A stretch of DNA of 64,000 nucleotides from Candidatus Nitrosomarinus catalina. Lineage in GTDB: Archaea; Thermoproteota; Nitrososphaeria; Nitrososphaerales; Nitrosopumilaceae. The stretch spans positions 632,681-696,680 of the forward strand of contig NZ_CP021324.1 of NCBI RefSeq assembly GCF_002156965.1, given 5' to 3'. The translations under genes were made by a program, and so were the position numbers. Under the pieces are notes generated by a model that searched no databases, had not been told where the DNA came from, and saw only the letters and a list, made by a program, of their open reading frames with translations. This document shows, one piece after another, positions 1 to 64,000 of the stretch (its first letter is position 1; each line of letters begins with the position of its first letter).

Positions 1-308
1 TTTCCCGTTTCAACATAGTTTGTAATTATGTCTCCTTCAATTGTCTCAAAAAACACATTACAATAATGACACTGGTAATCTCCAAACTCCACTAATGTAA
101 TTGGTGCATTAGGATCACCATAGACTGTTGAACCATTTTCTAGAAATGTTTCCATTGTAATTTTGGCAGGTCCGATACTATCCATTTCGGGTGTTGGTTT
201 TATTGCTAATTCAGACTCATCAAAAGTTCCATTTAGTCCAAAAATTACAGCCACTATTGCAATTGATGCAATAATGGCACCTATGGCTAAAGATGGTGGA
301 TGAATCAA
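1..308 (-). CDS. DsbA-like thioredoxin-fold protein, membrane anchored (partial, 3' end outside window)
   Basis: The reverse strand from about 308 reads an N-terminal hydrophobic anchor (LAIGAIIASIAIVAVIF) and then a DsbA-type segment containing NAPITLVEFGDYQCHYC. This gives the CxxC redox motif (CHYC) just after the conserved GDYQ. The family oxidises or reduces disulfides on the outer side of the membrane. An upstream in-frame TGA limits the start, and the first usable start codon is TTG at 308..306. Only about 100 residues are in the window, so the C-terminal part and the cis-Pro loop cannot be checked. It is a paralogue of the interrupted gene at 53.4 kb, with the same NAPIT and DYQC blocks. 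Confidence 0.85.
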   Translation of the reverse strand, partial: MIHPPSLAIGAIIASIAIVAVIFGLNGTFDESELAIKPTPEMDSIGPAKITMETFLENGSTVYGDPNAPITLVEFGDYQCHYCNVFFETIEGDIITNYVETG

Positions 309-381
309 TAAATTTCAATTTCTTAAAGTACATTTAGACTTTGTTCAATTAGTAAATAAGTAAGATAATTGGAGAGTAAAT

Positions 382-1434
382 ATGAAAAAGGTGTTTGTTA
401 ATGGTTATGGTTCTATTGGTAGTAGAATTACATCCTTTCTAAAAGATGATCCTGAAATTACTGTTTTTGGTATTGGAAAATATTCTCCAGATGAGAAAGT
501 AACTGATGCAATTTCTCGTGGATTGAATGTATATGTTCCAGAAAGAAAATTAGATGATTTTTCAAATTATAAAATTTCAGGTACAATTGAATCTGCATTA
601 GACGAATGTGATTTAGTAATTGATGCTGCACCTGGTGGCCATGGTTACAAAAATAAAAAAAATCTTTACGAGCCAAAAAATATTCCTGCTATCTATCAGG
701 GTGGAGAATCTACCGTGGGAGAAGAATCTGTTTCTGATTTATTATTTAATTCTCGTGCAAACTATGATCATGCTTTGGGTAAAAAACATGTCATGCAAGG
801 AAGTTGTAATGTGACAGGAATGGGTCGAATTTTAGAACCACTACGTGAAAAATTTGGTAATGAGTTAGTAAGATTTGATGTAACTTTAGTTAGAAGATGG
901 GCAGATATTGAACAAACTGAAAAAAATGTTTCTGACACAATTGAAATGACAGAAAAACCACATCATGGTGATGATGTGAAATTGTATTTTGGAAAAGATG
1001 CTCCTCTTTATGTTCGTGCAATAAAAGTACCTACAAGACAAATGCACCTACACATAATGGATATCCGATTCAAAGAAACCGCACCTAAACCTTCTCAAAT
1101 CCATGAATTATTTGCTGATGAATTTGGTGTAGCTACATTATGGACTGCAAAGGGTACTAAAGATATTAGAGATTATGCTCAAAATATGGGCTTTAATTTT
1201 ACAGATACAAACATGATCCATATACATGCAAACATGACTACTTCAATTGGAGACACTGTTCAACTAATGTATTCTGATGATCAAACAGGAATTGTTATTC
1301 CTGAAAATCATATGTTATTGCAAGCCATGTTGTTTGATAAATCATATGAAGAGGCATTTGCTCATACTGAATCCATTTTTCACATGAAAGAGAAAAAACA
1401 AAAATTGCAAGAAAATTTTGCTAAAAATAACTAG
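382..1434 (+). CDS. gap: Type II (archaeal) NAD(P)-dependent glyceraldehyde-3-phosphate dehydrogenase
   Basis: This 350-residue protein has the full archaeal GAPDH pattern: a dinucleotide-binding GYGSIGSR near residues 8-15 and the catalytic nucleophile Cys142 in GSCNVTGMGRI. The archaeal type II enzyme is distant from bacterial GapA. It interconverts glyceraldehyde-3-phosphate and 1,3-bisphosphoglycerate, and in autotrophic thaumarchaea it probably serves gluconeogenesis. A GGAG-like ribosome binding site lies about 9 nt before the ATG. The gene is convergent with the CBS-domain gene, and the two stop regions overlap by 4 nt. Confidence 0.95.
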   Translation: MKKVFVNGYGSIGSRITSFLKDDPEITVFGIGKYSPDEKVTDAISRGLNVYVPERKLDDFSNYKISGTIESALDECDLVIDAAPGGHGYKNKKNLYEPKNIPAIYQGGESTVGEESVSDLLFNSRANYDHALGKKHVMQGSCNVTGMGRILEPLREKFGNELVRFDVTLVRRWADIEQTEKNVSDTIEMTEKPHHGDDVKLYFGKDAPLYVRAIKVPTRQMHLHIMDIRFKETAPKPSQIHELFADEFGVATLWTAKGTKDIRDYAQNMGFNFTDTNMIHIHANMTTSIGDTVQLMYSDDQTGIVIPENHMLLQAMLFDKSYEEAFAHTESIFHMKEKKQKLQENFAKNN

Positions 1435-2684
1435 ATTCTAATTTTTTCAATTCGAATTTTTTGAGGAATGTTTTTTGTAACTTTTTCAACTATGATTTTT
1501 AGATCATTTAATTCTAGTTTATCCCCTTCTTGAGGTATATCTTGTAATCTTTCATGAAGTAGTCCATTGAGTGACGCATAATCATCTCCTTCAGGAATTT
1601 TTGTTTTAAAAATTTCATTAATTACATCAATTTCAATATCTCCGTTTGTAATTATCGTATCTTGATCAATTCGTTCATACCCTTTTTCTCTTTTTAGGTC
1701 AGTTTCATCTTCTATTTCTCCTACAATCTCTTCTAGTAAATCCTCTAGAGTAACTAAGCCCTCTACTCCTCCATGTTCATCTACAACTATGGCCATGTGT
1801 GTTTTTCTTCCCTTCATCTCTTTTAATAGTGAACTAATCATTTTTTCTTGAGAAGCAAATACGGGTTTTCTTGCAATTTGTTCTAAAGTAACTACGTCCT
1901 TGTCTTTCTCTAATTCCTTTAGTACATCTCTAACATGAATAAATCCAACAATATCGTCTCTTGTATCTCCAAAAATTGGAATTCTAGAATGGGCACTTTG
2001 ATTAATTTGTGGTAATGCCTCAAAAAGTAGCATTTTTGCATTTAATGTAAACATCTTTGTTCTTGGTGTCATTACAGAACGAATTACAGTATCATCAAAA
2101 TTCAATGCTCCATGAACTAATTCCATTTCTTCTTTTTCTAATGCTTTTTCTGCCAAACCTTGATCAATTACTCCCTTAATTTCTTCTTCAGTTATTGGTG
2201 GTGGTGTGTAACTACTACCAGTAATTTTTACAACTCCTCTAGTGATTATTTCAAAGAATTTTACAACTGGATAAAATACATAACTGAATACTAGTAAAAC
2301 TGGTGCATATCTTAATGCAACTTTTGTTGAGTTTGCATTACAGTATGTTTTTGGAGTAATCTCACCAAAAACTAAAATTAAAAATGTCATAACCCCTACG
2401 GCAATTCCTAAACCATCATTTCCAAATAATCTAATTGCTACACTTGTAGCTAATGCAGATGCTCCAACATTGACTAAATTGTTGCCAAGATTTACACTTG
2501 ACATCATCCAACTTGGATTCATTTTTAATTTGTGTAGTGCCTTTGAACCTTTTTTTCCTTCGTTGAATAATTGAACAACTTTTGATTTTCTTACACCCAC
2601 TAATGCAACTTCTAAACCACTGAAAAATCCCGATAAGCCAATCAAAACTGATAGTGCTGTAATTTCAATCCATAACTCTACCAT
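1431..2684 (-). CDS. CNNM/CorC-type membrane protein with DUF21 and paired CBS domains
   Basis: The 417-residue protein has a DUF21/CNNM membrane region in the first ~150 residues (several hydrophobic segments and a [14 protein letters not shown] start typical of the family). Two CBS motifs follow, near residues 205-256 (VMTPRTKM, then [20 protein letters not shown]) and 274-328 ([20 protein letters not shown]). A C-terminal CorC/HlyC domain ends the protein. Family members are linked to magnesium or cobalt efflux and were formerly called hemolysins; the transported ion cannot be decided here. Start and length agree with the family. Confidence 0.9.
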
Positions 2685-2828
2685 GATCTTCCCCTTGAAA
2701 ATTTCTTAGAAATACTATTTTTCATTTAGTTTTTTTGCACCATCTTTTGGTAAGATAATTTAACAATTCATGGATTTAAACTCTTCAGTTTTCTTTTATT
2801 TTTTAATTTCTTATTAAAAATATTGAGG

Positions 2829-4166
2829 CTAATTTTTTGGAGGATTTGCAAATGTATTTTCTGAATTGTGGTGATAGTCAACTGGAATCATTGCATCTTT
2901 TTGTCTACCTGTGAGAATTCCTACGACTGTATCGTCTTTTTTAATTATTTCTTCATTCATCAATTTTTTTATCCCTGCAACTGATGCTCCTGATGCCATT
3001 TCACAATCAAATCCATTTAGTCCTACTACAGACATACCATCTAACATTTCTGAATCAGTAACTGTTGTAGCTACTCCATTTGTAAATTCTAATGCTCTTA
3101 ATCCTTTCAAGATGTTAGCTGGTCTTCCAATTTGAATAGCTGTTGCTTTGGTTTTTGGTCTAATGCCCTCTTTGTCTAAATGATCGTAATATCTAGAAAT
3201 CAATTCTGTATTTGGCTCTCCCTTATTCCATCTTAATTCTTCATTTTCAAATTCACCATTATACAAATCCGATAATGTGCTTGCGCCTTCTGAATTAATT
3301 ACTGCAATTCTTGGTATTTTTTTAATCCATCCCCATTCGTATAATTCCATCAATGCTTTTCCACAACTGGAAGTATTTCCTAATGCTCCTCCAGGATAAA
3401 CAATCCAATCTGGTACATCCCAATTCAAATATTCTAATGCTCTAAATGGAATTGTTTTTTGTCCTTCAATTCTAAATGGATTAACTGAATTTACTGTATA
3501 TCCGTCATGATTTTGTGCATCATCTAAAGATTGCTTTAAGGCATCATCAAAATTTCCTTCAACTTCTACAATCTGAGCTCCAAATTGATAAGCTTGACTA
3601 AGTTTTCCTGGTGCAATTTGTCCTGCAGGAATATACACATCACAATCTATTCCTTCGTTTGCTGCAAACATACCTGCAGAAGCTGAAGTGTTTCCAGTTG
3701 AAGCACATACAATTTTTTTTGCTCCTACTAATTTAGCATGAGTTACAGCTGTTACCATCCCATTATCTTTAAACGAACCACTAGGATTGTATCCCTCTGG
3801 TTGTAACCACAACCCGTCTTTTTCAATTCCTAAAAACTCAGCAGCTTTTGACATGTGATATGGTTTGGATTGTCTTCCTTCTGCCCCGTCTAATGAAACT
3901 AAAAATTTTGAGCATTCTTCTAAACTTTCAGTGTCAATTTGACAAAAATTCAATAATTCCCTAAATCTCCAAATTCCACTTTCGTTAAATATACTGCCTT
4001 TGGAATTTCGTCTTTCATAAAATGTATCTTTTAGTTTTGTAGATGGTGTATTTTTGTATTTTACATCTAAAACATGTCCATTTTCACATTGTACATTTGT
4101 ACTGTAAATGGGATATACTAAACCACATTTTGGATGTACACATTTTAGAAAAGCATCTTCTTGCAT
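2829..4166 (-). CDS. thrC: Threonine synthase
   Basis: This PLP-dependent fold-type II enzyme converts O-phosphohomoserine to threonine. The PLP lysine is Lys133 in NPSGSFKDNG. The CASTGNTSASAG phosphate/substrate loop and the GGALGNTSSCGKAL glycine-rich PLP phosphate loop follow. The N-terminus carries a Cys-rich segment (Cys9, Cys14, Cys27, His31) as in many archaeal threonine synthases, perhaps a small zinc site. Length (445) is normal. It stands alone on its strand. With the threonine dehydratase at 14.5 kb it supplies 2-oxobutanoate for isoleucine. Confidence 0.93.
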   Translation of the reverse strand: MQEDAFLKCVHPKCGLVYPIYSTNVQCENGHVLDVKYKNTPSTKLKDTFYERRNSKGSIFNESGIWRFRELLNFCQIDTESLEECSKFLVSLDGAEGRQSKPYHMSKAAEFLGIEKDGLWLQPEGYNPSGSFKDNGMVTAVTHAKLVGAKKIVCASTGNTSASAGMFAANEGIDCDVYIPAGQIAPGKLSQAYQFGAQIVEVEGNFDDALKQSLDDAQNHDGYTVNSVNPFRIEGQKTIPFRALEYLNWDVPDWIVYPGGALGNTSSCGKALMELYEWGWIKKIPRIAVINSEGASTLSDLYNGEFENEELRWNKGEPNTELISRYYDHLDKEGIRPKTKATAIQIGRPANILKGLRALEFTNGVATTVTDSEMLDGMSVVGLNGFDCEMASGASVAGIKKLMNEEIIKKDDTVVGILTGRQKDAMIPVDYHHNSENTFANPPKN

Positions 4167-4270
4167 GTGTAATTGTTGAAAATTGCTAATAATTTAAAGC
4201 AAACGTGAATAATTTACACGAGTCTAGCTAATTTCCTAAACTTTAGATTGGTGTATTTTTTTGATATTAT

Positions 4271-4645
4271 ATGGTCACTTACGTGGAATATTTGAAGAGT
4301 ATTCTAAATCGTATTGTGGAATCCTACAATACTCTTGAGGCAATCGAGGATAAGCCTGGAGATCTTAAAAAAATAGAAAAAGAAATGTTAAAAATTAATG
4401 GATTTGTTAGAGTCATATCTAATAAAATTGAAACTGAAAAAATTCCTTTAGCAGATTTCAAAATAACTAAAAAAAAATTTGCAGAATATTTGGTGACATA
4501 CTCATTTGAAAAAGAAATTGAAACTATGGCTCCCTTGTATTCCAATGACGTTAATCGTATCAAAAATATGAGATTAAAAATTTTAGAATCGTTAAAAAAT
4601 AATAACATGATGAACAATATCCAGGAATTATTGGAAAGATTATGA
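4271..4645 (+). CDS. Unknown helical protein, 124 aa
   Basis: No family recognised. The 124-residue protein is charged, Lys/Glu-rich and probably mostly helical, with no membrane segment or Cys cluster. Codon use matches its neighbours and the frame is open with an ATG start. Its stop codon overlaps the start of the following Cys-rich microprotein (ATGA overlap at 4642-4645), which suggests translational coupling of the two. The reverse-strand frame over the same bases is a shadow. Confidence 0.7.
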   Translation: MVTYVEYLKSILNRIVESYNTLEAIEDKPGDLKKIEKEMLKINGFVRVISNKIETEKIPLADFKITKKKFAEYLVTYSFEKEIETMAPLYSNDVNRIKNMRLKILESLKNNNMMNNIQELLERL

Positions 4646-4740
4646 CCGAACAAAAAAAATGTGTCTTATGTGGTTGCAAGGATCATCGATTAATAGGGTG
4701 CTCTAAACATTTTTCAAAAAAATGTAATTGTTACAACTAG
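4642..4740 (+). CDS. Cys-rich microprotein, 32 aa, putative zinc-binding
   Basis: A short ORF starts inside the stop of the previous gene (ATGA) and encodes 32 residues with CVLCGCKDH, then CSKH and CNCY. That gives six Cys and two His, enough for a zinc knuckle. The overlap and the dense metal-ligand pattern support real translation. Function unknown. It is convergent, only 4 nt apart, with another Cys-rich microprotein at 4745-4861. Confidence 0.6.
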   Translation: MTEQKKCVLCGCKDHRLIGCSKHFSKKCNCYN

Positions 4741-4744
4741 CGGG

Positions 4745-4861
4745 TTACTTTCTTCTAGGACCTGATCTCTCATGAAAATTTAAACAACATTTGCATTCTT
4801 TTTCTAAACATTCATTTTCGTAATGATGATCACATATTCCACATTCACAACTTTTAGACAT
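4745..4861 (-). CDS. Cys-rich microprotein, 38 aa, putative zinc-binding
   Basis: The reverse strand reads 38 residues beginning MSKSCECGICDHHYENEC and continuing with CKCC. Seven Cys and three His in so short a chain point to metal binding. It resembles the 32-residue product encoded tail-to-tail with it, so the pair may be an inverted duplication of a small gene or two members of one class. It starts with ATG; no function can be given. Confidence 0.6.
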   Translation of the reverse strand: MSKSCECGICDHHYENECLEKECKCCLNFHERSGPRRK

Positions 4862-4935
4862 ATCTTTAGTATAGTACTTTTTTTTAGAATTTATCCCTTA
4901 CCTTAATTTAATCTGATTTTAAGGTCAAATTGGAA

Positions 4936-5265
4936 TTATTTTTTTGATTTTGATTTTTTGGCTGGTTTTTCTTTGGCTGAAAGCTCTTTTTCAATCTCTG
5001 CAGCCTTGTTATCTACTGCTTTAATTATTTCTTGAATTAATCCATCTAGGTCGCTATCTTCCACTTCTGGCTCCACCGTACTAGCAATATCTGTAATTGT
5101 GCTTGAAATTTCAGAACTTACGTCTTCAAAACTTTCAGGATCTTCATATGCAGCATTGTACAGATTTTTTAAATTATTAACATGTCCAATTACTTGTTCT
5201 GTTATTGTAATAGTGTAATCTGTTCCGTTAATATCAAATTCTTTTGAACTCATAATCATTTTCAA
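4936..5265 (-). CDS. Unknown acidic protein with Lys-rich tail, 109 aa
   Basis: No family recognised. The chain begins with a possible beta-hairpin (FDINGTDYTITIT), has an acidic helical middle and ends in a Lys-rich tail (KPAKKSKSKK) that could contact nucleic acid. The start could be the first Met or Met5, because two ATG codons lie close together. It lies in a run of same-strand unknown genes (5.8, 5.3 and 4.9 kb) separated by 45-50 nt, possibly one transcript. Confidence 0.65.
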   Translation of the reverse strand: MKMIMSSKEFDINGTDYTITITEQVIGHVNNLKNLYNAAYEDPESFEDVSSEISSTITDIASTVEPEVEDSDLDGLIQEIIKAVDNKAAEIEKELSAKEKPAKKSKSKK

Positions 5266-5310
5266 ATTGTGATGTTTATAATGTTTTTCAGAGAAAATTT
5301 AGGTGTGTGC

Positions 5311-5760
5311 TTAAAATACAATATAATCTAATGCAGCTGCATCACTGATTAATCTTGTATGTTTATCCCCTACTACATAACCATTTTTGATATCTCCTGT
5401 AGGTATCCATCTATTTGTTGAAGTATAGTGTCTTTTTTCAGATAATTCTTTTTCAATTTCTTCAATATCAAATTCGGCCTCTTCTACTTCCTGTGTTGTG
5501 AGATGTTTGATTGTAACAAGTATTTTTGTTACTTTAACACGATCTCCGAATTTCCATTTTAGTACGGGATTTTCATCAGAGACCTCTAAAACTTTAATTT
5601 TCATTTGTTTTTTTCCAAATGCATCACGACTGATTAGTGCCCTTTCGTCAGTAAATTCTTCAAAACTTATTCTTGAGTTGACTTCTGCATCAGATACTGT
5701 TTCAAGTAATGACTCTGCAGTTGATTCTATTGCATCATCTTTAGAATTTTCTTCAGACAT
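5311..5760 (-). CDS. Unknown soluble protein, 149 aa
   Basis: No family recognised. An acidic N-terminal third (about residues 1-35) precedes a compact region with alternating hydrophobic strands (KMKIKVLEVSDENPVLKWKFGDRVKVTKILVTI). That region could be an OB- or SH3-like barrel, but this is only a visual impression. There are no Cys clusters and no membrane segments. It sits between an Hjc-like nuclease gene and another unknown gene on the same strand. Confidence 0.65.
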   Translation of the reverse strand: MSEENSKDDAIESTAESLLETVSDAEVNSRISFEEFTDERALISRDAFGKKQMKIKVLEVSDENPVLKWKFGDRVKVTKILVTIKHLTTQEVEEAEFDIEEIEKELSEKRHYTSTNRWIPTGDIKNGYVVGDKHTRLISDAAALDYIVF

Positions 5761-5810
5761 ACGATAACTAATTCCTCTATCCTTAATAACGATTTGAAAA
5801 TAAAATCTAG

Positions 5811-6380
5811 TTAGGCACTAGATCTTTGTTTTGTTTTAAATGGCATTTTGCATTCTTTGAGTGCTAATTCTTTTTTTACACCATTAATTTTTGAATAAAT
5901 TTTTCCATCATATGTACAAACACAGTCACAAATCTCTAATTTTTCATCCCAAATTTTAAAAAATTCTCTTAATTCCCTGTTTTGATAAACTCCTACATCT
6001 ACTCGTTTTTTAGATAAAAATTTGAATGCTAATAGAACTTGTTTGTTTTTGTATATGTCAAAAGTTTTGATCCATTCTAAACATCTTTCAATTTGATCTG
6101 CTGGTACTGGAAGTGTTGTACTTGTTCCCGATTTTGCTTCAATTGTGAATATGGTACTTTTTTCTGTATTTACTGCCAATACATCGGGTAATGCAATACT
6201 GGGAGATCCTAATCTGAAAGCCTTCCACTTTTCAGTTTTTTTGAATCTCTTTACAATTGTATCTTCCCATTGATAGCCTCTTTGCCTTCTTGTTTTTGCT
6301 GCATTTTTATGATTAGTTTTCTTCATTTCTTTTTTTAGTTTCATAATAGTAATTGATTTTAGATTGTTATTCATATGCAT
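5811..6380 (-). CDS. Hjc-like PD-(D/E)XK nuclease (Holliday junction resolvase family) with C-terminal extension
   Basis: The core from about residue 30 to 120 matches archaeal Hjc: RRQRGYQWEDTIVKRF supplies the N-terminal Glu, ALPDVLAV the Asp, and FTIEAKSG the E-x-K, followed by the DQIERCLEWI helix. These are the usual metal and catalytic ligands of the fold. Hjc cuts four-way DNA junctions. Typical Hjc is about 120-140 residues; here an extra C-terminal part carries a CDCVC cluster. The start could be the Met at 6380 or a later Met (around 6344), since the extra N-terminus is not family-like. Confidence 0.75.
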   Translation of the reverse strand: MHMNNNLKSITIMKLKKEMKKTNHKNAAKTRRQRGYQWEDTIVKRFKKTEKWKAFRLGSPSIALPDVLAVNTEKSTIFTIEAKSGTSTTLPVPADQIERCLEWIKTFDIYKNKQVLLAFKFLSKKRVDVGVYQNRELREFFKIWDEKLEICDCVCTYDGKIYSKINGVKKELALKECKMPFKTKQRSSA

Positions 6381-6527
6381 TTTTTACTAGTTTAGATTTA
6401 GTAATCTTGGTAATTACATTATAACTCAACAATATCAGTAATTTCAGTCATACAAATTACTTATTTTTTTACAAATAATTTTTAATGATTATCTAATTGT
6501 ATATACCTCACAAAATTACCTCTAATA

Positions 6528-6728
6528 ATGTCTGAATTGGATGTTGAGAAATTGTTTGAAAAACGTGATTCCTATCTCAATATTTTAAAACATATTAGTT
6601 TTGAACTAATGATGGAGCCTACTGATGAGGAAATAAAAAAAATTAAAGAATTAGAAAAAAACACTTTAAATGAATTAGACAAATTACAAAAAGAAATTTC
6701 TCAAAATCTATCTAAAAAACATGATTAG
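6528..6728 (+). CDS. Small coiled-coil protein, 66 aa
   Basis: No family recognised. The 66 residues are nearly all helix formers with heptad-like spacing (VEKLFEKRDSYLNIL, then EEIKKIKELEKNTLNELDKL), so a short coiled coil or helical hairpin is likely. It starts with ATG and is followed 39 nt later by the methyltransferase-like gene on the same strand. Confidence 0.6.
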   Translation: MSELDVEKLFEKRDSYLNILKHISFELMMEPTDEEIKKIKELEKNTLNELDKLQKEISQNLSKKHD

Positions 6729-6767
6729 TTACAATGAGTTTATCATACCCGTCATTTTAGAAATTTT

Positions 6768-7595
6768 ATGATCAAAGAACTTGTTGATAATTTAATTAAG
6801 ATTAAGCAAGATTTTGCACAAAATTACACCGGAAATGCACATATTCAAGAAATATTGCCTTTGAAACCCTCAAAGGAATTCCCAATTGATGAACAACATT
6901 TAGAACAATTACATCTTTTTGCGCAAAAAAATCCTATCTATCTAAATTCATTTGAGAAGAATATTCTTGATTTTCCTTGTATGGTTTATGAGGGTGATAT
7001 CAACGAATATTGGCTTAATAGTATTAAACATGGTTCAAGTTGTCAACCATTTTATCCGACATGGATAATGTCTGCATACATAATGTCTTTAGTTGCAAAA
7101 AAAATCGGATATTCTGAACTTGTAGATATTGGTTCAGGTGATGGTAGAATTGCATACTGTGGAAAAATATTGGATTTTGATTCTCATAGTGTAGAAATTG
7201 ATGATGTTCTAGTAGAATTACAAAATACAATTTGTAGTGATACAAATCAAAATTTTAATCCAAAATGTAATGATGCGTTAGAATTTGATTATTCAAAATT
7301 GAATTTACAAAATCCAGTATTCTTTATAGGTGGACTTGCTCAAATGGGAGGAGATATTTTAGCTACAAGCATAATTAAAAAAATTAATTCAATTGCTAAT
7401 TTAAAAAGTAATACCGGAATTGTCTTTGCTGGTAGTGATACCAAACGACAATTATCTGGAAATTTATCTGAAGGTGGTTGGAGTTCTCTTATTGAAGAAA
7501 ATAAATTGTCTGTTATTGAAACTGTTTCATTGCCAACTGTATGGACTTTTGATCAAAATGTTGAAACTCCTTACATTTTTACAAAATTCAAATAA
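6768..7595 (+). CDS. Putative class I SAM-dependent methyltransferase-like protein
   Basis: Residues ~116-145 read ELVDIGSGDGRIAYCGKILD, then SVEIDDVLVE. This is the glycine-rich SAM-binding loop (motif I) followed by an acidic residue at the end of strand 2, as in Rossmann-fold methyltransferases. The 115-residue N-terminal part and the substrate are unknown, and an NPPY-type motif IV is not evident. It could be a methyltransferase relative without activity. Its 3' end overlaps that of the convergent DUF35 gene by 8 nt. Confidence 0.65.
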   Translation: MIKELVDNLIKIKQDFAQNYTGNAHIQEILPLKPSKEFPIDEQHLEQLHLFAQKNPIYLNSFEKNILDFPCMVYEGDINEYWLNSIKHGSSCQPFYPTWIMSAYIMSLVAKKIGYSELVDIGSGDGRIAYCGKILDFDSHSVEIDDVLVELQNTICSDTNQNFNPKCNDALEFDYSKLNLQNPVFFIGGLAQMGGDILATSIIKKINSIANLKSNTGIVFAGSDTKRQLSGNLSEGGWSSLIEENKLSVIETVSLPTVWTFDQNVETPYIFTKFK

Positions 7596-7896
7596 TCTGA
7601 AAAAAATAATTTCCGTTTAAAATACCACACTTTGTAATTTTGACAATTTTCCCGATTTCTGGTTTATCATTTGTTTTTGCCATTAGTCTAAAAGAATCTA
7701 GAAATTCCACCATGCAAAAATATTCCTCATTTTGTTTAGAATATTCTATAATTTTACCTGTAAATTGGCCTGTTTTTAGGCCTGTTTCATTATAACATAC
7801 ATTACAAAATTCTGCAGGCGGCCAAATAATTTTTTTACAAGATAAACATTCAGGAATGGTAAAATTCCCTTTAGTTAATTCCTCTTCAAAATTCAT
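7588..7896 (-). CDS. DUF35 OB-fold protein with rubredoxin-like zinc ribbon (acyl-CoA partner of thiolase)
   Basis: The 102-residue protein has an N-terminal zinc ribbon (CLSCKK, then CNVC) followed by a small OB-fold (FTGKIIEYSKQNEEYFCMVEF to the C-terminus). DUF35 proteins are usually encoded beside thiolase-like enzymes and form complexes that position acyl-CoA substrates. The start overlaps the thiolase stop by 4 nt (7893-7896), so the two are translationally coupled. Strong context support. Confidence 0.88.
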   Translation of the reverse strand: MNFEEELTKGNFTIPECLSCKKIIWPPAEFCNVCYNETGLKTGQFTGKIIEYSKQNEEYFCMVEFLDSFRLMAKTNDKPEIGKIVKITKCGILNGNYFFQII

Positions 7897-9002
7897 TTTT
7901 CTAAAACCAATACTGTTGATGACGTTGCTGCAGCTGACATATTGTGTACTAGTCCAATTTCTGGTTTATCTACTTGTCTTCCTTCTGCTGATTGTTGTAA
8001 TTGTTGTACAATTTCAATTGTTTGAGATATTCCCGTAGCTCCTAATGGATGTCCACAACCAATTAACCCTCCACGTGAATTTATTTTAAAATTATTTGTC
8101 TCGTGTAAATTTTTAACTAAACTCATACCTTCTCCTTGATTTGTAAATCCCATAGATTCTAGTGCCATTGGTTCACAAACTGAAAATGCATCATGAATTT
8201 CAGCAACATCCACTTGTGAGATATTTTTATTTGCCATTTTTAGTGCAGATTCACTTGCTTGTTTACTTGAATTCATTGAAAATAGTGATTCATTTTTAGT
8301 AAACCCTGCAGAGGTTGTTTTTTGCCCAATCCCACTAATCCATATTGGCGTATCTGTAATTTTTTTAGATATTTCTTCTGATGCTAATACAATTGATGCC
8401 CCACCAGAACATGGTCTAGAACAATCTAATAATCTTAAATCTTCTGTTAATTTTTTAGAATTAATTACATCCTCAACTGAGTATGTTTTTTTTGATAATG
8501 CATTAGGATTTTTCTGTGCTTGTTTATGATTTTTTACTGAAACAATTGCGAGATCCTCTTCTGAAACATTAAATTTTTGCTTATAGGATTTGGAAAAAAT
8601 TGATGCCCAAAATATTGGATGTTTGAACTCTCCTCTAGAATTATCCCATTCAAGTATCTGACCTGGACTATCAAATCTTTCTGCACCTGAAACAAGAACC
8701 ATATTTGCTAATCCTGATGAAATATACGAAAATGCTGAAACTATTGAGTTTGTGCCTGAATTGCACAGACTTTCTATAGAATGGGCTATTTTTGGTTGAA
8801 TTCCCACCATTTCTGATAAAATGGGTGACAGATATTTTGAATTGTTGTTTGTTGAAACCAGTACTGCATCAATCTGTTTTTTATCAATTTCTGGATTTTT
8901 TTTAAAAAGTTGATTTGCAGATTTATGTAAAATAGATTCAATTTTATCTTCATCTTTTGTAAATGGTGTATTTCCGTATCCTACTATTCCAACTTTATTC
9001 AT
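7893..9002 (-). CDS. Thiolase family protein (acetyl-CoA acetyltransferase / SCP-x type)
   Basis: The thiolase fold is shown by the acylation Cys in ESLCNSGTNSIVSAF (~residue 82), the AEIHDAFSV helix with its catalytic His, and the C-terminal CGHPLGATG loop. Thiolases form or cleave 3-ketoacyl-CoA. With DUF35 on one side and an LLM oxidoreductase on the other it forms a three-gene operon. One attractive role is acetoacetyl-CoA cleavage in the 3-hydroxypropionate/4-hydroxybutyrate cycle, but lipid-related chemistry is equally possible. Confidence 0.9.
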   Translation of the reverse strand: MNKVGIVGYGNTPFTKDEDKIESILHKSANQLFKKNPEIDKKQIDAVLVSTNNNSKYLSPILSEMVGIQPKIAHSIESLCNSGTNSIVSAFSYISSGLANMVLVSGAERFDSPGQILEWDNSRGEFKHPIFWASIFSKSYKQKFNVSEEDLAIVSVKNHKQAQKNPNALSKKTYSVEDVINSKKLTEDLRLLDCSRPCSGGASIVLASEEISKKITDTPIWISGIGQKTTSAGFTKNESLFSMNSSKQASESALKMANKNISQVDVAEIHDAFSVCEPMALESMGFTNQGEGMSLVKNLHETNNFKINSRGGLIGCGHPLGATGISQTIEIVQQLQQSAEGRQVDKPEIGLVHNMSAAATSSTVLVLEK

Positions 9003-9004
9003 GT

Positions 9005-9970
9005 CTAATTCTCCAAAAATGTTTTTTTCAATAATGAAAATGATTTTTTAGTATCCCCAATTGGGTTGAACTGAATTATTGGTAAATCTATTCCTGAATC
9101 TTTGAATTTTTGTAATTGTTTTTTGCTTTCATTTGGATTTCCTGCAATGCATAGTGAATTCAACATCTTATCTGTAACCAATTCATGATTTGATTTGAAT
9201 CCTGAATTTTTAAATTCTTCAAAAATATTTTTTGTTTCATTTTGAAATCCATTTTTAGATAAAAATTCTCTATAGATGTCACCTACTGAAACATAAAATG
9301 CAAGTGTTTTTTTTGCTCTTAAAATTGCATTTTCTGAATCTTCAGATACACATGTAATAATTTGACATGCAACATCAATTCTTTTTTTTGATTGCATTTT
9401 TGTAATTGTCTCTTTCAACTCTTCTAGCGGTCTCAAATAGAAAATTACTCCATCTGCAATTTCCCAAGTTAAATTAACCATTTTTTCATTAATTGCTGCA
9501 AGATATATTGGAATTGATTTTCTTTTTGGTTCGATTAATAATGTGAAATTATTTAATTGAAATATTTTACCTGAATAATTCATCTGTTTTTTTGATAATG
9601 CCAATCTAATGATTTCTACATATTCTTTCATTCTTTGAACTGGGTTAGAAAACTTGTATCCATGAAAATCTTCAACTATGGGCATACTACTTGTACCTAA
9701 TCCCAAAATTAATCGCCCTTTTGATAAAATATCTACTGTAGCGGCACCCATTGCAATTGTTGATGGACTTCTCGAATAGATGTTGATTATTGATGAGCCT
9801 ATTTTTTGACTCTCTGTGTTACTTGCCACTGCAGACATAGTTGAAAAATTTTCCATTCCCCAGGTTTCTGGAATCCATATTGAATCAATTTTTGAATTCG
9901 ATATGGATTTTGAACAGTGTAAAACTTCTTCAACTGATAGTAATGAGCCTAAACTGCACGCTATACGCAT
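9005..9970 (-). CDS. LLM-class (luciferase-like) probable F420-dependent oxidoreductase
   Basis: This TIM-barrel of the bacterial luciferase-like family, 321 residues, shows SIWIPETWGMENFSTMSAVA near the N-terminus and the RLILGLGTSSMP strand/loop. The archaeal members mostly use coenzyme F420. The substrate is unknown. It is the first gene of the operon, with only 2 nt to the thiolase start, so a hydride-transfer step on a related acyl or keto compound can be inferred. Confidence 0.85.
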   Translation of the reverse strand: MRIACSLGSLLSVEEVLHCSKSISNSKIDSIWIPETWGMENFSTMSAVASNTESQKIGSSIINIYSRSPSTIAMGAATVDILSKGRLILGLGTSSMPIVEDFHGYKFSNPVQRMKEYVEIIRLALSKKQMNYSGKIFQLNNFTLLIEPKRKSIPIYLAAINEKMVNLTWEIADGVIFYLRPLEELKETITKMQSKKRIDVACQIITCVSEDSENAILRAKKTLAFYVSVGDIYREFLSKNGFQNETKNIFEEFKNSGFKSNHELVTDKMLNSLCIAGNPNESKKQLQKFKDSGIDLPIIQFNPIGDTKKSFSLLKKTFLEN

Positions 9971-10070
9971 GAATTGAGTATGAATATTGGATATTCTAGT
10001 GTATCTGTTTTAGTAATAGGTTAATTTTGATTGAGGTGATTAATTATCTCGCCAATTATCTAATCATATT

Positions 10071-10214
10071 ATGGCTGAACAGATTTTTCAAGGATCTACT
10101 AAAAATGAGAAATTTTGGAAAAATGCAACAAAATATGCTTCTGCTAGTAATGACGAATTGTTTGTGGAGGAAGTTGCATACATGATGGTAACGCTGCACA
10201 GAACAGGTGCATAA
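10071..10214 (+). CDS. Small unknown protein, 47 aa
   Basis: A 47-residue ORF starting MAEQIFQGSTKNEKFW, with ATG start and TAA stop, fills the gap between two reverse-strand genes. Composition is ordinary (no low complexity) and codon use matches neighbours, which supports coding. No motif recognised. It is convergent with the nucleotidyltransferase gene, 9 nt apart. Confidence 0.5.
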   Translation: MAEQIFQGSTKNEKFWKNATKYASASNDELFVEEVAYMMVTLHRTGA

Positions 10215-10223
10215 TCTAGTATA

Positions 10224-10913
10224 TTATTTAATTATTTTTTCTACTCTTTCAGAACATTCTTCCATGTCTTTGAATGAGTCCACAGAAAACCATTCTACAT
10301 TTTTAAATTTTATTGTATTTAGTAATCCCTTTTTTGCATAATCTGGAAAAACTGTTTTCTCTATGTCTCCTTTAATTGGTAATTTTTTCAGAATGTCCTT
10401 TTGGAGATGGTAAATTCCTGCATTCATCCACATATCTGTGATTTCTTTTTTCTCTTTAAAATTAATAATTTTGTCTGATTCTGTTTCTAAAATACCATAT
10501 TTTGTTCTTAGTTCAATGGCAGCAATTGCATTTTTCTTACTTGCTAGTTTATCTAAGTCAATATTTGTAATGGTATCACCATTAATTACAAAAAAAGATT
10601 TTTCGTTAATTAATTTGCCTGCTTTTTTAATTGCACCGCCTGTACCTAGTGGAGTTTTTTCTATTGAAAATTTAATTTTTAATCCTAATTTTTTCATACT
10701 CAAATAACTTTCAATCATATCTGCCTTGTAACCTGTACAAATAATGACTTCATTAATACCAAATTTCTTCAAATATCTTATTTGCCATTCAATAATTGGA
10801 ATATTTTTTATTGGAACTAGTGGTTTTGGAACATAATCTGTAACTGGCTTTAGTCTTTTTCCTCTACCTCCTGCTAAAATAATTGCCTTCATTGTTAAAT
10901 TTTCTATAATCAA
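10224..10913 (-). CDS. Sugar-1-phosphate nucleotidyltransferase (mannose-1-P guanylyl / glucose-1-P thymidylyl type)
   Basis: The signature MKAIILAGGRGKRLKP with PKPLVPI defines the nucleotide- and metal-binding loop of the GT-A nucleotidyltransferases. IINGDT-like FVINGDTITNID gives the metal Asp. It activates a sugar-1-phosphate to an NDP-sugar for glycosylation or surface polysaccharide. Length (229) is that of the short archaeal form without a left-handed beta-helix domain. The real start is probably the Met at 10892 (MKAIILAGG), since the seven residues before it are not family-like. Confidence 0.88.
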   Translation of the reverse strand: MIIENLTMKAIILAGGRGKRLKPVTDYVPKPLVPIKNIPIIEWQIRYLKKFGINEVIICTGYKADMIESYLSMKKLGLKIKFSIEKTPLGTGGAIKKAGKLINEKSFFVINGDTITNIDLDKLASKKNAIAAIELRTKYGILETESDKIINFKEKKEITDMWMNAGIYHLQKDILKKLPIKGDIEKTVFPDYAKKGLLNTIKFKNVEWFSVDSFKDMEECSERVEKIIK

Positions 10914-10931
10914 CTATTCAAATTTATCTTA

Positions 10932-11171
10932 TTATTTCTTAATTTCATTTATTTCAGAATCATTAACAATTTCATCCATTTTCTTTGCAAATTCATTGTA
11001 AATTGTTTCTAATTCTTCTAGCGGTATCTCAATTCCTAAAAGTTTCAATGTTTTATTCCATGATTCAATGTATTTCTCATCATCCATACCTTTTCCGAGT
11101 GTTTCTGCAAGGGAATTTACTCCCTCAGTCTTACCTAGTGCATAAATTGCAATTTCTCTAGCAGTTAACAT
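10932..11171 (-). CDS. Small unknown helical protein, 79 aa
   Basis: No family recognised. The 79-residue protein is acidic and helical (MLTAREIAIYALGKTEGVNSLAETL at the start). Its ATG lies inside the last codons of the upstream zinc-binding microprotein gene (overlap 11158-11171), so the two are probably cotranscribed and coupled. The nucleotidyltransferase follows 18 nt downstream on the same strand. Confidence 0.65.
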   Translation of the reverse strand: MLTAREIAIYALGKTEGVNSLAETLGKGMDDEKYIESWNKTLKLLGIEIPLEELETIYNEFAKKMDEIVNDSEINEIKK

Positions 11172-11304
11172 CTTCGTCTTTACTATTCTCCGTAATGTAA
11201 TAGTGAAGTTCAGTATAGCATTCTACACAATAATCTTCATATTTTGTATGATCACAATCATAAACTTTTTTGACATCATTGCTACATTTTGCACAAATTG
11301 GCAT
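11158..11304 (-). CDS. Zinc-ribbon-like microprotein, 48 aa
   Basis: The reverse strand encodes 48 residues starting MPICAKCSNDVKKVYDCDH and continuing with YCVECY. Two CxxC knuckles (CAKC, CVEC) with an intervening CDH give four or more zinc ligands in treble-clef-like spacing. Its end overlaps the start of the 79-residue gene by 14 nt, a common arrangement here for coupled genes. Function unknown. Confidence 0.6.
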   Translation of the reverse strand: MPICAKCSNDVKKVYDCDHTKYEDYCVECYTELHYYITENSKDEDVNC

Positions 11305-11315
11305 TATGTATTCAC

Positions 11316-11690
11316 TTAGGATTTTACTATTTTAATTGCACCTAATGCAAGTTGGATAATTGCAGGTGCAAATAACATTATTGGACTTCTTTCTACTCCT
11401 TCTGGTGCAGGTGTTGCTATCATTGCAATACCTCCAATTAGAATTAGTATTCCTGAAATAATAATTAATCCTCCTAACCCCTTAGATTTTTCTCTAATAG
11501 CTATGAAGAATGCAATAATTGGTAAAACAATTGCTGGACCTCCTAGTCCCATGCCTCTTTGCATATCATCTAATGGCAAAAACCCTTCTTTATCGGCATT
11601 GCCCATTGATACTGCGACATCAGCACCATATAGCACTAACAATGCAATTGCAATTCCAGTAAGTGCCATTGCTGCTGCTTTTAATGCCAT
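11316..11690 (-). CDS. Four-helix membrane protein, 124 aa
   Basis: There are four hydrophobic stretches, roughly residues 1-25, 50-65, 72-92 and 105-124, with short polar links and little soluble domain. The first could instead act as a signal anchor. No transporter motif is visible and no family was recognised. It is separated by 33 nt from the purK stop on the same strand, so it may be cotranscribed with purK without a functional link. Confidence 0.7.
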   Translation of the reverse strand: MALKAAAMALTGIAIALLVLYGADVAVSMGNADKEGFLPLDDMQRGMGLGGPAIVLPIIAFFIAIREKSKGLGGLIIISGILILIGGIAMIATPAPEGVERSPIMLFAPAIIQLALGAIKIVKS

Positions 11691-11723
11691 ATTTGAATTG
11701 AAAAATTACAATATTTAAACCAA

Positions 11724-12866
11724 TTATATTGATTCTACCTCTACACTACCCTTGATTTTTTCTAGTTGTGTAAGTAATTCATCTATTGACTGTTTCTCAA
11801 ATCCAATGATGTTTAAATGACCCAGTTTTCTTAGAGGTTTAGAAATTTTCTTTTCATACATTTTTAGATAAATATTCTTTTCAGAAATTTCTATTTTTTT
11901 ATATTCTCCTTGAAAATCTAAATTCCCTAAAATGTTGTACATTATTGTGTTGTGAAGTAATTTTGTACTTCCTAAATCCAATCCTAAAATTGCACGTAAA
12001 TGCTGTTCAAATTGAGATGTTTCACTTGACTGCAATGTGTGATGACCAGAATTATGAACTCTTGGTGCTATTTCGTTAATTACTATTTCATCATCTTGAG
12101 TCACAAACATTTCTATTCCAAATACTCCGGCACCTTTCAAAACATCCATTGTATTACTGGCTATTTTTCCAGCTTTTTCTGAAACTTCATTTGATGTTCT
12201 AGATGGTGCAATTGTTTCTCGAAGAATATTTTTTTCATGTATATTCTCAACTAATGGATATGTCTTAATTTCTCCTTTAGTATTTCTTGATGCTATAACT
12301 GATACTTCCATTTTAAATGGGACAAATTTTTCTAACATGAGTTTTTGTCCTTTAAAATAATCATATGCTGTTTGAATCTCCTTTTCTGAGTCTATTTTGA
12401 AATTACCTTTTCCATCATATGCATCTCTTCTGGCTTTCAGTAATGCTGGATACCCAAATTTTTTCAATCCTTCTTTGACTTCTTCAATGTTATTAACTTT
12501 GATAAATTCTGGAACTGGAATATTATGATTTTGCAAAAATGTTTTTTGTAAAAATTTATCTTGAATAGTTTTTAGAGTTTCTGGAGATGGGTTGATCTCA
12601 GCCTTATTTTCAACGGATTTTAATACATCACTATCTCCTGATTCAATTTCATATGTAATGATATCCACTTGGTTTGCTAGGTTGATGATTGAGTCTTTGT
12701 CTTTAAAATCTGCCACTATTTGCTCTGCTCCAACTAGGGATGCCGAACAATTTTCATTTGGATCTAAAACTATTACTTTTGATATGTGCTCAGGCATTTT
12801 TTTTGCAGCTTCAGTAAGCATCATTCCTAATTGACCTCCTCCGATAATGCCCAAAATTTTTGCCAT
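11724..12866 (-). CDS. purK: N5-carboxyaminoimidazole ribonucleotide synthase (PurK)
   Basis: This ATP-grasp enzyme carboxylates AIR with ATP and bicarbonate in purine synthesis. The N-terminal ILGIIGGGQLGMMLTEAA is the PurK hallmark. The central PALLKARRDAYDGKGN is the ATP-binding loop, and VINEIAPRVHNSGHHT near residue 260 is the conserved metal and nucleotide site. The length of 380 is standard. PurE is not adjacent. A PurP gene at 47.5 kb is a later step of the same pathway. Confidence 0.95.
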   Translation of the reverse strand: MAKILGIIGGGQLGMMLTEAAKKMPEHISKVIVLDPNENCSASLVGAEQIVADFKDKDSIINLANQVDIITYEIESGDSDVLKSVENKAEINPSPETLKTIQDKFLQKTFLQNHNIPVPEFIKVNNIEEVKEGLKKFGYPALLKARRDAYDGKGNFKIDSEKEIQTAYDYFKGQKLMLEKFVPFKMEVSVIASRNTKGEIKTYPLVENIHEKNILRETIAPSRTSNEVSEKAGKIASNTMDVLKGAGVFGIEMFVTQDDEIVINEIAPRVHNSGHHTLQSSETSQFEQHLRAILGLDLGSTKLLHNTIMYNILGNLDFQGEYKKIEISEKNIYLKMYEKKISKPLRKLGHLNIIGFEKQSIDELLTQLEKIKGSVEVESI

Positions 12867-12908
12867 TAAATGAATTCATTAAAATGCACTAAAAATATCT
12901 AATGTAAT

Positions 12909-13004
12909 ATGTCTAAAATTATTAAAATTCTTTTAGGATCTGCATTGTTGGGAATTGTTTTTCTAGTTCAATTACTTGTTTTAGGTATAGAGTTAAATTT
13001 TTAG
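12909..13004 (+). CDS. Single-span membrane microprotein, 31 aa
   Basis: A 31-residue ORF starts [20 protein letters not shown] and is a single hydrophobic helix with a positively charged N-terminus, consistent with a tail- or signal-anchored microprotein. It starts 42 nt from the divergent purK start. Supported only by the ORF and the transmembrane pattern; tiny ORFs can occur by chance. Confidence 0.4.
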
Positions 13005-13091
13005 ATTTGTTTGTATTGAAATCAGCTTTTGTAATCTATCATTGTAATTTCTCTTTGCAATCATATCCCCAATTAAATATCAATTTCATAA

Positions 13092-13718
13092 ATGAGAATT
13101 ATGGCTGGACCACATGCACACGATGATGATAAAGCACATGAGGTAATACCAACAGACGCACCAACAGCAGAAATTGGCCTATATTTTGGAACACAAACTG
13201 GTAAAACAGAGCAAGTATGTGGAATTATAAAAAATGAATTAGGCGATGTTGTTTCAGAGGCTGTAGATGTTTCTGAAGGAGATTTAGAACATTTTCCAAA
13301 TCTTAAGGGAATAATCTGCGGTATCCCAACTTGGAACACCGGAGCTGAAGAATTAAGATCTGGAACAAATTGGGACAATATCTTAGAAAAAATAGGTGAA
13401 TTGGATCTCAAAGACAAACCTGTTGCAATCTTTGGTTTGGGTGATTCTGTTGGATATGGAGAAGATTTTGTTGATGCCATGGAAGAATTACATCGATTCT
13501 TTGAAAAATCAGGTGCCAAAATGGTGGGATATGTTCCCCTTGATGACTATGCCTTTGTATCTTCAAGATGTTTAATTCCCCATCTTAACGAAATTTCCAA
13601 ACCAGAAGATGGTGAAAAATTTTGTGGCCTTCCCGTAGATGAGGATAGTGAAAACGAAAAAACTGAAGACCGCGTTAAAAATTGGTGTGCTCAATTAAAA
13701 TCAGAAATGGGATTATAA
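13092..13718 (+). CDS. Flavodoxin
   Basis: The FMN phosphate loop is clear: GLYFGTQTGKTEQV at about residues 28-41. The 90s-loop region (CGIPTWNTGAEELRSGTNWDN) and the 140s loop (FGLGDSVGYGEDFVDAM) follow, as in long-chain flavodoxins. It is a soluble one-electron carrier that can replace ferredoxin. An extra His-rich N-terminus (about 20 residues) and a C-terminal tail lengthen it to 208. The true start is probably the ATG at 13101 (MAGPHAHD) rather than 13092. Confidence 0.92.
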   Translation: MRIMAGPHAHDDDKAHEVIPTDAPTAEIGLYFGTQTGKTEQVCGIIKNELGDVVSEAVDVSEGDLEHFPNLKGIICGIPTWNTGAEELRSGTNWDNILEKIGELDLKDKPVAIFGLGDSVGYGEDFVDAMEELHRFFEKSGAKMVGYVPLDDYAFVSSRCLIPHLNEISKPEDGEKFCGLPVDEDSENEKTEDRVKNWCAQLKSEMGL

Positions 13719-13794
13719 CATAAATTCTATTTTTAAAATACATTCTTTTTTTATTTTATTAATTTTTTAAATTCGTTTTTTATAAAAAATAATA

Positions 13795-13974
13795 TTATGT
13801 CCATTTTTTTAAATTACTTTCATACAGAGATTGTTTTGTTACTGGTTTGATTTTCATTTCTTCTTTATAATCAATTAAACATGTTAAACAGATTTGGTGA
13901 TTTTTAATACAACTATTACAATGAATTGCTTGTGTTTTGATATGTTCCTTACAAAAATCACATTGATTTTTCAT
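13795..13974 (-). CDS. Zinc-finger-like microprotein, 59 aa
   Basis: The reverse strand encodes 59 residues with three Cys pairs in order: CDFC near residue 5, CNSC near 19 and CLTC near 29, with His residues between them (HIK, IHC, NHQ). A C-terminal basic stretch follows. Such spacing fits a treble-clef or B-box-like zinc fold. ATG start, TAA stop. The structured intergenic region at 14.04-14.16 kb lies directly upstream and may be its leader. Confidence 0.6.
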   Translation of the reverse strand: MKNQCDFCKEHIKTQAIHCNSCIKNHQICLTCLIDYKEEMKIKPVTKQSLYESNLKKWT

Positions 13975-14042
13975 AACAGTATTAACAAAATTTCATTTAA
14001 AAAATACTAGAATATTATCACATCTTATTACAAAATTTTAAA

Positions 14043-14161
14043 GAATACTGAAATATTTGGAATGTGATGCCAATAGTAATAATTCCTTGGTCGGTTTATT
14101 AGATTACTATCAAGATTTCCGATATTTTCAGTATTCCTGACCTTAAATGTAGTCATTGGCA
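14043..14161. other. Intergenic region with nested and crossing inverted repeats (candidate structured RNA or leader)
   Basis: No ORF is seen between 13975 and 14260. Three perfect inverted repeats lie in 119 nt: an 11-bp pair GAATACTGAAA (14043-14053) with TTTCAGTATTC (14126-14136); an 8-bp pair ATAGTAAT (14073-14080) with ATTACTAT (14103-14110) inside it; and a 7-bp pair TGCCAAT (14068-14074) with ATTGGCA (14155-14161). The third crosses the first, so either a pseudoknot or alternative folds are possible. Strand unknown. A reverse-strand transcript would form the 5' leader of the zinc-finger microprotein. Confidence 0.4.
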
Positions 14162-14260
14162 GACCCAGCATATAAGATCTATTTTGATTAGGTAATCTGA
14201 GTATTATAGATACATAAAATTTTATGATTTTATTCTAAGATGTTGAATACAATAAACTTT

Positions 14261-14488
14261 TCAATATCTGAATGAATCTTGGGTTCCATCAGTTGGAGGG
14301 ATAGATTTTACCCATTTTTTATAATCTTCTTGTGATGTATTGCATTCATCATTTTTTGCTTCTCTTACAATGAAATCATTAGAATCTACAAAATTTTTAC
14401 ATTTTTCACATAACCATAATGTAATATTTTCTGGTTTTACTGATTTTGGTAATCTTCTTTCATTACATTGTTTACAAAATAATGGCAT
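14261..14488 (-). CDS. Zinc-ribbon protein, 75 aa
   Basis: MPLFCKQCNERR and LWLCEKCKNF give two CxxC knuckles spaced about 23 residues apart, a classic zinc ribbon. The C-terminal half is polar and unstructured-looking. It lies 13 nt downstream of threonine dehydratase on the same strand, so it is probably cotranscribed. A role in that pathway is not implied. Confidence 0.7.
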   Translation of the reverse strand: MPLFCKQCNERRLPKSVKPENITLWLCEKCKNFVDSNDFIVREAKNDECNTSQEDYKKWVKSIPPTDGTQDSFRY

Positions 14489-14501
14489 ATTTTCAATAAT
14501 C

Positions 14502-15710
14502 TTATGTCAATAATTTGAATTTAACATTTTTCTCTTCTAGAGATTTGATTAATGATTGTGCTTGTTCTTTTCCTTGTGTTTCTAAATTAAGCGTGACAGA
14601 TGCAGAACCTGCATTTACATCTGAACTTAATCTATCATGAACCACTTCCACAATATTTGCATTAGCTAAAGTGATAATATCTACAATTTCTTTAAATGCT
14701 CCTGGTCTGTCAGGCAACAAAACTGATAGTTTCAACAATCTGCTCATTGCTGCAAGTCCTTTATCTACAATCTGACCTAATAGATACATGTCTACATTAC
14801 CTCCTGCTAATACTGCTACTACTTTTTTTCCAGGTGAAGGTTTTTTTGATAGTAGATATGCAAGCCCTACTGCTCCTGCAGGTTCAACCACAAATTTCAT
14901 TCTTTCCATTAATAGGAACATAGCTTTTGTAATTTCATCATCATCTACTAATACAATTTCATCCATCAGTTCTTTGATTATGTTGAAAGTTATTTCTCCA
15001 GGCATTTTTACAGATATGCCATCTGCAATTGTTCTTTCTCCACCAGTCAATGTTCGTGTATTTTGTTTTACAGACTCATACATGGATGGAAATGATTTTG
15101 ACTGAACTCCTATGACTTTGATATTTGGATTTTTTTCTTTAATTGCAATTACAGTTCCTGCTGCCAGACCGCCACCACCTATTGGTAGATAAATTTCTTC
15201 AACATCTGGTAAGTCTTCTAATATTTCTAATCCAATTACTCCTTGTGCTGCTATTATTTGAGGGTCATCAAAAGCTTGTATTAATGCAGCACCAGTGCTT
15301 TCAGAAATTTCTTTTGCCTTAGAATATGATTCATCATAGTTTACTCCTTCTAAAATTACATTTGCTCCGTATCCTCTAGTTGCAGCAACTTTTGCAGGGG
15401 ATGCATTTTTTGGCATAACAATTGTACATGATATATTTTCTAATGAAGATGCTAACGCAACCCCTTGTGCGTGATTTCCTGCTGATGCAGCTACAACTCC
15501 GTGCTTTTTTTCATCATCTGATAATGATTTAATTTTATAATATGCTCCCCTGATCTTAAATGATCCTGTTTTTTGTCTAAATTCTTCTTTTAGGAAAATT
15601 TCTGAATTTGTTAAATCACTAAATGTTGGTGAATGAATTAAAGGTGTTTTTCTAATTACATTTCCTCGTAATGTATTTGCTTTTAGTATTTCATCGTATG
15701 TTGGATTCAT
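14502..15710 (-). CDS. ilvA: Threonine ammonia-lyase (threonine dehydratase)
   Basis: This PLP fold-type II enzyme makes 2-oxobutanoate and ammonia from threonine, the first step to isoleucine. Lys52 in KTGSFKIRGAYYK binds PLP, ASAGNHAQGVA is the substrate loop and LPIGGGGLAAG is the phosphate loop. A C-terminal ACT-like domain (about residues 328-402, LSVLLPDRPGAFKEIVDII) suggests amino acid feedback control. It is shorter than the two-ACT biosynthetic IlvA and like the archaeal and catabolic forms. Confidence 0.92.
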   Translation of the reverse strand: MNPTYDEILKANTLRGNVIRKTPLIHSPTFSDLTNSEIFLKEEFRQKTGSFKIRGAYYKIKSLSDDEKKHGVVAASAGNHAQGVALASSLENISCTIVMPKNASPAKVAATRGYGANVILEGVNYDESYSKAKEISESTGAALIQAFDDPQIIAAQGVIGLEILEDLPDVEEIYLPIGGGGLAAGTVIAIKEKNPNIKVIGVQSKSFPSMYESVKQNTRTLTGGERTIADGISVKMPGEITFNIIKELMDEIVLVDDDEITKAMFLLMERMKFVVEPAGAVGLAYLLSKKPSPGKKVVAVLAGGNVDMYLLGQIVDKGLAAMSRLLKLSVLLPDRPGAFKEIVDIITLANANIVEVVHDRLSSDVNAGSASVTLNLETQGKEQAQSLIKSLEEKNVKFKLLT

Positions 15711-15849
15711 TGGAGATGTTGCTCACTTTTAGAGGTATTTGAGTTAATCGTTATGGGTAATTTTCAGCTTATTTTTTGTGCGTAAATATAATAAATTTTT
15801 ATCATAATTGTGCCTAGGATATTTTGAAAGTATTTTTAAAGTTATTTTT

Positions 15850-16692
15850 TTATTTTAAATTAATTTGTTCTTGAAGTACTTCTAATTTTTTTATAATATT
15901 CTCTTTTACATTATTAGACATTTTTCTTGGATCAAACAGACCTTCGCGATTGTTATTTTTGATAAATTCTATGTCTAATGTGCACAAACATCCTTCTTCA
16001 CCTGCTACTAATCTAGTATCATCAATCAATACTGAACTTGTCTGATATGTTTCAATTAATAATGAATCTAATTCCTTTATCAGTTTGTTTTTCTTTTCAG
16101 TTAATTTTTTAAATTCTTCACTGGATTCTTTTTCAATTTCTGCATACACTTTTTTACTAAATTCTTCATCTTCATAAAATATTTCAAATAATTTTTGATG
16201 ATCAAAATCTTTGTATCCCATTTCTTTTAACTTGTCTAAGACAAATTGATCACTGTTATTTGATAAATCTGATTCTTGTTTTTTTGTATTGTCTAAAATT
16301 TCAGCTAATTCTTTTTGTGAATCAATAACTCTTTGAACTGGCTTGTAAAATAATAATACATGGAATTGTATTGATAAATGACCTGATATCAAATAGTTCC
16401 CTTCAGTAATTTCAAATTTAGTAAATATTCTTCTTAGATCCTCATTATTTGTCGTTGATACATTTTGTAAAGACCATCCATCTAATTTTTGAATTATGCC
16501 TTCTAGGTAATTGGATACTTCTTTAGGATCAAATGTCTTTTGTTCTGTAATTGTAGAATCCCCCATCATTACTTTGACATTAGCAATCTTGGTTTTTTCT
16601 ATCATTTTTGCTAAAAAATCTTGTTGAATATCATCATTTTTTTTATTCAATAATTGAATAAATTCATCTGGTGATCTAGAACCTAGTCGCAC
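15850..16692 (-). CDS. Unknown soluble protein with central coiled coil, 280 aa
   Basis: No family recognised. The chain has an N-terminal mixed region, a middle part suggestive of a folded beta domain (residues ~75-125), then a long charged helical stretch (about 130-205, DNTKKQESDLSNN to KKNKLIKELDSLL). A C-terminal segment with a single Cys pair (GCLCTLD) ends it. There is no signal peptide or membrane segment. It stands alone between ilvA and a divergent zinc-ribbon microprotein. Confidence 0.65.
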   Translation of the reverse strand: MRLGSRSPDEFIQLLNKKNDDIQQDFLAKMIEKTKIANVKVMMGDSTITEQKTFDPKEVSNYLEGIIQKLDGWSLQNVSTTNNEDLRRIFTKFEITEGNYLISGHLSIQFHVLLFYKPVQRVIDSQKELAEILDNTKKQESDLSNNSDQFVLDKLKEMGYKDFDHQKLFEIFYEDEEFSKKVYAEIEKESSEEFKKLTEKKNKLIKELDSLLIETYQTSSVLIDDTRLVAGEEGCLCTLDIEFIKNNNREGLFDPRKMSNNVKENIIKKLEVLQEQINLK

Positions 16693-16810
16693 ATTTTTGC
16701 TAAAAAATAACTCTCCTTAAACCTTCATTTTCATTTTTGAAAAAATATCTGATTTTGATATCTCAATAATACTCAACAATATCTAAATACATTAAACACC
16801 CTTCTTAGGC

Positions 16811-16933
16811 ATGGTGGAATCTAAAATTTTGTGCTACAATTGCAATTCTGAGATTATTGAATATTATAATGAGCAATATAAGGGCAATAGAGGTAAATGT
16901 GACAACTGTAAAATTGATTTTCCGTTGGATTAA
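16811..16933 (+). CDS. Zinc-ribbon microprotein, 40 aa
   Basis: The 40-residue ORF has CYNC near residue 8 and CDNC near residue 30, a minimal zinc ribbon. ATG start at 16811, TAA stop, then 10 nt to the nucleotide cyclase gene. The two are therefore probably one transcript. It might be an independent housekeeping microprotein; no function can be assigned. Confidence 0.6.
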   Translation: MVESKILCYNCNSEIIEYYNEQYKGNRGKCDNCKIDFPLD

Positions 16934-16943
16934 TTGAATAAAA

Positions 16944-17723
16944 ATGAGTGAAAATATTAATGAAAAAAATGACAATCGAGTAGTAGATATGCTTCTAAGC
17001 CGAAATGTGGAGGCAGCTGTAGATTCTGAAAGTATGATTCTGGAAACTCAAAAACGTGTTTGGGGAGCTTTGAAAAAAGGGTATGAGTATTCAGGAGTAC
17101 ATGATGAATCTGAAGATTTTCTTAGAAAAAATGTATTTTCAAAACTAGATATGATGGTGTTGTACGTGGATTTAGTTGGTTCAACAAAGATGGCTTTAGA
17201 GATGCCTTCAGATAAAATTGCCACTATAATTAGCTCTTTTGCACAAGAAATGGCAGCTGTAATTCGTCAACATCATGGATATGTTTTAAAATTTGTAGGT
17301 GATGCAGTTATTGGGTATTTTGTTGCAGAATCAAATTCATTACTTACTGCAGACAATGCAGTTAATTGTGCAAAATCCATGAATACTGTTATTCAAAAGG
17401 GAATAAACCCAATACTTGATCAATATGATTATCCAGATTTAATGGTAAAAATTGGTGTTGATTTTGGTCAAAATATTGTAGTTAGATATGGTGCTGATGA
17501 ACAACATTCTCATGTTGATTTAATGGGACCTGCTATGAACATAGCTGCAAAAATTCAATCTATGGCAAAACCCAATCAAATTTTAATCGGTTCTGATGTT
17601 TGTAAAAGATTACATCCAAATTCTCAAAAAGATTTCCAACAAATGATTTGGAAAAATGACGAATGGAATTATCGTTCAAGACATACAGGAGAAATCTATG
17701 AAGTTTTTGAATTCAAGGGATGA
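16944..17723 (+). CDS. Class III adenylate/guanylate cyclase catalytic domain protein
   Basis: A single catalytic domain (about residues 70-205) is visible. Asp76 in LYVDLVGS and Asp120 in KFVGDAVIGYF are the two metal ligands. Lys116 and Asp192 match the ATP-selecting Lys/Asp pair, so cAMP is the likely product. The transition-state Asn is present (Asn199 in MNIAAKI), but the usual Arg four residues later is Lys203. The 65-residue N-terminus has no clear sensor domain and no membrane segment. Activity with the Lys replacement is unproven. Confidence 0.85.
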   Translation: MSENINEKNDNRVVDMLLSRNVEAAVDSESMILETQKRVWGALKKGYEYSGVHDESEDFLRKNVFSKLDMMVLYVDLVGSTKMALEMPSDKIATIISSFAQEMAAVIRQHHGYVLKFVGDAVIGYFVAESNSLLTADNAVNCAKSMNTVIQKGINPILDQYDYPDLMVKIGVDFGQNIVVRYGADEQHSHVDLMGPAMNIAAKIQSMAKPNQILIGSDVCKRLHPNSQKDFQQMIWKNDEWNYRSRHTGEIYEVFEFKG

Positions 17724-17743
17724 TTAATTCTTAAAATACTAAA

Positions 17744-17890
17744 TTAAACTGTAAATTTTTCAGGACATTCTACGTGTTCATAGTGGTGTTCGGTGAATTC
17801 ATTTTGAACAACATACATTACAATTTTGTGTAGTTCTTCTTGTTTGATGTCTTTTTTACATCTCAAACATGATTTTCTCTCTTTTGCCAT
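17744..17890 (-). CDS. Zinc-binding-like microprotein, 48 aa
   Basis: The 48-residue reverse-strand ORF begins MAKERKSCLRCKKDIKQEELH and ends with HHYEHVECPEKFTV. CLRC plus the later HHYEH and C supply a possible C2HC-type zinc site. It is convergent with the cyclase gene, 20 nt apart. ATG start. No function known. Confidence 0.6.
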   Translation of the reverse strand: MAKERKSCLRCKKDIKQEELHKIVMYVVQNEFTEHHYEHVECPEKFTV

Positions 17891-18018
17891 GACTAAGATC
17901 GTTCAATTGTGGGAATCTATAAGGATCTGCGATCAGCTGAATTTGAGTAAAAATGACTGAAATTAAACTAGTTAGTATATGAAATGCCTAAAGTAAGCCA
18001 CAAATATAGCAAATTAGG

Positions 18019-18408
18019 ATGAAATTTATGGATAATATGGTAATGAGACACCTTCAAGACCTTTATGGACTAAATCCAAACATTCCTCACATGGCATTTC
18101 AGTTTCCTAGATTGCCTCCAGGACTAAACCATCCTCTATCTCCAATGCATCAGAATCAAATGAAATCACAATTATCTCAACATGATGAAACCCTTAACCA
18201 AAAACTTCAAGGATTTCAAAAACTCTATCAACAATATGCTTCAGGTTTAATCTCACCAGAATCACCAATTGTTCCACCTGGACATCCTTTGTTTAGTGGT
18301 AGAAATTCAGTTCAAACATTAAAAACTGAAAATGAGAAATTGATTAAAGAAAATTTAGAACTAAAGAAAAAATTAAACAACAGACCAAAAGATAAGCATA
18401 ACCCTTAA
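18019..18408 (+). CDS. Unknown Pro/Gln/Met-rich protein with C-terminal coiled coil, 129 aa
   Basis: The N-terminal two-thirds is rich in Pro, Met, His and Gln (FPRLPPGLNHPLSPMHQ) and looks disordered. The last 30 residues (LKTENEKLIKENLELKKKL) form an evident coiled coil with heptad leucines. The start is probably the Met at 18028 (MDNMVMRH), as ATG codons cluster there. No family recognised. Confidence 0.6.
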   Translation: MKFMDNMVMRHLQDLYGLNPNIPHMAFQFPRLPPGLNHPLSPMHQNQMKSQLSQHDETLNQKLQGFQKLYQQYASGLISPESPIVPPGHPLFSGRNSVQTLKTENEKLIKENLELKKKLNNRPKDKHNP

Positions 18409-18461
18409 TCTCTTATTATAAAATTGACAAGCCTTATTAAATTCTGAATTCGTTTTTTAAT

Positions 18462-18845
18462 ATGGTTAAAACACCTTCAGACAAATGGAAAAATAATATT
18501 CTAAAATATAAAAAACAATGTCAAACTATTCTTGAAGTTTCTAACAATATTCGATATGCTGGCGTCATAAACAATTATGGCAGAACATTAACTGGTGTAA
18601 TCAAACCAAATCTTAAACCATTATTGAAATCTGAAGATGTCAAACATGAATTTTTCATTACATCTACATTACTTTCTTTAAGAAAAAATAATACTTCTTT
18701 TGGAAAATTAGACCATATTTTGTTGAAACATTCAAAAGTTAATGTTCTTATTTTACAAAAAAGTGATGTAACTTTCTACATTTCAATTAATTCAAAAGAA
18801 AAAAGCTTGGAGAAGATTATCTCTTCAATAAAAAAGACAATCTAA
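18462..18845 (+). CDS. Unknown conserved-looking protein, 127 aa (possibly DUF6659-like)
   Basis: A helical N-terminus leads into NIRYAGVINNYGRTLTG, then alternating strands and helices ending with DVTFYISINSKEKSLEKI. The order and the RYAGVIN motif recall the small roadblock-sized DUF6659 proteins known from thaumarchaea, but this rests on memory of the motif. There are no metal ligands or membrane helices. It overlaps the convergent VOC gene by 4 nt. Confidence 0.6.
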   Translation: MVKTPSDKWKNNILKYKKQCQTILEVSNNIRYAGVINNYGRTLTGVIKPNLKPLLKSEDVKHEFFITSTLLSLRKNNTSFGKLDHILLKHSKVNVLILQKSDVTFYISINSKEKSLEKIISSIKKTI

Positions 18846-19255
18846 GCTGGCGTAAATCCAACATATCCACTAGTTTGTTGATCTTTGTCGTCAAAATTGG
18901 GTTCAAACAATGAAATCATGTATTTGTCTGGATCCAATATTACTGCATTTTTGCCTACTTCTTTTTCCATAATGTCTCGATGAACTGTAACACCTTTTGT
19001 TTTTAGTTCTTCTATGGCAGATTTCAAATCTCCTACTAGAAATCCAATACTTATTCCATTATCTATGGAATCTCCTGCATGTTCTGCAGTTGACGATGCA
19101 GGATGTAAACTCAACAAAGCTCCGGATGTACCTAAATCTACCCATGTTTTTCTTTGGTCTTTAATTGGAAGACCAATTATTTCATTGTAGAATTGTATTG
19201 ACTTGTCTAAATCTTGGACTGCCAATATTACATTTCCAACCTTTTTGATATTCAC
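18842..19255 (-). CDS. VOC superfamily (glyoxalase/dioxygenase-like) protein
   Basis: The 137-residue protein shows the paired beta-alpha-beta-beta-beta modules: VGNVILAVQDLDKSIQFYNEIIGLPI at the start and ISIGFLVGDLKSAIEELKTKGV in the second half, ending YMISLFEP. The usual metal ligands would be His/Glu; Glu is present at the end (LFEP), but an N-terminal His is replaced (VILAVQD), so metal binding is uncertain. Substrate unknown. Confidence 0.85.
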   Translation of the reverse strand: MNIKKVGNVILAVQDLDKSIQFYNEIIGLPIKDQRKTWVDLGTSGALLSLHPASSTAEHAGDSIDNGISIGFLVGDLKSAIEELKTKGVTVHRDIMEKEVGKNAVILDPDKYMISLFEPNFDDKDQQTSGYVGFTPA

Positions 19256-19330
19256 AAAGAATATGGGTGAAAGTTGCTTAAATCAATTACCCTCTTAATT
19301 ATCATTTTTTTTAAAATTATTTTAAATTAA

Positions 19331-19549
19331 TTATTGAACTTCAACCATTGTTTCAGTTCTTTCAACGCCACTAATTTTTTGAATTTGATTTGCCACTTCT
19401 TTAATTTCAATCAATTCTTGGACATCGATAATTGCAACCGCATCAAATTGTCCGCTTGTTGGAAATGAGTTTGAAACTTTTGTTAATTTTCTTAATTTAA
19501 CCGCAATCAATTTTTTTGGAGATTTCACTAAAATTATTGCTTTTACCAA
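19331..19549 (-). CDS. Stand-alone Lrp/AsnC-type ligand-binding (RAM) domain protein, 72 aa
   Basis: The 72 residues begin KAIILVKSPKKLIAVKLRKLTKV and contain GQFDAVAIIDVQELIEIKEVANQI, the beta-alpha-beta order of the Lrp effector domain with no DNA-binding domain. It may be a small-molecule sensor partner for full Lrp regulators. It overlaps the upstream sister gene by 7 nt, so the two could form a heteromer. Confidence 0.75.
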   Translation of the reverse strand: MVKAIILVKSPKKLIAVKLRKLTKVSNSFPTSGQFDAVAIIDVQELIEIKEVANQIQKISGVERTETMVEVQ

Positions 19550-19872
19550 CCTAAATCTACCTCCACTTCAATTAGAGTTTCTGTTGTAACAATATCTTTA
19601 ATTTTTTTAAAATCAATTACCATTTGATTGATTTGATCAATTTTTCCTTGTAAAATTACACTGATATCTGCTCTTCCAGTAACTACCATCACTTGTTTTA
19701 CAACTTTACGTTTTTTCTTCAAAATTTCAACTACTGAATCTACTTTTCCAGGCTTAACTGTAATCAAACATAATGCATACACGAATACTTTATGTGAATC
19801 AATTTGATAAATATTGCTAGTCTGTTGCTTCTTGAGATCTAGCCTCTTCAAGATAGGCTCTTCGTTCCTCAT
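19543..19872 (-). CDS. Stand-alone Lrp/AsnC-type ligand-binding (RAM) domain protein
   Basis: From about residue 31 the chain is a canonical RAM domain: VYALCLITVKPGKVDSVVEIL, then VMVVTGRADISVILQGKID. The first ~30 residues (MRNEEPILKRLDLKK) are not family-like and their frame overlaps the Lys-rich gene by 56 nt. A GTG at the VYALCLI position is a better start, giving a ~79-residue protein. Sister of the adjacent 72-residue gene. Confidence 0.75.
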   Translation of the reverse strand: MRNEEPILKRLDLKKQQTSNIYQIDSHKVFVYALCLITVKPGKVDSVVEILKKKRKVVKQVMVVTGRADISVILQGKIDQINQMVIDFKKIKDIVTTETLIEVEVDLGW

Positions 19873-20083
19873 TAATTTTTTCTTGATCTATGACTAAATC
19901 ATCATCTACAATTACTATTCCACTATCTCCGCTAGGCTCATCCTTGATTTTCTTAGATTTTTTACTAGCGGTTTTCTTTGCTTTAGTGGTTGTTTTCTTT
20001 GCTTTAGTGGTTGTTTTCTTTGCTTTAGTGGTTGTTTTCTTTGCTTTAGTGGTTGTTTTCTTTACAACTTTTTTTTCAGCCAT
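19817..20083 (-). CDS. Lys/Thr-rich tandem-repeat protein (histone-tail-like), 88 aa
   Basis: The N-terminal half is four perfect copies of the heptapeptide KKTTTKA followed by a degenerate Lys-rich stretch. The C-terminal half is acidic (SGIVIVDDDLVIDQEKINEE). Such basic repeats resemble histone H1 or bacterial HU tails and suggest nucleic-acid contact; this is inference. The repeats are identical at DNA level (21-bp units), which implies recent expansion. Confidence 0.7.
   Translation of the reverse strand: MAEKKVVKKTTTKAKKTTTKAKKTTTKAKKTTTKAKKTASKKSKKIKDEPSGDSGIVIVDDDLVIDQEKINEERRAYLEEARSQEATD
19971..20054. repeat. Four perfect 21-bp tandem repeats
   Basis: The 21-bp unit starts GTTTTCTTTGCTTTAGTGGT and is repeated four times without a mismatch (starts at 19971, 19992, 20013 and 20034), with a partial copy from 20055. 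On the reverse strand it encodes the KKTTTKA repeats of the Lys-rich protein. Identical third positions mean slippage or recent duplication rather than selection on protein alone. It is not a CRISPR array: there are no spacers. Confidence 0.95.
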
Positions 20084-20147
20084 TATATCGAAAATCTTGC
20101 GATTGAGTAGCTTTTAAAGATTTTGTAGTTTTTTCTTCTATTTTACG

Positions 20148-20384
20148 TCAATCTTCTTCGGTATCTATCTCAATTGAGTCATTTGTGATCTCTGTAATCT
20201 CGTCTAATACGATCTTTTTTACTTCATCAGCAGTTCCTATTTGATTTGAAACCATGTAGTTTAATTCATCTAAAATCGCATATTGGACTCGTGCTCGCAA
20301 TACCTCAATTATTTCAGTTTCGACTGTTGGATGAAATTCACTTATCCATTGATTCAATTCTTCTTCTTTTATCATATTAGCCAA
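20148..20384 (-). CDS. Unknown acidic protein, 78 aa
   Basis: No family recognised. The protein is helical and acidic (IKEEELNQWISEFHP to EITEITNDSIEIDTEED) with no Cys cluster or membrane helix. It is first in a same-strand run with the Lys-rich and RAM-domain genes (64 nt gap to the next). The ORF is clean, but the biological role cannot be guessed. Confidence 0.6.
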   Translation of the reverse strand: MANMIKEEELNQWISEFHPTVETEIIEVLRARVQYAILDELNYMVSNQIGTADEVKKIVLDEITEITNDSIEIDTEED

Positions 20385-20505
20385 ATTTTTCTGTTAAATT
20401 TATTTTCTATGTTTTTGACTATTTTTCATATTTTTTCATTATTTTTAAAAATATTGAAAAAACAGTATGTATTAGTCAACACTTTACTTTTGAATTACTT
20501 TATTT

Positions 20506-20877
20506 TTGTTTGATTCTATTTTACTATGTTGGGAGGTGAATAAGATAGCAAAATTAGCAGATTATCAAGCAGTTAGCAATTCCGCATCATTGGCAAAAAT
20601 TGATGGTCAATCTTTTACAATTACTGAAATTGAAGATTCTCATTACACACAAGGTGATGAAATCACTAAAGGTGTCAAATTAACCATGAAAGAATTTTTT
20701 TCAATTGATGGTAATCAAATGAATAAATTTCATACTACCCGTGTCGCTATTGTCAAGAAATTTTCTAATCAAAAACTTCGTGATGATATCAATTCTGGTA
20801 AAGAAACACTTCATGTAAAATGCATTATGGAGAAATCTAGCTCTGGTAAAAATTTCTACAATTTAGTAGATGCATAA
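20506..20877 (+). CDS. Unknown protein, ~110-123 aa, with ambiguous start
   Basis: The body (KLADYQAVSNSASLAKIDG onward) is well-formed, with alternating strands (FTITEIEDSHYTQGDEITKGVKLTM, VHVKCIMEKSSSGKNFYNLVDA-like end), perhaps an OB-like fold. No family recognised. The listed start is TTG at 20506. A strong GGAGGTG at 20532-20538 precedes the likely coding start: GTG at 20536 lies inside it, while ATA at 20545 (IAKLADYQ) is 6 nt after it. The real start is therefore open. Confidence 0.7.
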   Translation: MFDSILLCWEVNKIAKLADYQAVSNSASLAKIDGQSFTITEIEDSHYTQGDEITKGVKLTMKEFFSIDGNQMNKFHTTRVAIVKKFSNQKLRDDINSGKETLHVKCIMEKSSSGKNFYNLVDA

Positions 20878-20886
20878 AAAAATTCG

Positions 20887-21054
20887 TTAAGGAAATAATT
20901 TCTTATTTCTTACTTTCTTTTTATTTCTATAAATTATCAAATGATATTTTATTATATTTTTTAAATTTTCTTCAACTGACAATTCTTCGTTTATAGAAAT
21001 ACTAAGAAAATCAAAATAATCCTTATCCTGTAATTTGATCTCAATTTTCCTCAA
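20887..21054 (-). pseudogene. Coding-like fragment, 55 aa (3' half of a probable broken gene)
   Basis: A reverse-strand frame reads LRKIEIKLQDKDYFDFL and continues ISINEELSVEENLKNII to a TAA. Only a TTG start is available. The fragment overlaps the end of the neighbouring 56-residue frame at 21051-21221 in a different phase. A single frameshift near 21050 would join both into one protein of about 110 residues. No family recognised for either half. Either a decayed gene or two small genes. Confidence 0.4.
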
Positions 21055-21221
21055 TGCAGTACTTGAATTTTTATTTCTGCATCTTCATCTGCAATCATTT
21101 TGGCATGATTTTCACATACTCTCATGATCTCTTTTGCAAAAGGGATTCTGGATTTATTGTAATGGGAATATAGTACTCTGAAATAGGATTCTGTGTTACA
21201 TCCTAAAATATTACAAATCAT
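21051..21221 (-). pseudogene. Coding-like fragment, 56 aa (5' half of a probable broken gene)
   Basis: The frame starts MICNILGCNTESYFRVL, and HYNKSRIPFAKEIMRVCENHA follows. It looks like real protein sequence, helical and with ordinary composition. It terminates in TGA exactly where the next frame (20887-21054) takes over, consistent with a frameshift. It lies between the tRNA-Phe-derived fragment (21300-21313) and the 20.5-kb gene, so it may be remnant DNA of an integrated element. Confidence 0.4.
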
Positions 21222-21299
21222 AAGATCATAAACTATTACATATTGAGCCTAAAAGAGCAGGTTATTCTGTCATAATTGGAAATTTGCCTGGATGTAAAA

Positions 21300-21313
21300 T
21301 GGTGCCGAGGGCA
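21300..21313 (-). repeat. tRNA-Phe 3'-end duplicate (candidate att site of an integrated element)
   Basis: On the reverse strand this reads TGCCCTCGGCACCA: the last part of the T-arm, the 7-nt acceptor strand CCTCGGC, discriminator A and a complete CCA. The tRNA-Phe gene at 25.4 kb shares 12 contiguous bases with it (21302-21313 against 25376-25387) in the same orientation, and its 3' end points towards this site. Only one gene (the metalloprotease) lies between the copies. The match is short, so an att site is a hypothesis. Confidence 0.45.
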
Positions 21314-21470
21314 GGCAGCTGTCTTTTAGTTCATAGCCATTCAAAAAACTTGCCAAATCTGTGGTTTGTTCTTGTGTTTTTTGATATAACATGACCATAT
21401 TTTACTGGATTTTGACTTAACAATATGTAATCAAATTAAACTAAGAATTGGATCAATCCTCATCAAGGAT

Positions 21471-24400
21471 CTATTCAACAATGATAGTTGTTGTATTAAC
21501 TTCAGATGGATCGATTTGTATAATTCCCTGACTAATTAAATATTGAATCGCCGAAACAAAATCAGAATCGCTAATTACATCATTTGCCCACCATGAAGCG
21601 TTATTTTTTACCCAAGAAGGAACTTCACTAGTCATAGATTCAGATTGACTTGGAATAGTATCTGGAATTATCAAAATTCTTTGGTTAATTAGAAATTCTA
21701 TGGCTGTAAGAAATTCACTTGTTGTTATTGCATCATTACTCCACCATTTTGCATTACTTTTAATCCATGGAGGGATATCTAGTTTAATTTTTGATTTATC
21801 TTGTACTTCATAGGACACATTTGATTTTTCAGCAAATTGAGATGATAGAATGGCTGCATCTAGTGCATTTTTAATTGAACCGTCTGGTGAATTCAAATCA
21901 TTTCCTTTCAATTTAGATTCAGCTTTGTTTAATAATGAATTAATTTCGGATACGGTATTTTTGGTTTCTTTGGATAGATTATTCAAATCTTTTCCATCTC
22001 GTTCTAATTCTATCATAGAATTGTAGATGTTTATTTTTGCAGTTTTAATTAAATTAACAGTAATTCCTCTAGAGTAATTATCTCTATCAAATTCTGTAAA
22101 GAAAGTATCTGCAATTCCGCAAGTACTGTCATCAGGTATTAGTTTCTCATCCACTGCCCAATCATACCAATATCCACATCCTTGTATTGGTTGATTGAAC
22201 CCCATGACTCCCCAATACCATTTTTCAAAATAATCTTGTGTTGCAAATTCACCTTCATCAGTAAATCCCATAAATGGATGCATGAAACTCATAGTATGTC
22301 CAATTTCATGCAATACCAAATCCGTGGCACTTTGCTTATCATTCCAAATTTCCCAATCAGTCATGACTCCCAAAGCACAACAAGGTTGTGTAGGATCATC
22401 AGGATGTGAGGGTGCAATTCCAGGACCCAGAACACCATCCTCCTCTATCCACAAATAATTTTGCTTGTCATCTATGATTAAAATTACTGGTATAGTCCAA
22501 ATGGAATCTTCGACATCTTTGTAGTCATTAATACCGCCAGTTTGCTGTGAACTAGCCCATTCAATTACTGCTTTTTTTATTTTGTCACTACTTACAACAT
22601 GTGTAGTACCGTATTCAGGATAACCGGAATAGATTGCAATTTCTTCTTGTTCATTAATTGCATTTCTTAAGGAAGTGGGAAAATTGCCATCAGAAATATC
22701 TTGTACAGAGAATTTAATTTCCCATTCTGAAAATGGAGTCAACTTTTCAAGTTCACGTTTTATTTTTTCTGCATTAAAAAATTTATCAGTCAAAGAAGGA
22801 ATTGATGCATCACTTCCCATAGACACCAATACAATGTCTGCAACATACTTTGATTTGTAAATTGGTTCATAGAGATATGATGGTGTAATGATAAAAGATG
22901 TGGCATTATTTGTATAATCAGAGATTAGTTGTGCATGTCGTTTATCTGTATGAATATCATGAAGATTAATCATATCATTGTCCCATGTTTTATCATAAAA
23001 CCCCCAATCATCAGTGGGGTCTGAGTCTGGAAATCCCTGTATGTCATGCCAAGGAACTGAATACAAGTCAAAAAAGTAAAAATTGTATTTTCCACCAAAT
23101 CCCATCATGCCCACTGCTTCATGATCTTCTTTTGTAGCTACATCTCTTGTTCGAAGATCATACGAATGAAGAAAATCAATATCATCCATATCTCCAGAAA
23201 TAAAAACTAGATTTACTGCACTTGATTTTGTGAATACATTATTTCTTGAAATAATATTTTGTTGTAAATATTCCTCCATTTTTGAGGCATCCATGGTTTT
23301 AAAATCAATCTTAAACCTGTCTGTATTTGTCATCCATTCAGTGTGATTTGCTTTAATCCACGGTGCAAATCCCCAATACTCATAAACTGTTTCTGTATTT
23401 TCTCCATAAAATGTTCCGCGCCAAGGTTTTGATTCTGATTTCATATATTCAAATAAGTCATTAGAATCATTTTCAGATACATCTACAAAATTATAATCAT
23501 AATGATATGTAATTCCAGCACGATTAAGCTCTAGAGCTATGTATGGAGAATATTCTAAATTTAGATTCTTTGTAATCATATCTTTAATTTCAGAATCCCA
23601 TGTATCTCCAACCAGTATTAAGTTGACATCCAATAATTGAGTAACAACAATTTCATCAGGCTGATATACATCTGCAGTAATAGGAGAAATTTTTTCATCA
23701 ATTATTTCTACTTCATACCAAAATTCAGGATGAGTTGAAAATGCGTTACTTGGAATTTGTGTTGATTTTAAAAATGCACCTTCCATTCCAGTATTATCTA
23801 TTTGCTCTATTGCAAATTTGAAATCTTTTCCTACATCTTTGATGTGGAAAAGTACATCATAACCATAATTATTTAACAATAATCTACCATCAGGGTTGTG
23901 TTTTGCATGGGTAATCCAACTACCATCACTAGTATACTCATGTGCCCCAATGTTTTTTGTGTTAATGGAAAACGAGACATCATTTTCATCTAATTTATTT
24001 TCAGAATCGCCTTTTTTATCTACAAAAATTTGTACTTGGTCTCGCCCAGAATTTGATGAGTCAGATACATGAATCAAAACAGATGCAGAATTTGAATAAG
24101 CATCAAAAGTCAAATAAAAATAACATGTGTCAAAGGATTCAGGAATTTGCATATCTCCTATTGCAAAATAAGTGGATTTTTTTGAACCGTCAATTCCATA
24201 TTCTACCTCTGCTCGATACAATCCTTTATGAAATTTATCAGCACCGGAATTATCATCTAAATCAATTAAAAATAATGACTCACCTTTTTTGGAAACAGTA
24301 GAAAAATTCTCAAAAACGATTTCTTCATTTTCATCATAGACTTTAAGCTTAAGACGGTCTTCATTTGACCATGAATTGATTTTAACATCTATTCTTACAA

Positions 24401-25238
24401 CATCTTCAATGTCGTAGAATTGTTTGTTACTAACTAAAGAAATAGTATCATCAGCACACTCAAATGAATTACGTTTAAGGTCTTCAGTCATAATGTCAAA
24501 TGGTTTGTACAGAAAATCATTGACATTAATTTTTCCTGAATTTACTTGAATTTTTTTAGATTTTTGATCAGAGATTGGGATTGGAATTGCAGTTCCTATT
24601 GTTTGGATATCTGGAAAATGATATGTTTGATATTCTTCAAGTAATCCATCATCACTAGTTTTTGTTATGTCATAATAATCAAAATAAAATGGATATTGGA
24701 AATCTTTAGTTGATGTATAATATTCATCAAAAAATTTTGTGTAAATTGCAAACCCTTCATCAGTTTCTTTAACTTCTACTGCCCCACCACTACATCCCGA
24801 ATATACTCCAGTCCAAAAGTCATTCAATTTTTCTAAAGGAAATAAACATGCATTGCCATTTCTTTCAGCATAAATAAAGTAAATTTCATTTTCATTAACC
24901 TGTAGATAAGTTAACAAATGATCTGTTGTGAATGGAATATAATTTTTTAATTGTTCATCGGTACTGTCTTCTACATACGTAATTATTCGAATACCTTTTG
25001 ATTTTTCATAAAAAAAATATGTTTCAATTTTTTCCCCATTATCTCTAAGTGTGGAATGGGGTGCATGATTTTTTAATAATAAATTTTGATTCATTTTTTT
25101 AAATTCAGCAATAGTTGGCACATCATCTTCAATGTAAACTGGCAATACTGGAGTAAACGAACCGTATGATTCATCCACATTGAATACTAATACAATCATG
25201 GCAACTGCCACTATTGCGATAATGAACATTGATTTCAA
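21471..25238 (-). CDS. Large secreted zinc metalloprotease-like protein with C-terminal W/N repeats, 1255 aa
   Basis: The N-terminus is a signal or anchor segment (FIIAIVAVAMIVLVF). A long beta-rich region follows. HEIGHTMSFMH at residues 977-987 is the extended HExxHxxxxxH metzincin-type zinc motif. A Cys-containing segment (GCGYWYDWA, then CGIADTFF) follows. Near the C-terminus lie two related repeats (WIKSNAKWWSNDAITTSEFLT and WVKNNASWWANDVISDSDFV, about 1165-1245), a feature of thaumarchaeal cell-surface proteins. It probably acts outside the cell. It is bracketed by tRNA-Phe and a copy of the tRNA 3' end. Confidence 0.85.
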   Translation of the reverse strand: MKSMFIIAIVAVAMIVLVFNVDESYGSFTPVLPVYIEDDVPTIAEFKKMNQNLLLKNHAPHSTLRDNGEKIETYFFYEKSKGIRIITYVEDSTDEQLKNYIPFTTDHLLTYLQVNENEIYFIYAERNGNACLFPLEKLNDFWTGVYSGCSGGAVEVKETDEGFAIYTKFFDEYYTSTKDFQYPFYFDYYDITKTSDDGLLEEYQTYHFPDIQTIGTAIPIPISDQKSKKIQVNSGKINVNDFLYKPFDIMTEDLKRNSFECADDTISLVSNKQFYDIEDVVRIDVKINSWSNEDRLKLKVYDENEEIVFENFSTVSKKGESLFLIDLDDNSGADKFHKGLYRAEVEYGIDGSKKSTYFAIGDMQIPESFDTCYFYLTFDAYSNSASVLIHVSDSSNSGRDQVQIFVDKKGDSENKLDENDVSFSINTKNIGAHEYTSDGSWITHAKHNPDGRLLLNNYGYDVLFHIKDVGKDFKFAIEQIDNTGMEGAFLKSTQIPSNAFSTHPEFWYEVEIIDEKISPITADVYQPDEIVVTQLLDVNLILVGDTWDSEIKDMITKNLNLEYSPYIALELNRAGITYHYDYNFVDVSENDSNDLFEYMKSESKPWRGTFYGENTETVYEYWGFAPWIKANHTEWMTNTDRFKIDFKTMDASKMEEYLQQNIISRNNVFTKSSAVNLVFISGDMDDIDFLHSYDLRTRDVATKEDHEAVGMMGFGGKYNFYFFDLYSVPWHDIQGFPDSDPTDDWGFYDKTWDNDMINLHDIHTDKRHAQLISDYTNNATSFIITPSYLYEPIYKSKYVADIVLVSMGSDASIPSLTDKFFNAEKIKRELEKLTPFSEWEIKFSVQDISDGNFPTSLRNAINEQEEIAIYSGYPEYGTTHVVSSDKIKKAVIEWASSQQTGGINDYKDVEDSIWTIPVILIIDDKQNYLWIEEDGVLGPGIAPSHPDDPTQPCCALGVMTDWEIWNDKQSATDLVLHEIGHTMSFMHPFMGFTDEGEFATQDYFEKWYWGVMGFNQPIQGCGYWYDWAVDEKLIPDDSTCGIADTFFTEFDRDNYSRGITVNLIKTAKINIYNSMIELERDGKDLNNLSKETKNTVSEINSLLNKAESKLKGNDLNSPDGSIKNALDAAILSSQFAEKSNVSYEVQDKSKIKLDIPPWIKSNAKWWSNDAITTSEFLTAIEFLINQRILIIPDTIPSQSESMTSEVPSWVKNNASWWANDVISDSDFVSAIQYLISQGIIQIDPSEVNTTTIIVE

Positions 25239-25366
25239 TAATAATTATGGTCATTGAATGATTTATGGTTTATGTTGTAATTGTCACATTTGAGAATTAT
25301 TGATGTTTATGAAATTAGTTGATTTTTCATGGAAAAACCACCATTTGGGCACGATGGCACTGAACC

Positions 25367-25375
25367 AAAAGAAAA
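25367..25375 (-). terminator. T-tract terminator after tRNA-Phe
   Basis: Immediately 3' of the tRNA the reverse strand reads TTTTCTTTT, the oligo-T termination signal used by archaeal RNA polymerase. It lies inside the candidate element junction. Confidence 0.5.
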
Positions 25376-25376
25376 G

Positions 25377-25450
25377 TGCCGAGGGCATGATTTGAACAAG
25401 CGACAGCCCGGTCTTCAGCCGAGTGCTCTTCCAGGCTGAGCTACCTCGGC
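25377..25450 (-). tRNA. tRNA-Phe (anticodon GAA)
   Basis: The reverse strand folds into a 74-nt cloverleaf. The acceptor is GCCGAGG paired with CCTCGGC, the D-stem GCTC/GAGC and the anticodon stem CTCGG/CCGGG with loop CTGAAGA, so the anticodon is GAA (Phe). The T-arm is GCTTG TTCAAAT CATGC with one central T-T mismatch. The discriminator is A and CCA is not genomically encoded (AC then T-tract). No intron. Confidence 0.93.
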
Positions 25451-25492
25451 ACTAAAAAAAATACTTTAGATGAGGCATTAAAGTTTGTCTTT

Positions 25493-26029
25493 TTATGGTT
25501 TCCAAATAATATCTTCGATACCGTTTCGTTTATTGATTAAACGACCCATTACAAACATTAGATCTGATAATCTATTGAGATATTTGATGCAATTAGAATT
25601 AATTTCATCTTTATCGCTCAATTGAACTACCAGCGTTTCTGCTCTACGAACAATGGTTCTTACTTGATGGATTTGAGCAGCTGCAACATTTCCTCCAGGT
25701 AAAATGAAATTTGTGATGGGTGGCAATTCCAATTCAAATTTATCAATAATCTTTTCTAATTTTTCAACCATGTCTAATGAAATCCTATTCTTCAAATCAT
25801 TGAGATTTTGATTGGATAAATCTGAACCTAGTAAAAATAATTCATTTTGAATAGTATTCAAAACTACACGTACGTCATCATCCAATGTATTGCTTAAGAC
25901 AACTCCAATTGTAGCATTAGCTTCATCTACTGTACCATATGCAAGAATACGTGGATGTGATTTTGCAATTCTAAAGTCCCCCTGTAAACCCGTATTTCCA
26001 TCATCTCCAGTTTTTGTATATATTTTCAT
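25493..26029 (-). CDS. pduO: PduO-type ATP:cob(I)alamin adenosyltransferase
   Basis: The N-terminus IYTKTGDDGNTGLQGDFRI and AYGTVDEANATIG are the ATP-binding hallmarks of PduO-type enzymes, followed by the conserved VRTIVRRAETLVV and NRLSDLMFVMGR helices. The enzyme transfers adenosyl to cobalamin to make coenzyme B12 and forms trimers. It fits the cobalamin autonomy of thaumarchaea and the cobalt-uptake genes cbtA/cbtB at 52-53 kb. Confidence 0.95.
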   Translation of the reverse strand: MKIYTKTGDDGNTGLQGDFRIAKSHPRILAYGTVDEANATIGVVLSNTLDDDVRVVLNTIQNELFLLGSDLSNQNLNDLKNRISLDMVEKLEKIIDKFELELPPITNFILPGGNVAAAQIHQVRTIVRRAETLVVQLSDKDEINSNCIKYLNRLSDLMFVMGRLINKRNGIEDIIWKP

Positions 26030-26115
26030 ATTTTTCTTAATTTATCTTAACTATTATGTGATTCGAAAATAAAATATGAAAATTCATTAGTAGAAACTGT
26101 TCTACATAATATGTT

Positions 26116-26649
26116 ATGATTTTAGATTTTTTAAAAAATTCTGCAAATCTTAAAACAATATCTCGACAGGGATGGATAGATAAATTATCTATAAAAAATC
26201 CTGAATCAGTGGCTGATCATAGCTATTCCATGGCAATTATGGCCATGATAATTTCAGATTTAAAAAATTATGATTCCGAAAAAATTCTTAAAATGACATT
26301 ACTGCATGATTTGGCAGAATCAAAAATTGGCGATATTACTCCTGAACAAATGACTGCAGAAAATAAGATGAAAATTGAAAACGAAGCATTTGCTGAAATA
26401 ATCAATCAGTTGCCTGAGACAATAAAATCTCAATATCATGAAATTTGGAAAGAATATCAAAATAACAGTTCAAAGGAATCTTTGTTTGTTCATCAAATAG
26501 ATAAATTAGAAATGGCATTACAAGCAAAAATTTACCAAAAAAACGGCAAAACCCTTGAAGATATTGAACCCTTTTTGGAATCAGCTAAAAGAAGCCTAAC
26601 TGACGAAAAATTAAAAGAATTATTTACAAAGATTATTGGAGAAAAATAA
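26116..26649 (+). CDS. HD-domain phosphohydrolase (YfbR/HDDC2-like 5'-deoxynucleotidase family)
   Basis: Motifs in order: RQGWIDKL, ESVADHSYSMAIMAMI (first His), LLHDLAESKIGDITPEQ (HD pair and following acidic residues) and HQIDKLEMALQA. Members remove 5'-phosphate from deoxynucleoside monophosphates. 177 residues is a normal length. The following gene starts directly after the stop (0 nt), so an operon is likely. Confidence 0.85.
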   Translation: MILDFLKNSANLKTISRQGWIDKLSIKNPESVADHSYSMAIMAMIISDLKNYDSEKILKMTLLHDLAESKIGDITPEQMTAENKMKIENEAFAEIINQLPETIKSQYHEIWKEYQNNSSKESLFVHQIDKLEMALQAKIYQKNGKTLEDIEPFLESAKRSLTDEKLKELFTKIIGEK

Positions 26650-26874
26650 ATGTCTGAAACTGAAAAGGATGAATTAATTGATGCACAAAAGCAAGTAATT
26701 GGGATTTTGTTTGAAGTCATTAAAAGATTACAAACCAACAATGATCTGGATGAAGAATATTTTCAAATCATTACAGATTCGACAAAAAATGAAAAAAGAA
26801 TTAAAGAGATATTGGACGAAAGAAATGAAAATTCAAAAATTGTTGGTAGATTGTTAGAACAATTAGAAATTTAA
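26650..26874 (+). CDS. Unknown coiled-coil-like protein, 74 aa
   Basis: A helical, charged chain (ELIDAQKQVIGILFEVIKRLQ to ERNENSKIVGRLLEQLEI). The ATG is immediately after the HD-protein stop, with a GGAG element 8 nt upstream inside that gene, so translation is coupled. It may bind the HD enzyme; that is inference. It overlaps the end of a convergent gene by 4 nt. Confidence 0.65.
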   Translation: MSETEKDELIDAQKQVIGILFEVIKRLQTNNDLDEEYFQIITDSTKNEKRIKEILDERNENSKIVGRLLEQLEI

Positions 26875-27074
26875 CCTGATTCAGAATAACCTATTGTTTT
26901 CATGCCAAAACATGGTTTGTTTCCTTTACTCCAACATTTACAAGAACATGAAACTGCTTTTCCTGTTTCCAAATCTTTAACAACTTTATGAAAAACTCCT
27001 TCTCTAATTTTCGATTCAATTGAGATTGTTTCATATCTGTCTGAATCGTTATAGGAAATTTCCAATTTTATCAA
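26871..27074 (-). CDS. Small protein with degenerate SWIM-like Cys cluster, 67 aa
   Basis: The C-terminal part reads VSCSCKCWSKGNKPCFGMKTIG, close to a SWIM zinc finger (CxC, about ten residues, C-x-H), except that the last ligand is Gly (CFGM). The N-terminal part has two beta-strand-like stretches. It may still bind metal through CSCKC. It is encoded directly downstream of a two-helix membrane protein, with 0 nt between them. Confidence 0.6.
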   Translation of the reverse strand: MIKLEISYNDSDRYETISIESKIREGVFHKVVKDLETGKAVSCSCKCWSKGNKPCFGMKTIGYSESG

Positions 27075-27299
27075 TTATGTGTCCCATGCTTTGGTATTTG
27101 TTCTTTTGAATCTGCCCTTATCCCGTTTGGAATGTTTTACATTGTAATTTAGTAAAACAATACCTAAAATCAATCCAATACCGCTAAGTATCAAAAGTGG
27201 AAATATCATATATTCAGGCAAAACATCCAGACCTAGTGCAATAATTCCAAGAATTATAGAACCAATAATTGATGATAAGCCAACTCGTCTATTGTTCAA
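27075..27299 (-). CDS. Two-helix membrane protein, 74 aa
   Basis: Two hydrophobic segments (GLSSIIGSIILGIIALGLDV, then FPLLILSGIGLILGIVLL) are followed by a basic cytoplasmic tail (KHSKRDKGRFKRTN). It resembles small membrane proteins of unknown function. Its stop abuts the SWIM-like protein gene with no gap, so they share a transcript. Confidence 0.65.
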   Translation of the reverse strand: MNNRRVGLSSIIGSIILGIIALGLDVLPEYMIFPLLILSGIGLILGIVLLNYNVKHSKRDKGRFKRTNTKAWDT

Positions 27300-27357
27300 T
27301 AAATCTATAATTTTTGTATGAACTTAAGCATATTGGCAAATTATAATTAAATACGAA

Positions 27358-27705
27358 TTGTTAGTATTTGTGCCAATGAAAGAATTACAATTCTATATGG
27401 ATATATCGCCTAAATGGTGGGTTAATTCAAGTAAAGACGAATCTATAATCAAAAAATACATCTGTAACCAATTTGAATATGATTATTATCCAAGAATTAT
27501 CACTTTAGGTAGACAACAAATTGATCTTGATGAGGAAAATGATTTCAAATCCCAATTACTTGATAAAGTAAAATCAGGAGAATTTATCTACGAATTTTTA
27601 CCTGAAGATGAAACCTTAAAAGAAAATTATGTCATTTCAAATGGAAATGTATCAATTAATCCTGATAAAAAATTGATTAATTCAAGAATTTTAATTAAAA
27701 TCTAA
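27358..27705 (+). CDS. Unknown soluble protein, ~109-115 aa
   Basis: No family recognised. A WW-containing N-terminus (DISPKWWVNSSKDE) leads to mixed helix and strand. The better start is the ATG at 27376 (MKELQFYMDIS), since upstream residues are extra. It overlaps the convergent 100-residue gene by 4 nt. Ordinary composition for this genome. Confidence 0.6.
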   Translation: MLVFVPMKELQFYMDISPKWWVNSSKDESIIKKYICNQFEYDYYPRIITLGRQQIDLDEENDFKSQLLDKVKSGEFIYEFLPEDETLKENYVISNGNVSINPDKKLINSRILIKI

Positions 27706-28004
27706 TTTCCACAACTACAATCATCATCGGTAATCATTCTTAGATGGGCTGTTTGTTGATGTTTATCTTGTACATAACTTGACAGATTGGTAATTCGTAC
27801 ACGTGGTTCTTTTTCATTCCAACTCCCTTCATTTTCAAACCAAAATTCAATTTCATCCACATCATATCTTTCTCCATTTTTAACTAATTCCTTGAAGATT
27901 TTCTTAATTTCCACAACTTCTTCTTCAGTTAATTTTGATTTGTCTTCTACAAAGGTAGTTATTTCATTTAGTTTGATTATGACAGGGTTTGTTAGCGGCA
28001 TCAA
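27702..28004 (-). CDS. Unknown protein with C-terminal CSC, 100 aa
   Basis: No family recognised. An acidic helical part (KLTEEEVVEIKKIFKELV) leads to strands (YDVDEIEFWFENEGSWNEKEPRVRI) and ends in DDDCSCGN. The CSC tail could bind metal. ATG start. It stands alone on its strand between two forward genes. Confidence 0.55.
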   Translation of the reverse strand: MMPLTNPVIIKLNEITTFVEDKSKLTEEEVVEIKKIFKELVKNGERYDVDEIEFWFENEGSWNEKEPRVRITNLSSYVQDKHQQTAHLRMITDDDCSCGN

Positions 28005-28064
28005 CGATATGAGGCATGGTTTCTATAACTATCTTTTGTGATGTTTTTATAACAATCAAATATT

Positions 28065-28421
28065 TTGATGATTATGCAATATTTCCAGGCTTTAAAACTA
28101 GGACAAAAACGAGTTGCAGAAGCACGAGAATATCTCAATACCTTAACTGATGGCAAGGCAATGCCTGCTTTGGCACTTACTGATACAAAATCTAACGTAT
28201 GGAAGCCAGTGGGTGAAGAAAATCTGTATGCATTTGTAGATGAATCTGCAGGTTTTATCTTGACTGATAATAGTGGATATATTCTAGCATTAGTTGACAG
28301 TACTGGGTCTTCAAAAACAATAGTTCAAGGAGTCACTAAATTACAAAAAGAAAATTTAGAGAAGGCTTTTGAAAAAGACAATATTAAAAAATTTGAAGGC
28401 AAGGTAATACTTCCAGTTTAA
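28065..28421 (+). CDS. Unknown protein, 118 aa
   Basis: No family recognised. Starts with two nearby Met codons (MMIMQYFQALKLG), so the start could be codon 1, 2 or 4. A helical N-terminus leads to beta-like repeats (LYAFVDESAGFILTDNSGYILALVDSTGSSK) and a Lys-rich end. No metal sites and no membrane segment. Confidence 0.6.
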   Translation: MMIMQYFQALKLGQKRVAEAREYLNTLTDGKAMPALALTDTKSNVWKPVGEENLYAFVDESAGFILTDNSGYILALVDSTGSSKTIVQGVTKLQKENLEKAFEKDNIKKFEGKVILPV

Positions 28422-28475
28422 ATTTTTAACAACTATTTTTGTATCCCTTAAAGCCTGTGATTTTCAAGTGTTTAT

Positions 28476-29096
28476 ATGACAAAGCCTGAACTTGAAAAAA
28501 AAATATTTTTGCATTTAACAAAAGTTGATTTTTCAACATCAGATGAGATGAAAAATATTTTCAAATGCTCGGAATATGATTTAATGGATATTATAAAAAA
28601 TAATACTAAAACAAATTCAGAACCATTAGGATTTATTATAAAAAATGATGAAACTACTCCTACTCGATATTCAATTGAACAAACAAATTATCTAACAATT
28701 CATAATCAAGTTGAAAATTACTTGAAAGGAATTAACGGGATTTTGAGTTTATTTTATAGGAATTTATCCTCTCAATCAAACTTATTAAAATCCGATTCAG
28801 ATAAGATATTAAATCTAAACAACAAAGGAAAAACCATTTTTGACAACATCAGTTTAATTTTAGATAGAATTCAACAACTCTCCTTTCTCATTACATATTA
28901 CAAATCAATGGATAAAATTCCAAAAAATATGATTTCTAAAGCTGACGAAGATCATGAAAAATGCCTCAATATGTATTCAAAAATAATTAAAAAATTAAAA
29001 AGTATTCTAATGAAAGAAAAAATTAATCAAGAAGTAATAGAACTGTATTTGTTTAAACATCAATTTGTTGTAAACCATCTAAATTCTTCAATTTAG
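28476..29096 (+). CDS. Unknown helical protein, 206 aa
   Basis: No family recognised. An N-terminal ~70-residue region resembles a small helical domain (LEKKIFLHLTKVDFSTSDEMKNIFKC). A long all-helical part follows (residues ~75-200) without Cys clusters or membrane spans. It could be a DNA-binding or adaptor protein; no motif supports that. A 45-nt gap precedes the CFI-box gene. Confidence 0.6.
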   Translation: MTKPELEKKIFLHLTKVDFSTSDEMKNIFKCSEYDLMDIIKNNTKTNSEPLGFIIKNDETTPTRYSIEQTNYLTIHNQVENYLKGINGILSLFYRNLSSQSNLLKSDSDKILNLNNKGKTIFDNISLILDRIQQLSFLITYYKSMDKIPKNMISKADEDHEKCLNMYSKIIKKLKSILMKEKINQEVIELYLFKHQFVVNHLNSSI

Positions 29097-29141
29097 GCAC
29101 AAAAATGACTATCTAAATACAAGTAATTCTTAGAAAATAAA

Positions 29142-29957
29142 ATGAACATGTTATTCATCATTACAATAATGGCAGTTGCCATGATTGGAACAATCACAGT
29201 ACACCAAGTATATGCAGTTGAAGAAGATATAGAAGAAGTAACTCCATTGACAATTAACAGTTTAGAAGTCTATGAAGATGCAGATTATTCTAGGTATCGT
29301 GTTACTGGAGATGCACCTGTATCTACTGAAATTACATTTAAAACTACAAAACCAGATGGTTTAGATGGAAATTATCCTGGTAGTATAGATACAAGTAAAT
29401 CTGCATACATTGTGGATAACAAAATTGATTTCACAAATAATTTAGTTTATGGAACTTGGACTCTAGAAGTTTGTGCACCTGAATATGATATGTGTGTACA
29501 AGAATTATTCACAATTGATGAACCTGTTCCTCCATCTAATGGTGATGAAACTCAAATGGAAATGGTTTCAAATGAAACATCTGTTGAAGAAGGTGGAGGT
29601 TGTCTAATTGCAACAGCAACATACGGTTCTGAAATGTCGCAACAAGTTCAGCAACTCAGAGAACTACGAGACAATCAATTACTACAAACAGAATCCGGAA
29701 AACAATTCATGGGAGCATTCAACGACGTCTACTATTCATTCTCACCAGTTATAGCAGATTATGAAAGAGAAAATCCTCTTTTCAAAGAAGCAGTAAAGAT
29801 TGCAATCACTCCGATGATTTCTACTTTATCTCTAATGGAAAATGCTGAATCAGAATCAGAAGTTTTGAGTATTGGAATTTCAATAATTGCACTAAACCTT
29901 GGAATGTATCTTGGAGTTCCAGTTATTGTTGTAGTTGGAATTAGAAAAATCAAATAA
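29142..29957 (+). CDS. Secreted protein with CFI-box-type C-terminal membrane domain, 271 aa
   Basis: The N-terminal signal or anchor is FIITIMAVAMIGTITVHQVYA. A beta-sandwich-like region follows, then the C-terminal block GGCLIATATYGSEMSQQVQQLRELRDNQLL, with QTESGKQFMGAFNDVYYSFSPVIADY and a hydrophobic end (GMYLGVPVIVVVGI). That block is the CFI-box-CTERM type found on many thaumarchaeal surface proteins. The soluble part is unrecognised; cell-envelope location is likely. Confidence 0.8.
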   Translation: MNMLFIITIMAVAMIGTITVHQVYAVEEDIEEVTPLTINSLEVYEDADYSRYRVTGDAPVSTEITFKTTKPDGLDGNYPGSIDTSKSAYIVDNKIDFTNNLVYGTWTLEVCAPEYDMCVQELFTIDEPVPPSNGDETQMEMVSNETSVEEGGGCLIATATYGSEMSQQVQQLRELRDNQLLQTESGKQFMGAFNDVYYSFSPVIADYERENPLFKEAVKIAITPMISTLSLMENAESESEVLSIGISIIALNLGMYLGVPVIVVVGIRKIK

Positions 29958-30064
29958 TTCTTAAAAAATCACTCCTAAAGTATGGTAAAAGTAGACATTA
30001 TGCCTGAGGATAGTTAACAAAAACAAAGTAAAACCTTTAGTTATCATAGTGAAATAGTAACAAA

Positions 30065-31291
30065 ATGAGTAAATTTTCTCAAGAAATTGAAGTTAGTGGA
30101 CATTTGATAGATTCTTCTATTCTAACAAAGATTTTTGACAAAATCATGGATTTGAAAGGAGAGTTTAACGTTGAAGAAATTGATATTGGTACAAAGAAAA
30201 AAGATCACTCTTATGCAAGATTAACAATTACTGGAAACAACCAAGGACATCTAGATGAGATTCTCAAAACAGTATATCGTGAAGGAGCAGTATCTAAAGT
30301 TCAAAAAGAAATTCAATTAAAAAAATCATCAAAGGATTTTGTAATGCCAGATAATTTTTACAGTACCACAAATAATCATACTCAAGTTTTTCTTAAAGGA
30401 AAATGGATTTCAGTTGAAAATATGATGATGGACAAATGTATTGTTGTAAAAGGAAACAAGGCATTTTGTGTTCCAGTTAGAGATGTAAAAAAAGGTGATC
30501 AAATAATCGTAGGTGAAGCAGGAATCAAAATTACCCCACCTGAACGCCCAAGAGAAGGTGTTAACGTGTTTGAATTTATGGGAAGTTCAAGTTCCAGTGA
30601 AAGGCCAACACAACATATTGCAAAACAAGTAGCTGATGACATTTACAATACAAAAAAGAAAGGTGGAAAGATAGTAATTGTTGGGGGTCCAGCAATTGTA
30701 CATACAGGTGCAGATGATTCAGTATCAGAATTAATTAGATCCGGTTACATTGATGGAGTATTAGCTGGAAATGCACTTGCTGTTCACGATATAGAATATG
30801 CAACTCTTGGAACATCCCTTGGAATGAATGTCAAAGATGCCACATTGGCATACCATGGCCATAGAAATCACATGGATACTATCAATGCCGTGTTTAAGGC
30901 AGGTTCAATTGCCAAGATGGTTAAGAGCAAAAAATTAACTAAAGGAATAATGTATGAATGCGTAAAAAATAATGTTCCGTTTGTTTTAGCAGGTTCAATT
31001 CGTGATGATGGTCCATTACCTGATGTAATTACTGATGTTGCCGAAGCTCAAAGACAATACAAGAAAGTTCTCAAAGATGTAGATATGGTAATCATGATTT
31101 CGACTATGCTTCATTCTATTGCTACTGGAAATATGCTGCCAGCAAGTGTAAAGGTAATTGTTGTGGATATTAGTCAGCCAACTGTCACTAAATTAATGGA
31201 TAGAGGTACATGGCAAGCACTTGGAATTGTATCTGATGTTGGTGCATTTTTACCAATGGTGGCTCAACAAATCAAAAAAAGATCTAAATAA
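30065..31291 (+). CDS. TIGR00300 / LOR-SDH conserved protein (ornithine cyclodeaminase-like)
   Basis: The 408-residue protein matches the archaeal family with an N-terminal ligand-binding region (SQEIEVSGHLIDSSILTKIFD, and ARLTITGNNQGHLDEI) and a C-terminal Rossmann part (IVIVGGPAIVHTGADDSV, and SGYIDGVLAGNALAVHDIE). Members are annotated LOR/SDH bifunctional or alternative ornithine cyclodeaminases. Substrate in this organism unproven. A short spacer after the CFI-box gene; same strand. Confidence 0.8.
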   Translation: MSKFSQEIEVSGHLIDSSILTKIFDKIMDLKGEFNVEEIDIGTKKKDHSYARLTITGNNQGHLDEILKTVYREGAVSKVQKEIQLKKSSKDFVMPDNFYSTTNNHTQVFLKGKWISVENMMMDKCIVVKGNKAFCVPVRDVKKGDQIIVGEAGIKITPPERPREGVNVFEFMGSSSSSERPTQHIAKQVADDIYNTKKKGGKIVIVGGPAIVHTGADDSVSELIRSGYIDGVLAGNALAVHDIEYATLGTSLGMNVKDATLAYHGHRNHMDTINAVFKAGSIAKMVKSKKLTKGIMYECVKNNVPFVLAGSIRDDGPLPDVITDVAEAQRQYKKVLKDVDMVIMISTMLHSIATGNMLPASVKVIVVDISQPTVTKLMDRGTWQALGIVSDVGAFLPMVAQQIKKRSK

Positions 31292-31296
31292 TTATT

Positions 31297-33495
31297 TTAA
31301 TTATTAATCAAATGCTCAATTGAGACAATCATATCCCCCATTGTAAGTTTGTCTTCAGCTACCCATAAAGCTAGGTTTGCAACCCAGGGAGGTAGTTGTT
31401 CGTCTGGAATTCCTAAAATTTCTGCAAGTTCAGAAACATCTTGTGATGAACCAGTCCAATCAGAAACCACATCCAAAAGCATTGACTCATCATAAAATCC
31501 CAAAACCTTTTGATTAATTTTTGATTCAAAAACTAATGGTTCGTTTCCAGCAACCTTCAAAGTTAGTGGCAGTGCAACTTTGAAGAAATTTCCTGAACGG
31601 TCTGTAGCTTGTACCCAGACATCAGTTGTCTGCATTGGTTGCAAGAATTTCATCTTAAAGGATATGGTGAATGTGCCACCCAAATCATCTTGATTACAAC
31701 AAATTCTATTATCTAATTCTCCAGATTCATCTATTGTAATATCCGCAGAACTCCACTCTGCAGTTTGCGCATAATCATAAAATAAATCCTCTCCGGTTTG
31801 ATGCCACTCATAATATGTTGTACTAACTTTTCCGTACTCGTCAAAATTATTTGCATAAAACAAATTCATGTCATTAGGTCTGTCTAGAAAATTTGTGTAT
31901 GTTCCACTATCTGCAATTCTCTCCAATGTTCTGTTATCTGTAAGTTCTAAAATAATTTCAACTTCATCTCCAGGGTCTGCGATAATTGGAGTTTTGTAAT
32001 CATCAAAGATTGGATATGGTGTTTTTTGATCAAATATCCAAACATAATCACGTGTTTCAGATATTTGTGGAGAATTTTCATCAATTATCTCATCAGATGT
32101 GTTTGATGTAATGTGTATCTTAACTTTGGCTAATTTTGGGGCCTCACAATCATAACATTCATCACTTTTTTCCATCCCAATTCGGGTTTCTTCAACATCT
32201 ACTGTTGTGTATGTGTCTGGATCTCCTTGATTGAAGTATGTTGCTGCAGCATAATCGGCAGTTCTTAACCCACTTGAAATTCGAAATTCGTCAACCTTAC
32301 CTTTTAGTTCGTTGTTAACTTTAGCACAATTATTTCCGCCCTTAGCATCAATATCTCCTCCAAGAACCATTCTTAATTTATCTGTCTGAGTTTCTCGATT
32401 AAGACCTCCTGAACGATTTTCATCTTTTACCAATACTCCATTGATATACAATTGACTGTTTCCTTGTGTTCCATCTGCATCTTTTTGGTTGTATACGGCA
32501 ACAATGTGATTCCAATTTGTAAATGATGCAGGATTGTCATCTTGGACAGGATGTCCATCTGCATAACTTGCTGGAGATGTATTGTCAGTACTGACAAAGA
32601 AATCTCCCCTAATCTTCATTTTTACATTTTCTGCTCGCCATAAACTAATGTGGTTCTGATATGAACCATGCGTAGAACCTGCATCATAACAAACACTTAC
32701 CAAATCATTATACTGAGAAACAACTCCTCCAGAAGGAACATTTGTGATATCACCTGTCCACAACTCTATAGTAAAATCTCTTGAGGGCATTCCATCTAAT
32801 GAATTTATATAAATAAAATCTCCATTTCCATCTGCAGTACTTGTTTGTGTTGGACCTTTCAAATCCTGGCCTTTTCCAATTTGACCATCAGTTATGTGAG
32901 GAATTCTTCCAGAATCATATCCCACATCACTTCCCCCTCCACCTTTACCATCATTTCCGTTACTTGTAGAATCTTTGAATTCTCCTGATACACCAGTTGA
33001 AGTTTGATTCAAATGCCACACTACAACATAATCATCATTCCATACATCTGCAGAATTAAAACCAATTGTATCACCTTTGTAATAGATATACATCTCAGTT
33101 GTTGATGATGCAGACATTGTTGGTAATTTGACCCATACAATTACTTCACCCGTAGTATTATCAAATTTTTCAATTTCATGAGATAGCTCTGTTAGTCCAT
33201 CTGACTGTGTAAAAATAAAGTCTCTACCTTGTGACTCATTTGTTTGAATCAAATCCGTATCGGTAAATGAAATTAAAACAGGGAAATCAATTAGATCTGA
33301 ATCAACCCCTGTTGCAGTATTCAGGGATAGTGTAATGTTTTTCCTAAATTCCCATGAATCATGATACCAATTTTGTTGAGCAACTTTTACTTTTGATTGA
33401 GTTTGAACTACTGTTAGTTCTCCAAACGCATCAGAAGGCACAAGAAATACAAGAGAAAATAATGTTAAAACGGATAAAATTATTTTAATTTGCAT
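31297..33495 (-). CDS. Secreted DUF2341 / LamG-like surface protein with C-terminal WxxN repeat, 732 aa
   Basis: The signal peptide is IKIILSVLTLFSLVFLVPSDAFG. Then comes a DUF2341-like block (SWEFRKNITL, IDFPVLISF), a LamG/concanavalin-like jelly roll (about 150-410, ending at VDEFRISSGLR) and further Ig-like strands. A C-terminal repeat has PPWVANLALWVAEDKLTM, related to the repeats of the 1255-residue protease. Probable cell-surface binding protein, perhaps for glycans. Confidence 0.82.
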   Translation of the reverse strand: MQIKIILSVLTLFSLVFLVPSDAFGELTVVQTQSKVKVAQQNWYHDSWEFRKNITLSLNTATGVDSDLIDFPVLISFTDTDLIQTNESQGRDFIFTQSDGLTELSHEIEKFDNTTGEVIVWVKLPTMSASSTTEMYIYYKGDTIGFNSADVWNDDYVVVWHLNQTSTGVSGEFKDSTSNGNDGKGGGGSDVGYDSGRIPHITDGQIGKGQDLKGPTQTSTADGNGDFIYINSLDGMPSRDFTIELWTGDITNVPSGGVVSQYNDLVSVCYDAGSTHGSYQNHISLWRAENVKMKIRGDFFVSTDNTSPASYADGHPVQDDNPASFTNWNHIVAVYNQKDADGTQGNSQLYINGVLVKDENRSGGLNRETQTDKLRMVLGGDIDAKGGNNCAKVNNELKGKVDEFRISSGLRTADYAAATYFNQGDPDTYTTVDVEETRIGMEKSDECYDCEAPKLAKVKIHITSNTSDEIIDENSPQISETRDYVWIFDQKTPYPIFDDYKTPIIADPGDEVEIILELTDNRTLERIADSGTYTNFLDRPNDMNLFYANNFDEYGKVSTTYYEWHQTGEDLFYDYAQTAEWSSADITIDESGELDNRICCNQDDLGGTFTISFKMKFLQPMQTTDVWVQATDRSGNFFKVALPLTLKVAGNEPLVFESKINQKVLGFYDESMLLDVVSDWTGSSQDVSELAEILGIPDEQLPPWVANLALWVAEDKLTMGDMIVSIEHLINN

Positions 33496-33571
33496 TAGAT
33501 CTGAACGTCAATTTTGGTAATATGTAAAATTTTCAAATGGTTTGGGCACAAATATGTGATTATTGATGAGT

Positions 33572-34882
33572 TTACTGATGTTTTATGTCATCAAAAAATT
33601 TTGCAATCATCTTGATACCTCCTACTGTTTTTGGGGCATTATTTACAACAAATTCCGTTCGTTCTGAATGCGTCTTTGGTTTTTGATTTTTGTAATTTTC
33701 ATACACTTTACCTCCGTCATAATCCACATATGCAATTCTTGCACTATAGTCAGTTCGCTCTAAAACTAAGCTGTCTCCCCCTACTATCGCAGTATGATAT
33801 GGATGAACCATTAACGATTCAGATAATTTTTGTGATGTGGAAATTTTTGCTTTTTGTAAATCAGTTGCAAATGCATTAAAATCAGCTAAAAGATAGAATG
33901 TTGCGTCAGGTTTTGTTGCTTTCACCCCGTCAATTTCTAATAATGCCTCATGAGTATACTCCCCCATTATATGGTGAATGTTTCTTGTTATCTCAAAATA
34001 TTCATCCATTTCTTTGCTTACTTCAAATCCTGCAACTGCAGCATGTTGAATTGGTGTAGACACTGCAGTGTATTCCGTAGCTAGAATTTTTTTAAACTGT
34101 GATTTTAATTCAACTGCATATTGTGGAAAAACAACATAGCCCAACCTGTAACCGCCAGCTGCATGGGATTTTGATAATCCATTTGTTACAAAAGTTCCTT
34201 CTGGGTAAATTTTTCCCATACTGACAAATTTTGAAAAATTGAACGTAATTTGAGCATAAATCTCATCAGAAATTACTACGATGTTTTGTTCCCTACACAC
34301 ATCTGCAATTTCTTCTAATTCTAATTGATCATACAGTAAACCTGTAGGGTTATTGGGATTGTTTAAGATTAAGATTTTTTGCCTGTCTTGTAATCTTAAT
34401 GCTAATTTTCTCAAATCACTGGGAGATATTTTCTTATTTGCTCTAGTTGATAACATGTGATAATTTTTTTGCAAAAATCTGATTTGTGGCAGATATCCTA
34501 GCCATGCAGGTGTGGGCAAAATCACAGTTCCGTGTAAGATTTCTAATAGATTGAAGATGAGTTCCTTAGTTCCAGGACCCACATAGATGCGTTCAGGAGC
34601 CACATCCATGCCAAAATAATGCTTATTGTATTTTGAAATGGCATTTCGTAATTCTGGAATTCCTGGAACTGCAGCATATTCTCCTTTGTGTGAATTTTGA
34701 ATTAATGCATCTTGCATAATTTTTGGTACTGAAAATGGAGATTGTCCAAATGCAAATCCGTAAAATCCAAAACCACATTCAGGTTCATGGCAATCTGAGT
34801 GAAATTCTTGTAAAAATGTGTTTAATTTGAGATTTTCAGGCATCTCAATATCTTCAACTTGTTGATCAACTATGAATTTCAA
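33572..34882 (-). CDS. Class I/II aminotransferase
   Basis: PLP fold-type I enzyme, 436 residues: NPNNPTGLLYDQLELEEI is the Asn-Pro motif, VISDEIYA carries the PLP-ring Asp, and NGLSKSHAAGGYRLGYV carries the catalytic Lys in SKS and the phosphate Arg. The N-terminal extension (ECGFGFYGFAFGQSPFSV) is longer than in bacterial AspC. Aspartate or alanine transamination is likely; specificity cannot be read here. Confidence 0.88.
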   Translation of the reverse strand: MKFIVDQQVEDIEMPENLKLNTFLQEFHSDCHEPECGFGFYGFAFGQSPFSVPKIMQDALIQNSHKGEYAAVPGIPELRNAISKYNKHYFGMDVAPERIYVGPGTKELIFNLLEILHGTVILPTPAWLGYLPQIRFLQKNYHMLSTRANKKISPSDLRKLALRLQDRQKILILNNPNNPTGLLYDQLELEEIADVCREQNIVVISDEIYAQITFNFSKFVSMGKIYPEGTFVTNGLSKSHAAGGYRLGYVVFPQYAVELKSQFKKILATEYTAVSTPIQHAAVAGFEVSKEMDEYFEITRNIHHIMGEYTHEALLEIDGVKATKPDATFYLLADFNAFATDLQKAKISTSQKLSESLMVHPYHTAIVGGDSLVLERTDYSARIAYVDYDGGKVYENYKNQKPKTHSERTEFVVNNAPKTVGGIKMIAKFFDDIKHQ

Positions 34883-35024
34883 TAATCAATTTTATCCTAG
34901 TTTCATTTATCCAGTTAATGTGAAATAGAAAATATCAAAAGGTGAATTTTCTAAACCCCTTATTGAAAATCCGTATTGATATTTTACAATAATGAAACTC
35001 ATGTATGGTAACAAGAGAGAATAT

Positions 35025-35177
35025 TTACAAATGATAGCTTGGACGCTTTAGAGTATCAGTATCTTTCAAAACTAATTCCTTTTTCTGCACAAATGTTAGT
35101 TGTTTTTGTGCATTAATTGAATCAACTTTCTTTTGAAAATCTGAAATAATCTTTTCATTGATTGTTGATGAAATCAT
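35025..35177 (-). CDS. Small unknown protein, 50 aa
   Basis: The reverse strand encodes 50 residues with a charged helical middle (FQKKVDSINAQKQLTFVQKK) and a TAA stop. ATG start. It lies between the acyl-CoA synthetase stop and the aminotransferase. No family or metal motif. Coding status supported by normal composition only. Confidence 0.45.
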   Translation of the reverse strand: MISSTINEKIISDFQKKVDSINAQKQLTFVQKKELVLKDTDTLKRPSYHL

Positions 35178-35218
35178 CGTATAGTTATAGGGAACAAAAG
35201 ATATAAGATTTTTTAATT

Positions 35219-37144
35219 TTAATTGATTTTTTGAATTTCATTTAATATGTGGGGATTTTCTAATGATGATAAATCTCCCAAGGGTTTGCCCATAATTTTT
35301 GATTTTAACAATCTACGCATTATTTTACCTGTTCGTGTTTTTGGAAGGTCAGTTAATTGAATAATTAGCCTTGGTTTTGCAATTTTACCAATCTTTTTGG
35401 ATATATGTTCCAATATTTCGTTTTCTAAATTTACTTCATCTTTATTTTCTGCAACAAAAAATACCACAATTGCTTCCCCTGTGATTTCATCAGGTATTGC
35501 AATGGATGCAGCATCAGATATTTTTTTATGAGAAATTACAGTATGTTCAATTTCTGCAGTACTCATCCTATGACCTGAGACATTGATTACATCGTCAGTT
35601 CTACCTTGCATATACCACAAGTTATCCTCATCCTTTAACACATAATCTCCATGAAACCAGATGTTTTCAAATTTAGACCAGTATGTCTCAATGTATCTAT
35701 GATCATCATTTAACAAACCTCTGGTCATTCCAGGCCATGGTGATTTAATTATCAAGTATCCGTTTTGTCCTGTAACTGATTCTCCATCATCATTAACAAC
35801 ATCTAGACTCATTCCAGGAACTGGAATTCCAACTGTTGATGGTTTTAATTTCATTCCTGGAAATACAGATAACATTGCACCGCCAATTTCAGTACCTCCT
35901 GATAAATTCATTATTGGAATTTTTTTATTTCCAACATTTTCAAATAGCCACCACCATGAGTCCTCATCTAGTGGTTCTCCAGTTGTAGGGATATTTTGTA
36001 AGGAATCTAAAGAATATTTGTTGAGAGGATTTGAATTAATTTTTTTAAATAATCGTACAGCTGTTGGAGAAATTCCAAATATTGTTGCTTGATATTTTGA
36101 CAATATCTCCCATACTCTATTTGGATTTGGAAAATCTAAGGCTCCATCATAAATTACTGCACTTGACCCTACCAGTAAGAGGCCATATACGTTCCAAACT
36201 AAACCGGTAATCCAGCCAATATCAGCAGGCCAAAACAGCCTATCATCTTTACCCATATTTACCAAATATGATGCCTGATGACCTGCAAATACAGAAAAAC
36301 CACCATGTGTGTGGACCACGCCCTTTGGTTTTCCGGTAGTTCCAGAGGTATACAAAATAAACAATGGATCCTCGGAATTCATTATCTCAGTATCACAAAC
36401 ATCATTTTGTTCCAAAACTAATTCATCATAAAATTGAATTTTATCTGATTTTTCAAATTCATCAATTCCTTTGTAAGAAACAACAACAATTTTTTCAATG
36501 TGTGTATCTATTACTGCATTATCTACGGTAGTTTTTTGAGATATGGCCTTGCCTTTTCTATGAAATCCATCTGAAGTTAGCAATATTTTTGCATGACAAT
36601 CTTGTAATCTTGTTTTTAATGATTCAGAACTATATCCTGAAAACACAATAGTTTGTACAGCTCCAATTTTTGCTGCAGCAAGTATTGATATGATTGCTTC
36701 TTCAATCATTGGCAAGTATATTGCAATTACGTCCCCCTTTTTGACACCTAAAGATTTGAAGACATTTGCAAGTTTTGATACCTTAGTGTTTAATTCAGAA
36801 TACGATAATTTTGTTTCAATGCCATCTTCTGAAATAAAATTATAAGCTATTTTTTCAGGAGTTTGTTTTGTAAATTTTTCTACAGATGATTTATAGAGAT
36901 TTGTTTTTCCCTCAACAAACCATTTTGTCCATGGAATTCCATTTGAAGTATCCAATGTTTTTGTATATGGTGAATCCCAAACAATTCCAATATCTTTTTC
37001 TACTGATTCCCAAAACCATTCCAAGTTATTTCTTGATTTTTCAGATAATTCTTCTAGTGATGAAATGTTGTGTTTTTTCATAAATTTGTAAATATTGGAA
37101 TTTTGATATTGGTCCTCATTTGGAATGAATTCAAATTTTGACAA
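35219..37144 (-). CDS. AMP-forming acyl-CoA (acetyl-CoA-type) synthetase
   Basis: The 641-residue ANL-superfamily enzyme carries the P-loop-like LFILYTSGTTGKPKGVVHTHGG, the YWSKFENIWFHGDYVLKDED hinge region and the C-terminal PKTRTGKIMRRLL with its catalytic Lys. It joins an organic acid to CoA via an acyl-adenylate. The size and N-terminal shape fit acetyl- or propionyl-CoA synthetases; a 3-hydroxypropionate or similar role is possible in this lineage but not shown. Confidence 0.9.
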   Translation of the reverse strand: MSKFEFIPNEDQYQNSNIYKFMKKHNISSLEELSEKSRNNLEWFWESVEKDIGIVWDSPYTKTLDTSNGIPWTKWFVEGKTNLYKSSVEKFTKQTPEKIAYNFISEDGIETKLSYSELNTKVSKLANVFKSLGVKKGDVIAIYLPMIEEAIISILAAAKIGAVQTIVFSGYSSESLKTRLQDCHAKILLTSDGFHRKGKAISQKTTVDNAVIDTHIEKIVVVSYKGIDEFEKSDKIQFYDELVLEQNDVCDTEIMNSEDPLFILYTSGTTGKPKGVVHTHGGFSVFAGHQASYLVNMGKDDRLFWPADIGWITGLVWNVYGLLLVGSSAVIYDGALDFPNPNRVWEILSKYQATIFGISPTAVRLFKKINSNPLNKYSLDSLQNIPTTGEPLDEDSWWWLFENVGNKKIPIMNLSGGTEIGGAMLSVFPGMKLKPSTVGIPVPGMSLDVVNDDGESVTGQNGYLIIKSPWPGMTRGLLNDDHRYIETYWSKFENIWFHGDYVLKDEDNLWYMQGRTDDVINVSGHRMSTAEIEHTVISHKKISDAASIAIPDEITGEAIVVFFVAENKDEVNLENEILEHISKKIGKIAKPRLIIQLTDLPKTRTGKIMRRLLKSKIMGKPLGDLSSLENPHILNEIQKIN

Positions 37145-37188
37145 GTTTCATTTTTTTCAACACTTTGACCGTAAAAAGATTTTTTAAT

Positions 37189-37452
37189 TTATGAGATATC
37201 TATCCCGAGACGTCGTGCACAGGCAATTGCTGCTTTTCCATCATCTTCAGTAATTCCAAATTTTAGCAACTGATCTGTACACTCTGTACCTGTATTTCGG
37301 GTGTTTTCATGATAGTATTCGCGTAAAATTACTCCCACTCTGTCATCTAATCTTTTTTTTGTAGCCTCATTCATGCCTGCTTGTAATATTGTTGCATCTG
37401 AAGTTGCAAGAATTTTGATGAATTCTATATCTTCTAGAGATAAATCAATCAT
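37189..37452 (-). CDS. Small gene at the end of the gatCAB operon, 87 aa, unknown function
   Basis: An 87-residue helical protein (LSLEDIEFIKILATSDATILQAG, then QLLKFGITEDDGKAAIACARRL). It overlaps the gatB stop by 4 nt (37449-37452), so it is coupled to the amidotransferase. No family recognised. A role with tRNA or the amidotransferase can be inferred only from position. It would be a useful marker gene to check in related genomes. Confidence 0.7.
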   Translation of the reverse strand: MIDLSLEDIEFIKILATSDATILQAGMNEATKKRLDDRVGVILREYYHENTRNTGTECTDQLLKFGITEDDGKAAIACARRLGIDIS

Positions 37453-38855
37453 ATGCCAATCTGTTTTTTTAATAAATTCAATGTAGATGTAGGATCTGCC
37501 TTTCCTTTTGTAGCTTGCATTACTTTGCCAACCAAAAAGTTGATTGTTTGAGGATTAGATTTTGCTTGTTCTACAGCTTCTGACTCATCAGATATTATTT
37601 TGTCTATGATTTTTAGTAATTCTAACTCATCAGATACATTACCTAAATCTAAATCAGAAATAATTTGAGATACGCTTTTTCCTGTTTTTAGAATTTCATG
37701 TAAAGCATTTTTAGAAGAATTTCTTGATACCTTTCCAGTTTGAATTGAATCAGCCAGGTCTCTTAAATGAGTGGCCGTAAGTTTCGATGCCTCACGTTTT
37801 TCTCTAGTGTCTTCTAATCCCATTAATTCAGTTGTTATGATATTTGCAACTTCTTTAGCATTTGATTCAGTATGTGACTTTTCAAACATATCAGAATAAA
37901 ATTTGTCTGAAGATAAAACATCAGCAACTTGTTCTGGAATGTTGTATTTTGTAACATATCTTTCTTTTTTAGAACTAATACTTTCAGGCATTTCAGATTT
38001 TAATTCAGTGCGAATTTCTGGATTTATCTTTACCCAAGGTATGTCACCTTCAAGAAAATATCTATAATCCATGTCTTCCTCTTTTGAACGTGAAGATACA
38101 GTAATCTTTCGTCTATCATCCCAATGTCGTGTTTCTTGTGCAATTGGTATGTCTCTGTCATGTAAACTCTCTTGTCGGGTAATTTCAAAGTGAGCTGCTT
38201 TTTCTAAATCATGAAAAGAACCAATGTTTTTGATTTCAACTTTATTTCCCCCATGTACCGATACGTTGGCATCTGCACGCATTGCTCCTTCTAAACTAGG
38301 GTCTGCAACCCCTAGGTTTTTGAGTAAATCTGACAAAATATTTAGAAAATCACGCACTTCTTTAGGTGTCTCAAAGTCAGGTTCAGTTACAATTTCAACT
38401 AGAGGAGTACCAGCACGGTTGTAATCCACTAATGTAATTTGATTTTTTGAAGAACTACCTTCATAAATTAATCTGCCCGGATCCTCTTCTAATTGAATTC
38501 TAGTAATTCTAATTTTCTTATCTCCTACAGAAATTGTTCCAGAACCTCCAACACTGGTATCTCCATAAATGTTCAATTGTGTAATTTGGAAATTTTTAGG
38601 TAAATCTGGATAAAAATAATTTTTTCTAAAAAATGCAATTTTTTCTGGAGTAGAGCAATTCAATGCCATTGCAATCATAGTTGCTTTTTTTACTGCTTCT
38701 TGGTTTAATCTTGGTAAACTACCTGGCATTCCTGCACATACAGGACATATGTTTTCATTTGGTTCAAATTCGCGATAGTTTGCTTTACATGAACAAAATA
38801 ACTTACTTTGTAAATTTGTTAACTGACAGTGAATTTCTAAACCAATTTTTGTCAT
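37449..38855 (-). CDS. gatB: Asp/Glu-tRNA amidotransferase subunit B
   Basis: The 468-residue protein starts IGLEIHCQLTNLQSKLFCSC and has the four-Cys zinc cluster (CSC, then CPVCAGMPGSLPRLN), the LPKNFQITQLN strand and the GatB C-terminal YqeY-like tail. It activates mischarged Asp-tRNA or Glu-tRNA, which GatA then amidates. It overlaps gatA by 4 nt (38852-38855). Confidence 0.97.
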   Translation of the reverse strand: MTKIGLEIHCQLTNLQSKLFCSCKANYREFEPNENICPVCAGMPGSLPRLNQEAVKKATMIAMALNCSTPEKIAFFRKNYFYPDLPKNFQITQLNIYGDTSVGGSGTISVGDKKIRITRIQLEEDPGRLIYEGSSSKNQITLVDYNRAGTPLVEIVTEPDFETPKEVRDFLNILSDLLKNLGVADPSLEGAMRADANVSVHGGNKVEIKNIGSFHDLEKAAHFEITRQESLHDRDIPIAQETRHWDDRRKITVSSRSKEEDMDYRYFLEGDIPWVKINPEIRTELKSEMPESISSKKERYVTKYNIPEQVADVLSSDKFYSDMFEKSHTESNAKEVANIITTELMGLEDTREKREASKLTATHLRDLADSIQTGKVSRNSSKNALHEILKTGKSVSQIISDLDLGNVSDELELLKIIDKIISDESEAVEQAKSNPQTINFLVGKVMQATKGKADPTSTLNLLKKQIGI

Positions 38856-40297
38856 ATTGGCACCTCCGGTAATGTTACAGTTTTCTCCAATGCATGTGCT
38901 GCTTGCAGTAACATTTTATCATTCATTGAATTTGCCATTAGTTGAATTCCTATTGGCAGTCCATTAACGATTTTAAATGGAATTGAAATGGCAGGCTTTC
39001 CAGTTAGATTGGCTGTAACTGTATTGATGTCTACTAAAAATAGAGATACAGGATCATCAATTTTTTCTCCAATTTTAAATGGCAATATTGGAACAGTAGG
39101 TGCTATCAACAAATCAAATTTCTTAAATGCTTCATTGATGTCTTTTGTTAACTTGCTTTTTACTTTCATTGCTTTAAGGAAATATTTGCCAGCATGGCCT
39201 GCAGATGGAACAAATCCTCCAATGATCATTCGTCTAGTTACTTCAGGTCCAAAGTTTTTTCTAGCTTTTGAAATGTATGAATTAAATTCATAGCCTTCAA
39301 CAGGCATTTCATATCCATATCTCAAATTATCATATCGGGCCAAATTACTTCCAGCCTCAGTAGCAGTAATTGTATAGTATGCAGCAACAGAATATTTCAC
39401 CATTTCCAATGATACCTCCTCACAAATAGCACCTAATCCTTCGAGTTTTGAAATTGCCTCTTTTGTAGCAGTCATTACCTCAGGATCAATACCATCTCCA
39501 ATCATCTCAGTAATTATTCCAATTTTTTTGCCCTCTATGCCAGAATCAATATTTTCAAGATAATCTTCTTTGTTGTTGTTTATTGTAGTATTATCATTAG
39601 GATCAACTCCTGCAATGAGGTTTAACATGAATGCAGTGTCTTTGACAGTTCTAGTTAAGGGTCCTATCTGTTCAATACTATTTGCATATGAAATTAATCC
39701 AAATCGACTGATTAACCCATAAGTTGGTTTGTACCCTACAGTTGAACAAAAACTAGCAGGGTTTCTAACTGAACCCCCAGTATCAGAACCCAATGATGCA
39801 ATACATTCGTATGAACTAACAGATACTGCACTTCCTCCAGAAGAACCTCCCGGAACATGTTCAATATTCCATGGATTTTTGCTAGGTCCAAAAGCACTAA
39901 ACTCAGTAGTTAGACCCATGGCAAATTCATCCATGTTCACTTTGCCGATGAAAATTGCATCTTGTTTTTTTAATTTTGAAATTACTGTTGCATCATAAGG
40001 CGCTACAAAGTTTTCAAGCATTTTTGATGCACATGTGGTTTTAGTATCTTTGATGCACATGTTGTCTTTAATTGAAATTGGCATACCATAACATGCTCCA
40101 ACATTCTCTCCAGATTTTATTTTCTTATCGATATTACGGGCTTGATCAATTGCATCATTATTTACGGATAAAAATGCATGAAGTTTATCATCAACTTGAT
40201 TAATTCTATCAATTGTTTTAGCAGTAAATTCTTCTACAGTAATATTTCCGGTTTTTACTTCTTCAATAAATTCAAGAGCAGAGATTTTTAAATTCAT
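38852..40297 (-). CDS. gatA: Asp/Glu-tRNA amidotransferase subunit A (amidase)
   Basis: The amidase-signature protein has the Ser-cisSer-Lys triad: the Lys in GMPISIKDNMC, and the Ser residues in VPGGSSGGSAVSVSS and SLGSDTGGSVRNPAS. It hydrolyses glutamine to supply ammonia to GatB. 481 residues is normal. It lies 1 nt from gatC upstream and overlaps gatB downstream. Confidence 0.97.
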   Translation of the reverse strand: MNLKISALEFIEEVKTGNITVEEFTAKTIDRINQVDDKLHAFLSVNNDAIDQARNIDKKIKSGENVGACYGMPISIKDNMCIKDTKTTCASKMLENFVAPYDATVISKLKKQDAIFIGKVNMDEFAMGLTTEFSAFGPSKNPWNIEHVPGGSSGGSAVSVSSYECIASLGSDTGGSVRNPASFCSTVGYKPTYGLISRFGLISYANSIEQIGPLTRTVKDTAFMLNLIAGVDPNDNTTINNNKEDYLENIDSGIEGKKIGIITEMIGDGIDPEVMTATKEAISKLEGLGAICEEVSLEMVKYSVAAYYTITATEAGSNLARYDNLRYGYEMPVEGYEFNSYISKARKNFGPEVTRRMIIGGFVPSAGHAGKYFLKAMKVKSKLTKDINEAFKKFDLLIAPTVPILPFKIGEKIDDPVSLFLVDINTVTANLTGKPAISIPFKIVNGLPIGIQLMANSMNDKMLLQAAHALEKTVTLPEVPI

Positions 40298-40298
40298 A

Positions 40299-40562
40299 TC
40301 ACATCTTTGGTGCTCTTACGTAGGTTCCTTTGTAATGATTCATCTTCTCAATTAACTTTTCATCAAATGGGATGTACTCATCATTTCGTAATTGTTCAAT
40401 TGGAATTTCTGGCATCGATATTTCTTCAGATTCAACACCTGCAGAATCCAAAATATCAAAATAACTAATCATAGTTTGAACTTTTTCAAGATATTCACTA
40501 TGATCATCTACATCTATTTTCATTAATTTTGAAACATGTTCAATTTCTTCAACGGTAACCAT
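40299..40562 (-). CDS. gatC: Asp/Glu-tRNA amidotransferase subunit C
   Basis: The 87-residue protein begins VTVEEIEHVSKLMKID and ends with a strand typical of GatC wrapping around GatA. First gene of the operon. It stabilises the GatCAB complex. The long intergenic region upstream (40563-40944) probably holds the promoter and 5' leader. Confidence 0.93.
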   Translation of the reverse strand: MVTVEEIEHVSKLMKIDVDDHSEYLEKVQTMISYFDILDSAGVESEEISMPEIPIEQLRNDEYIPFDEKLIEKMNHYKGTYVRAPKM

Positions 40563-40944
40563 TTTCTATACTCCTATGAGGTGAATCTATCAATCTTACT
40601 ATAAAATGGTAGGCACAAAATACTTTGATCTGATTATTTAGCCACGTGGTAGAGCGATAATCCCAAAAGATGCGTTAGTTTGAATTATCGCAACCCAGCA
40701 TTACCCATGGCAATACTCTCTTTAGAAAAATTATCATAAATAAAAAAATGAATAAAAAAATTGATCTTGTCATTAATTTTCATTAATGCAAAAAGTACGC
40801 CTAAATTACATGAATTCCGGTTCGGTTCAAATCCCCCTTCTTTTCATTTCCTTTGTAATCTTGGCTTGACTTATCTCATAAATTTTTGTTAAAATTAAAA
40901 AAGTATGAAAAAATTGATTAGCAGATCAAAAATTATCTAAAAAA
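40563..40944. other. Intergenic region (382 nt) upstream of gatCAB with an 8-bp hairpin
   Basis: No ORF is convincing. It holds a perfect 8-bp inverted repeat GCGATAAT (40654-40661) / ATTATCGC (40684-40691) with a 22-nt loop, and a GTGGTAGAGC stretch that looks like a tRNA D-arm but does not fold into a cloverleaf. It must contain the gatCAB promoter on the reverse strand, but no single TATA box stands out. Confidence 0.4.
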
Positions 40945-41472
40945 TTATGCTTCTATTTCAGTACCTAAAGCATCTGCAATGATATTTGCCCAATTAAATG
41001 CAGCAACTACAGAAGTAATTTCAACAATTTGTTTATCATCATATCCTAAATTAGTTAAAATTTTGTGATCATCAGAAGTTGTTTTATTTGCAGAATTGTT
41101 GATTTTTAATGCATAATCTAAAACAGCTTTTTCTTTTTCTGGAAAACTTTCAAAATTATTTTTTAGATCATTTATTTTCTCATCATCAAATCCCATTAAT
41201 TGTAATAACATTGAATGAGCATGAGTACAATAATTACAAGAATTTGCATTCGATACTACAACCGCGATGGATTCCTTCAAAGTTCTAGGAATAGAGGATT
41301 CTCGTAATAAAATAATTTTTACACCTTCCCAAAACCATTTAGCAATTGGAGGATCTATGGAGGTAGTTTTTAGAATATTTGGAATTTTACCAATTTGTAA
41401 TTCATCATTAATTTCTTTATACAGTAATGAAATATCAGGATTTGATTCGTCTCCCTCTTTTACAAATGGCAT
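40945..41472 (-). CDS. AhpD/CMD-family peroxidase-like protein
   Basis: The 175-residue helical protein has NSCNYCTHAHSMLLQLMGF, the CxxC-x3-H motif of carboxymuconolactone decarboxylase/AhpD-type redox proteins. It probably detoxifies peroxides using dithiol exchange, but the reductant is unknown. Stands alone; 30 nt from the NRAMP-like gene on the same strand. Confidence 0.88.
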   Translation of the reverse strand: MPFVKEGDESNPDISLLYKEINDELQIGKIPNILKTTSIDPPIAKWFWEGVKIILLRESSIPRTLKESIAVVVSNANSCNYCTHAHSMLLQLMGFDDEKINDLKNNFESFPEKEKAVLDYALKINNSANKTTSDDHKILTNLGYDDKQIVEITSVVAAFNWANIIADALGTEIEA

Positions 41473-41502
41473 GTATTGAGTAAATTTATTTCAAATAAAA
41501 AT

Positions 41503-42774
41503 TTAGTTTAAAACAAATTTTAATAAAATAAAGTAAACTGCAAATCCTGATAAAAATAAGATTCCTCCAATACTTAGAATTTTCAATATTATTGAGGGCT
41601 GATCTGATTTTTCTAAATATTTTCCAGTAACTAGTCTATAATTGAAAATTGCAATTACAGGAGCAATGACAAATGACAAAATAGTCGCAAAATCAACTAA
41701 TTCCTTTAGATTATCTCCAAATTGCAGTACTATAACTAGGGAACCTGAGGCTAAAACGACAAGAAAAATAGAATACATTCTTCTTGAGTTTTGGGACTGA
41801 TTTTTCTCATTTTTTCCAAATAGTAATTCAACGGTTCTATTCAGAGCCCTAGAATAGCCATCAAACACTGCAAGAATTGTTCCAAACATTACAGTAAATG
41901 CAGATGCAGAAATTACAATATAGCTCCAATTGCCCATTACACTACTATACATTGTAATGATGGCGTGGGCAAATTGTGAATTGTTGTTGGGTAGTTCTTC
42001 TCCAGAACCATAAAAGATGAAAGTACCTAGGGTGACAAACATTATTGCCATGATTCCAGTTAGAATATACGATATTCTAAATTCCAACAAAGTTACTTTT
42101 AATTTTGGTCGATAGTTTGATTGCTTTATTTTTTCTAAGGTCCATAGACTGTTCCAGCTTGACAAATCAATTGCAGTAGGCATCCATCCCATCAACGCCA
42201 GTAAAAAGAATATTCCTGTTGTTGTCCAAAGTTCTTTTGGAACAAAGTTTTCAACGGGTTCAATTGGTCCATTAATTACAGTAAGTGAAAATGCAAGTAC
42301 TGTAGATATTACCAAAATAGTTACAATTACTTTGATCAGATTGTCTAATAGGTGGAATTTACCTATTCCAAGAATCAATACACATGATATGAATAGCAAT
42401 ATGATTGACCATTCTCCCAAAAATTCTAAATTAAATAAATTCTCAAAAAATCCTGCAGCTACAAATCCAACTGCACCAGTAACAAAAAACATCGAACAAA
42501 CTGTAATTATAAGATACAAAACTAGAATTGGAGTTCCCAATTTTTTGTATCCGTCAATTATGCTTGTTTGAGTAGAATTTGCGTATCGCGAACCATATTC
42601 AAAAAAGGGATATTTTAGCACACTAACTAACACTACAAACCCAATTATCATTAAACCAAAATCTGCACCTGCTCTAGTGGATTGAATTAAGTGAGATACG
42701 CCTATGGCAGTACTCGCAAATAGCAATCCAGGACCACTAATTTTAATTATTTTTGATAGGGTCTTGTTGATCAT
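41503..42774 (-). CDS. NRAMP-like membrane transporter with altered metal-binding motif
   Basis: The 423-residue protein has about 11 hydrophobic segments and begins with a TM1 reading SGPGLLFASTAIGVSHLIQSTRAGADFG, the NRAMP start. However, the DPGN metal motif of TM1 is absent (ASTAIGVSH instead), and TM6 reads ALMGWMPTAIDLSS rather than the usual Met-containing MPH/APM. Substrate is therefore uncertain; transition-metal transport cannot be assumed. Confidence 0.8.
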   Translation of the reverse strand: MINKTLSKIIKISGPGLLFASTAIGVSHLIQSTRAGADFGLMIIGFVVLVSVLKYPFFEYGSRYANSTQTSIIDGYKKLGTPILVLYLIITVCSMFFVTGAVGFVAAGFFENLFNLEFLGEWSIILLFISCVLILGIGKFHLLDNLIKVIVTILVISTVLAFSLTVINGPIEPVENFVPKELWTTTGIFFLLALMGWMPTAIDLSSWNSLWTLEKIKQSNYRPKLKVTLLEFRISYILTGIMAIMFVTLGTFIFYGSGEELPNNNSQFAHAIITMYSSVMGNWSYIVISASAFTVMFGTILAVFDGYSRALNRTVELLFGKNEKNQSQNSRRMYSIFLVVLASGSLVIVLQFGDNLKELVDFATILSFVIAPVIAIFNYRLVTGKYLEKSDQPSIILKILSIGGILFLSGFAVYFILLKFVLN

Positions 42775-42818
42775 TACAGTTTCAAAAATTATTAGACTGT
42801 ATTAAAATTAAAACACCC

Positions 42819-43454
42819 TTATGAAGACTCATCATCAAAATTTTTCTGATGGTTTTCTGTAAATCCTAAAACAATAGAATTGATACTTGCCAATTCTCCA
42901 TATAATTCCCCAATACTTAGAGAGAGTTCTGTCCCATCTGGTTCCTCATATGTAAATTCAAAATTATTGTTTATCCACCAAGAGTCATTTGTTAAAACAT
43001 TTCTTAAATCAACATTGAAAAAAGTTCTAAGACCTGCCTTGTGAAAAACAGACACTCCATTATTTTTGAAATCTCCCAAATGATCAATCATTTCATTGTA
43101 ACCTGGTTGAGATTTTGTAATTTCAAGTTTTTCAAAATTTAAAGAGAATTTCAAACAGGATTTGTATATCTCAAAGTATGACATTATAGATTGGGCAAAC
43201 ATTGTAATTAAATCAAACATTTGAGATTTATCAAAATCTTCAACTTTATTTCCATCAGACATGTGTTGTTTTAATAGAGAAATTTTATTTTCAATTGAGT
43301 TCTTTTGTAATTCTATTCGGTCTAATCTTTTTTGAAATGAGTGGTATACCCTACCGGTATTTTTATGAATTAACTGGTTAGAAACCAATAATGGAAAAAT
43401 TTCTCTATCAAATTTTTCCCTATATTCTTGTAAAAGTTCAGCATACGTACTCAT
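42819..43454 (-). CDS. Unknown helical protein, 211 aa
   Basis: No family recognised. It starts with a helical segment (YAELLQEYREKFDREIFPLL) and is followed by long amphipathic helices and a more mixed C-terminus (WWINNNFEFTYEEPDGTELSL). No Cys cluster and no membrane span. It lies between the NRAMP-like gene (44 nt) and AspRS (38 nt) on the same strand. Confidence 0.65.
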   Translation of the reverse strand: MSTYAELLQEYREKFDREIFPLLVSNQLIHKNTGRVYHSFQKRLDRIELQKNSIENKISLLKQHMSDGNKVEDFDKSQMFDLITMFAQSIMSYFEIYKSCLKFSLNFEKLEITKSQPGYNEMIDHLGDFKNNGVSVFHKAGLRTFFNVDLRNVLTNDSWWINNNFEFTYEEPDGTELSLSIGELYGELASINSIVLGFTENHQKNFDDESS

Positions 43455-43492
43455 TACAAATCAAATGTGAAGATAGATAATAAATTACTAAT

Positions 43493-44803
43493 CTACGGGG
43501 TAAGACGGTCAACATCTCTTGGATAAAATGTGGTATCTCTAATATTTTCAGTACCTGTTAGAGCCATGATTAATCTCTCAAGACCAATACCGCAACCAGC
43601 GTGAGGTGGGACTCCATAATCAAATGCATTAAGATGATACTCAAAGGAATCCGTTTTCATACCTTTATTGCTCATTCTTTGAGCTAATTCATCACGTTTT
43701 TCAATTCTTGTACTGCCTGAAGATAATTCTAAGTCGCCAAACATCAAATCAAAGGATTCAGAAATTTTTGGGTTAGATTTACTATCTTTTACGTAAAATG
43801 GCTTTGGGCCTAGAGGCCAATCAGTAATAAAATAAAATCCATCTAATCCAATTTTTTTAAGATTTGAAGGATACAAATCATCGCCCCACTCTGTTTTAGC
43901 ACCTGCTTTTTGCATTCTATCTACTAGATCATCATAAGTATATCTTGGAATACTTTCAGGAACTGGAGTTGGAGTAAATTCAGAATCAGGATTATTTTTA
44001 ATATATTCATTAACTGCATTGATTGAGACTTTTATGATGTCTTCAATTCTGCTCATTACATCATTGTAATCTACAAAAGCCTCTTCCAAATCAATAGAAA
44101 TTGCTTCAGCTAAATGTCTATTTGTTCGAGATGGCTCAGCTCTAAAAATTGGTGCAATTTCAAATACTTTTTCAAAACTCATTGTCAATTGTTCTTTGTA
44201 AAGTTGGGGGCTTTGAGCTAAGAATGCTTCCTTATTGTAATAAAATATTGGAAATAGCGCAGCACCGCCTTCTGTAGCTGTTGCAATCATTTTTGGAGTA
44301 TTAATTTCAACAAAATTTTGTTCATTAAAGTAGTCCCTAATTGTTTTTAAAACTAAACTTCTAGTTTTGAAAACATGTTGTAAAACATTTCTTCTAAGAT
44401 CAATTGGTCTAACTTCTAAACGAGTATCAATATTTTTTACAGTTTTTACTGTTGGTTCAAATGGAGGAATTTTTGTTACTTCAGAATAAATTCGCAATTC
44501 CGTTGGAATAATTTCATATCCGCCAGGAGCTTTTTCAGAGGATTTTACTTTTCCTGTAACTCCTATAGATGAATGAGCTTTAAGTGAAGATATTTTTTCT
44601 CTAATTTCATCAGAACAATCTCCTTTTTTAGCAATAATTGAAAGACTGCCATTTTTATCTTTGATAGTGACAAAACTGATATTTCCATGTCCTCTAACTG
44701 TTAAGATCCACCCCATTACAGTTACCTCAGTGCCATCCATTGATGGGTTAATTTGATCAGAATAATGGGATCTGCGTAAATTTCCTAGTTCAGTTTCAAT
44801 CAT
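43493..44803 (-). CDS. aspS: Aspartyl-tRNA synthetase (archaeal type, possibly non-discriminating)
   Basis: Class II synthetase: an N-terminal OB anticodon-binding domain (VTVMGWILTVRGHGNISFVTIKD), then the flipped motif-2 region (FEIAPIFRAEPSRTNRHLAE) and motif 3 (GCGIGLERLIMAL). 436 residues is the archaeal size. Together with GatCAB, a non-discriminating enzyme that charges both tRNA-Asp and tRNA-Asn is plausible. No AsnRS is seen here, but only 64 kb is available. Confidence 0.94.
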   Translation of the reverse strand: MIETELGNLRRSHYSDQINPSMDGTEVTVMGWILTVRGHGNISFVTIKDKNGSLSIIAKKGDCSDEIREKISSLKAHSSIGVTGKVKSSEKAPGGYEIIPTELRIYSEVTKIPPFEPTVKTVKNIDTRLEVRPIDLRRNVLQHVFKTRSLVLKTIRDYFNEQNFVEINTPKMIATATEGGAALFPIFYYNKEAFLAQSPQLYKEQLTMSFEKVFEIAPIFRAEPSRTNRHLAEAISIDLEEAFVDYNDVMSRIEDIIKVSINAVNEYIKNNPDSEFTPTPVPESIPRYTYDDLVDRMQKAGAKTEWGDDLYPSNLKKIGLDGFYFITDWPLGPKPFYVKDSKSNPKISESFDLMFGDLELSSGSTRIEKRDELAQRMSNKGMKTDSFEYHLNAFDYGVPPHAGCGIGLERLIMALTGTENIRDTTFYPRDVDRLTP

Positions 44804-44914
44804 AATTTATAATATTTCCATATTTTCTGGTGTAATTAATTTTTTCAAAATGATCTTCCAAAAAAGAGGATTTTCATAATGTTTTTACATCCCTAAAGGC
44901 AGATTCAAAGCAAT

Positions 44915-45109
44915 ATGGCAAATATCTTGATTGCGCTAGTAATTGTAATGTTCATCGGTACAGCAGTCTATGTAGGGTATCATGCTTCTCAAAACACTTC
45001 AGATGACGGATATGGTCATAGTGTTCCAATAGATCTACAAATTCTAGAAACAACCCCTGAATTATTACAAATTATTGAGAAACAAAAAGGATTTCAATCA
45101 ATTATCTAA
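44915..45109 (+). CDS. Single-span membrane protein, 64 aa
   Basis: MANILIALVIVMFIGTAVYVGY is one hydrophobic helix followed by a polar tail with ELLQIIEKQKGF. Likely a small membrane-anchored protein. No family. It is divergent from aspS with a 111-nt gap that probably holds both promoters. Confidence 0.6.
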   Translation: MANILIALVIVMFIGTAVYVGYHASQNTSDDGYGHSVPIDLQILETTPELLQIIEKQKGFQSII

Positions 45110-45142
45110 TTCTAATAGTTTTAGATTAATTACCGAGAATTT

Positions 45143-45385
45143 TTGATTATTGTTATGACCCTCACAAACAAAGAAAAAATGATTTCAGTGATTTCTAATG
45201 GAATTGCAGTATTTTCATTACTTCAAGAAAGAGACGAATTACCAAAAAATACCACAATGTATGATTTTGTATTAAAAGTAATTCCTGAAGAAATCAAATC
45301 AGAGTTAAGTGTGGAATTAATTGATGAAGTATTTCGTTATGTTACATCTGCACATAGGTCATCAAAAATTAGTGAATCAAAATAA
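45143..45385 (+). CDS. Unknown helical protein, ~76-80 aa
   Basis: The body is helical (EKMISVISNGIAVFSLLQERDELP and IPEEIKSELSVELIDEV). The likely start is the ATG at 45155 (MTLTNKEKM) rather than the first codon. 2 nt separate it from the next gene, so the two are cotranscribed. No family recognised. Confidence 0.6.
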   Translation: MIIVMTLTNKEKMISVISNGIAVFSLLQERDELPKNTTMYDFVLKVIPEEIKSELSVELIDEVFRYVTSAHRSSKISESK

Positions 45386-45387
45386 TA

Positions 45388-46005
45388 ATGAACATATCTA
45401 AGAAATCAAATTACGATACGATAATATCAAATTTAACTTCAATTGATTTAGTAGTACTTGCAGCTATGCACGATACAGATTTGAAAACAATGATCAAAAT
45501 TAGTGCTTTAGAGTTAGTAAAAAGTTGTGAAAAATTTTTTGACTTAGAAATGATGCAAAGGATGAATCATGAACCATCCCCAGAATTAAAAATGAAAATT
45601 CAAAATTGGTTAAATTCAATTGAATATAAACAATATACTCAAAATACAAATCAAACATTAAGTGTAAAGGACAAAGAAAGTATTAGAAAAATCTACTCAA
45701 AATTAGGGTTAAAACCTCATGATTTATCTGAATTAACGCAAACAGGTGAGGTGTTTCTTAAAAATAAAATAAAAGAAATAAAAAATAAATGGAAAATATT
45801 GATTAATTATAACAAATCAAATAATCCAATTAAACTAAAAGAAGAGATTGACAAGTGTGATAAAATTATTCCAATATTGTTTACCATTGGCATTGCAAAT
45901 CCAAGTCTATTTTCTGATATGTTTAAAACAATGGATTTGAGTATGTATGATTATCTCTCAAAAAATAAAAACATCCACCCAATATTTCTGGATTATTTAA
46001 AATAA
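45388..46005 (+). CDS. Unknown helical protein, 205 aa
   Basis: No family recognised. Mostly helical, Lys/Asn-rich (KSNYDTIISNLTSIDLVVLAAMHDTDLK). ATG start right after the preceding gene. No Cys, no membrane segment. It may form a small operon with 45143-45385 and the microprotein at 46024-46200. Confidence 0.6.
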   Translation: MNISKKSNYDTIISNLTSIDLVVLAAMHDTDLKTMIKISALELVKSCEKFFDLEMMQRMNHEPSPELKMKIQNWLNSIEYKQYTQNTNQTLSVKDKESIRKIYSKLGLKPHDLSELTQTGEVFLKNKIKEIKNKWKILINYNKSNNPIKLKEEIDKCDKIIPILFTIGIANPSLFSDMFKTMDLSMYDYLSKNKNIHPIFLDYLK

Positions 46006-46023
46006 AAAAGATAAATTTTACAG

Positions 46024-46200
46024 ATGTTTTTATCATACATGCATTGTGATGATAAAAGAACGTTATTTGTCCTAAAACAAGAAATTGAAAAAACGTGGGA
46101 TGAGTTAAAGAAAATAGATTTTAACAGTGAGGGACTCATCAATAAATTATCTGAAGAAATTCAAGAATATTTTGAGTACAAAAATTCACCTTCAAATTAA
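46024..46200 (+). CDS. Small unknown protein, 58 aa
   Basis: A 58-residue ORF starting MFLSYMHCDDKRTLFVLK continues as a charged helical sequence (EIEKTWDELKKIDF) to TAA. An alternative start is the internal Met at codon 6. 18 nt after the previous gene on the same strand. No family. Confidence 0.5.
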   Translation: MFLSYMHCDDKRTLFVLKQEIEKTWDELKKIDFNSEGLINKLSEEIQEYFEYKNSPSN

Positions 46201-46535
46201 AAATATGAAAAATAGTAATTATGATAAAATTACCTTGGCTTCTTTAATTAACGATCAATAATTCTAATGTAGTCTGATGTTAGTTCATTGTACTCTATGC
46301 ACAAATCAATCAATATTTACTGCAAGAGTCATGGATTTTCATTATTTTATTGGTAATAACATTAAACCGCGATCTAAATATACTAGTGCGATCTAACATC
46401 AGATATGTCTTGGTGAGGTAAAGAACGTCGATACGTCATATCTCTTCAGGACATCGAATTATCTTAATCATAGTTCTTTTCTAAGGTTGATTTTTTGAGG
46501 CATTTCTCCTCAACAAATCATTAATTGAAATATTC
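46201..46535. other. Gene-free 335-nt stretch
   Basis: Flanked by convergent genes. Apart from the repeat structure at 46273-46403 nothing could be assigned. The surrounding 46404-46535 region has short GC-richer segments (around 46425-46470) that do not encode protein. Terminators for both flanking genes should lie here, and T-rich runs are present at 46465-46515. Confidence 0.4.
46273..46403. other. Intergenic region with long-range inverted and direct repeats
   Basis: No gene is seen from 46201 to 46535. An 11-bp inverted repeat (TCTGATGTTAG at 46273-46283 and CTAACATCAGA at 46393-46403) encloses about 110 nt. Within it the 9-mer GCGATCTAA occurs twice (46369-46377 and 46388-46396), 19 nt apart. 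It could be a structured RNA, a regulatory site or a mobile remnant. Strand undetermined. Confidence 0.35.
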
Positions 46536-46646
46536 TTAGCCAATAGGTAATTTGATAATCCCATTTGCCACTAAAACCATTAATCCTACAGGAATTCCAG
46601 CTCCTACTATAATAGAGCACAATACCAAAACATCTCTTTTATCCAT
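46536..46646 (-). CDS. Single-span membrane microprotein, 36 aa
   Basis: The 36-residue reverse-strand ORF reads MDKRDVLVLCSIIVGAGIPV and continues with a hydrophobic helix and NGIIKLPIG. The basic-acidic N-terminus followed by one helix fits a small membrane protein. ATG start, TAA stop. No family. Confidence 0.45.
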   Translation of the reverse strand: MDKRDVLVLCSIIVGAGIPVGLMVLVANGIIKLPIG

Positions 46647-46752
46647 AATATAATAAAAAATAGTCCGTATTTATTTTAAAATGAAACAGTTGAATAGACA
46701 AGTCATTTGATTATAAAATTTTCTTGATAAAGGAATTATTTTTAAAAAATCT

Positions 46753-46932
46753 TTATTTTTCTATTTCCTTTTTCTTCATTTCAGAAATTGCTTCCATCTT
46801 ACCTTTGATAAAAGCTAAATCATATGTTCTTAGCAATACTTCCTCACCATCTTCAAAATTAGTTTGCAAGTGTTTTGCCATATTTTTAATTATTTCCTCC
46901 TTTGTGGGAATTTTTGAGTTATCCTCCATCAT
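46753..46932 (-). CDS. Small charged protein, 59 aa
   Basis: The reverse-strand ORF reads MMEDNSKIPTKEEIIKNMAK and ends EMKKKEIEK. Helical and highly charged. A GGAG-like stretch lies upstream (the sequence before the double Met). The opposite-strand frame covering these bases is a shadow. Probably part of the rhodanese transcript. Confidence 0.55.
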   Translation of the reverse strand: MMEDNSKIPTKEEIIKNMAKHLQTNFEDGEEVLLRTYDLAFIKGKMEAISEMKKKEIEK

Positions 46933-46941
46933 GAAAGCCCA

Positions 46942-47079
46942 TTAGAAATTATCATCAGGGTCTTCGCCCCTATCTATTGCATCATTATACTTGTCAACTT
47001 TGATATTGTATTCGTCTATCTTTTTGTTTTCTTCGTCTATCTTTTTGTTTTCTTCGTCTATAGAATTATTTACATCCAT
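46942..47079 (-). CDS. Small acidic repeat protein, 45 aa
   Basis: The reverse-strand ORF starts inside the rhodanese stop region (ATGGATG at 47079, overlap 10 nt). It contains tandem IDEENKK heptads encoded by two near-identical 21-bp units (about 47000-47060). Coiled coil-like. ATG start, TAA stop. No function known. Confidence 0.5.
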   Translation of the reverse strand: MDVNNSIDEENKKIDEENKKIDEYNIKVDKYNDAIDRGEDPDDNF

Positions 47080-47360
47080 TTTGAATAACCCCCTTCTAGG
47101 GTTACTGCATTGAATCCACCTTTAATTAATTCATCAGCTGCAATATTGCCTCTATATCCAGTTCCACAATACGTACAAATTTTCTTATTTTTCAAATCTT
47201 CAATTTGATTTTTCTTTACATTTCTAATACACAAACCCAAAGACATATGGATAGAATCTTCAATAATTCCACCTGATAATTCATCAGATTCCCTAACATC
47301 CAAGATCACAAAATCATTTTTTTGAGACATCAATTCTTTTGCAGTTATTTTATCAGCCAT
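47070..47360 (-). CDS. Rhodanese-like domain protein
   Basis: The single 96-residue rhodanese domain has VILDVRESDELSGGIIEDSI and the active-site loop ICTYCGTGYRGNIAADEL. The catalytic Cys is in CTYCGTGYRG, which carries two Cys. It transfers sulfane sulfur; substrate unknown. It overlaps the 45-residue gene by 10 nt. Confidence 0.9.
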   Translation of the reverse strand: MADKITAKELMSQKNDFVILDVRESDELSGGIIEDSIHMSLGLCIRNVKKNQIEDLKNKKICTYCGTGYRGNIAADELIKGGFNAVTLEGGYSKWM

Positions 47361-47493
47361 ACATAGTCTGATATACAGAGTAATTTATCTTTGAAGGTGA
47401 AGTTTTTGAGACAAATAATCAGTAAATTAGGCGTGAATTTATAGAATATCCCCAATAGTTCATAAAGTACAAAATTTGAGTTAGATTAAGAAA

Positions 47494-48519
47494 ATGACTA
47501 CCATAGCAACATTGGGATCTCATTGCTCCTTACAGGTTTTAAAAGGTGCAAAAGATGAAGGACTCAAAACAATGTTAGTTTGTGAGAAAAAACGAGAAAA
47601 ATTATATCGCAGATTTCCATTCATTGATGAATTAATTATCGTGGACTCGTTTAAGGAAGTTTTAGATCAAAAATGTCAAAAAACACTTGAAGAAAATAAT
47701 GCAGTTTTGATTCCTCATGGAACTCTAATTGCACAAATGAATTCTGAAGAAATTGAATCCATCAAAACCCCAGTATTTGGAAACAAATGGATTCTAAGAT
47801 GGGAGTCAGACAGAGAAATGAAAGAAAAACTCATGAGAGAAGCAACACTTCCTATGCCAAAACCAGTTACAGAACCTAAAGATATTGAAAAATTAGTTAT
47901 CGTAAAGCGACAAGGTGCTGCTGGAGGTAAAGGATACTTTATGGCAGCAAATGAGGATGATTACAATACAAAAAGAAATCAGTTAATTTCTGAAGGCATA
48001 CTTTCAAAAGATGAAACATTATACATTCAAGAGTATGCTGCAGGAGTTTTAGCATATTTACAATTCTTTTATTCACCATTAACAAATGAATTAGAATTTT
48101 TTGGAGTTGATCAAAGACATGAATCCGATATCGAAGGTCTTGGAAGAATTCCTGCAGAACAGCAAATGAAATCAACAAAAGTTCCATCATTTAATGTGAT
48201 TGGAAACAGCCCTCTAGTTTTGAGAGAATCTTTGTTAGATGAAGTATACACAATGGGTGAGAATTTTGTAGAAGCTGCAAAAAGAGTTGTTTCACCAGGA
48301 ATGAACGGCCCATTTTGTATTGAAGGGGTTTATGATGAAAATGCTAAATTTACATCATTTGAATTTTCAGCAAGAATAGTTGCTGGTACCAATATCTACA
48401 TGGACGGTTCTCCATACTATTCATTATTGTTCAATGAAAATATGAGTATGGGTAAAAGAATTGCAAGAGAAGTAAAAACTGCAACAGAATCAAACCAGCT
48501 TGATAAAATTACTACTTAG
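47494..48519 (+). CDS. purP: Formate-dependent FAICAR synthetase (PurP)
   Basis: This ATP-grasp enzyme makes FAICAR from AICAR, formate and ATP, the archaeal alternative to bacterial PurH. The N-terminus TTIATLGSHCSLQVLKGAKDEG, the LVIVKRQGAAGGKGYFMA ATP loop and the FCIEGVYDENAKFTSFEFSARI C-terminal block are typical. 341 residues is normal. It partners with PurK at 11.7 kb in purine synthesis. Confidence 0.93.
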   Translation: MTTIATLGSHCSLQVLKGAKDEGLKTMLVCEKKREKLYRRFPFIDELIIVDSFKEVLDQKCQKTLEENNAVLIPHGTLIAQMNSEEIESIKTPVFGNKWILRWESDREMKEKLMREATLPMPKPVTEPKDIEKLVIVKRQGAAGGKGYFMAANEDDYNTKRNQLISEGILSKDETLYIQEYAAGVLAYLQFFYSPLTNELEFFGVDQRHESDIEGLGRIPAEQQMKSTKVPSFNVIGNSPLVLRESLLDEVYTMGENFVEAAKRVVSPGMNGPFCIEGVYDENAKFTSFEFSARIVAGTNIYMDGSPYYSLLFNENMSMGKRIAREVKTATESNQLDKITT

Positions 48520-48524
48520 AAATA

Positions 48525-48752
48525 ATGACATTAAAAGATAAAATCAATAAAATTTCTGCAGTTGGATTAATTTCATCTGCAGTAATTATAGCAGCAGGAT
48601 ATGTTTTAGAAAATAAAACATTGTTTGGGTTTGAAAATGCAATGTTACTTTATCTATTATTGCCATCTGCATTCATTTGGTTTGGTACAAGAAAGAATGG
48701 ATGCGGCAGTTGTAATCAGATTCCTTTAGATTCTGAAAAAAAATCTAACTAA
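48525..48752 (+). CDS. Two-helix membrane protein, 75 aa
   Basis: Two hydrophobic helices (VGLISSAVIIAAGYVLE and AMLLYLLLPSAFIWFG) are followed by a short soluble tail containing NGCGSCNQIP, which may bind metal. It follows purP by 5 nt, so cotranscribed, and overlaps the 3' end of the convergent permease gene by 8 nt. No family. Confidence 0.6.
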   Translation: MTLKDKINKISAVGLISSAVIIAAGYVLENKTLFGFENAMLLYLLLPSAFIWFGTRKNGCGSCNQIPLDSEKKSN

Positions 48753-49560
48753 ATAGAGATTTTTTAGGTTTTATTTCTACACCATGTTGAGATTTAATTA
48801 TGTATTTATCTCTGATTTTTACACTTACCCAATCAATAATCAATACAGTGATGAGAACTATAACTAAAAATATTGCAGCCTTTCCATACTCAAAGAATTT
48901 AATATAATTAATTATGAAGAATCCAATTCCGCCAGCTCCAACGATTCCCAAAATACTAGTTTGTCGAACATTGTAATCAAACATGTACAATATCTGACCC
49001 AAGAGATGTGATGCAGATTCAGGGAGTACAACGTATCGAATTAATTGAAATTTACTAACGCCAATTGAACTAACAGCATCCATAGGATCTGAATCAATAG
49101 TTTCAATTGATTCGTATTGTAATTTTGTAACAAATCCTATAGTATACATCACTATTGCTAAAACTCCAGCATAAGGTCCTAAACCTACCATAATTACAAA
49201 CAATAATGCCCACAATATGGAAGGAAAAGTACGAATTATGGCCAATAAAGCACGAGTAGGTGCATAAACATACTTGCTATTCAAATTACGAGCAGATAGC
49301 ATACTAAGAGGTAATCCAATCACAACTCCTATCACAGTTCCAATGAATGCCATTTGAAGAGTCTCAAGCATGGCCCATAATGCAGTTGGAATATATTTCA
49401 AATCTTCAACTATATTTTCTAAAACAAATATTTCAGAAGCAATTGTTGCTAAATGTGGTATTCCTTCTGCAAAATCTAAAGGGTTTGCTTCTACATTATA
49501 TGATGCAACAACAACAAGTCCAACAATAATTGCAATTATGATATTATTCTTTGGAGTCAG
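48745..49560 (-). CDS. phnE: PhnE-like ABC transporter permease; upstream start, probably CTG
   Basis: From the TTG at 49401 the permease is only 218 residues and lacks TM1. The frame is open upstream and reads coding sequence with a clear TM1 (NNIIIAIIVGLVVVASYN, then EANPLDFAEGIPHL), matching PhnE length (~270). No ATG, GTG or TTG exists there before the in-frame TAA; the best candidate is CTG at 49560, 8 nt after GGAGAT (49569-49574). The core ETLQMAFIGTVIGVVIGLPLS and ARNLNSK are typical of phosphonate permeases. It overlaps phnC. Confidence 0.8.
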   Translation of the reverse strand: MTPKNNIIIAIIVGLVVVASYNVEANPLDFAEGIPHLATIASEIFVLENIVEDLKYIPTALWAMLETLQMAFIGTVIGVVIGLPLSMLSARNLNSKYVYAPTRALLAIIRTFPSILWALLFVIMVGLGPYAGVLAIVMYTIGFVTKLQYESIETIDSDPMDAVSSIGVSKFQLIRYVVLPESASHLLGQILYMFDYNVRQTSILGIVGAGGIGFFIINYIKFFEYGKAAIFLVIVLITVLIIDWVSVKIRDKYIIKSQHGVEIKPKKSLFS

Positions 49561-50407
49561 TATTATACATCTCCATTATTTCTTCAATACTCATATCTCC
49601 AGTTTGAAAATCAACAATAGTATCACCTTCAACACCAATCTCTAAAATCTTCTGACCTTCTTTAATTACTGCAACACGGTTAGCAAACTCTAATGCAAGT
49701 TTCATATCGTGATGAACCATTATTGCAGTAAGATTCATTTTCTTTTGAGCATCTAAAACTAAATTCATTATTTCTCTGGAAGTTACATGATCTAATTCTG
49801 AAACTATTTCATCTGCAAGTAAAATTGTAGGTTTTTGCATTAATGCTCTAGCTATTGCTACTCTTCTTTTTTCACCACCACTTAACATGTATGCTTTACG
49901 TGATTCTTTACCAGACAATCCCACTAATTTTAAAATTCTTTTTGCTTCTTGAATTTCATGTTCGGGGAATTGTTTTAAAATAGATTGTATTCTATTTAAT
50001 CTAGGTAAAGCACCAATCAAAATATTATCTAAGACACTAACATTTTTTACCAATCCCAAACTTTGTGGGATGTAACCTATTGTATGCATCATTTTTTTAA
50101 ATTTTTTATTATTCATGTTAGGAGTGAGATAATCAATTTTAATTGCCCCCTTACTAGGAGTCATCATTCCATTCATTAATTTCAAAAGTGTTGATTTACC
50201 TGAGCCAGATTGTCCAACTATTGCATAATTTGTACCTCTATCAATTGAAAGATTTACTCCTTCCAATGCATAGCTTTGAGAATCATACGACGTCCAAACA
50301 TCATTCATTTGGATAATTTTTTTTGTAGAAATTAATGAAAAAGGGGGAGTTTTGGCCATTGAATTTATATCAATTCTAATCTGCCAGTTTTTATTTGCTC
50401 TTATCAT
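49544..50407 (-). CDS. phnC: PhnC-like ABC transporter ATPase
   Basis: The ATPase carries Walker A GQSGSGKST (65-73), signature LSGGEKRRVAIARAL and Walker B ILLADEIVSELD. It energises the PhnD/PhnE importer. The start overlaps phnD (50391) by 17 nt. A later Met (MAKTPPFS, residue 17) is an alternative start, as the first 16 residues look extra. 287 residues is slightly long for PhnC. Confidence 0.9.
   Translation of the reverse strand: MIRANKNWQIRIDINSMAKTPPFSLISTKKIIQMNDVWTSYDSQSYALEGVNLSIDRGTNYAIVGQSGSGKSTLLKLMNGMMTPSKGAIKIDYLTPNMNNKKFKKMMHTIGYIPQSLGLVKNVSVLDNILIGALPRLNRIQSILKQFPEHEIQEAKRILKLVGLSGKESRKAYMLSGGEKRRVAIARALMQKPTILLADEIVSELDHVTSREIMNLVLDAQKKMNLTAIMVHHDMKLALEFANRVAVIKEGQKILEIGVEGDTIVDFQTGDMSIEEIMEMYNTDSKE
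49569..49574 (-). promoter_or_regulatory. Shine-Dalgarno-like GGAGAT deciding the phnE start
   Basis: GGAGAT on the reverse strand, inside the phnC coding end, is 8 nt ahead of the in-frame CTG at 49560-49558. Supports translation coupling of phnC and phnE and a non-ATG start. Confidence 0.4.
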
Positions 50408-51389
50408 ATTTGTCTAGGATTTTTTGATCAAGACCAGTTAAGACATCAATAAAGGTTCCAAATTCACCAATATGCATGGTAGTTGTTGTTGGAACTAGTG
50501 CCTCAGCACCATACAAATCAGTTAGAATTGAATTATGCTCATCATAATTGAGTTTAATCAATGAACTAACTAGATTGTCTTTAGTAGGTTCAGACATACT
50601 AGAACTTACCATAAAGACGTGTGATGGTACAGGTCCAATTGTAGTAACTGGACGTAATTTTGCTTGGTCTTCTAAACTAAGGTATTTTTTTGGAGCAATA
50701 TCTGATCCAAATGCAACATCAACATCACCTTTTAAGAGTAAATTCAATGCTGCCTTGTAACCACCTGCAAATGTATAACTTTCAAAGTTATTTGCTAGTG
50801 CTTGCTCCAAAGCAACAATATCATTACCTTCAATGTTGATATGACCATCAGTTACCAGGGTTCCCATAGGTCTTACAAACCCAGATGAACCAGTAATACT
50901 GGTAAATGCCACACGTTTGCCCACAGTATCTTCAATTGTGTTAATTGAATCATTGTCTGCAGATGTCCAAACGGTTGCTTGATAGTTTACCTTACCCTTG
51001 ACTAATTCTGCCAATACAGCTTCTGCACCTGTTCTTTCATGGGTAATCCATGCAGGTCCAGTATCCATAAATGCAGCATCAATATGACCAAATCGCATTC
51101 CTTCAATGATAGTTTCATAGTTTGTTGGAACAACTATTTCAACATCAATTCCTAATTCAGATTCTAAGAATTTTTCTAGAACTTGAGCTTTTGGAGTTAA
51201 TTCATCAGCTTTTTCAACTGGAATAAATCCAATAGTTAAAGAATCAACGTCAATTGCATTTGCATCAACAGTAACATATTCAACTTCAGTTGTTGTCGGA
51301 GCACTCATCATTGTAGATGAAACGGCTAATGTAGAAACACCAACTATTGCAAATACAGCGACTAATGCCAGAATTATGTTTTGGTTCAT
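50391..51389 (-). CDS. phnD: PhnD-like substrate-binding protein of ABC transporter
   Basis: An N-terminal hydrophobic segment (IILALVAVFAIVGVSTLAV) anchors or exports it. The body has LTIGFIPVEKADELTPKAQ and PTNYETIIEGMRFGHIDAAFMDTGPAWI, the conserved pocket pattern of phosphonate-type binding proteins. It binds a phosphonate, phosphite or similar oxyanion. It is the first gene of the phnDCE operon, 95 nt after two HTH genes. Confidence 0.9.
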   Translation of the reverse strand: MNQNIILALVAVFAIVGVSTLAVSSTMMSAPTTTEVEYVTVDANAIDVDSLTIGFIPVEKADELTPKAQVLEKFLESELGIDVEIVVPTNYETIIEGMRFGHIDAAFMDTGPAWITHERTGAEAVLAELVKGKVNYQATVWTSADNDSINTIEDTVGKRVAFTSITGSSGFVRPMGTLVTDGHINIEGNDIVALEQALANNFESYTFAGGYKAALNLLLKGDVDVAFGSDIAPKKYLSLEDQAKLRPVTTIGPVPSHVFMVSSSMSEPTKDNLVSSLIKLNYDEHNSILTDLYGAEALVPTTTTMHIGEFGTFIDVLTGLDQKILDKYDKSK

Positions 51390-51484
51390 TTAATTCAAAA
51401 ATTAGTGTCAGCTAAGATTATTTAAAGTCAAACCTGCTTCTAATCAACTATTCTAAATCTATAGAATGAGAACATGAAATATTT

Positions 51485-51835
51485 CTATGAATTTGATTTA
51501 GAGTTTAAGGTATTTGGATGTAAATGTAATTTGGGTTCAAGATCATCTAAAGTAATTTCTACCTTACCAATCCTACTTCGGTAAAGTTTGATTTTTTTGC
51601 CATCAGAGGTTATGACATATTTATCAACTTCAGCCAATGCAAGTTCTTCTAAATTGGATAATGTTTTGTAAACTGTGGATATCGAAATTTTTAATTCTTC
51701 AGATATTGTTGGTACATCTTTTGATTCATTTTTTACTGAAAACAATACTGAACGAGTGCATACATTGCTCATAGCCTCTATGATTTTTTGATTAATATCA
51801 AATTCAGATAGCTGAATTATGCTTTTTTTAGACAC
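51485..51835 (-). CDS. TrmB/ArsR-like winged-helix regulator, 116 aa
   Basis: The winged-helix pattern is VRSVLFSVKNESKDVPTISEELKISISTVYKTLSNLEELALAEVDKYV. It is about 50% similar by eye to the gene immediately upstream (51837), which starts 1 nt away; they are tandem paralogues that might bind as hetero-oligomers. C-terminal tail basic then acidic. Likely to regulate the phn and/or cbt genes around it. Confidence 0.8.
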   Translation of the reverse strand: MSKKSIIQLSEFDINQKIIEAMSNVCTRSVLFSVKNESKDVPTISEELKISISTVYKTLSNLEELALAEVDKYVITSDGKKIKLYRSRIGKVEITLDDLEPKLHLHPNTLNSKSNS

Positions 51836-51836
51836 A

Positions 51837-52172
51837 TTATTTGGTATTTGAAACCAATATTAAAACTGGTTCAGGCTTTTTTATGGATATTTCAGCCTGC
51901 TTAATCCTACTTCTATAGACTTTGTATTTTCTACCTTTATCAGATAACATCCATTTCTCTACCTCAATCAATGTCAATTCTTCAAGATCTGATAATTTCT
52001 TATAAACAGAGCTAAGTGGAATTTTTAATTTATCAGATAATTCTGCAGCAGTATTTCCTTTTTTAACAATTGAAAATAAAATTGCTCTTGATTCAGAATC
52101 AGCTAGTGCTTCAATCACTTTTTGACTAATATCATATTTTTTTAATTGAGGCAATGTTAGTTTTCTAGACAT
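51837..52172 (-). CDS. TrmB/ArsR-like winged-helix regulator, 111 aa
   Basis: Same architecture as its neighbour: SRAILFSIVKKGNTAAELSDKLKIPLSSVYKKLSDLEELTLIEVEKWM. Tandem paralogue arrangement with only 1 nt between genes. Lies 64 nt from the cbtA stop. The effector cannot be identified from sequence. Confidence 0.8.
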   Translation of the reverse strand: MSRKLTLPQLKKYDISQKVIEALADSESRAILFSIVKKGNTAAELSDKLKIPLSSVYKKLSDLEELTLIEVEKWMLSDKGRKYKVYRSRIKQAEISIKKPEPVLILVSNTK

Positions 52173-52236
52173 GTTTTTTACGATATCTTATTGTATATAA
52201 AGAGAGTATACTAATTCTCAGTCTCTAGAATAAGAA

Positions 52237-52962
52237 TTAAGAATATTCTAAATTCGATGTCTTATCAAATTTTTTCCAAAATAATCCCAAGATTATTCCA
52301 ACAGAACCCCAAAAGGATGAGACACCCAACACAGACACAAATCTAAATTCATTAACTAAATTCATTGGTGCAGTTATTTCATCTGGGTTGTCAGGCATTA
52401 TGATAAATGCAATTGTCATTAATCCAGCATATCCAATTAATGCAAAATATTTTTTATTTTTATTTAATTTCGTTAATAATTTGTAAAATACAATTACTCC
52501 GATACCAGATATGATTATGAAGGAAACATACAAAATCATTCGTAATACTACCGTATCTGCTTCACCAACTGTGGGTGGATTTGCAGGATACTTCAAAAAG
52601 GGAATTAGATAAAGTGTGAACCACATGAGACCTGACAAAAATATGGCTTTCGTTACAATGTTTTTTCCAGGTAAAGAATTTCTAGACAATGCAAACACAA
52701 TACCAAATAACGAACCCATTGCAAGTCCCAAAATTACTCCAGCTAATACCTGACCACTTTTTTGCCAAATTCTATAACTTTCATATTCTGCCCAAAATTC
52801 CAAAGTATCTTCAGCCTCTCCAGATGCAAACAAACTCTCATTTTCAAGACCGATTGCTTGATCCAAATATGGTTCAACTATAGCAAAATTTATGGTTCCA
52901 TGAACTAAACCTGCTAAACCGCCAGAAATAAGAACAATTAAAATAAAAACAATAGTTTTCAA
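52237..52962 (-). CDS. cbtA: CbtA-like cobalt transporter subunit
   Basis: Five to seven hydrophobic segments, starting FILIVLISGGLAGLVHGTIN with the His in the first helix, and GAVAL-like helices thereafter, as in CbtA cobalt transport proteins. It works with CbtB (the small His-rich gene upstream). Cobalt uptake feeds cobalamin synthesis, consistent with PduO at 25.5 kb. Confidence 0.85.
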   Translation of the reverse strand: MKTIVFILIVLISGGLAGLVHGTINFAIVEPYLDQAIGLENESLFASGEAEDTLEFWAEYESYRIWQKSGQVLAGVILGLAMGSLFGIVFALSRNSLPGKNIVTKAIFLSGLMWFTLYLIPFLKYPANPPTVGEADTVVLRMILYVSFIIISGIGVIVFYKLLTKLNKNKKYFALIGYAGLMTIAFIIMPDNPDEITAPMNLVNEFRFVSVLGVSSFWGSVGIILGLFWKKFDKTSNLEYS

Positions 52963-53022
52963 TGATTGAGTAAAAATTCACCGAGATTAATAGAATGCGA
53001 TAATTCCATTTCTATATTGTCA

Positions 53023-53241
53023 CTAGTGACAAGGAAATCCTGCTGCATGTCTCATATCGTGAGTGAGTTCATGAATTGTAAGGTCTGCAAATGCTTGTTC
53101 ACCATAGACTATGCTAAAGACATGGCCTTGATCAAAACCTACTACAAATAACCCTGCTGCAAAAACTATGGCCAATGCCAAAATTGCTACTTTTGATACA
53201 GCAGATTTAGATTTGTTAATTTGTCTAACTTCAGACATCAA
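53023..53241 (-). CDS. cbtB: CbtB-like cobalt transporter small subunit
   Basis: The 72-residue protein has one hydrophobic helix (VAILALAIVFAAGLFVVGF) and a C-terminal His-rich tail (HELTHDMRHAAGFPCH), as in CbtB. The His residues would bind cobalt. It is the first gene of the block, 60 nt ahead of cbtA. Confidence 0.85.
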   Translation of the reverse strand: MMSEVRQINKSKSAVSKVAILALAIVFAAGLFVVGFDQGHVFSIVYGEQAFADLTIHELTHDMRHAAGFPCH

Positions 53242-53435
53242 AATTACCTTTTGTTGAATCTATTTATGTTCTTTGATATAGAAAAAAGATCCAAAAAATA
53301 AGAAATTTGTATTAAAAAAATAACATGATCCATGGATTCAAATCTAAATTTAATTTATAAAAAAATCCAAATCAAATTTAATAGAAAATTATAGATTCCA
53401 ACAAGATATTTAGAATATTCATCAAGGATGAAATT

Positions 53436-54080
53436 ATGAATTATTATTATTTTTTAATTCCAATTTTGATCGGAATTGTTGCAGGTTCATTTTTGGTACT
53501 ATATCAACCACAAAGTATAGATTCTAAAATATTGACACAGTCAAATTTAATAGAAAATGGCTCCCCAGTTTTAGGCTATTCTAACGCACCTATTACAATT
53601 TTGGAATGGTGAGATTATCAGTGCACATATTGCTACAAATTTCATCAAGAGACTTTAGATGTAATCAATGAGAATTTTATTCAAACAGGTAAAGTAAAAG
53701 TTATTTTCAAAGACTTTCCGCTAAACGGTCTAGATTCAAAACTTGCTGCACAAGCAAGTTATTGTGCAAATGATCAAGAAAAATATTGGCAATATCATGA
53801 TGAATTATACAAAAATTGGGGAGGAGAAAGAACAGGGTGGATCACACGAGATTCATTAACAGAATTTGCAAAAGAAATACAATTAGACATCAATGAGTTC
53901 AACAACTGTTTAGATGAAAACAAGTATGAAAATAAAATTGACAAAATTTATGATTTTGGAAAAGAAATTGGAATTGATGCAACACCATCATTTTTAGTAT
54001 TTAATAATGAAAACATCATTAAAATCAGAGGAAATCAACCCTTAGAAGTATTTTTGAAAACATTTGACGAATTAAGATAA
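53436..54080 (+). pseudogene. DsbA-like thioredoxin-fold gene interrupted by one in-frame TGA
   Basis: The frame from ATG 53436 is open for 215 codons except codon 59, TGA at 53610-53612. It reads an anchor (YYYFLIPILIGIVAGSFLVL), NAPITILEW, then TGA, then DYQCTYCYKFHQETLDV and a full DsbA-type domain ending at TAA 54080. The paralogue at 1-308 has GDYQC there, so TGA replaces a Gly codon. The rest of the frame is intact for 150 codons. Either a nonsense-mutated gene, a sequencing error, or readthrough; Sec use is unlikely in this lineage. Confidence 0.85.
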
Positions 54081-54135
54081 AAAAAATCATCCAAATCAAT
54101 ATTGATTAATATCCGAGAATTAGGACAATTATTGA

Positions 54136-55416
54136 ATGGTAAAAATCAACATAGAAAAACAAGATTCAGTTAAACTCTATAAAATTAGAAAGACCTTAGA
54201 AGAATTATCTAAAAAATCAGGTAGAGGAACAGAATTAATTACAGTATACATACCAAAAGGAAAACAACTTCACGAAATTATTGGATCATTACAACAAGAA
54301 CAAGGTACTGCCGATAACATAAAATCAGATTTAACAAGATCTCACGTGGTAGATTCTCTTGGCAAAGTAGTTTCAAAATTAAAAATGTACAAAAAAACGC
54401 CTGAAAAAGGATTGGTGGTTTTTTGTGGTGCATTACCACCTGAAGAAGGGGGACCTCTTGGAAGTGAAGTAGTTACAGCATGGGAGATTGAGCCTCCAAA
54501 AGATTTGAATCAATATCTTTACAGATGTGATGACCATTTTCATGTTGATATCCTAAAAGATATGCTAAAAGATGATAATCTGATTGGATTTTTGTCCATA
54601 GATGCAAAGGATGCAGGCTGGGGATTATTACATGGAGATAAAATTGAAGTTTTATCACAAACAGGTTCAGGAGTTGCAGGAAAACACAGACAAGGGGGAC
54701 AATCTGCAAAAAGATTTCAAAAATTGAGAGAAATGGAATTAAGTTACTTCTACAATCGAGTTGCACAAACTACAAGAGAATATTTTATCGATATTTATCC
54801 AGTAAAAGGATTAATTATTTCTGGACCTGGTCCAACAAAAGAAGATTTCATTAATGGAAATTATCTAGAATACAGATTACAAAATAATATTATCAATACC
54901 ATTGATGCAAGTTATTCAGGAGCTGAAGGCATTAGAGAAGCATTTGCCAAATCTGGAGACATTTTGGGTAATTTTAGATTAGTTGAAGAAAAAAAATTAG
55001 TTGAAGATCTATTTAGAGAAATTAATACAAATACGGGCAAGGGTTCATACGGATTACAAGAAGTAATTGAGTTTCTAAAAAATAATGTTGTTCAAATTTT
55101 ACTGATTACAGACAATACAAATCTGCACAGAGTGGAAGCAGAATGCAAACGTTGTAAAAAAATTCAAGAAGAAATTGTAGAAAGACAATTAGTCATTCCA
55201 AAAAAAACAGAATACAAAAACAATCCATGTCCAGATTGTAAAGCAATGGATACAGAAGTTAATGAACAAGATATTGTAGATTATTTACAAATTCTTGCAG
55301 CAAAAACAGGAACACAGTTAGAAGTTATTTCAGGTAGTGCAGAACATGGTAATATGTTGGGAAGTCTAGGAAAAATTGGAGCAATCCTGAGATATAATCC
55401 AGGTCACACTAAGTAA
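54136..55416 (+). CDS. prf1: Peptide chain release factor aRF1
   Basis: The archaeal/eukaryal release factor has NIKS (61-64) for stop-codon reading, the GGQ loop (GKHRQGGQSAKRF, GGQ at 187-189) that releases the peptide, and a C-terminal zinc-binding domain (CKRCKK, CPDCKA). 426 residues is the archaeal size. It lies 55 nt downstream of the TGA-interrupted DsbA gene on the same strand. Confidence 0.96.
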   Translation: MVKINIEKQDSVKLYKIRKTLEELSKKSGRGTELITVYIPKGKQLHEIIGSLQQEQGTADNIKSDLTRSHVVDSLGKVVSKLKMYKKTPEKGLVVFCGALPPEEGGPLGSEVVTAWEIEPPKDLNQYLYRCDDHFHVDILKDMLKDDNLIGFLSIDAKDAGWGLLHGDKIEVLSQTGSGVAGKHRQGGQSAKRFQKLREMELSYFYNRVAQTTREYFIDIYPVKGLIISGPGPTKEDFINGNYLEYRLQNNIINTIDASYSGAEGIREAFAKSGDILGNFRLVEEKKLVEDLFREINTNTGKGSYGLQEVIEFLKNNVVQILLITDNTNLHRVEAECKRCKKIQEEIVERQLVIPKKTEYKNNPCPDCKAMDTEVNEQDIVDYLQILAAKTGTQLEVISGSAEHGNMLGSLGKIGAILRYNPGHTK

Positions 55417-55828
55417 TAGCAGATTTTATTTTTTCTGCTAATTCTGACAATACATCATCAGTTGGAATTTGACGTTTAGTCCAAACAGTACCTTTGTCAT
55501 TATATCTTGGAATAATGTGAATGTGTACATGTGGAATAATTTGTTTTGCAGCCTTTCCATTGTTTTGAGCTAAACTAAATGCATCTGCACCTGATCCTAA
55601 CAAAACAGCTTTTGCAATTTTTGGAATCAAAGTGAAAATTTTACCTACATCCTCAGGATCCATATCGGTAATTCTTTCATAATGCTTTTTTGGAATTACA
55701 AGAGTATGACCATCATCAATAGGATATTTGTCTAAAAATACCAAATGACTATCATCTTCATACAATATGTGACCATCACGCTTTCCAGATAAAATATCAC
55801 AAAAAATACATGCCATAACTAAGTCCAT
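55409..55828 (-). CDS. HIT-family nucleotide-binding hydrolase
   Basis: The histidine triad motif is visible in HVHIHIIPRY near residue 100. CIFCDILSGKRDGHILYEDD at the start carries the CxxC of zinc-binding HIT proteins, and LVIPKKHYERITDMD follows. It hydrolyses or transfers nucleotide adducts. The gene overlaps the 3' end of aRF1 by 8 nt (convergent). 139 residues is standard. Confidence 0.93.
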   Translation of the reverse strand: MDLVMACIFCDILSGKRDGHILYEDDSHLVFLDKYPIDDGHTLVIPKKHYERITDMDPEDVGKIFTLIPKIAKAVLLGSGADAFSLAQNNGKAAKQIIPHVHIHIIPRYNDKGTVWTKRQIPTDDVLSELAEKIKSAIT

Positions 55829-55893
55829 TTTTGATTTTATTTATTGTTTATATCGAATCTTTTATAGGGGTAAATTTCAGAGTTTGAACTGTT

Positions 55894-56490
55894 ATGGGTC
55901 GAAAAGAAAGAAAAGAACGTGAAATAAAGCGTGAAAATTATGCTACTAAACACTCTGCAGAAAAAAGAAAACAGACCCTGATTGCAGTAGGTGTTTTAGG
56001 AGTTATTGCGGTAATTGTCGGATATGCCGGATTTTTGTTTTTGACCATGACTGTAGAAGCTCCTGGAGGTCCTGAAAATGCAGGAGCATTAGGAAGTGAC
56101 CATTCACATGCAGCAATTTTAGTGAAAATATTTGGTGATGAATTTGATTTTTCAGCACCAGCTTATCAGATTAAATCCCCATGGATACACTTTGAGTCTC
56201 GAGATGGTTCAACCATTCACAAACACGCTACGGGTGTAGAGTTGGAATATTTGTTTAATTCATTATCAATAGGATTAGATGAACAATGTTACATATTTCC
56301 AGATGGAAAATCATTTTGTACTAATGAGGAATATTCGTTGAAGTATTTCATCAATGGTGAGAGAGTTTCAGATATCAGAGCATATGAAATAATGGAAGAT
56401 GACAAAATTTTGATAACATTTGGTGGAGAAACAGATGAACAAGTTCAAGAATACTTGAAACAGTTAGAAAATCAAGAAATTATTAAATAG
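55894..56490 (+). CDS. Membrane-anchored unknown protein, 198 aa
   Basis: A basic N-terminus (RKERKEREIKRENYATK) precedes one hydrophobic helix (LIAVGVLGVIAVIVGYAGFLFL). The outer domain (residues ~60-198) contains HSHAAILVKIFGDEFDF, and HFESRDGSTIHKHATGVELEYLF with several His that could bind metal, plus two Cys. No family recognised by name. Found between aRF1 and ilvD. Confidence 0.65.
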   Translation: MGRKERKEREIKRENYATKHSAEKRKQTLIAVGVLGVIAVIVGYAGFLFLTMTVEAPGGPENAGALGSDHSHAAILVKIFGDEFDFSAPAYQIKSPWIHFESRDGSTIHKHATGVELEYLFNSLSIGLDEQCYIFPDGKSFCTNEEYSLKYFINGERVSDIRAYEIMEDDKILITFGGETDEQVQEYLKQLENQEIIK

Positions 56491-56532
56491 ATAATTTTAT
56501 TATTAAATTCAGAACAATCAATAGTGATAATA

Positions 56533-56679
56533 ATGAAAAGATGTTGCGATAAAACTGAAAAATACTTTATAGAATTCAGAAAAAGAGATGATAATGAATT
56601 AATTTGGCTTGTATGTGATGAGCATTTTCAAAATGAAGAATTTAGAAAAAATGTTCGAAGAATTCAACCTGTCAATTAG
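56533..56679 (+). CDS. Small Cys/His-containing protein, 48 aa
   Basis: The 48-residue ORF reads MKRCCDKTEKYFIEFRK and LVCDEHFQNEEFRKN. CC plus CDEH offers a possible metal site. ATG start, TAG stop. Convergent with the zinc-ribbon gene, 4 nt apart. No family. Confidence 0.5.
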   Translation: MKRCCDKTEKYFIEFRKRDDNELIWLVCDEHFQNEEFRKNVRRIQPVN

Positions 56680-56683
56680 TTAG

Positions 56684-56905
56684 TTAGGATTTTGATTCTT
56701 CTTTAGTGGTAAACTGAGCTAGTTTATCAAAGAACATGAAATAACCACATTTAGTGCATTTTAAAACAGTTAATTCAGTTGTTAAAAATTCCTTATCTTC
56801 AAATTTTCCACCTAATTTGACATTTTCTCCTGCAATCATTGCTTTATTGCTTTGACAAACAGGACATGCAAGAGCTTTTTGTTCAACTTTTGAATCATCA
56901 GACAT
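56684..56905 (-). CDS. Zinc-ribbon protein, 73 aa
   Basis: ALACPVCQSNKAMIAG and LKCTKCGYFMFFDKL give two CxxC knuckles, spaced as in zinc ribbons. Middle part basic and charged. The gene is one of many zinc-ribbon microproteins in this window. Start Met at the first codon is sensible. Confidence 0.65.
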   Translation of the reverse strand: MSDDSKVEQKALACPVCQSNKAMIAGENVKLGGKFEDKEFLTTELTVLKCTKCGYFMFFDKLAQFTTKEESKS

Positions 56906-56959
56906 ATTCTAAACATTAAATTTTTACAATTTAAATGATTAAAATTATTACAAATCTAA

Positions 56960-57109
56960 CTAACATTCATGTAATGGCAAACAACAGCTTTTACACATAC
57001 TTCTCAAAGTAAATTTTTTTAGATTTTCTTCTAATGTTTCACCCTCAGCAACCACAGCATTTGTGTAGTGATCATTATCACATTTGAGTTTATGAAGTTT
57101 AAACAACAT
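56960..57109 (-). CDS. Cys-rich small protein, 49 aa
   Basis: The reverse strand reads MLFKLHKLKCDNDHYTNAVV and ends RSMCKSCCLPLHEC. Cys at ~10, 39, 42, 43 and 49 plus His give a plausible zinc site. It lies upstream of ilvD on the other strand (about 100 nt divergent), so the ilvD promoter is in this gap. ATG start. Confidence 0.55.
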   Translation of the reverse strand: MLFKLHKLKCDNDHYTNAVVAEGETLEENLKKFTLRSMCKSCCLPLHEC

Positions 57110-57210
57110 GAATTGAGTAAAAATTATTTCAACTTAAGCGTTTTGATAAGTTAAATCTTAAGATAGATTACAAATTATTCAACAAAGTCTAAATTATACT
57201 AATTTGAAAA

Positions 57211-58893
57211 TTGTCTAATATGGAAATATCTAGCAGAAATGTTGTAGAAGGTACAGCTAGATCACCACACAGAGCTATGTACAAGGCTATGGGACTTGAT
57301 GATGATGATTTATCAAAACAATTTATCGGCGTATGCCATACAGGTAATGAAGCAACTCCATGTAATATTCATCTTCCACAATTAGCTTTAGAAGCTAAAC
57401 GCGGAGTATCAGATACAGGTGCGACACCTAGAGAATTTTCAACAATTGCAGTAAGTGATGGTATTGCAATGGGTCATGAAGGTATGAAATCATCACTAGT
57501 TTCTAGAGAAATAATTGCAGATTCAATTGAAGTGATGGTTAGAGCACATCAATACGATGCATTAGTGGGAATTGCAGGTTGTGACAAAAGTTTGCCTGGA
57601 ACAATGATGGCAATGGCTCGATTAAATATTCCATCAGTATTTGTATACGGCGGAACAATTAAGCCAGGAATGTTGGATGGAAAAGAACTCACAGTTGTAG
57701 ATGTGTATGAAGCCGTAGGCGCTTATGATGCAGGAAAATTATCTCTTGAAGATTTAAAAAATATTGAAAATGTAGCATGTCCTAATGCAGGTTCATGTGG
57801 AGGTATGTTTACTGCAAACACCATGGCCTCAATTTCAGAAGCCATCGGTCTAGCACTACCAGGTAGTGCAAGTCCTCCTGCAGAAGACAATAGACGAAAT
57901 AATGTTGTATACGATACAGGTGTTGCATGTGCTAAACTTTTAGAGATGAATATCAGACCAAAAGAAATCTTAACTTTTGAAGCTTTTGAAAATGCAATTA
58001 TGATGTTAAATTCTGTTGGAGGTTCAACAAATGGAATATTACATTTACTTGCACTTGCTAATGAGGTAAATATTGATTTAACATATGATGATTTTGAAAG
58101 AATTAGAAAGAAAACACCTCATTTAGCAGATATGAAACCTGGAGGAAATTATGTTATGGAATCATTAGATAGAATTGGGGGCATACCATTTGTATTAAAA
58201 AAATTATTAGATAAAGGATTACTAAATGAAGATTGTATTACAGTTACAGGAAAAACAATTAAAGAAAATCTCAATTCTTTTAAATTTCCTAGTGCAGAAC
58301 AAAATATTGTAAGAACAATTGAAAATCCTCTACACGAAGTTGGAACTGCGGTAATTCTTAAAGGATCTCTTGCCCCTGAGGGTGCAGTAATAAAAACAGC
58401 AGGAGTAGAAATGACAAAATTTACAGGAAATGCCAAAGTATACGACAGAGAGGAATTAGCATTTGATTCAGTATCCAAAGGAGAAATTGACGAAGGAGAC
58501 GTAGTTGTGATTAGATATGAAGGACCAAAGGGAGGTCCAGGTATGAGAGAAATGTTAGCAACTACAGCTGCATTAGTAGGTCAGGGGTTAGGAAAGAAAG
58601 TAGCAATGGTAACAGATGGTAGATTCTCTGGAGGTACTCGAGGATTTATGGTTGGACATGTTGCACCTGAAGCATATGTTGGTGGACCAATTGCATTAGT
58701 CAAAAATGGAGATAAAATTACAATTGATACAGAAACTAACATTATTGATCTTCACGTATCTAATGAAGAACTAGAGAGTAGAAAAAAAGATTGGAAAAAA
58801 CCTGAAGCAAATTACACTACAGGGGCACTAGCAAAATTTGCTACACTTGTTGGTTCTGCAGCTAATGGTGCAGTTACCTATGCAAATCCATAA
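57211..58893 (+). CDS. ilvD: Dihydroxy-acid dehydratase
   Basis: The 557-560-residue enzyme of branched-chain amino acid synthesis shows the three Fe-S ligand Cys (first in [17 protein letters not shown], second in [16 protein letters not shown], third in [18 protein letters not shown]) and the C-terminal [17 protein letters not shown] signature with the metal and substrate residues. The start in the track is TTG at 57211; the ATG at 57220 ([15 protein letters not shown]) is the usual family start. Confidence 0.96.
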
Positions 58894-58974
58894 TAGTATT
58901 AGTATTACTTAACATAAAAATACTAAGATTAAGTACTACTAAATAGATAAATATGATTTAAAAAAACTGATTTT

Positions 58975-59112
58975 ATGAGACATCTCGAAAACAATAGAGT
59001 ATCATACACTCATCATTGGAAAAGAGCAATGAAAATGAGTGTAGCCTTGTTCATACATGCATGGATTCCAAATTGTTTGGAATATTATGCTAGCGAACAA
59101 TTAAAAAAATAA
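58975..59112 (+). CDS. Small DUF6356-like membrane protein, 45 aa
   Basis: The 45 residues include VSYTHHWKRAMKMSVALFIHAWIP, resembling the DUF6356 layout in which a SY..H helix is followed by a hydrophobic LxIHAWxP stretch. His residues suggest a metal or heme site, not proven. ATG start, TAA stop. Not previously in any operon here. Confidence 0.55.
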   Translation: MRHLENNRVSYTHHWKRAMKMSVALFIHAWIPNCLEYYASEQLKK

Positions 59113-59157
59113 TTTTTTAAATAAAATAATAAATTATCAACAACAATACAATATTCG

Positions 59158-59586
59158 TTGAGTAATACAGAAATTTATGAATGTGAACATGAAAAGAAAA
59201 TAATTCGAAAAATTAATTCAGATTATACAGTTAATGTGTGTGATACTTGCTTTGATGAATTTAACAATATTGATACAAGACCATTGTTTTTAGCAAAACA
59301 AATTTTGACTCTAAGTAATAATATGATAAAAAAGTCACCTGAATTTCTTAATAATTCAGATAAATCAATAAAACTTTGGTACGATTGTAATAATGATGTT
59401 TTAGAACAATTAAAAAAATTAAATAAATCTACAAGTCATAGCAATATTAAAGATTCAGTGGAAGATGAAACTGGATACAATTTTGATGAAATTTTACACG
59501 ATACCGAATTAAATAATAATGAACAAAATCTAGATGGCAAAAATCTTCATGATTTGTATAGACATTCTACAAAATTAATAAAATAA
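59158..59586 (+). CDS. Unknown protein with Cys/His N-terminus, 142 aa
   Basis: The N-terminal region (EIYECEHEKKIIRKINSDYTV, then VCDTCFDEFNN) has a C-x-H plus CxxC set that could bind zinc. The rest is Asn/Lys-rich and probably unstructured or helical. Start TTG at 59158. Convergent with the helicase, 10 nt apart. No family. Confidence 0.55.
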   Translation: MSNTEIYECEHEKKIIRKINSDYTVNVCDTCFDEFNNIDTRPLFLAKQILTLSNNMIKKSPEFLNNSDKSIKLWYDCNNDVLEQLKKLNKSTSHSNIKDSVEDETGYNFDEILHDTELNNNEQNLDGKNLHDLYRHSTKLIK

Positions 59587-59596
59587 TTTTTAGAGA

Positions 59597-61276
59597 TTAA
59601 GGTTCATCCATACCTAAAACATCATGATATGCCTTAGGTATCATTTGTTGAGCCTTAAAAAAGACGTTATTTACAGCCGTATCCAAAACATATGTTTTTG
59701 CCCAATCTTTATCACTTCGAATAGAACGACCAAAACCTTGTAACAGTTTTGTTAATGTTTGAGAAGTATACCATAAGGGAAACTTGTTCATTTTTGCCTT
59801 TGTTCGTTTTTCAGTATAATTTGGGTATGGCACTTTAGCAATAATTTGAAAACGGGATAAATCATCTTTAAGATCAACACCTTCCCATAGTGATGAAGAC
59901 AGTAAAACACCAGTTGGATCCAAAGAATGTTCAGAAATTACTTCATCTTGTGTTTTATCATCTTTATTTTTACTATGACATAGACGAATTCTTTTAGTAT
60001 TTTTAGGAGATAGATATCGAATAATTTTTTGACATCTTGGAATTGATGATGTTAAAATTAATCCACGTTCATCAGAGTGTTCATCTAAAATTCTGTCAAT
60101 TGTTTTAATTACTTCTAATTCATCTTCTTCCGTTGAACCATAACTTAATCTTCGAATATTCATTAGATCAATTTTTCTATGTTCAATTGGAAATGGAGAT
60201 TTAGGAGTATCTACAAAAGCAACATCGTCTTTTTCAAGTCCCATATTTTCACAGAAACTGGAATGATCAATTGTTGCAGACATAAAAATTTGGTATTCAG
60301 TATCAAAGAATTCATGTGCAAATTTTGAAACGTCAATAGGTTTTACAGAAATGGTTCTAAAGTTACCATTGATGTCTTTCACAGGGTCATTAACGATGAA
60401 ATTATCCTTATCTGCAATAATATCAATTTTAGCCTGAGCAGCTCTATCATAACGTCTTTCCAATCCCGTAATTAATTCAAAATCAGGATTATTTTGAAAT
60501 ACAGGACTTTCTTTGATATCTTTAATTTTTTTAGCATACGAAAATGCAATATCATCAGTTAGTTGGATCATCGAATCTAAATCAGTAAAGTTGTATTTTT
60601 CAGTATTCAAATTACATTCATCTACTTGTCCAGCAAAAATGTCAAATCCAACAAACTGAATTATCTGATCCTCAATCTTGTGAGCCTCATCAAATACAGT
60701 AACTTTTCTATCTAAATAGTCCTCAAATAATTTTTTATTAAATTTCATTATTGTAAAAAATGCATGGTAATTCCACAACGAATGTTTTGAAACTAGTGCA
60801 TCATATTTTTGAAGATAATAATGACATGATACTGAATCCTGAGTATTATCTTCAATTTGTTTAATTGTAGGTTTAAAATCGCAGACTTTAACAACCTCTT
60901 TTCCATTTCTATTCACTCTTTCCTGACATTGACCTTTATCACAAGTTAAACCCCATCGCATTGCTCTTCGATCATTCTCAACTTTTTCTGCAGCCATTAA
61001 TTTCAAACAAGGAAAATTCTGCTTACCTTTTACAGGTTTTAAAAATGGAATGTCTTTGATATATTGATCTTGTAGATTTTTTGATGCAGTTACAGTAAAT
61101 GAACTATCAAAATAGTTTGAAACAGTTGCACCAACTAAAGACTTTCCAACACCAGTAGGAGCAGAAATAACAATTTTTTTAAATCCAGATTTCAAATTTG
61201 ATTCAATTTCATTGATTATGTTTTTTTGAATTTGTCTAGGTGTAAATTGATCGGGAAATTTTTCTATAAGAGACAG
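59597..61276 (-). CDS. DinG/XPD-like superfamily 2 DNA helicase; start ambiguous
   Basis: The helicase has ISAPTGVGKSLVGAT (Walker A), TVFDEAHKIED (DEAH box), a Cys set that may bind an Fe-S cluster (CLKL, CDKGQCQERVNRN, CDFKP, CHYYL), FMSATIDHSSF and QGFGRSIRS (motif VI). From 61195 the reading starts mid-domain; the open frame upstream reads FPDQFTPRQIQKNIINEIE, clearly part of it. No ATG, GTG or TTG is available upstream; CTG 61276 lies 8 nt after GAGAT. An out-of-frame ATG at 61286 suggests a one-base frameshift instead. Confidence 0.85.
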   Translation of the reverse strand: MSLIEKFPDQFTPRQIQKNIINEIESNLKSGFKKIVISAPTGVGKSLVGATVSNYFDSSFTVTASKNLQDQYIKDIPFLKPVKGKQNFPCLKLMAAEKVENDRRAMRWGLTCDKGQCQERVNRNGKEVVKVCDFKPTIKQIEDNTQDSVSCHYYLQKYDALVSKHSLWNYHAFFTIMKFNKKLFEDYLDRKVTVFDEAHKIEDQIIQFVGFDIFAGQVDECNLNTEKYNFTDLDSMIQLTDDIAFSYAKKIKDIKESPVFQNNPDFELITGLERRYDRAAQAKIDIIADKDNFIVNDPVKDINGNFRTISVKPIDVSKFAHEFFDTEYQIFMSATIDHSSFCENMGLEKDDVAFVDTPKSPFPIEHRKIDLMNIRRLSYGSTEEDELEVIKTIDRILDEHSDERGLILTSSIPRCQKIIRYLSPKNTKRIRLCHSKNKDDKTQDEVISEHSLDPTGVLLSSSLWEGVDLKDDLSRFQIIAKVPYPNYTEKRTKAKMNKFPLWYTSQTLTKLLQGFGRSIRSDKDWAKTYVLDTAVNNVFFKAQQMIPKAYHDVLGMDEP

Positions 61277-61375
61277 GATTAATCATCTCGGTTTTAGGTA
61301 TTAAAAGCATGAAGGTTCTTGTGATATACAAAATTTTCTATCATCATTTTAATATCAATTCAAAATAGATACAGT

Positions 61376-61690
61376 ATGGAATTACTTGATGATAAGATGA
61401 GAGTATGGTTAGAAAGTGCAAAATTCGTTAAATCAATTTCAGGAATTTATGTATTCTACAACAGAAACAAAGAACCAATATTTGTTGGTGAAACAGAAAA
61501 TCTTGAAAAAACATTTACTGAATTTTTAGATACTGATTTTAATGAAAATGAATGTTTGAAAAAAACAGCATTTTATCAGAGAATATTTACAGATAATCAA
61601 AAACAAGAACAATTAGAATTAATTAATAAGATTAAAAATGAAACTGGGAATTATCCATCATGCAATTCAGAAATTGAAATACAAACATAA
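61376..61690 (+). CDS. GIY-YIG-like protein, probably catalytically inactive, 104 aa
   Basis: SGIYVFYNRNKEPIFVGETENL follows the GIY-YIG core order (GIY, then a strand, then x-F-V-G). The second Tyr is Phe, and the Arg and Glu/Asn catalytic residues of nucleases are not seen (LEKTFTEFLDTDFNENECLK). It may be a binding-only relative. ATG start. Divergent from the helicase gene. Confidence 0.55.
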   Translation: MELLDDKMRVWLESAKFVKSISGIYVFYNRNKEPIFVGETENLEKTFTEFLDTDFNENECLKKTAFYQRIFTDNQKQEQLELINKIKNETGNYPSCNSEIEIQT

Positions 61691-61820
61691 TAAAAAATTC
61701 TTATAAAATATAGATAAAATTAACCAAAAAGTAATTCTAAATTAATAAAACATCAAAGAGATTTATCCATTTATAAAAAAATGATGAAAGTCATAATAAT
61801 GATAATACCGTAACGATGTC

Positions 61821-61952
61821 ATGCACCAATGTTACTATTGTGATCAAATATTTGATTCAAAAGAAGACCTGTATGAACATTCAGAAGTTCATTCAGATAG
61901 TGATAGAAACAAGGAAATTAAAGATAGACAGAAAAAAATAAATCAAAATTAG
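61821..61952 (+). CDS. C2H2 zinc-finger microprotein, 43 aa
   Basis: The reading MHQCYYCDQIFDSKED, then LYEHSEVH, matches the C-x2-C-x12-H-x3-H pattern of a classic C2H2 zinc finger, followed by a polar Lys-rich tail. ATG 61821, TAG at 61950. DNA binding is possible but single fingers bind weakly. Unusual in prokaryotes. Confidence 0.65.
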   Translation: MHQCYYCDQIFDSKEDLYEHSEVHSDSDRNKEIKDRQKKINQN

Positions 61953-62038
61953 GCTCAAAAAATTACTAAAAAAAAATAGAGTAAGAGTCAGAATAAATCA
62001 AATTCAGATAATCATATAAGAATTTAAAAATAAAAAAT

Positions 62039-62302
62039 ATGGATTGGGTAGAATTACTATTACAAAAGTCATGTGATAAAACACTTCAAAAAGGTGAAGT
62101 ACTCCACAGTCTTTTTCATATGATTGAAGTAAATGAGAAAACACTAAACCACATTGAAACAGACAAAAGAGATTTTGGGCCAGAGTTAGAGGAATTAAAA
62201 CAAACTGAAATTAAAGACATAAATTTTCATTTAAAATATTATCGTAGTTTAGTAAATTACATAAATTCAATTCCTGAAACTAAAATAATAAGAAATCAAT
62301 AA
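62039..62302 (+). CDS. Unknown helical protein, 87 aa
   Basis: Helical, charged (LLQKSCDKTLQKGEVLHSLFHMIEV, then KQTEIKDINFHLKYYRSL). No Cys cluster. ATG start. Convergent with the DUF922 gene, 4 nt apart. No family recognised. Confidence 0.55.
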   Translation: MDWVELLLQKSCDKTLQKGEVLHSLFHMIEVNEKTLNHIETDKRDFGPELEELKQTEIKDINFHLKYYRSLVNYINSIPETKIIRNQ

Positions 62303-62306
62303 TTAA

Positions 62307-62843
62307 TTATTTTCTTAATTTGCTAAAAATTTCATCATATTTTTTTTGTTCAGAAATATTTTTTCCAAAATCAGTCTCTTGATCATATTCATCTCGTTTT
62401 TCTTTTAAATACAAATTCAATTTTTCAACTTTTAATGAAATCATTTTACCAGAATCTTCTTTTGCATATTGTTTTCTCTGAGCATCATTTTGACCTCTTG
62501 TAGGAAAATGTTTATTATAAAATTCATTTTCAAATATTTTTTGATGTTTTCTTTTAACAATTTCAGCAAGATCAAAATGACCTTGTTCATGTTGTAATAA
62601 GCCATCATTAAATTCAGACATTCTAATCCAAGATAAAAGTGGGTTAAATTCTACACTTAGTTGTATATTCTCAACAGAGAAAACAACCTGATCATCCAAT
62701 TGTTCAGAGCTTACAATCCAAGTAAATCCATATTTTATAACACTGTGAGAATCTTCAAAAATACCAGGATTAGGTTCAGCCATAAAATTTGATACATTTA
62801 GTTGAATATCATCAGACCAATGAATTACCTCTTTTTCAATCAT
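62307..62843 (-). CDS. DUF922-type putative zinc-dependent protease
   Basis: A 178-residue chain with LLQHEQGHFDLAEIVKRKH near residue 84, an HExGH metal motif as in the DUF922 'predicted secreted Zn-dependent protease' family. FSVENIQLSVEFNPLLSWIR precedes it. No signal peptide is visible, so location is unknown. Proteolysis untested for the family. Confidence 0.75.
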   Translation of the reverse strand: MIEKEVIHWSDDIQLNVSNFMAEPNPGIFEDSHSVIKYGFTWIVSSEQLDDQVVFSVENIQLSVEFNPLLSWIRMSEFNDGLLQHEQGHFDLAEIVKRKHQKIFENEFYNKHFPTRGQNDAQRKQYAKEDSGKMISLKVEKLNLYLKEKRDEYDQETDFGKNISEQKKYDEIFSKLRK

Positions 62844-63119
62844 ATTACAAACTAATCACATATACAATAAATTATTTGATTTGAAAAATTAAGAAATTAT
62901 GCCTGAATTAAAAAAGGATAATTTTTTCAACCCATTTTGAGCAAATAACACGACACATTTTATTTTATGAATTTGTTGAAATCAAAGTCAATAGATTCAA
63001 GAGAACAGGATTTGTGCTGGTTAAATCATAATGTAACTCCCAAAGAGTCGATGATAGTGAGTTAACTTGCCTGTTTTCATGATTCTAAACTATTAATTTT
63101 AGACATATTGTTACAATGT

Positions 63120-63197
63120 ATGAATAAAAAATTTTATGCGTGGATGGGAATATCATTAGCTGCTTCAGCAGTGGGTTTATTCTTGTTATTTTCTTAA
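63120..63197 (+). CDS. Single-span membrane microprotein, 25 aa
   Basis: MNKKFYAWMGISLAASAVGL followed by FLLFS is a single hydrophobic helix with a basic start. Only 25 residues, so coding is uncertain. A stop-free 26-codon ORF with ATG and a TAA stop. Confidence 0.35.
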   Translation: MNKKFYAWMGISLAASAVGLFLLFS

Positions 63198-63224
63198 TAA
63201 TTACCTGTTTTTTTAAAACTGAAT

Positions 63225-63503
63225 TTGTTCAGTAGTTGTCATTTAGATATTTTTAATAAATTTTATTTATTAGTTAAAAAATATCAGAAATTGAAAATGA
63301 CATTGTGTCCAACATGTAAATTATCTATGGAATCACATTCAACCTCAGAATTAATGGAATGTTGTATGAAACAAGTAAATGATGGTTTAGTAGATAATCA
63401 AAAAGGTACATGTCCAAATTGTAAGCATCAAATTGAAAAACATTCAGATAAACAATTAGCTGAATGTACATTAGAATTTTTAAAATCAAACAATAGTAAT
63501 TAA
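63225..63503 (+). CDS. Double zinc-ribbon microprotein (start probably 63297, 68 aa)
   Basis: From Met25 the chain is MTLCPTCKLSMESHSTSEL, then ECCMKQVN and GTCPNCKHQIEKHSDKQLAE. This gives two CPxC-type knuckles each followed by H and SD/TS, an internal duplication of a zinc-ribbon-like unit with about 40-residue period. The upstream extension from TTG 63225 is not family-like, so ATG 63297 is preferred. Confidence 0.65.
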   Translation: MFSSCHLDIFNKFYLLVKKYQKLKMTLCPTCKLSMESHSTSELMECCMKQVNDGLVDNQKGTCPNCKHQIEKHSDKQLAECTLEFLKSNNSN

Positions 63504-63540
63504 AGATAAGATTAAACAAGAGAAAGAATTACAATCAACT

Positions 63541-64000
63541 ATGAATCAATTAACTAAAAAAATTATTAGTGATTTTTCACCAATGTGGACAAATAAGCAA
63601 GTATGGGAATTTGATCAAATTAATCCTGAATTAACTTTTGATTTAATTTATGTGGAACCTGGAAAATATGATGAAAAATTATGGGAATCAAAATCAGCTC
63701 ACTTGGATTCAGAAGTTAGGGATGTTATTGTTAGAACATTTGATAATTTGTTAGATGATGAAGAATTATGGATTTCCAATAAAAGTGAAAAATCTTTGAA
63801 TAGAAATAATATTGCATACTTAATGGCAGTAATTGTCGATACCATGATCGAAGAGGAAGTTTGTCTAAATTTTAGACTAGACAGAGACTTCTTAGTACTA
63901 TCCATAGATAGAGAGGCAGATGTAATTGATTGCAAAGAATTTTTTGAGGAGTTTTATCATTTGGCTACAGGTTTCAATTATGAAACAGATACAGGAATTC
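63541..64000 (+). CDS. Unknown protein, N-terminal 153 residues (partial, runs off window)
   Basis: The ATG-started frame reads QLTKKIISDFSPMWTNKQVW, LWESKSAHLDSEVRDVIVRTF and continues to the window end without a stop. Acidic, Trp-rich, helical. No motif recognised. Clear coding composition, but neither its full length nor family can be judged. The opposite-strand frame at 63699-63935 is a shadow. Confidence 0.65.
   Translation, partial: MNQLTKKIISDFSPMWTNKQVWEFDQINPELTFDLIYVEPGKYDEKLWESKSAHLDSEVRDVIVRTFDNLLDDEELWISNKSEKSLNRNNIAYLMAVIVDTMIEEEVCLNFRLDRDFLVLSIDREADVIDCKEFFEEFYHLATGFNYETDTGI

Follow-up and report, generated by a model that had tools for sequence, protein, structure and literature searches.

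A DsbA-like gene interrupted by an in-frame TGA

The window, a stretch of 64,000 nucleotides (positions 632681-696680), comes from the single-contig genome of a marine archaeon (Nitrosopumilus) that oxidises ammonia; this genome has 1,360,076 bases and is 98.9% complete. It contains a gene for a membrane-anchored protein of the DsbA-like thioredoxin-fold type that is interrupted by one in-frame TGA and followed by the gene for the peptide chain release factor aRF1 (Table 1). Direct translation of the frame (MNYYYFLIPILIGIVAG...APITILEW*DYQCTYCYKFHQE...KTFDELR*) gave 214 residues and a terminal TAA, with codon 59 as the lone internal TGA. The frame stays open for 155 further codons past this TGA without another lesion. 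The original prediction, made from the letters of the sequence, had described exactly this: a frame complete except for codon 59, with no other disabling change behind it.

The part of the frame after the stop matched Thioredoxin_4 (PF13462; 6.9e-22, 78.8 bits against a cut-off of 23.2) and DSBA (PF01323; 7.3e-13, 49.2 bits against a cut-off of 25.6), and it resembles the structures of BdbD and DsbA. It also carries the CxxC active site of the family (C-T-Y-C) shortly 3' of the TGA. The first 58 codons hold a hydrophobic N-terminus only and matched no Pfam family. Among the open reading frames listed, no in-frame start lies ahead of the CxxC that could serve as an internal restart. The gene has the same fold as the DsbA/BdbD-like oxidoreductases by sequence match, as well as their CxxC and N-terminal hydrophobic segment, but differs from them in that its coding frame is broken upstream of the active site. 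Since 155 more codons are open, the frame is 93% identical overall to that of a congener and purifying selection has acted on it (see below), the observation goes beyond chance. Three intact paralogues are present in the genome, making four DsbA-like genes in all.

Table 1. Coordinates of the interrupted DsbA-like gene and its surroundings, numbered from the first base of the window.
Feature	Position	Strand	Basis
DsbA-like thioredoxin-fold gene, membrane-anchored type, with one in-frame TGA	53436..54080	+	Translation; Pfam; PDB relatives BdbD/DsbA
58 codons that the standard code still translates; signal/anchor and beginning of the fold, without CxxC	53436..53609	+	Translation; ORF list; no Pfam match
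In-frame TGA (codon 59) at the Gly codon of the orthologues	53610..53612	+	Sequence; orthologue alignment
155 post-stop codons with CxxC, constrained, without other lesion	53613..54077	+	Alignment; dN/dS
Spacer to aRF1, 55 nt	54081..54135	+	Alignment
Intact gene for the peptide chain release factor aRF1, with NIKS, YxCxxxF and GGQ	54136..55416	+	Profile matches; motif check

The replaced glycine and the age of the stop

A search of 95 genomes of the genus found a match to the gene in 91. No stop occurs in any other match listed; the genome analysed here alone carries one. The aligned orthologues invariably have Gly at position 59 (33 of 33), within the motif EWGDYQC encoded as TGG GGN GAT/GAC, the Gly codon being GGA, GGT, GGG or GGC. 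The stop is thus absent from the orthologues, as in a nonsense pseudogene. Because the orthologues read TGG-GGN, the Trp codon ahead of the stop is normal and the TGA replaces Gly. The glycine had been deduced earlier from the paralogue at window positions 1-308, which does read TTTGGAGATTACCAGTGT on its own coding strand; Phe precedes Gly in this paralogue, while the orthologues, which are the better comparison and agree on the glycine, have Trp as here.

GGA had been named as the codon to be expected. The aligned orthologues all have a Gly codon, but that of the nearest relative compared (apparently Nitrosopumilus sp. MED-G94) is GGT instead of GGA. The outgroups have GGA or GGC, in most cases GGA. 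With these outgroup codons and GGT in the nearest relative, a change from GGA to TGA takes one step on this branch, and by parsimony the simplest history would be GGA to TGA on this lineage with a separate silent change in MED-G94. No relatives of the gene were found in viral contigs, and no paper on this gene was found in the literature. Should the genome be that of SPOT01, a metagenome-assembled genome from San Francisco Bay (SFB_27_05_bin1) stands at 99.23% ANI to it (PMC8788347), and there are further SPOT01-like ones.

The region behind the stop was under constraint until recently. Compared with MED-G94, dN/dS is 0.14 before the stop and 0.11 after it; the sample has a median of 0.064 and an upper quartile of 0.106, placing the gene somewhat above the median and near the upper quartile. 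When changes on this branch were polarised with outgroups, the post-stop part showed 6 nonsynonymous and 8 synonymous changes, and neutral evolution along the whole branch was rejected (P = 0.001). By maximum likelihood, constraint has been relaxed for 0-7% of the branch; the 95% upper bound lies at 35-41%, according to which background dN/dS is taken. These are rough figures, the assignment of single changes to branches leaning mainly on one outgroup. No post-stop residue is unseen in relatives (33 aligned orthologues). Relaxed constraint, the sign of an older pseudogene, is not seen after the stop at a dN/dS of 0.11, a value that fits a very young event and gives no positive sign of decay. 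Recency of the stop explains the intact tail, although on sequence alone so intact a tail would also fit expression by rare readthrough.

Assembly quality and decoding of TGA

The main rival to a real mutation is a consensus error, in which a single wrong base call in the assembly hides an intact gene. A lone substitution, unique to this genome and lying in an otherwise undamaged gene, is compatible with such an error. Against it stands a survey of 724 kb of this genome (in stretches) compared with 566 kb of MED-G94, which took in about 410 orthologous gene pairs of at least 100 aa and about 124,000 aligned residues. No frameshift in this genome was seen among these residues, and the DsbA-like gene is the sole real gene with a mid-gene stop among the pairs, so the assembly looks clean. 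Most other matches in the survey, sorted by inspection, were short or antisense open reading frames or stops near the frame end. The length of the gene is also kept, unlike in the indel errors usual for long reads. A miscalled base is an unlikely explanation, if the one to be taken most seriously among the alternatives.

A second apparent TGA interruption, in a gene near genome position 1,327,990, turned out to be a non-coding upstream extension, with dN/dS of about 1.1 before the TGA and 0.08 after it. The same comparison showed a 351-aa gene of the MED-G94 metagenome-assembled genome (G017, C1:271882-272938) that is seemingly frameshifted there and intact in the genome of the window. Two adjoining genes at 31297-34882 of the window have dS values of 0.78 and 0.92 against MED-G94 (sample median 0.21), which suggests replacement or recombination.

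TGA is in use as a terminator in this genome. It ends 62 of 400 orthologous genes in the normal way, 54 of which end in TGA in the relative too. A reassigned code with TGA as a sense codon was rejected on this count, and the earlier exclusion of a general reassignment holds.

Insertion of selenocysteine at the UGA can be set aside almost entirely. The NCBIfam model for thioredoxin-like (seleno)lipoproteins matched the tail, but below its cut-off (95 versus 190 bits). Neither tRNA-Sec nor SelB, the pair that would mark a selenoprotein-making genome, was found above curated cut-offs; the tRNA-Sec matches below cut-off turned out to be ordinary tRNAs for Ser, Gly and Cys, and those of SelB are ordinary GTPases. 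The UGA, moreover, replaces Gly, and both cysteines of the CxxC are encoded by TGC.

Another reading is near-cognate readthrough of the UGA, which the original prediction had offered. A tRNA such as tRNA-Trp would then give some full-length DsbA, possibly sensing the supply of release factor. Constraint on the tail and the location of aRF1 55 nt downstream speak for it, but the constraint is accounted for by the recency of the stop and the motifs of aRF1 are intact. No suppressor tRNA with a UCA anticodon was present among 43 tRNA-like places; intron-bearing tRNAs were resolved with the intron option of ARAGORN, and the weakest place (1313152), not called by that program, has the anticodon CCT (Arg) by eye. 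A four-pair anticodon stem in tRNA-Trp is described as favouring UGA decoding in some organisms (PMC13092985). The tRNA-Trp here carries the anticodon CCA, and its anticodon stem, with 5 pairs or more, is unremarkable, so the UGA-favouring four-pair stem is absent. The RNA fold after the stop is not unusual (z = -1.1), and no Rfam match was found near it. Stop-codon readthrough in archaea has been demonstrated only for selenocysteine and pyrrolysine according to a 2021 review (PMC8211752). Conservation of the stop among relatives, expected of programmed readthrough, is also missing, as the TGA occurs in no relative despite the common gene order. With the TGA absent from relatives, no recoding components found and a tail explained by recency, near-cognate readthrough finds no support and is very improbable.

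The aRF1 neighbour and the fate of the gene

The gap between the two genes was measured at the 55 nt given earlier, and aRF1 itself shares 99% identity with its counterpart in MED-G94. Most relatives have dsbA and aRF1 in this order across a short spacer, and dsbA is open in all of these. The adjacency is ancestral synteny. A TATA-like ATTAATAT in the spacer is kept in the alignment of near relatives, which suggests that aRF1 may have its own promoter. The link between the stop and aRF1 implied by the original prediction is not supported, as most relatives share the order with an open dsbA and one congener has aRF1 without a detectable dsbA.

Bacterial prfB, encoding RF2, is autoregulated through an in-frame UGA. 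The present locus resembles it in having an in-frame UGA near the gene of a release factor; here, however, the UGA interrupts the neighbouring gene instead of the factor's own, is not conserved, and has no identified frameshift site with it. A strain-specific, recently evolved recoding beside aRF1, with partial near-cognate readthrough and full-length DsbA tracking release-factor activity, is likewise very improbable. If true, readthrough would be a rare case of stop recoding in archaea involving neither selenocysteine nor pyrrolysine.

A very recent, strain-specific nonsense mutation that inactivates one of four DsbA-like paralogues is the probable explanation. The earlier suggestion of such a mutation agrees with the lack of TGA in relatives, the intact tail and the recent constraint. 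An ordinary membrane-anchored DsbA-like thiol oxidoreductase would have lost codon 59, a Gly codon, to TGA through one nonsense mutation. The mutation would have arisen very recently in this strain's lineage, and it may have done so in the wild population or under enrichment culture. Only 58 residues would now be translated; as the chain would end ahead of the CxxC active site, the product would be inactive, and the three intact paralogues probably cover the loss. The reality of the base, the lack of any full-length protein and compensation by the paralogues are all inferred. The gene shares with recent nonsense pseudogenes a single stop in one genome only, a frame otherwise intact and recently constrained, and intact orthologues; nothing sets it notably apart from them, and it stands at the very young end, without secondary lesions. 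Most likely the event is an ordinary young nonsense mutation with no new decoding trick, and as such it matters little. It does show that this strain may be able to do without one of its four DsbA-like genes, and the annotation of the gene should say pseudogene.

In the congener G027, a fragmented, 90%-complete draft, no dsbA was detected beside aRF1 (85% identity), and the strongest match to the query in the rest of that genome is paralogue-like only (1.4e-45). The DsbA-like gene seems to have been dispensable at least once, although a fragmented draft makes this suggestive only. The 1.2 kb upstream of the intact aRF1 in G027 (L153, 2779-4278) gave no Rfam match and holds other open frames. 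At four other loci (L007, L010, L014 and L018) an intact dsbA lies next to cbtA and aRF1 is not directly downstream; the dsbA-aRF1 synteny is thus broken in a few lineages.
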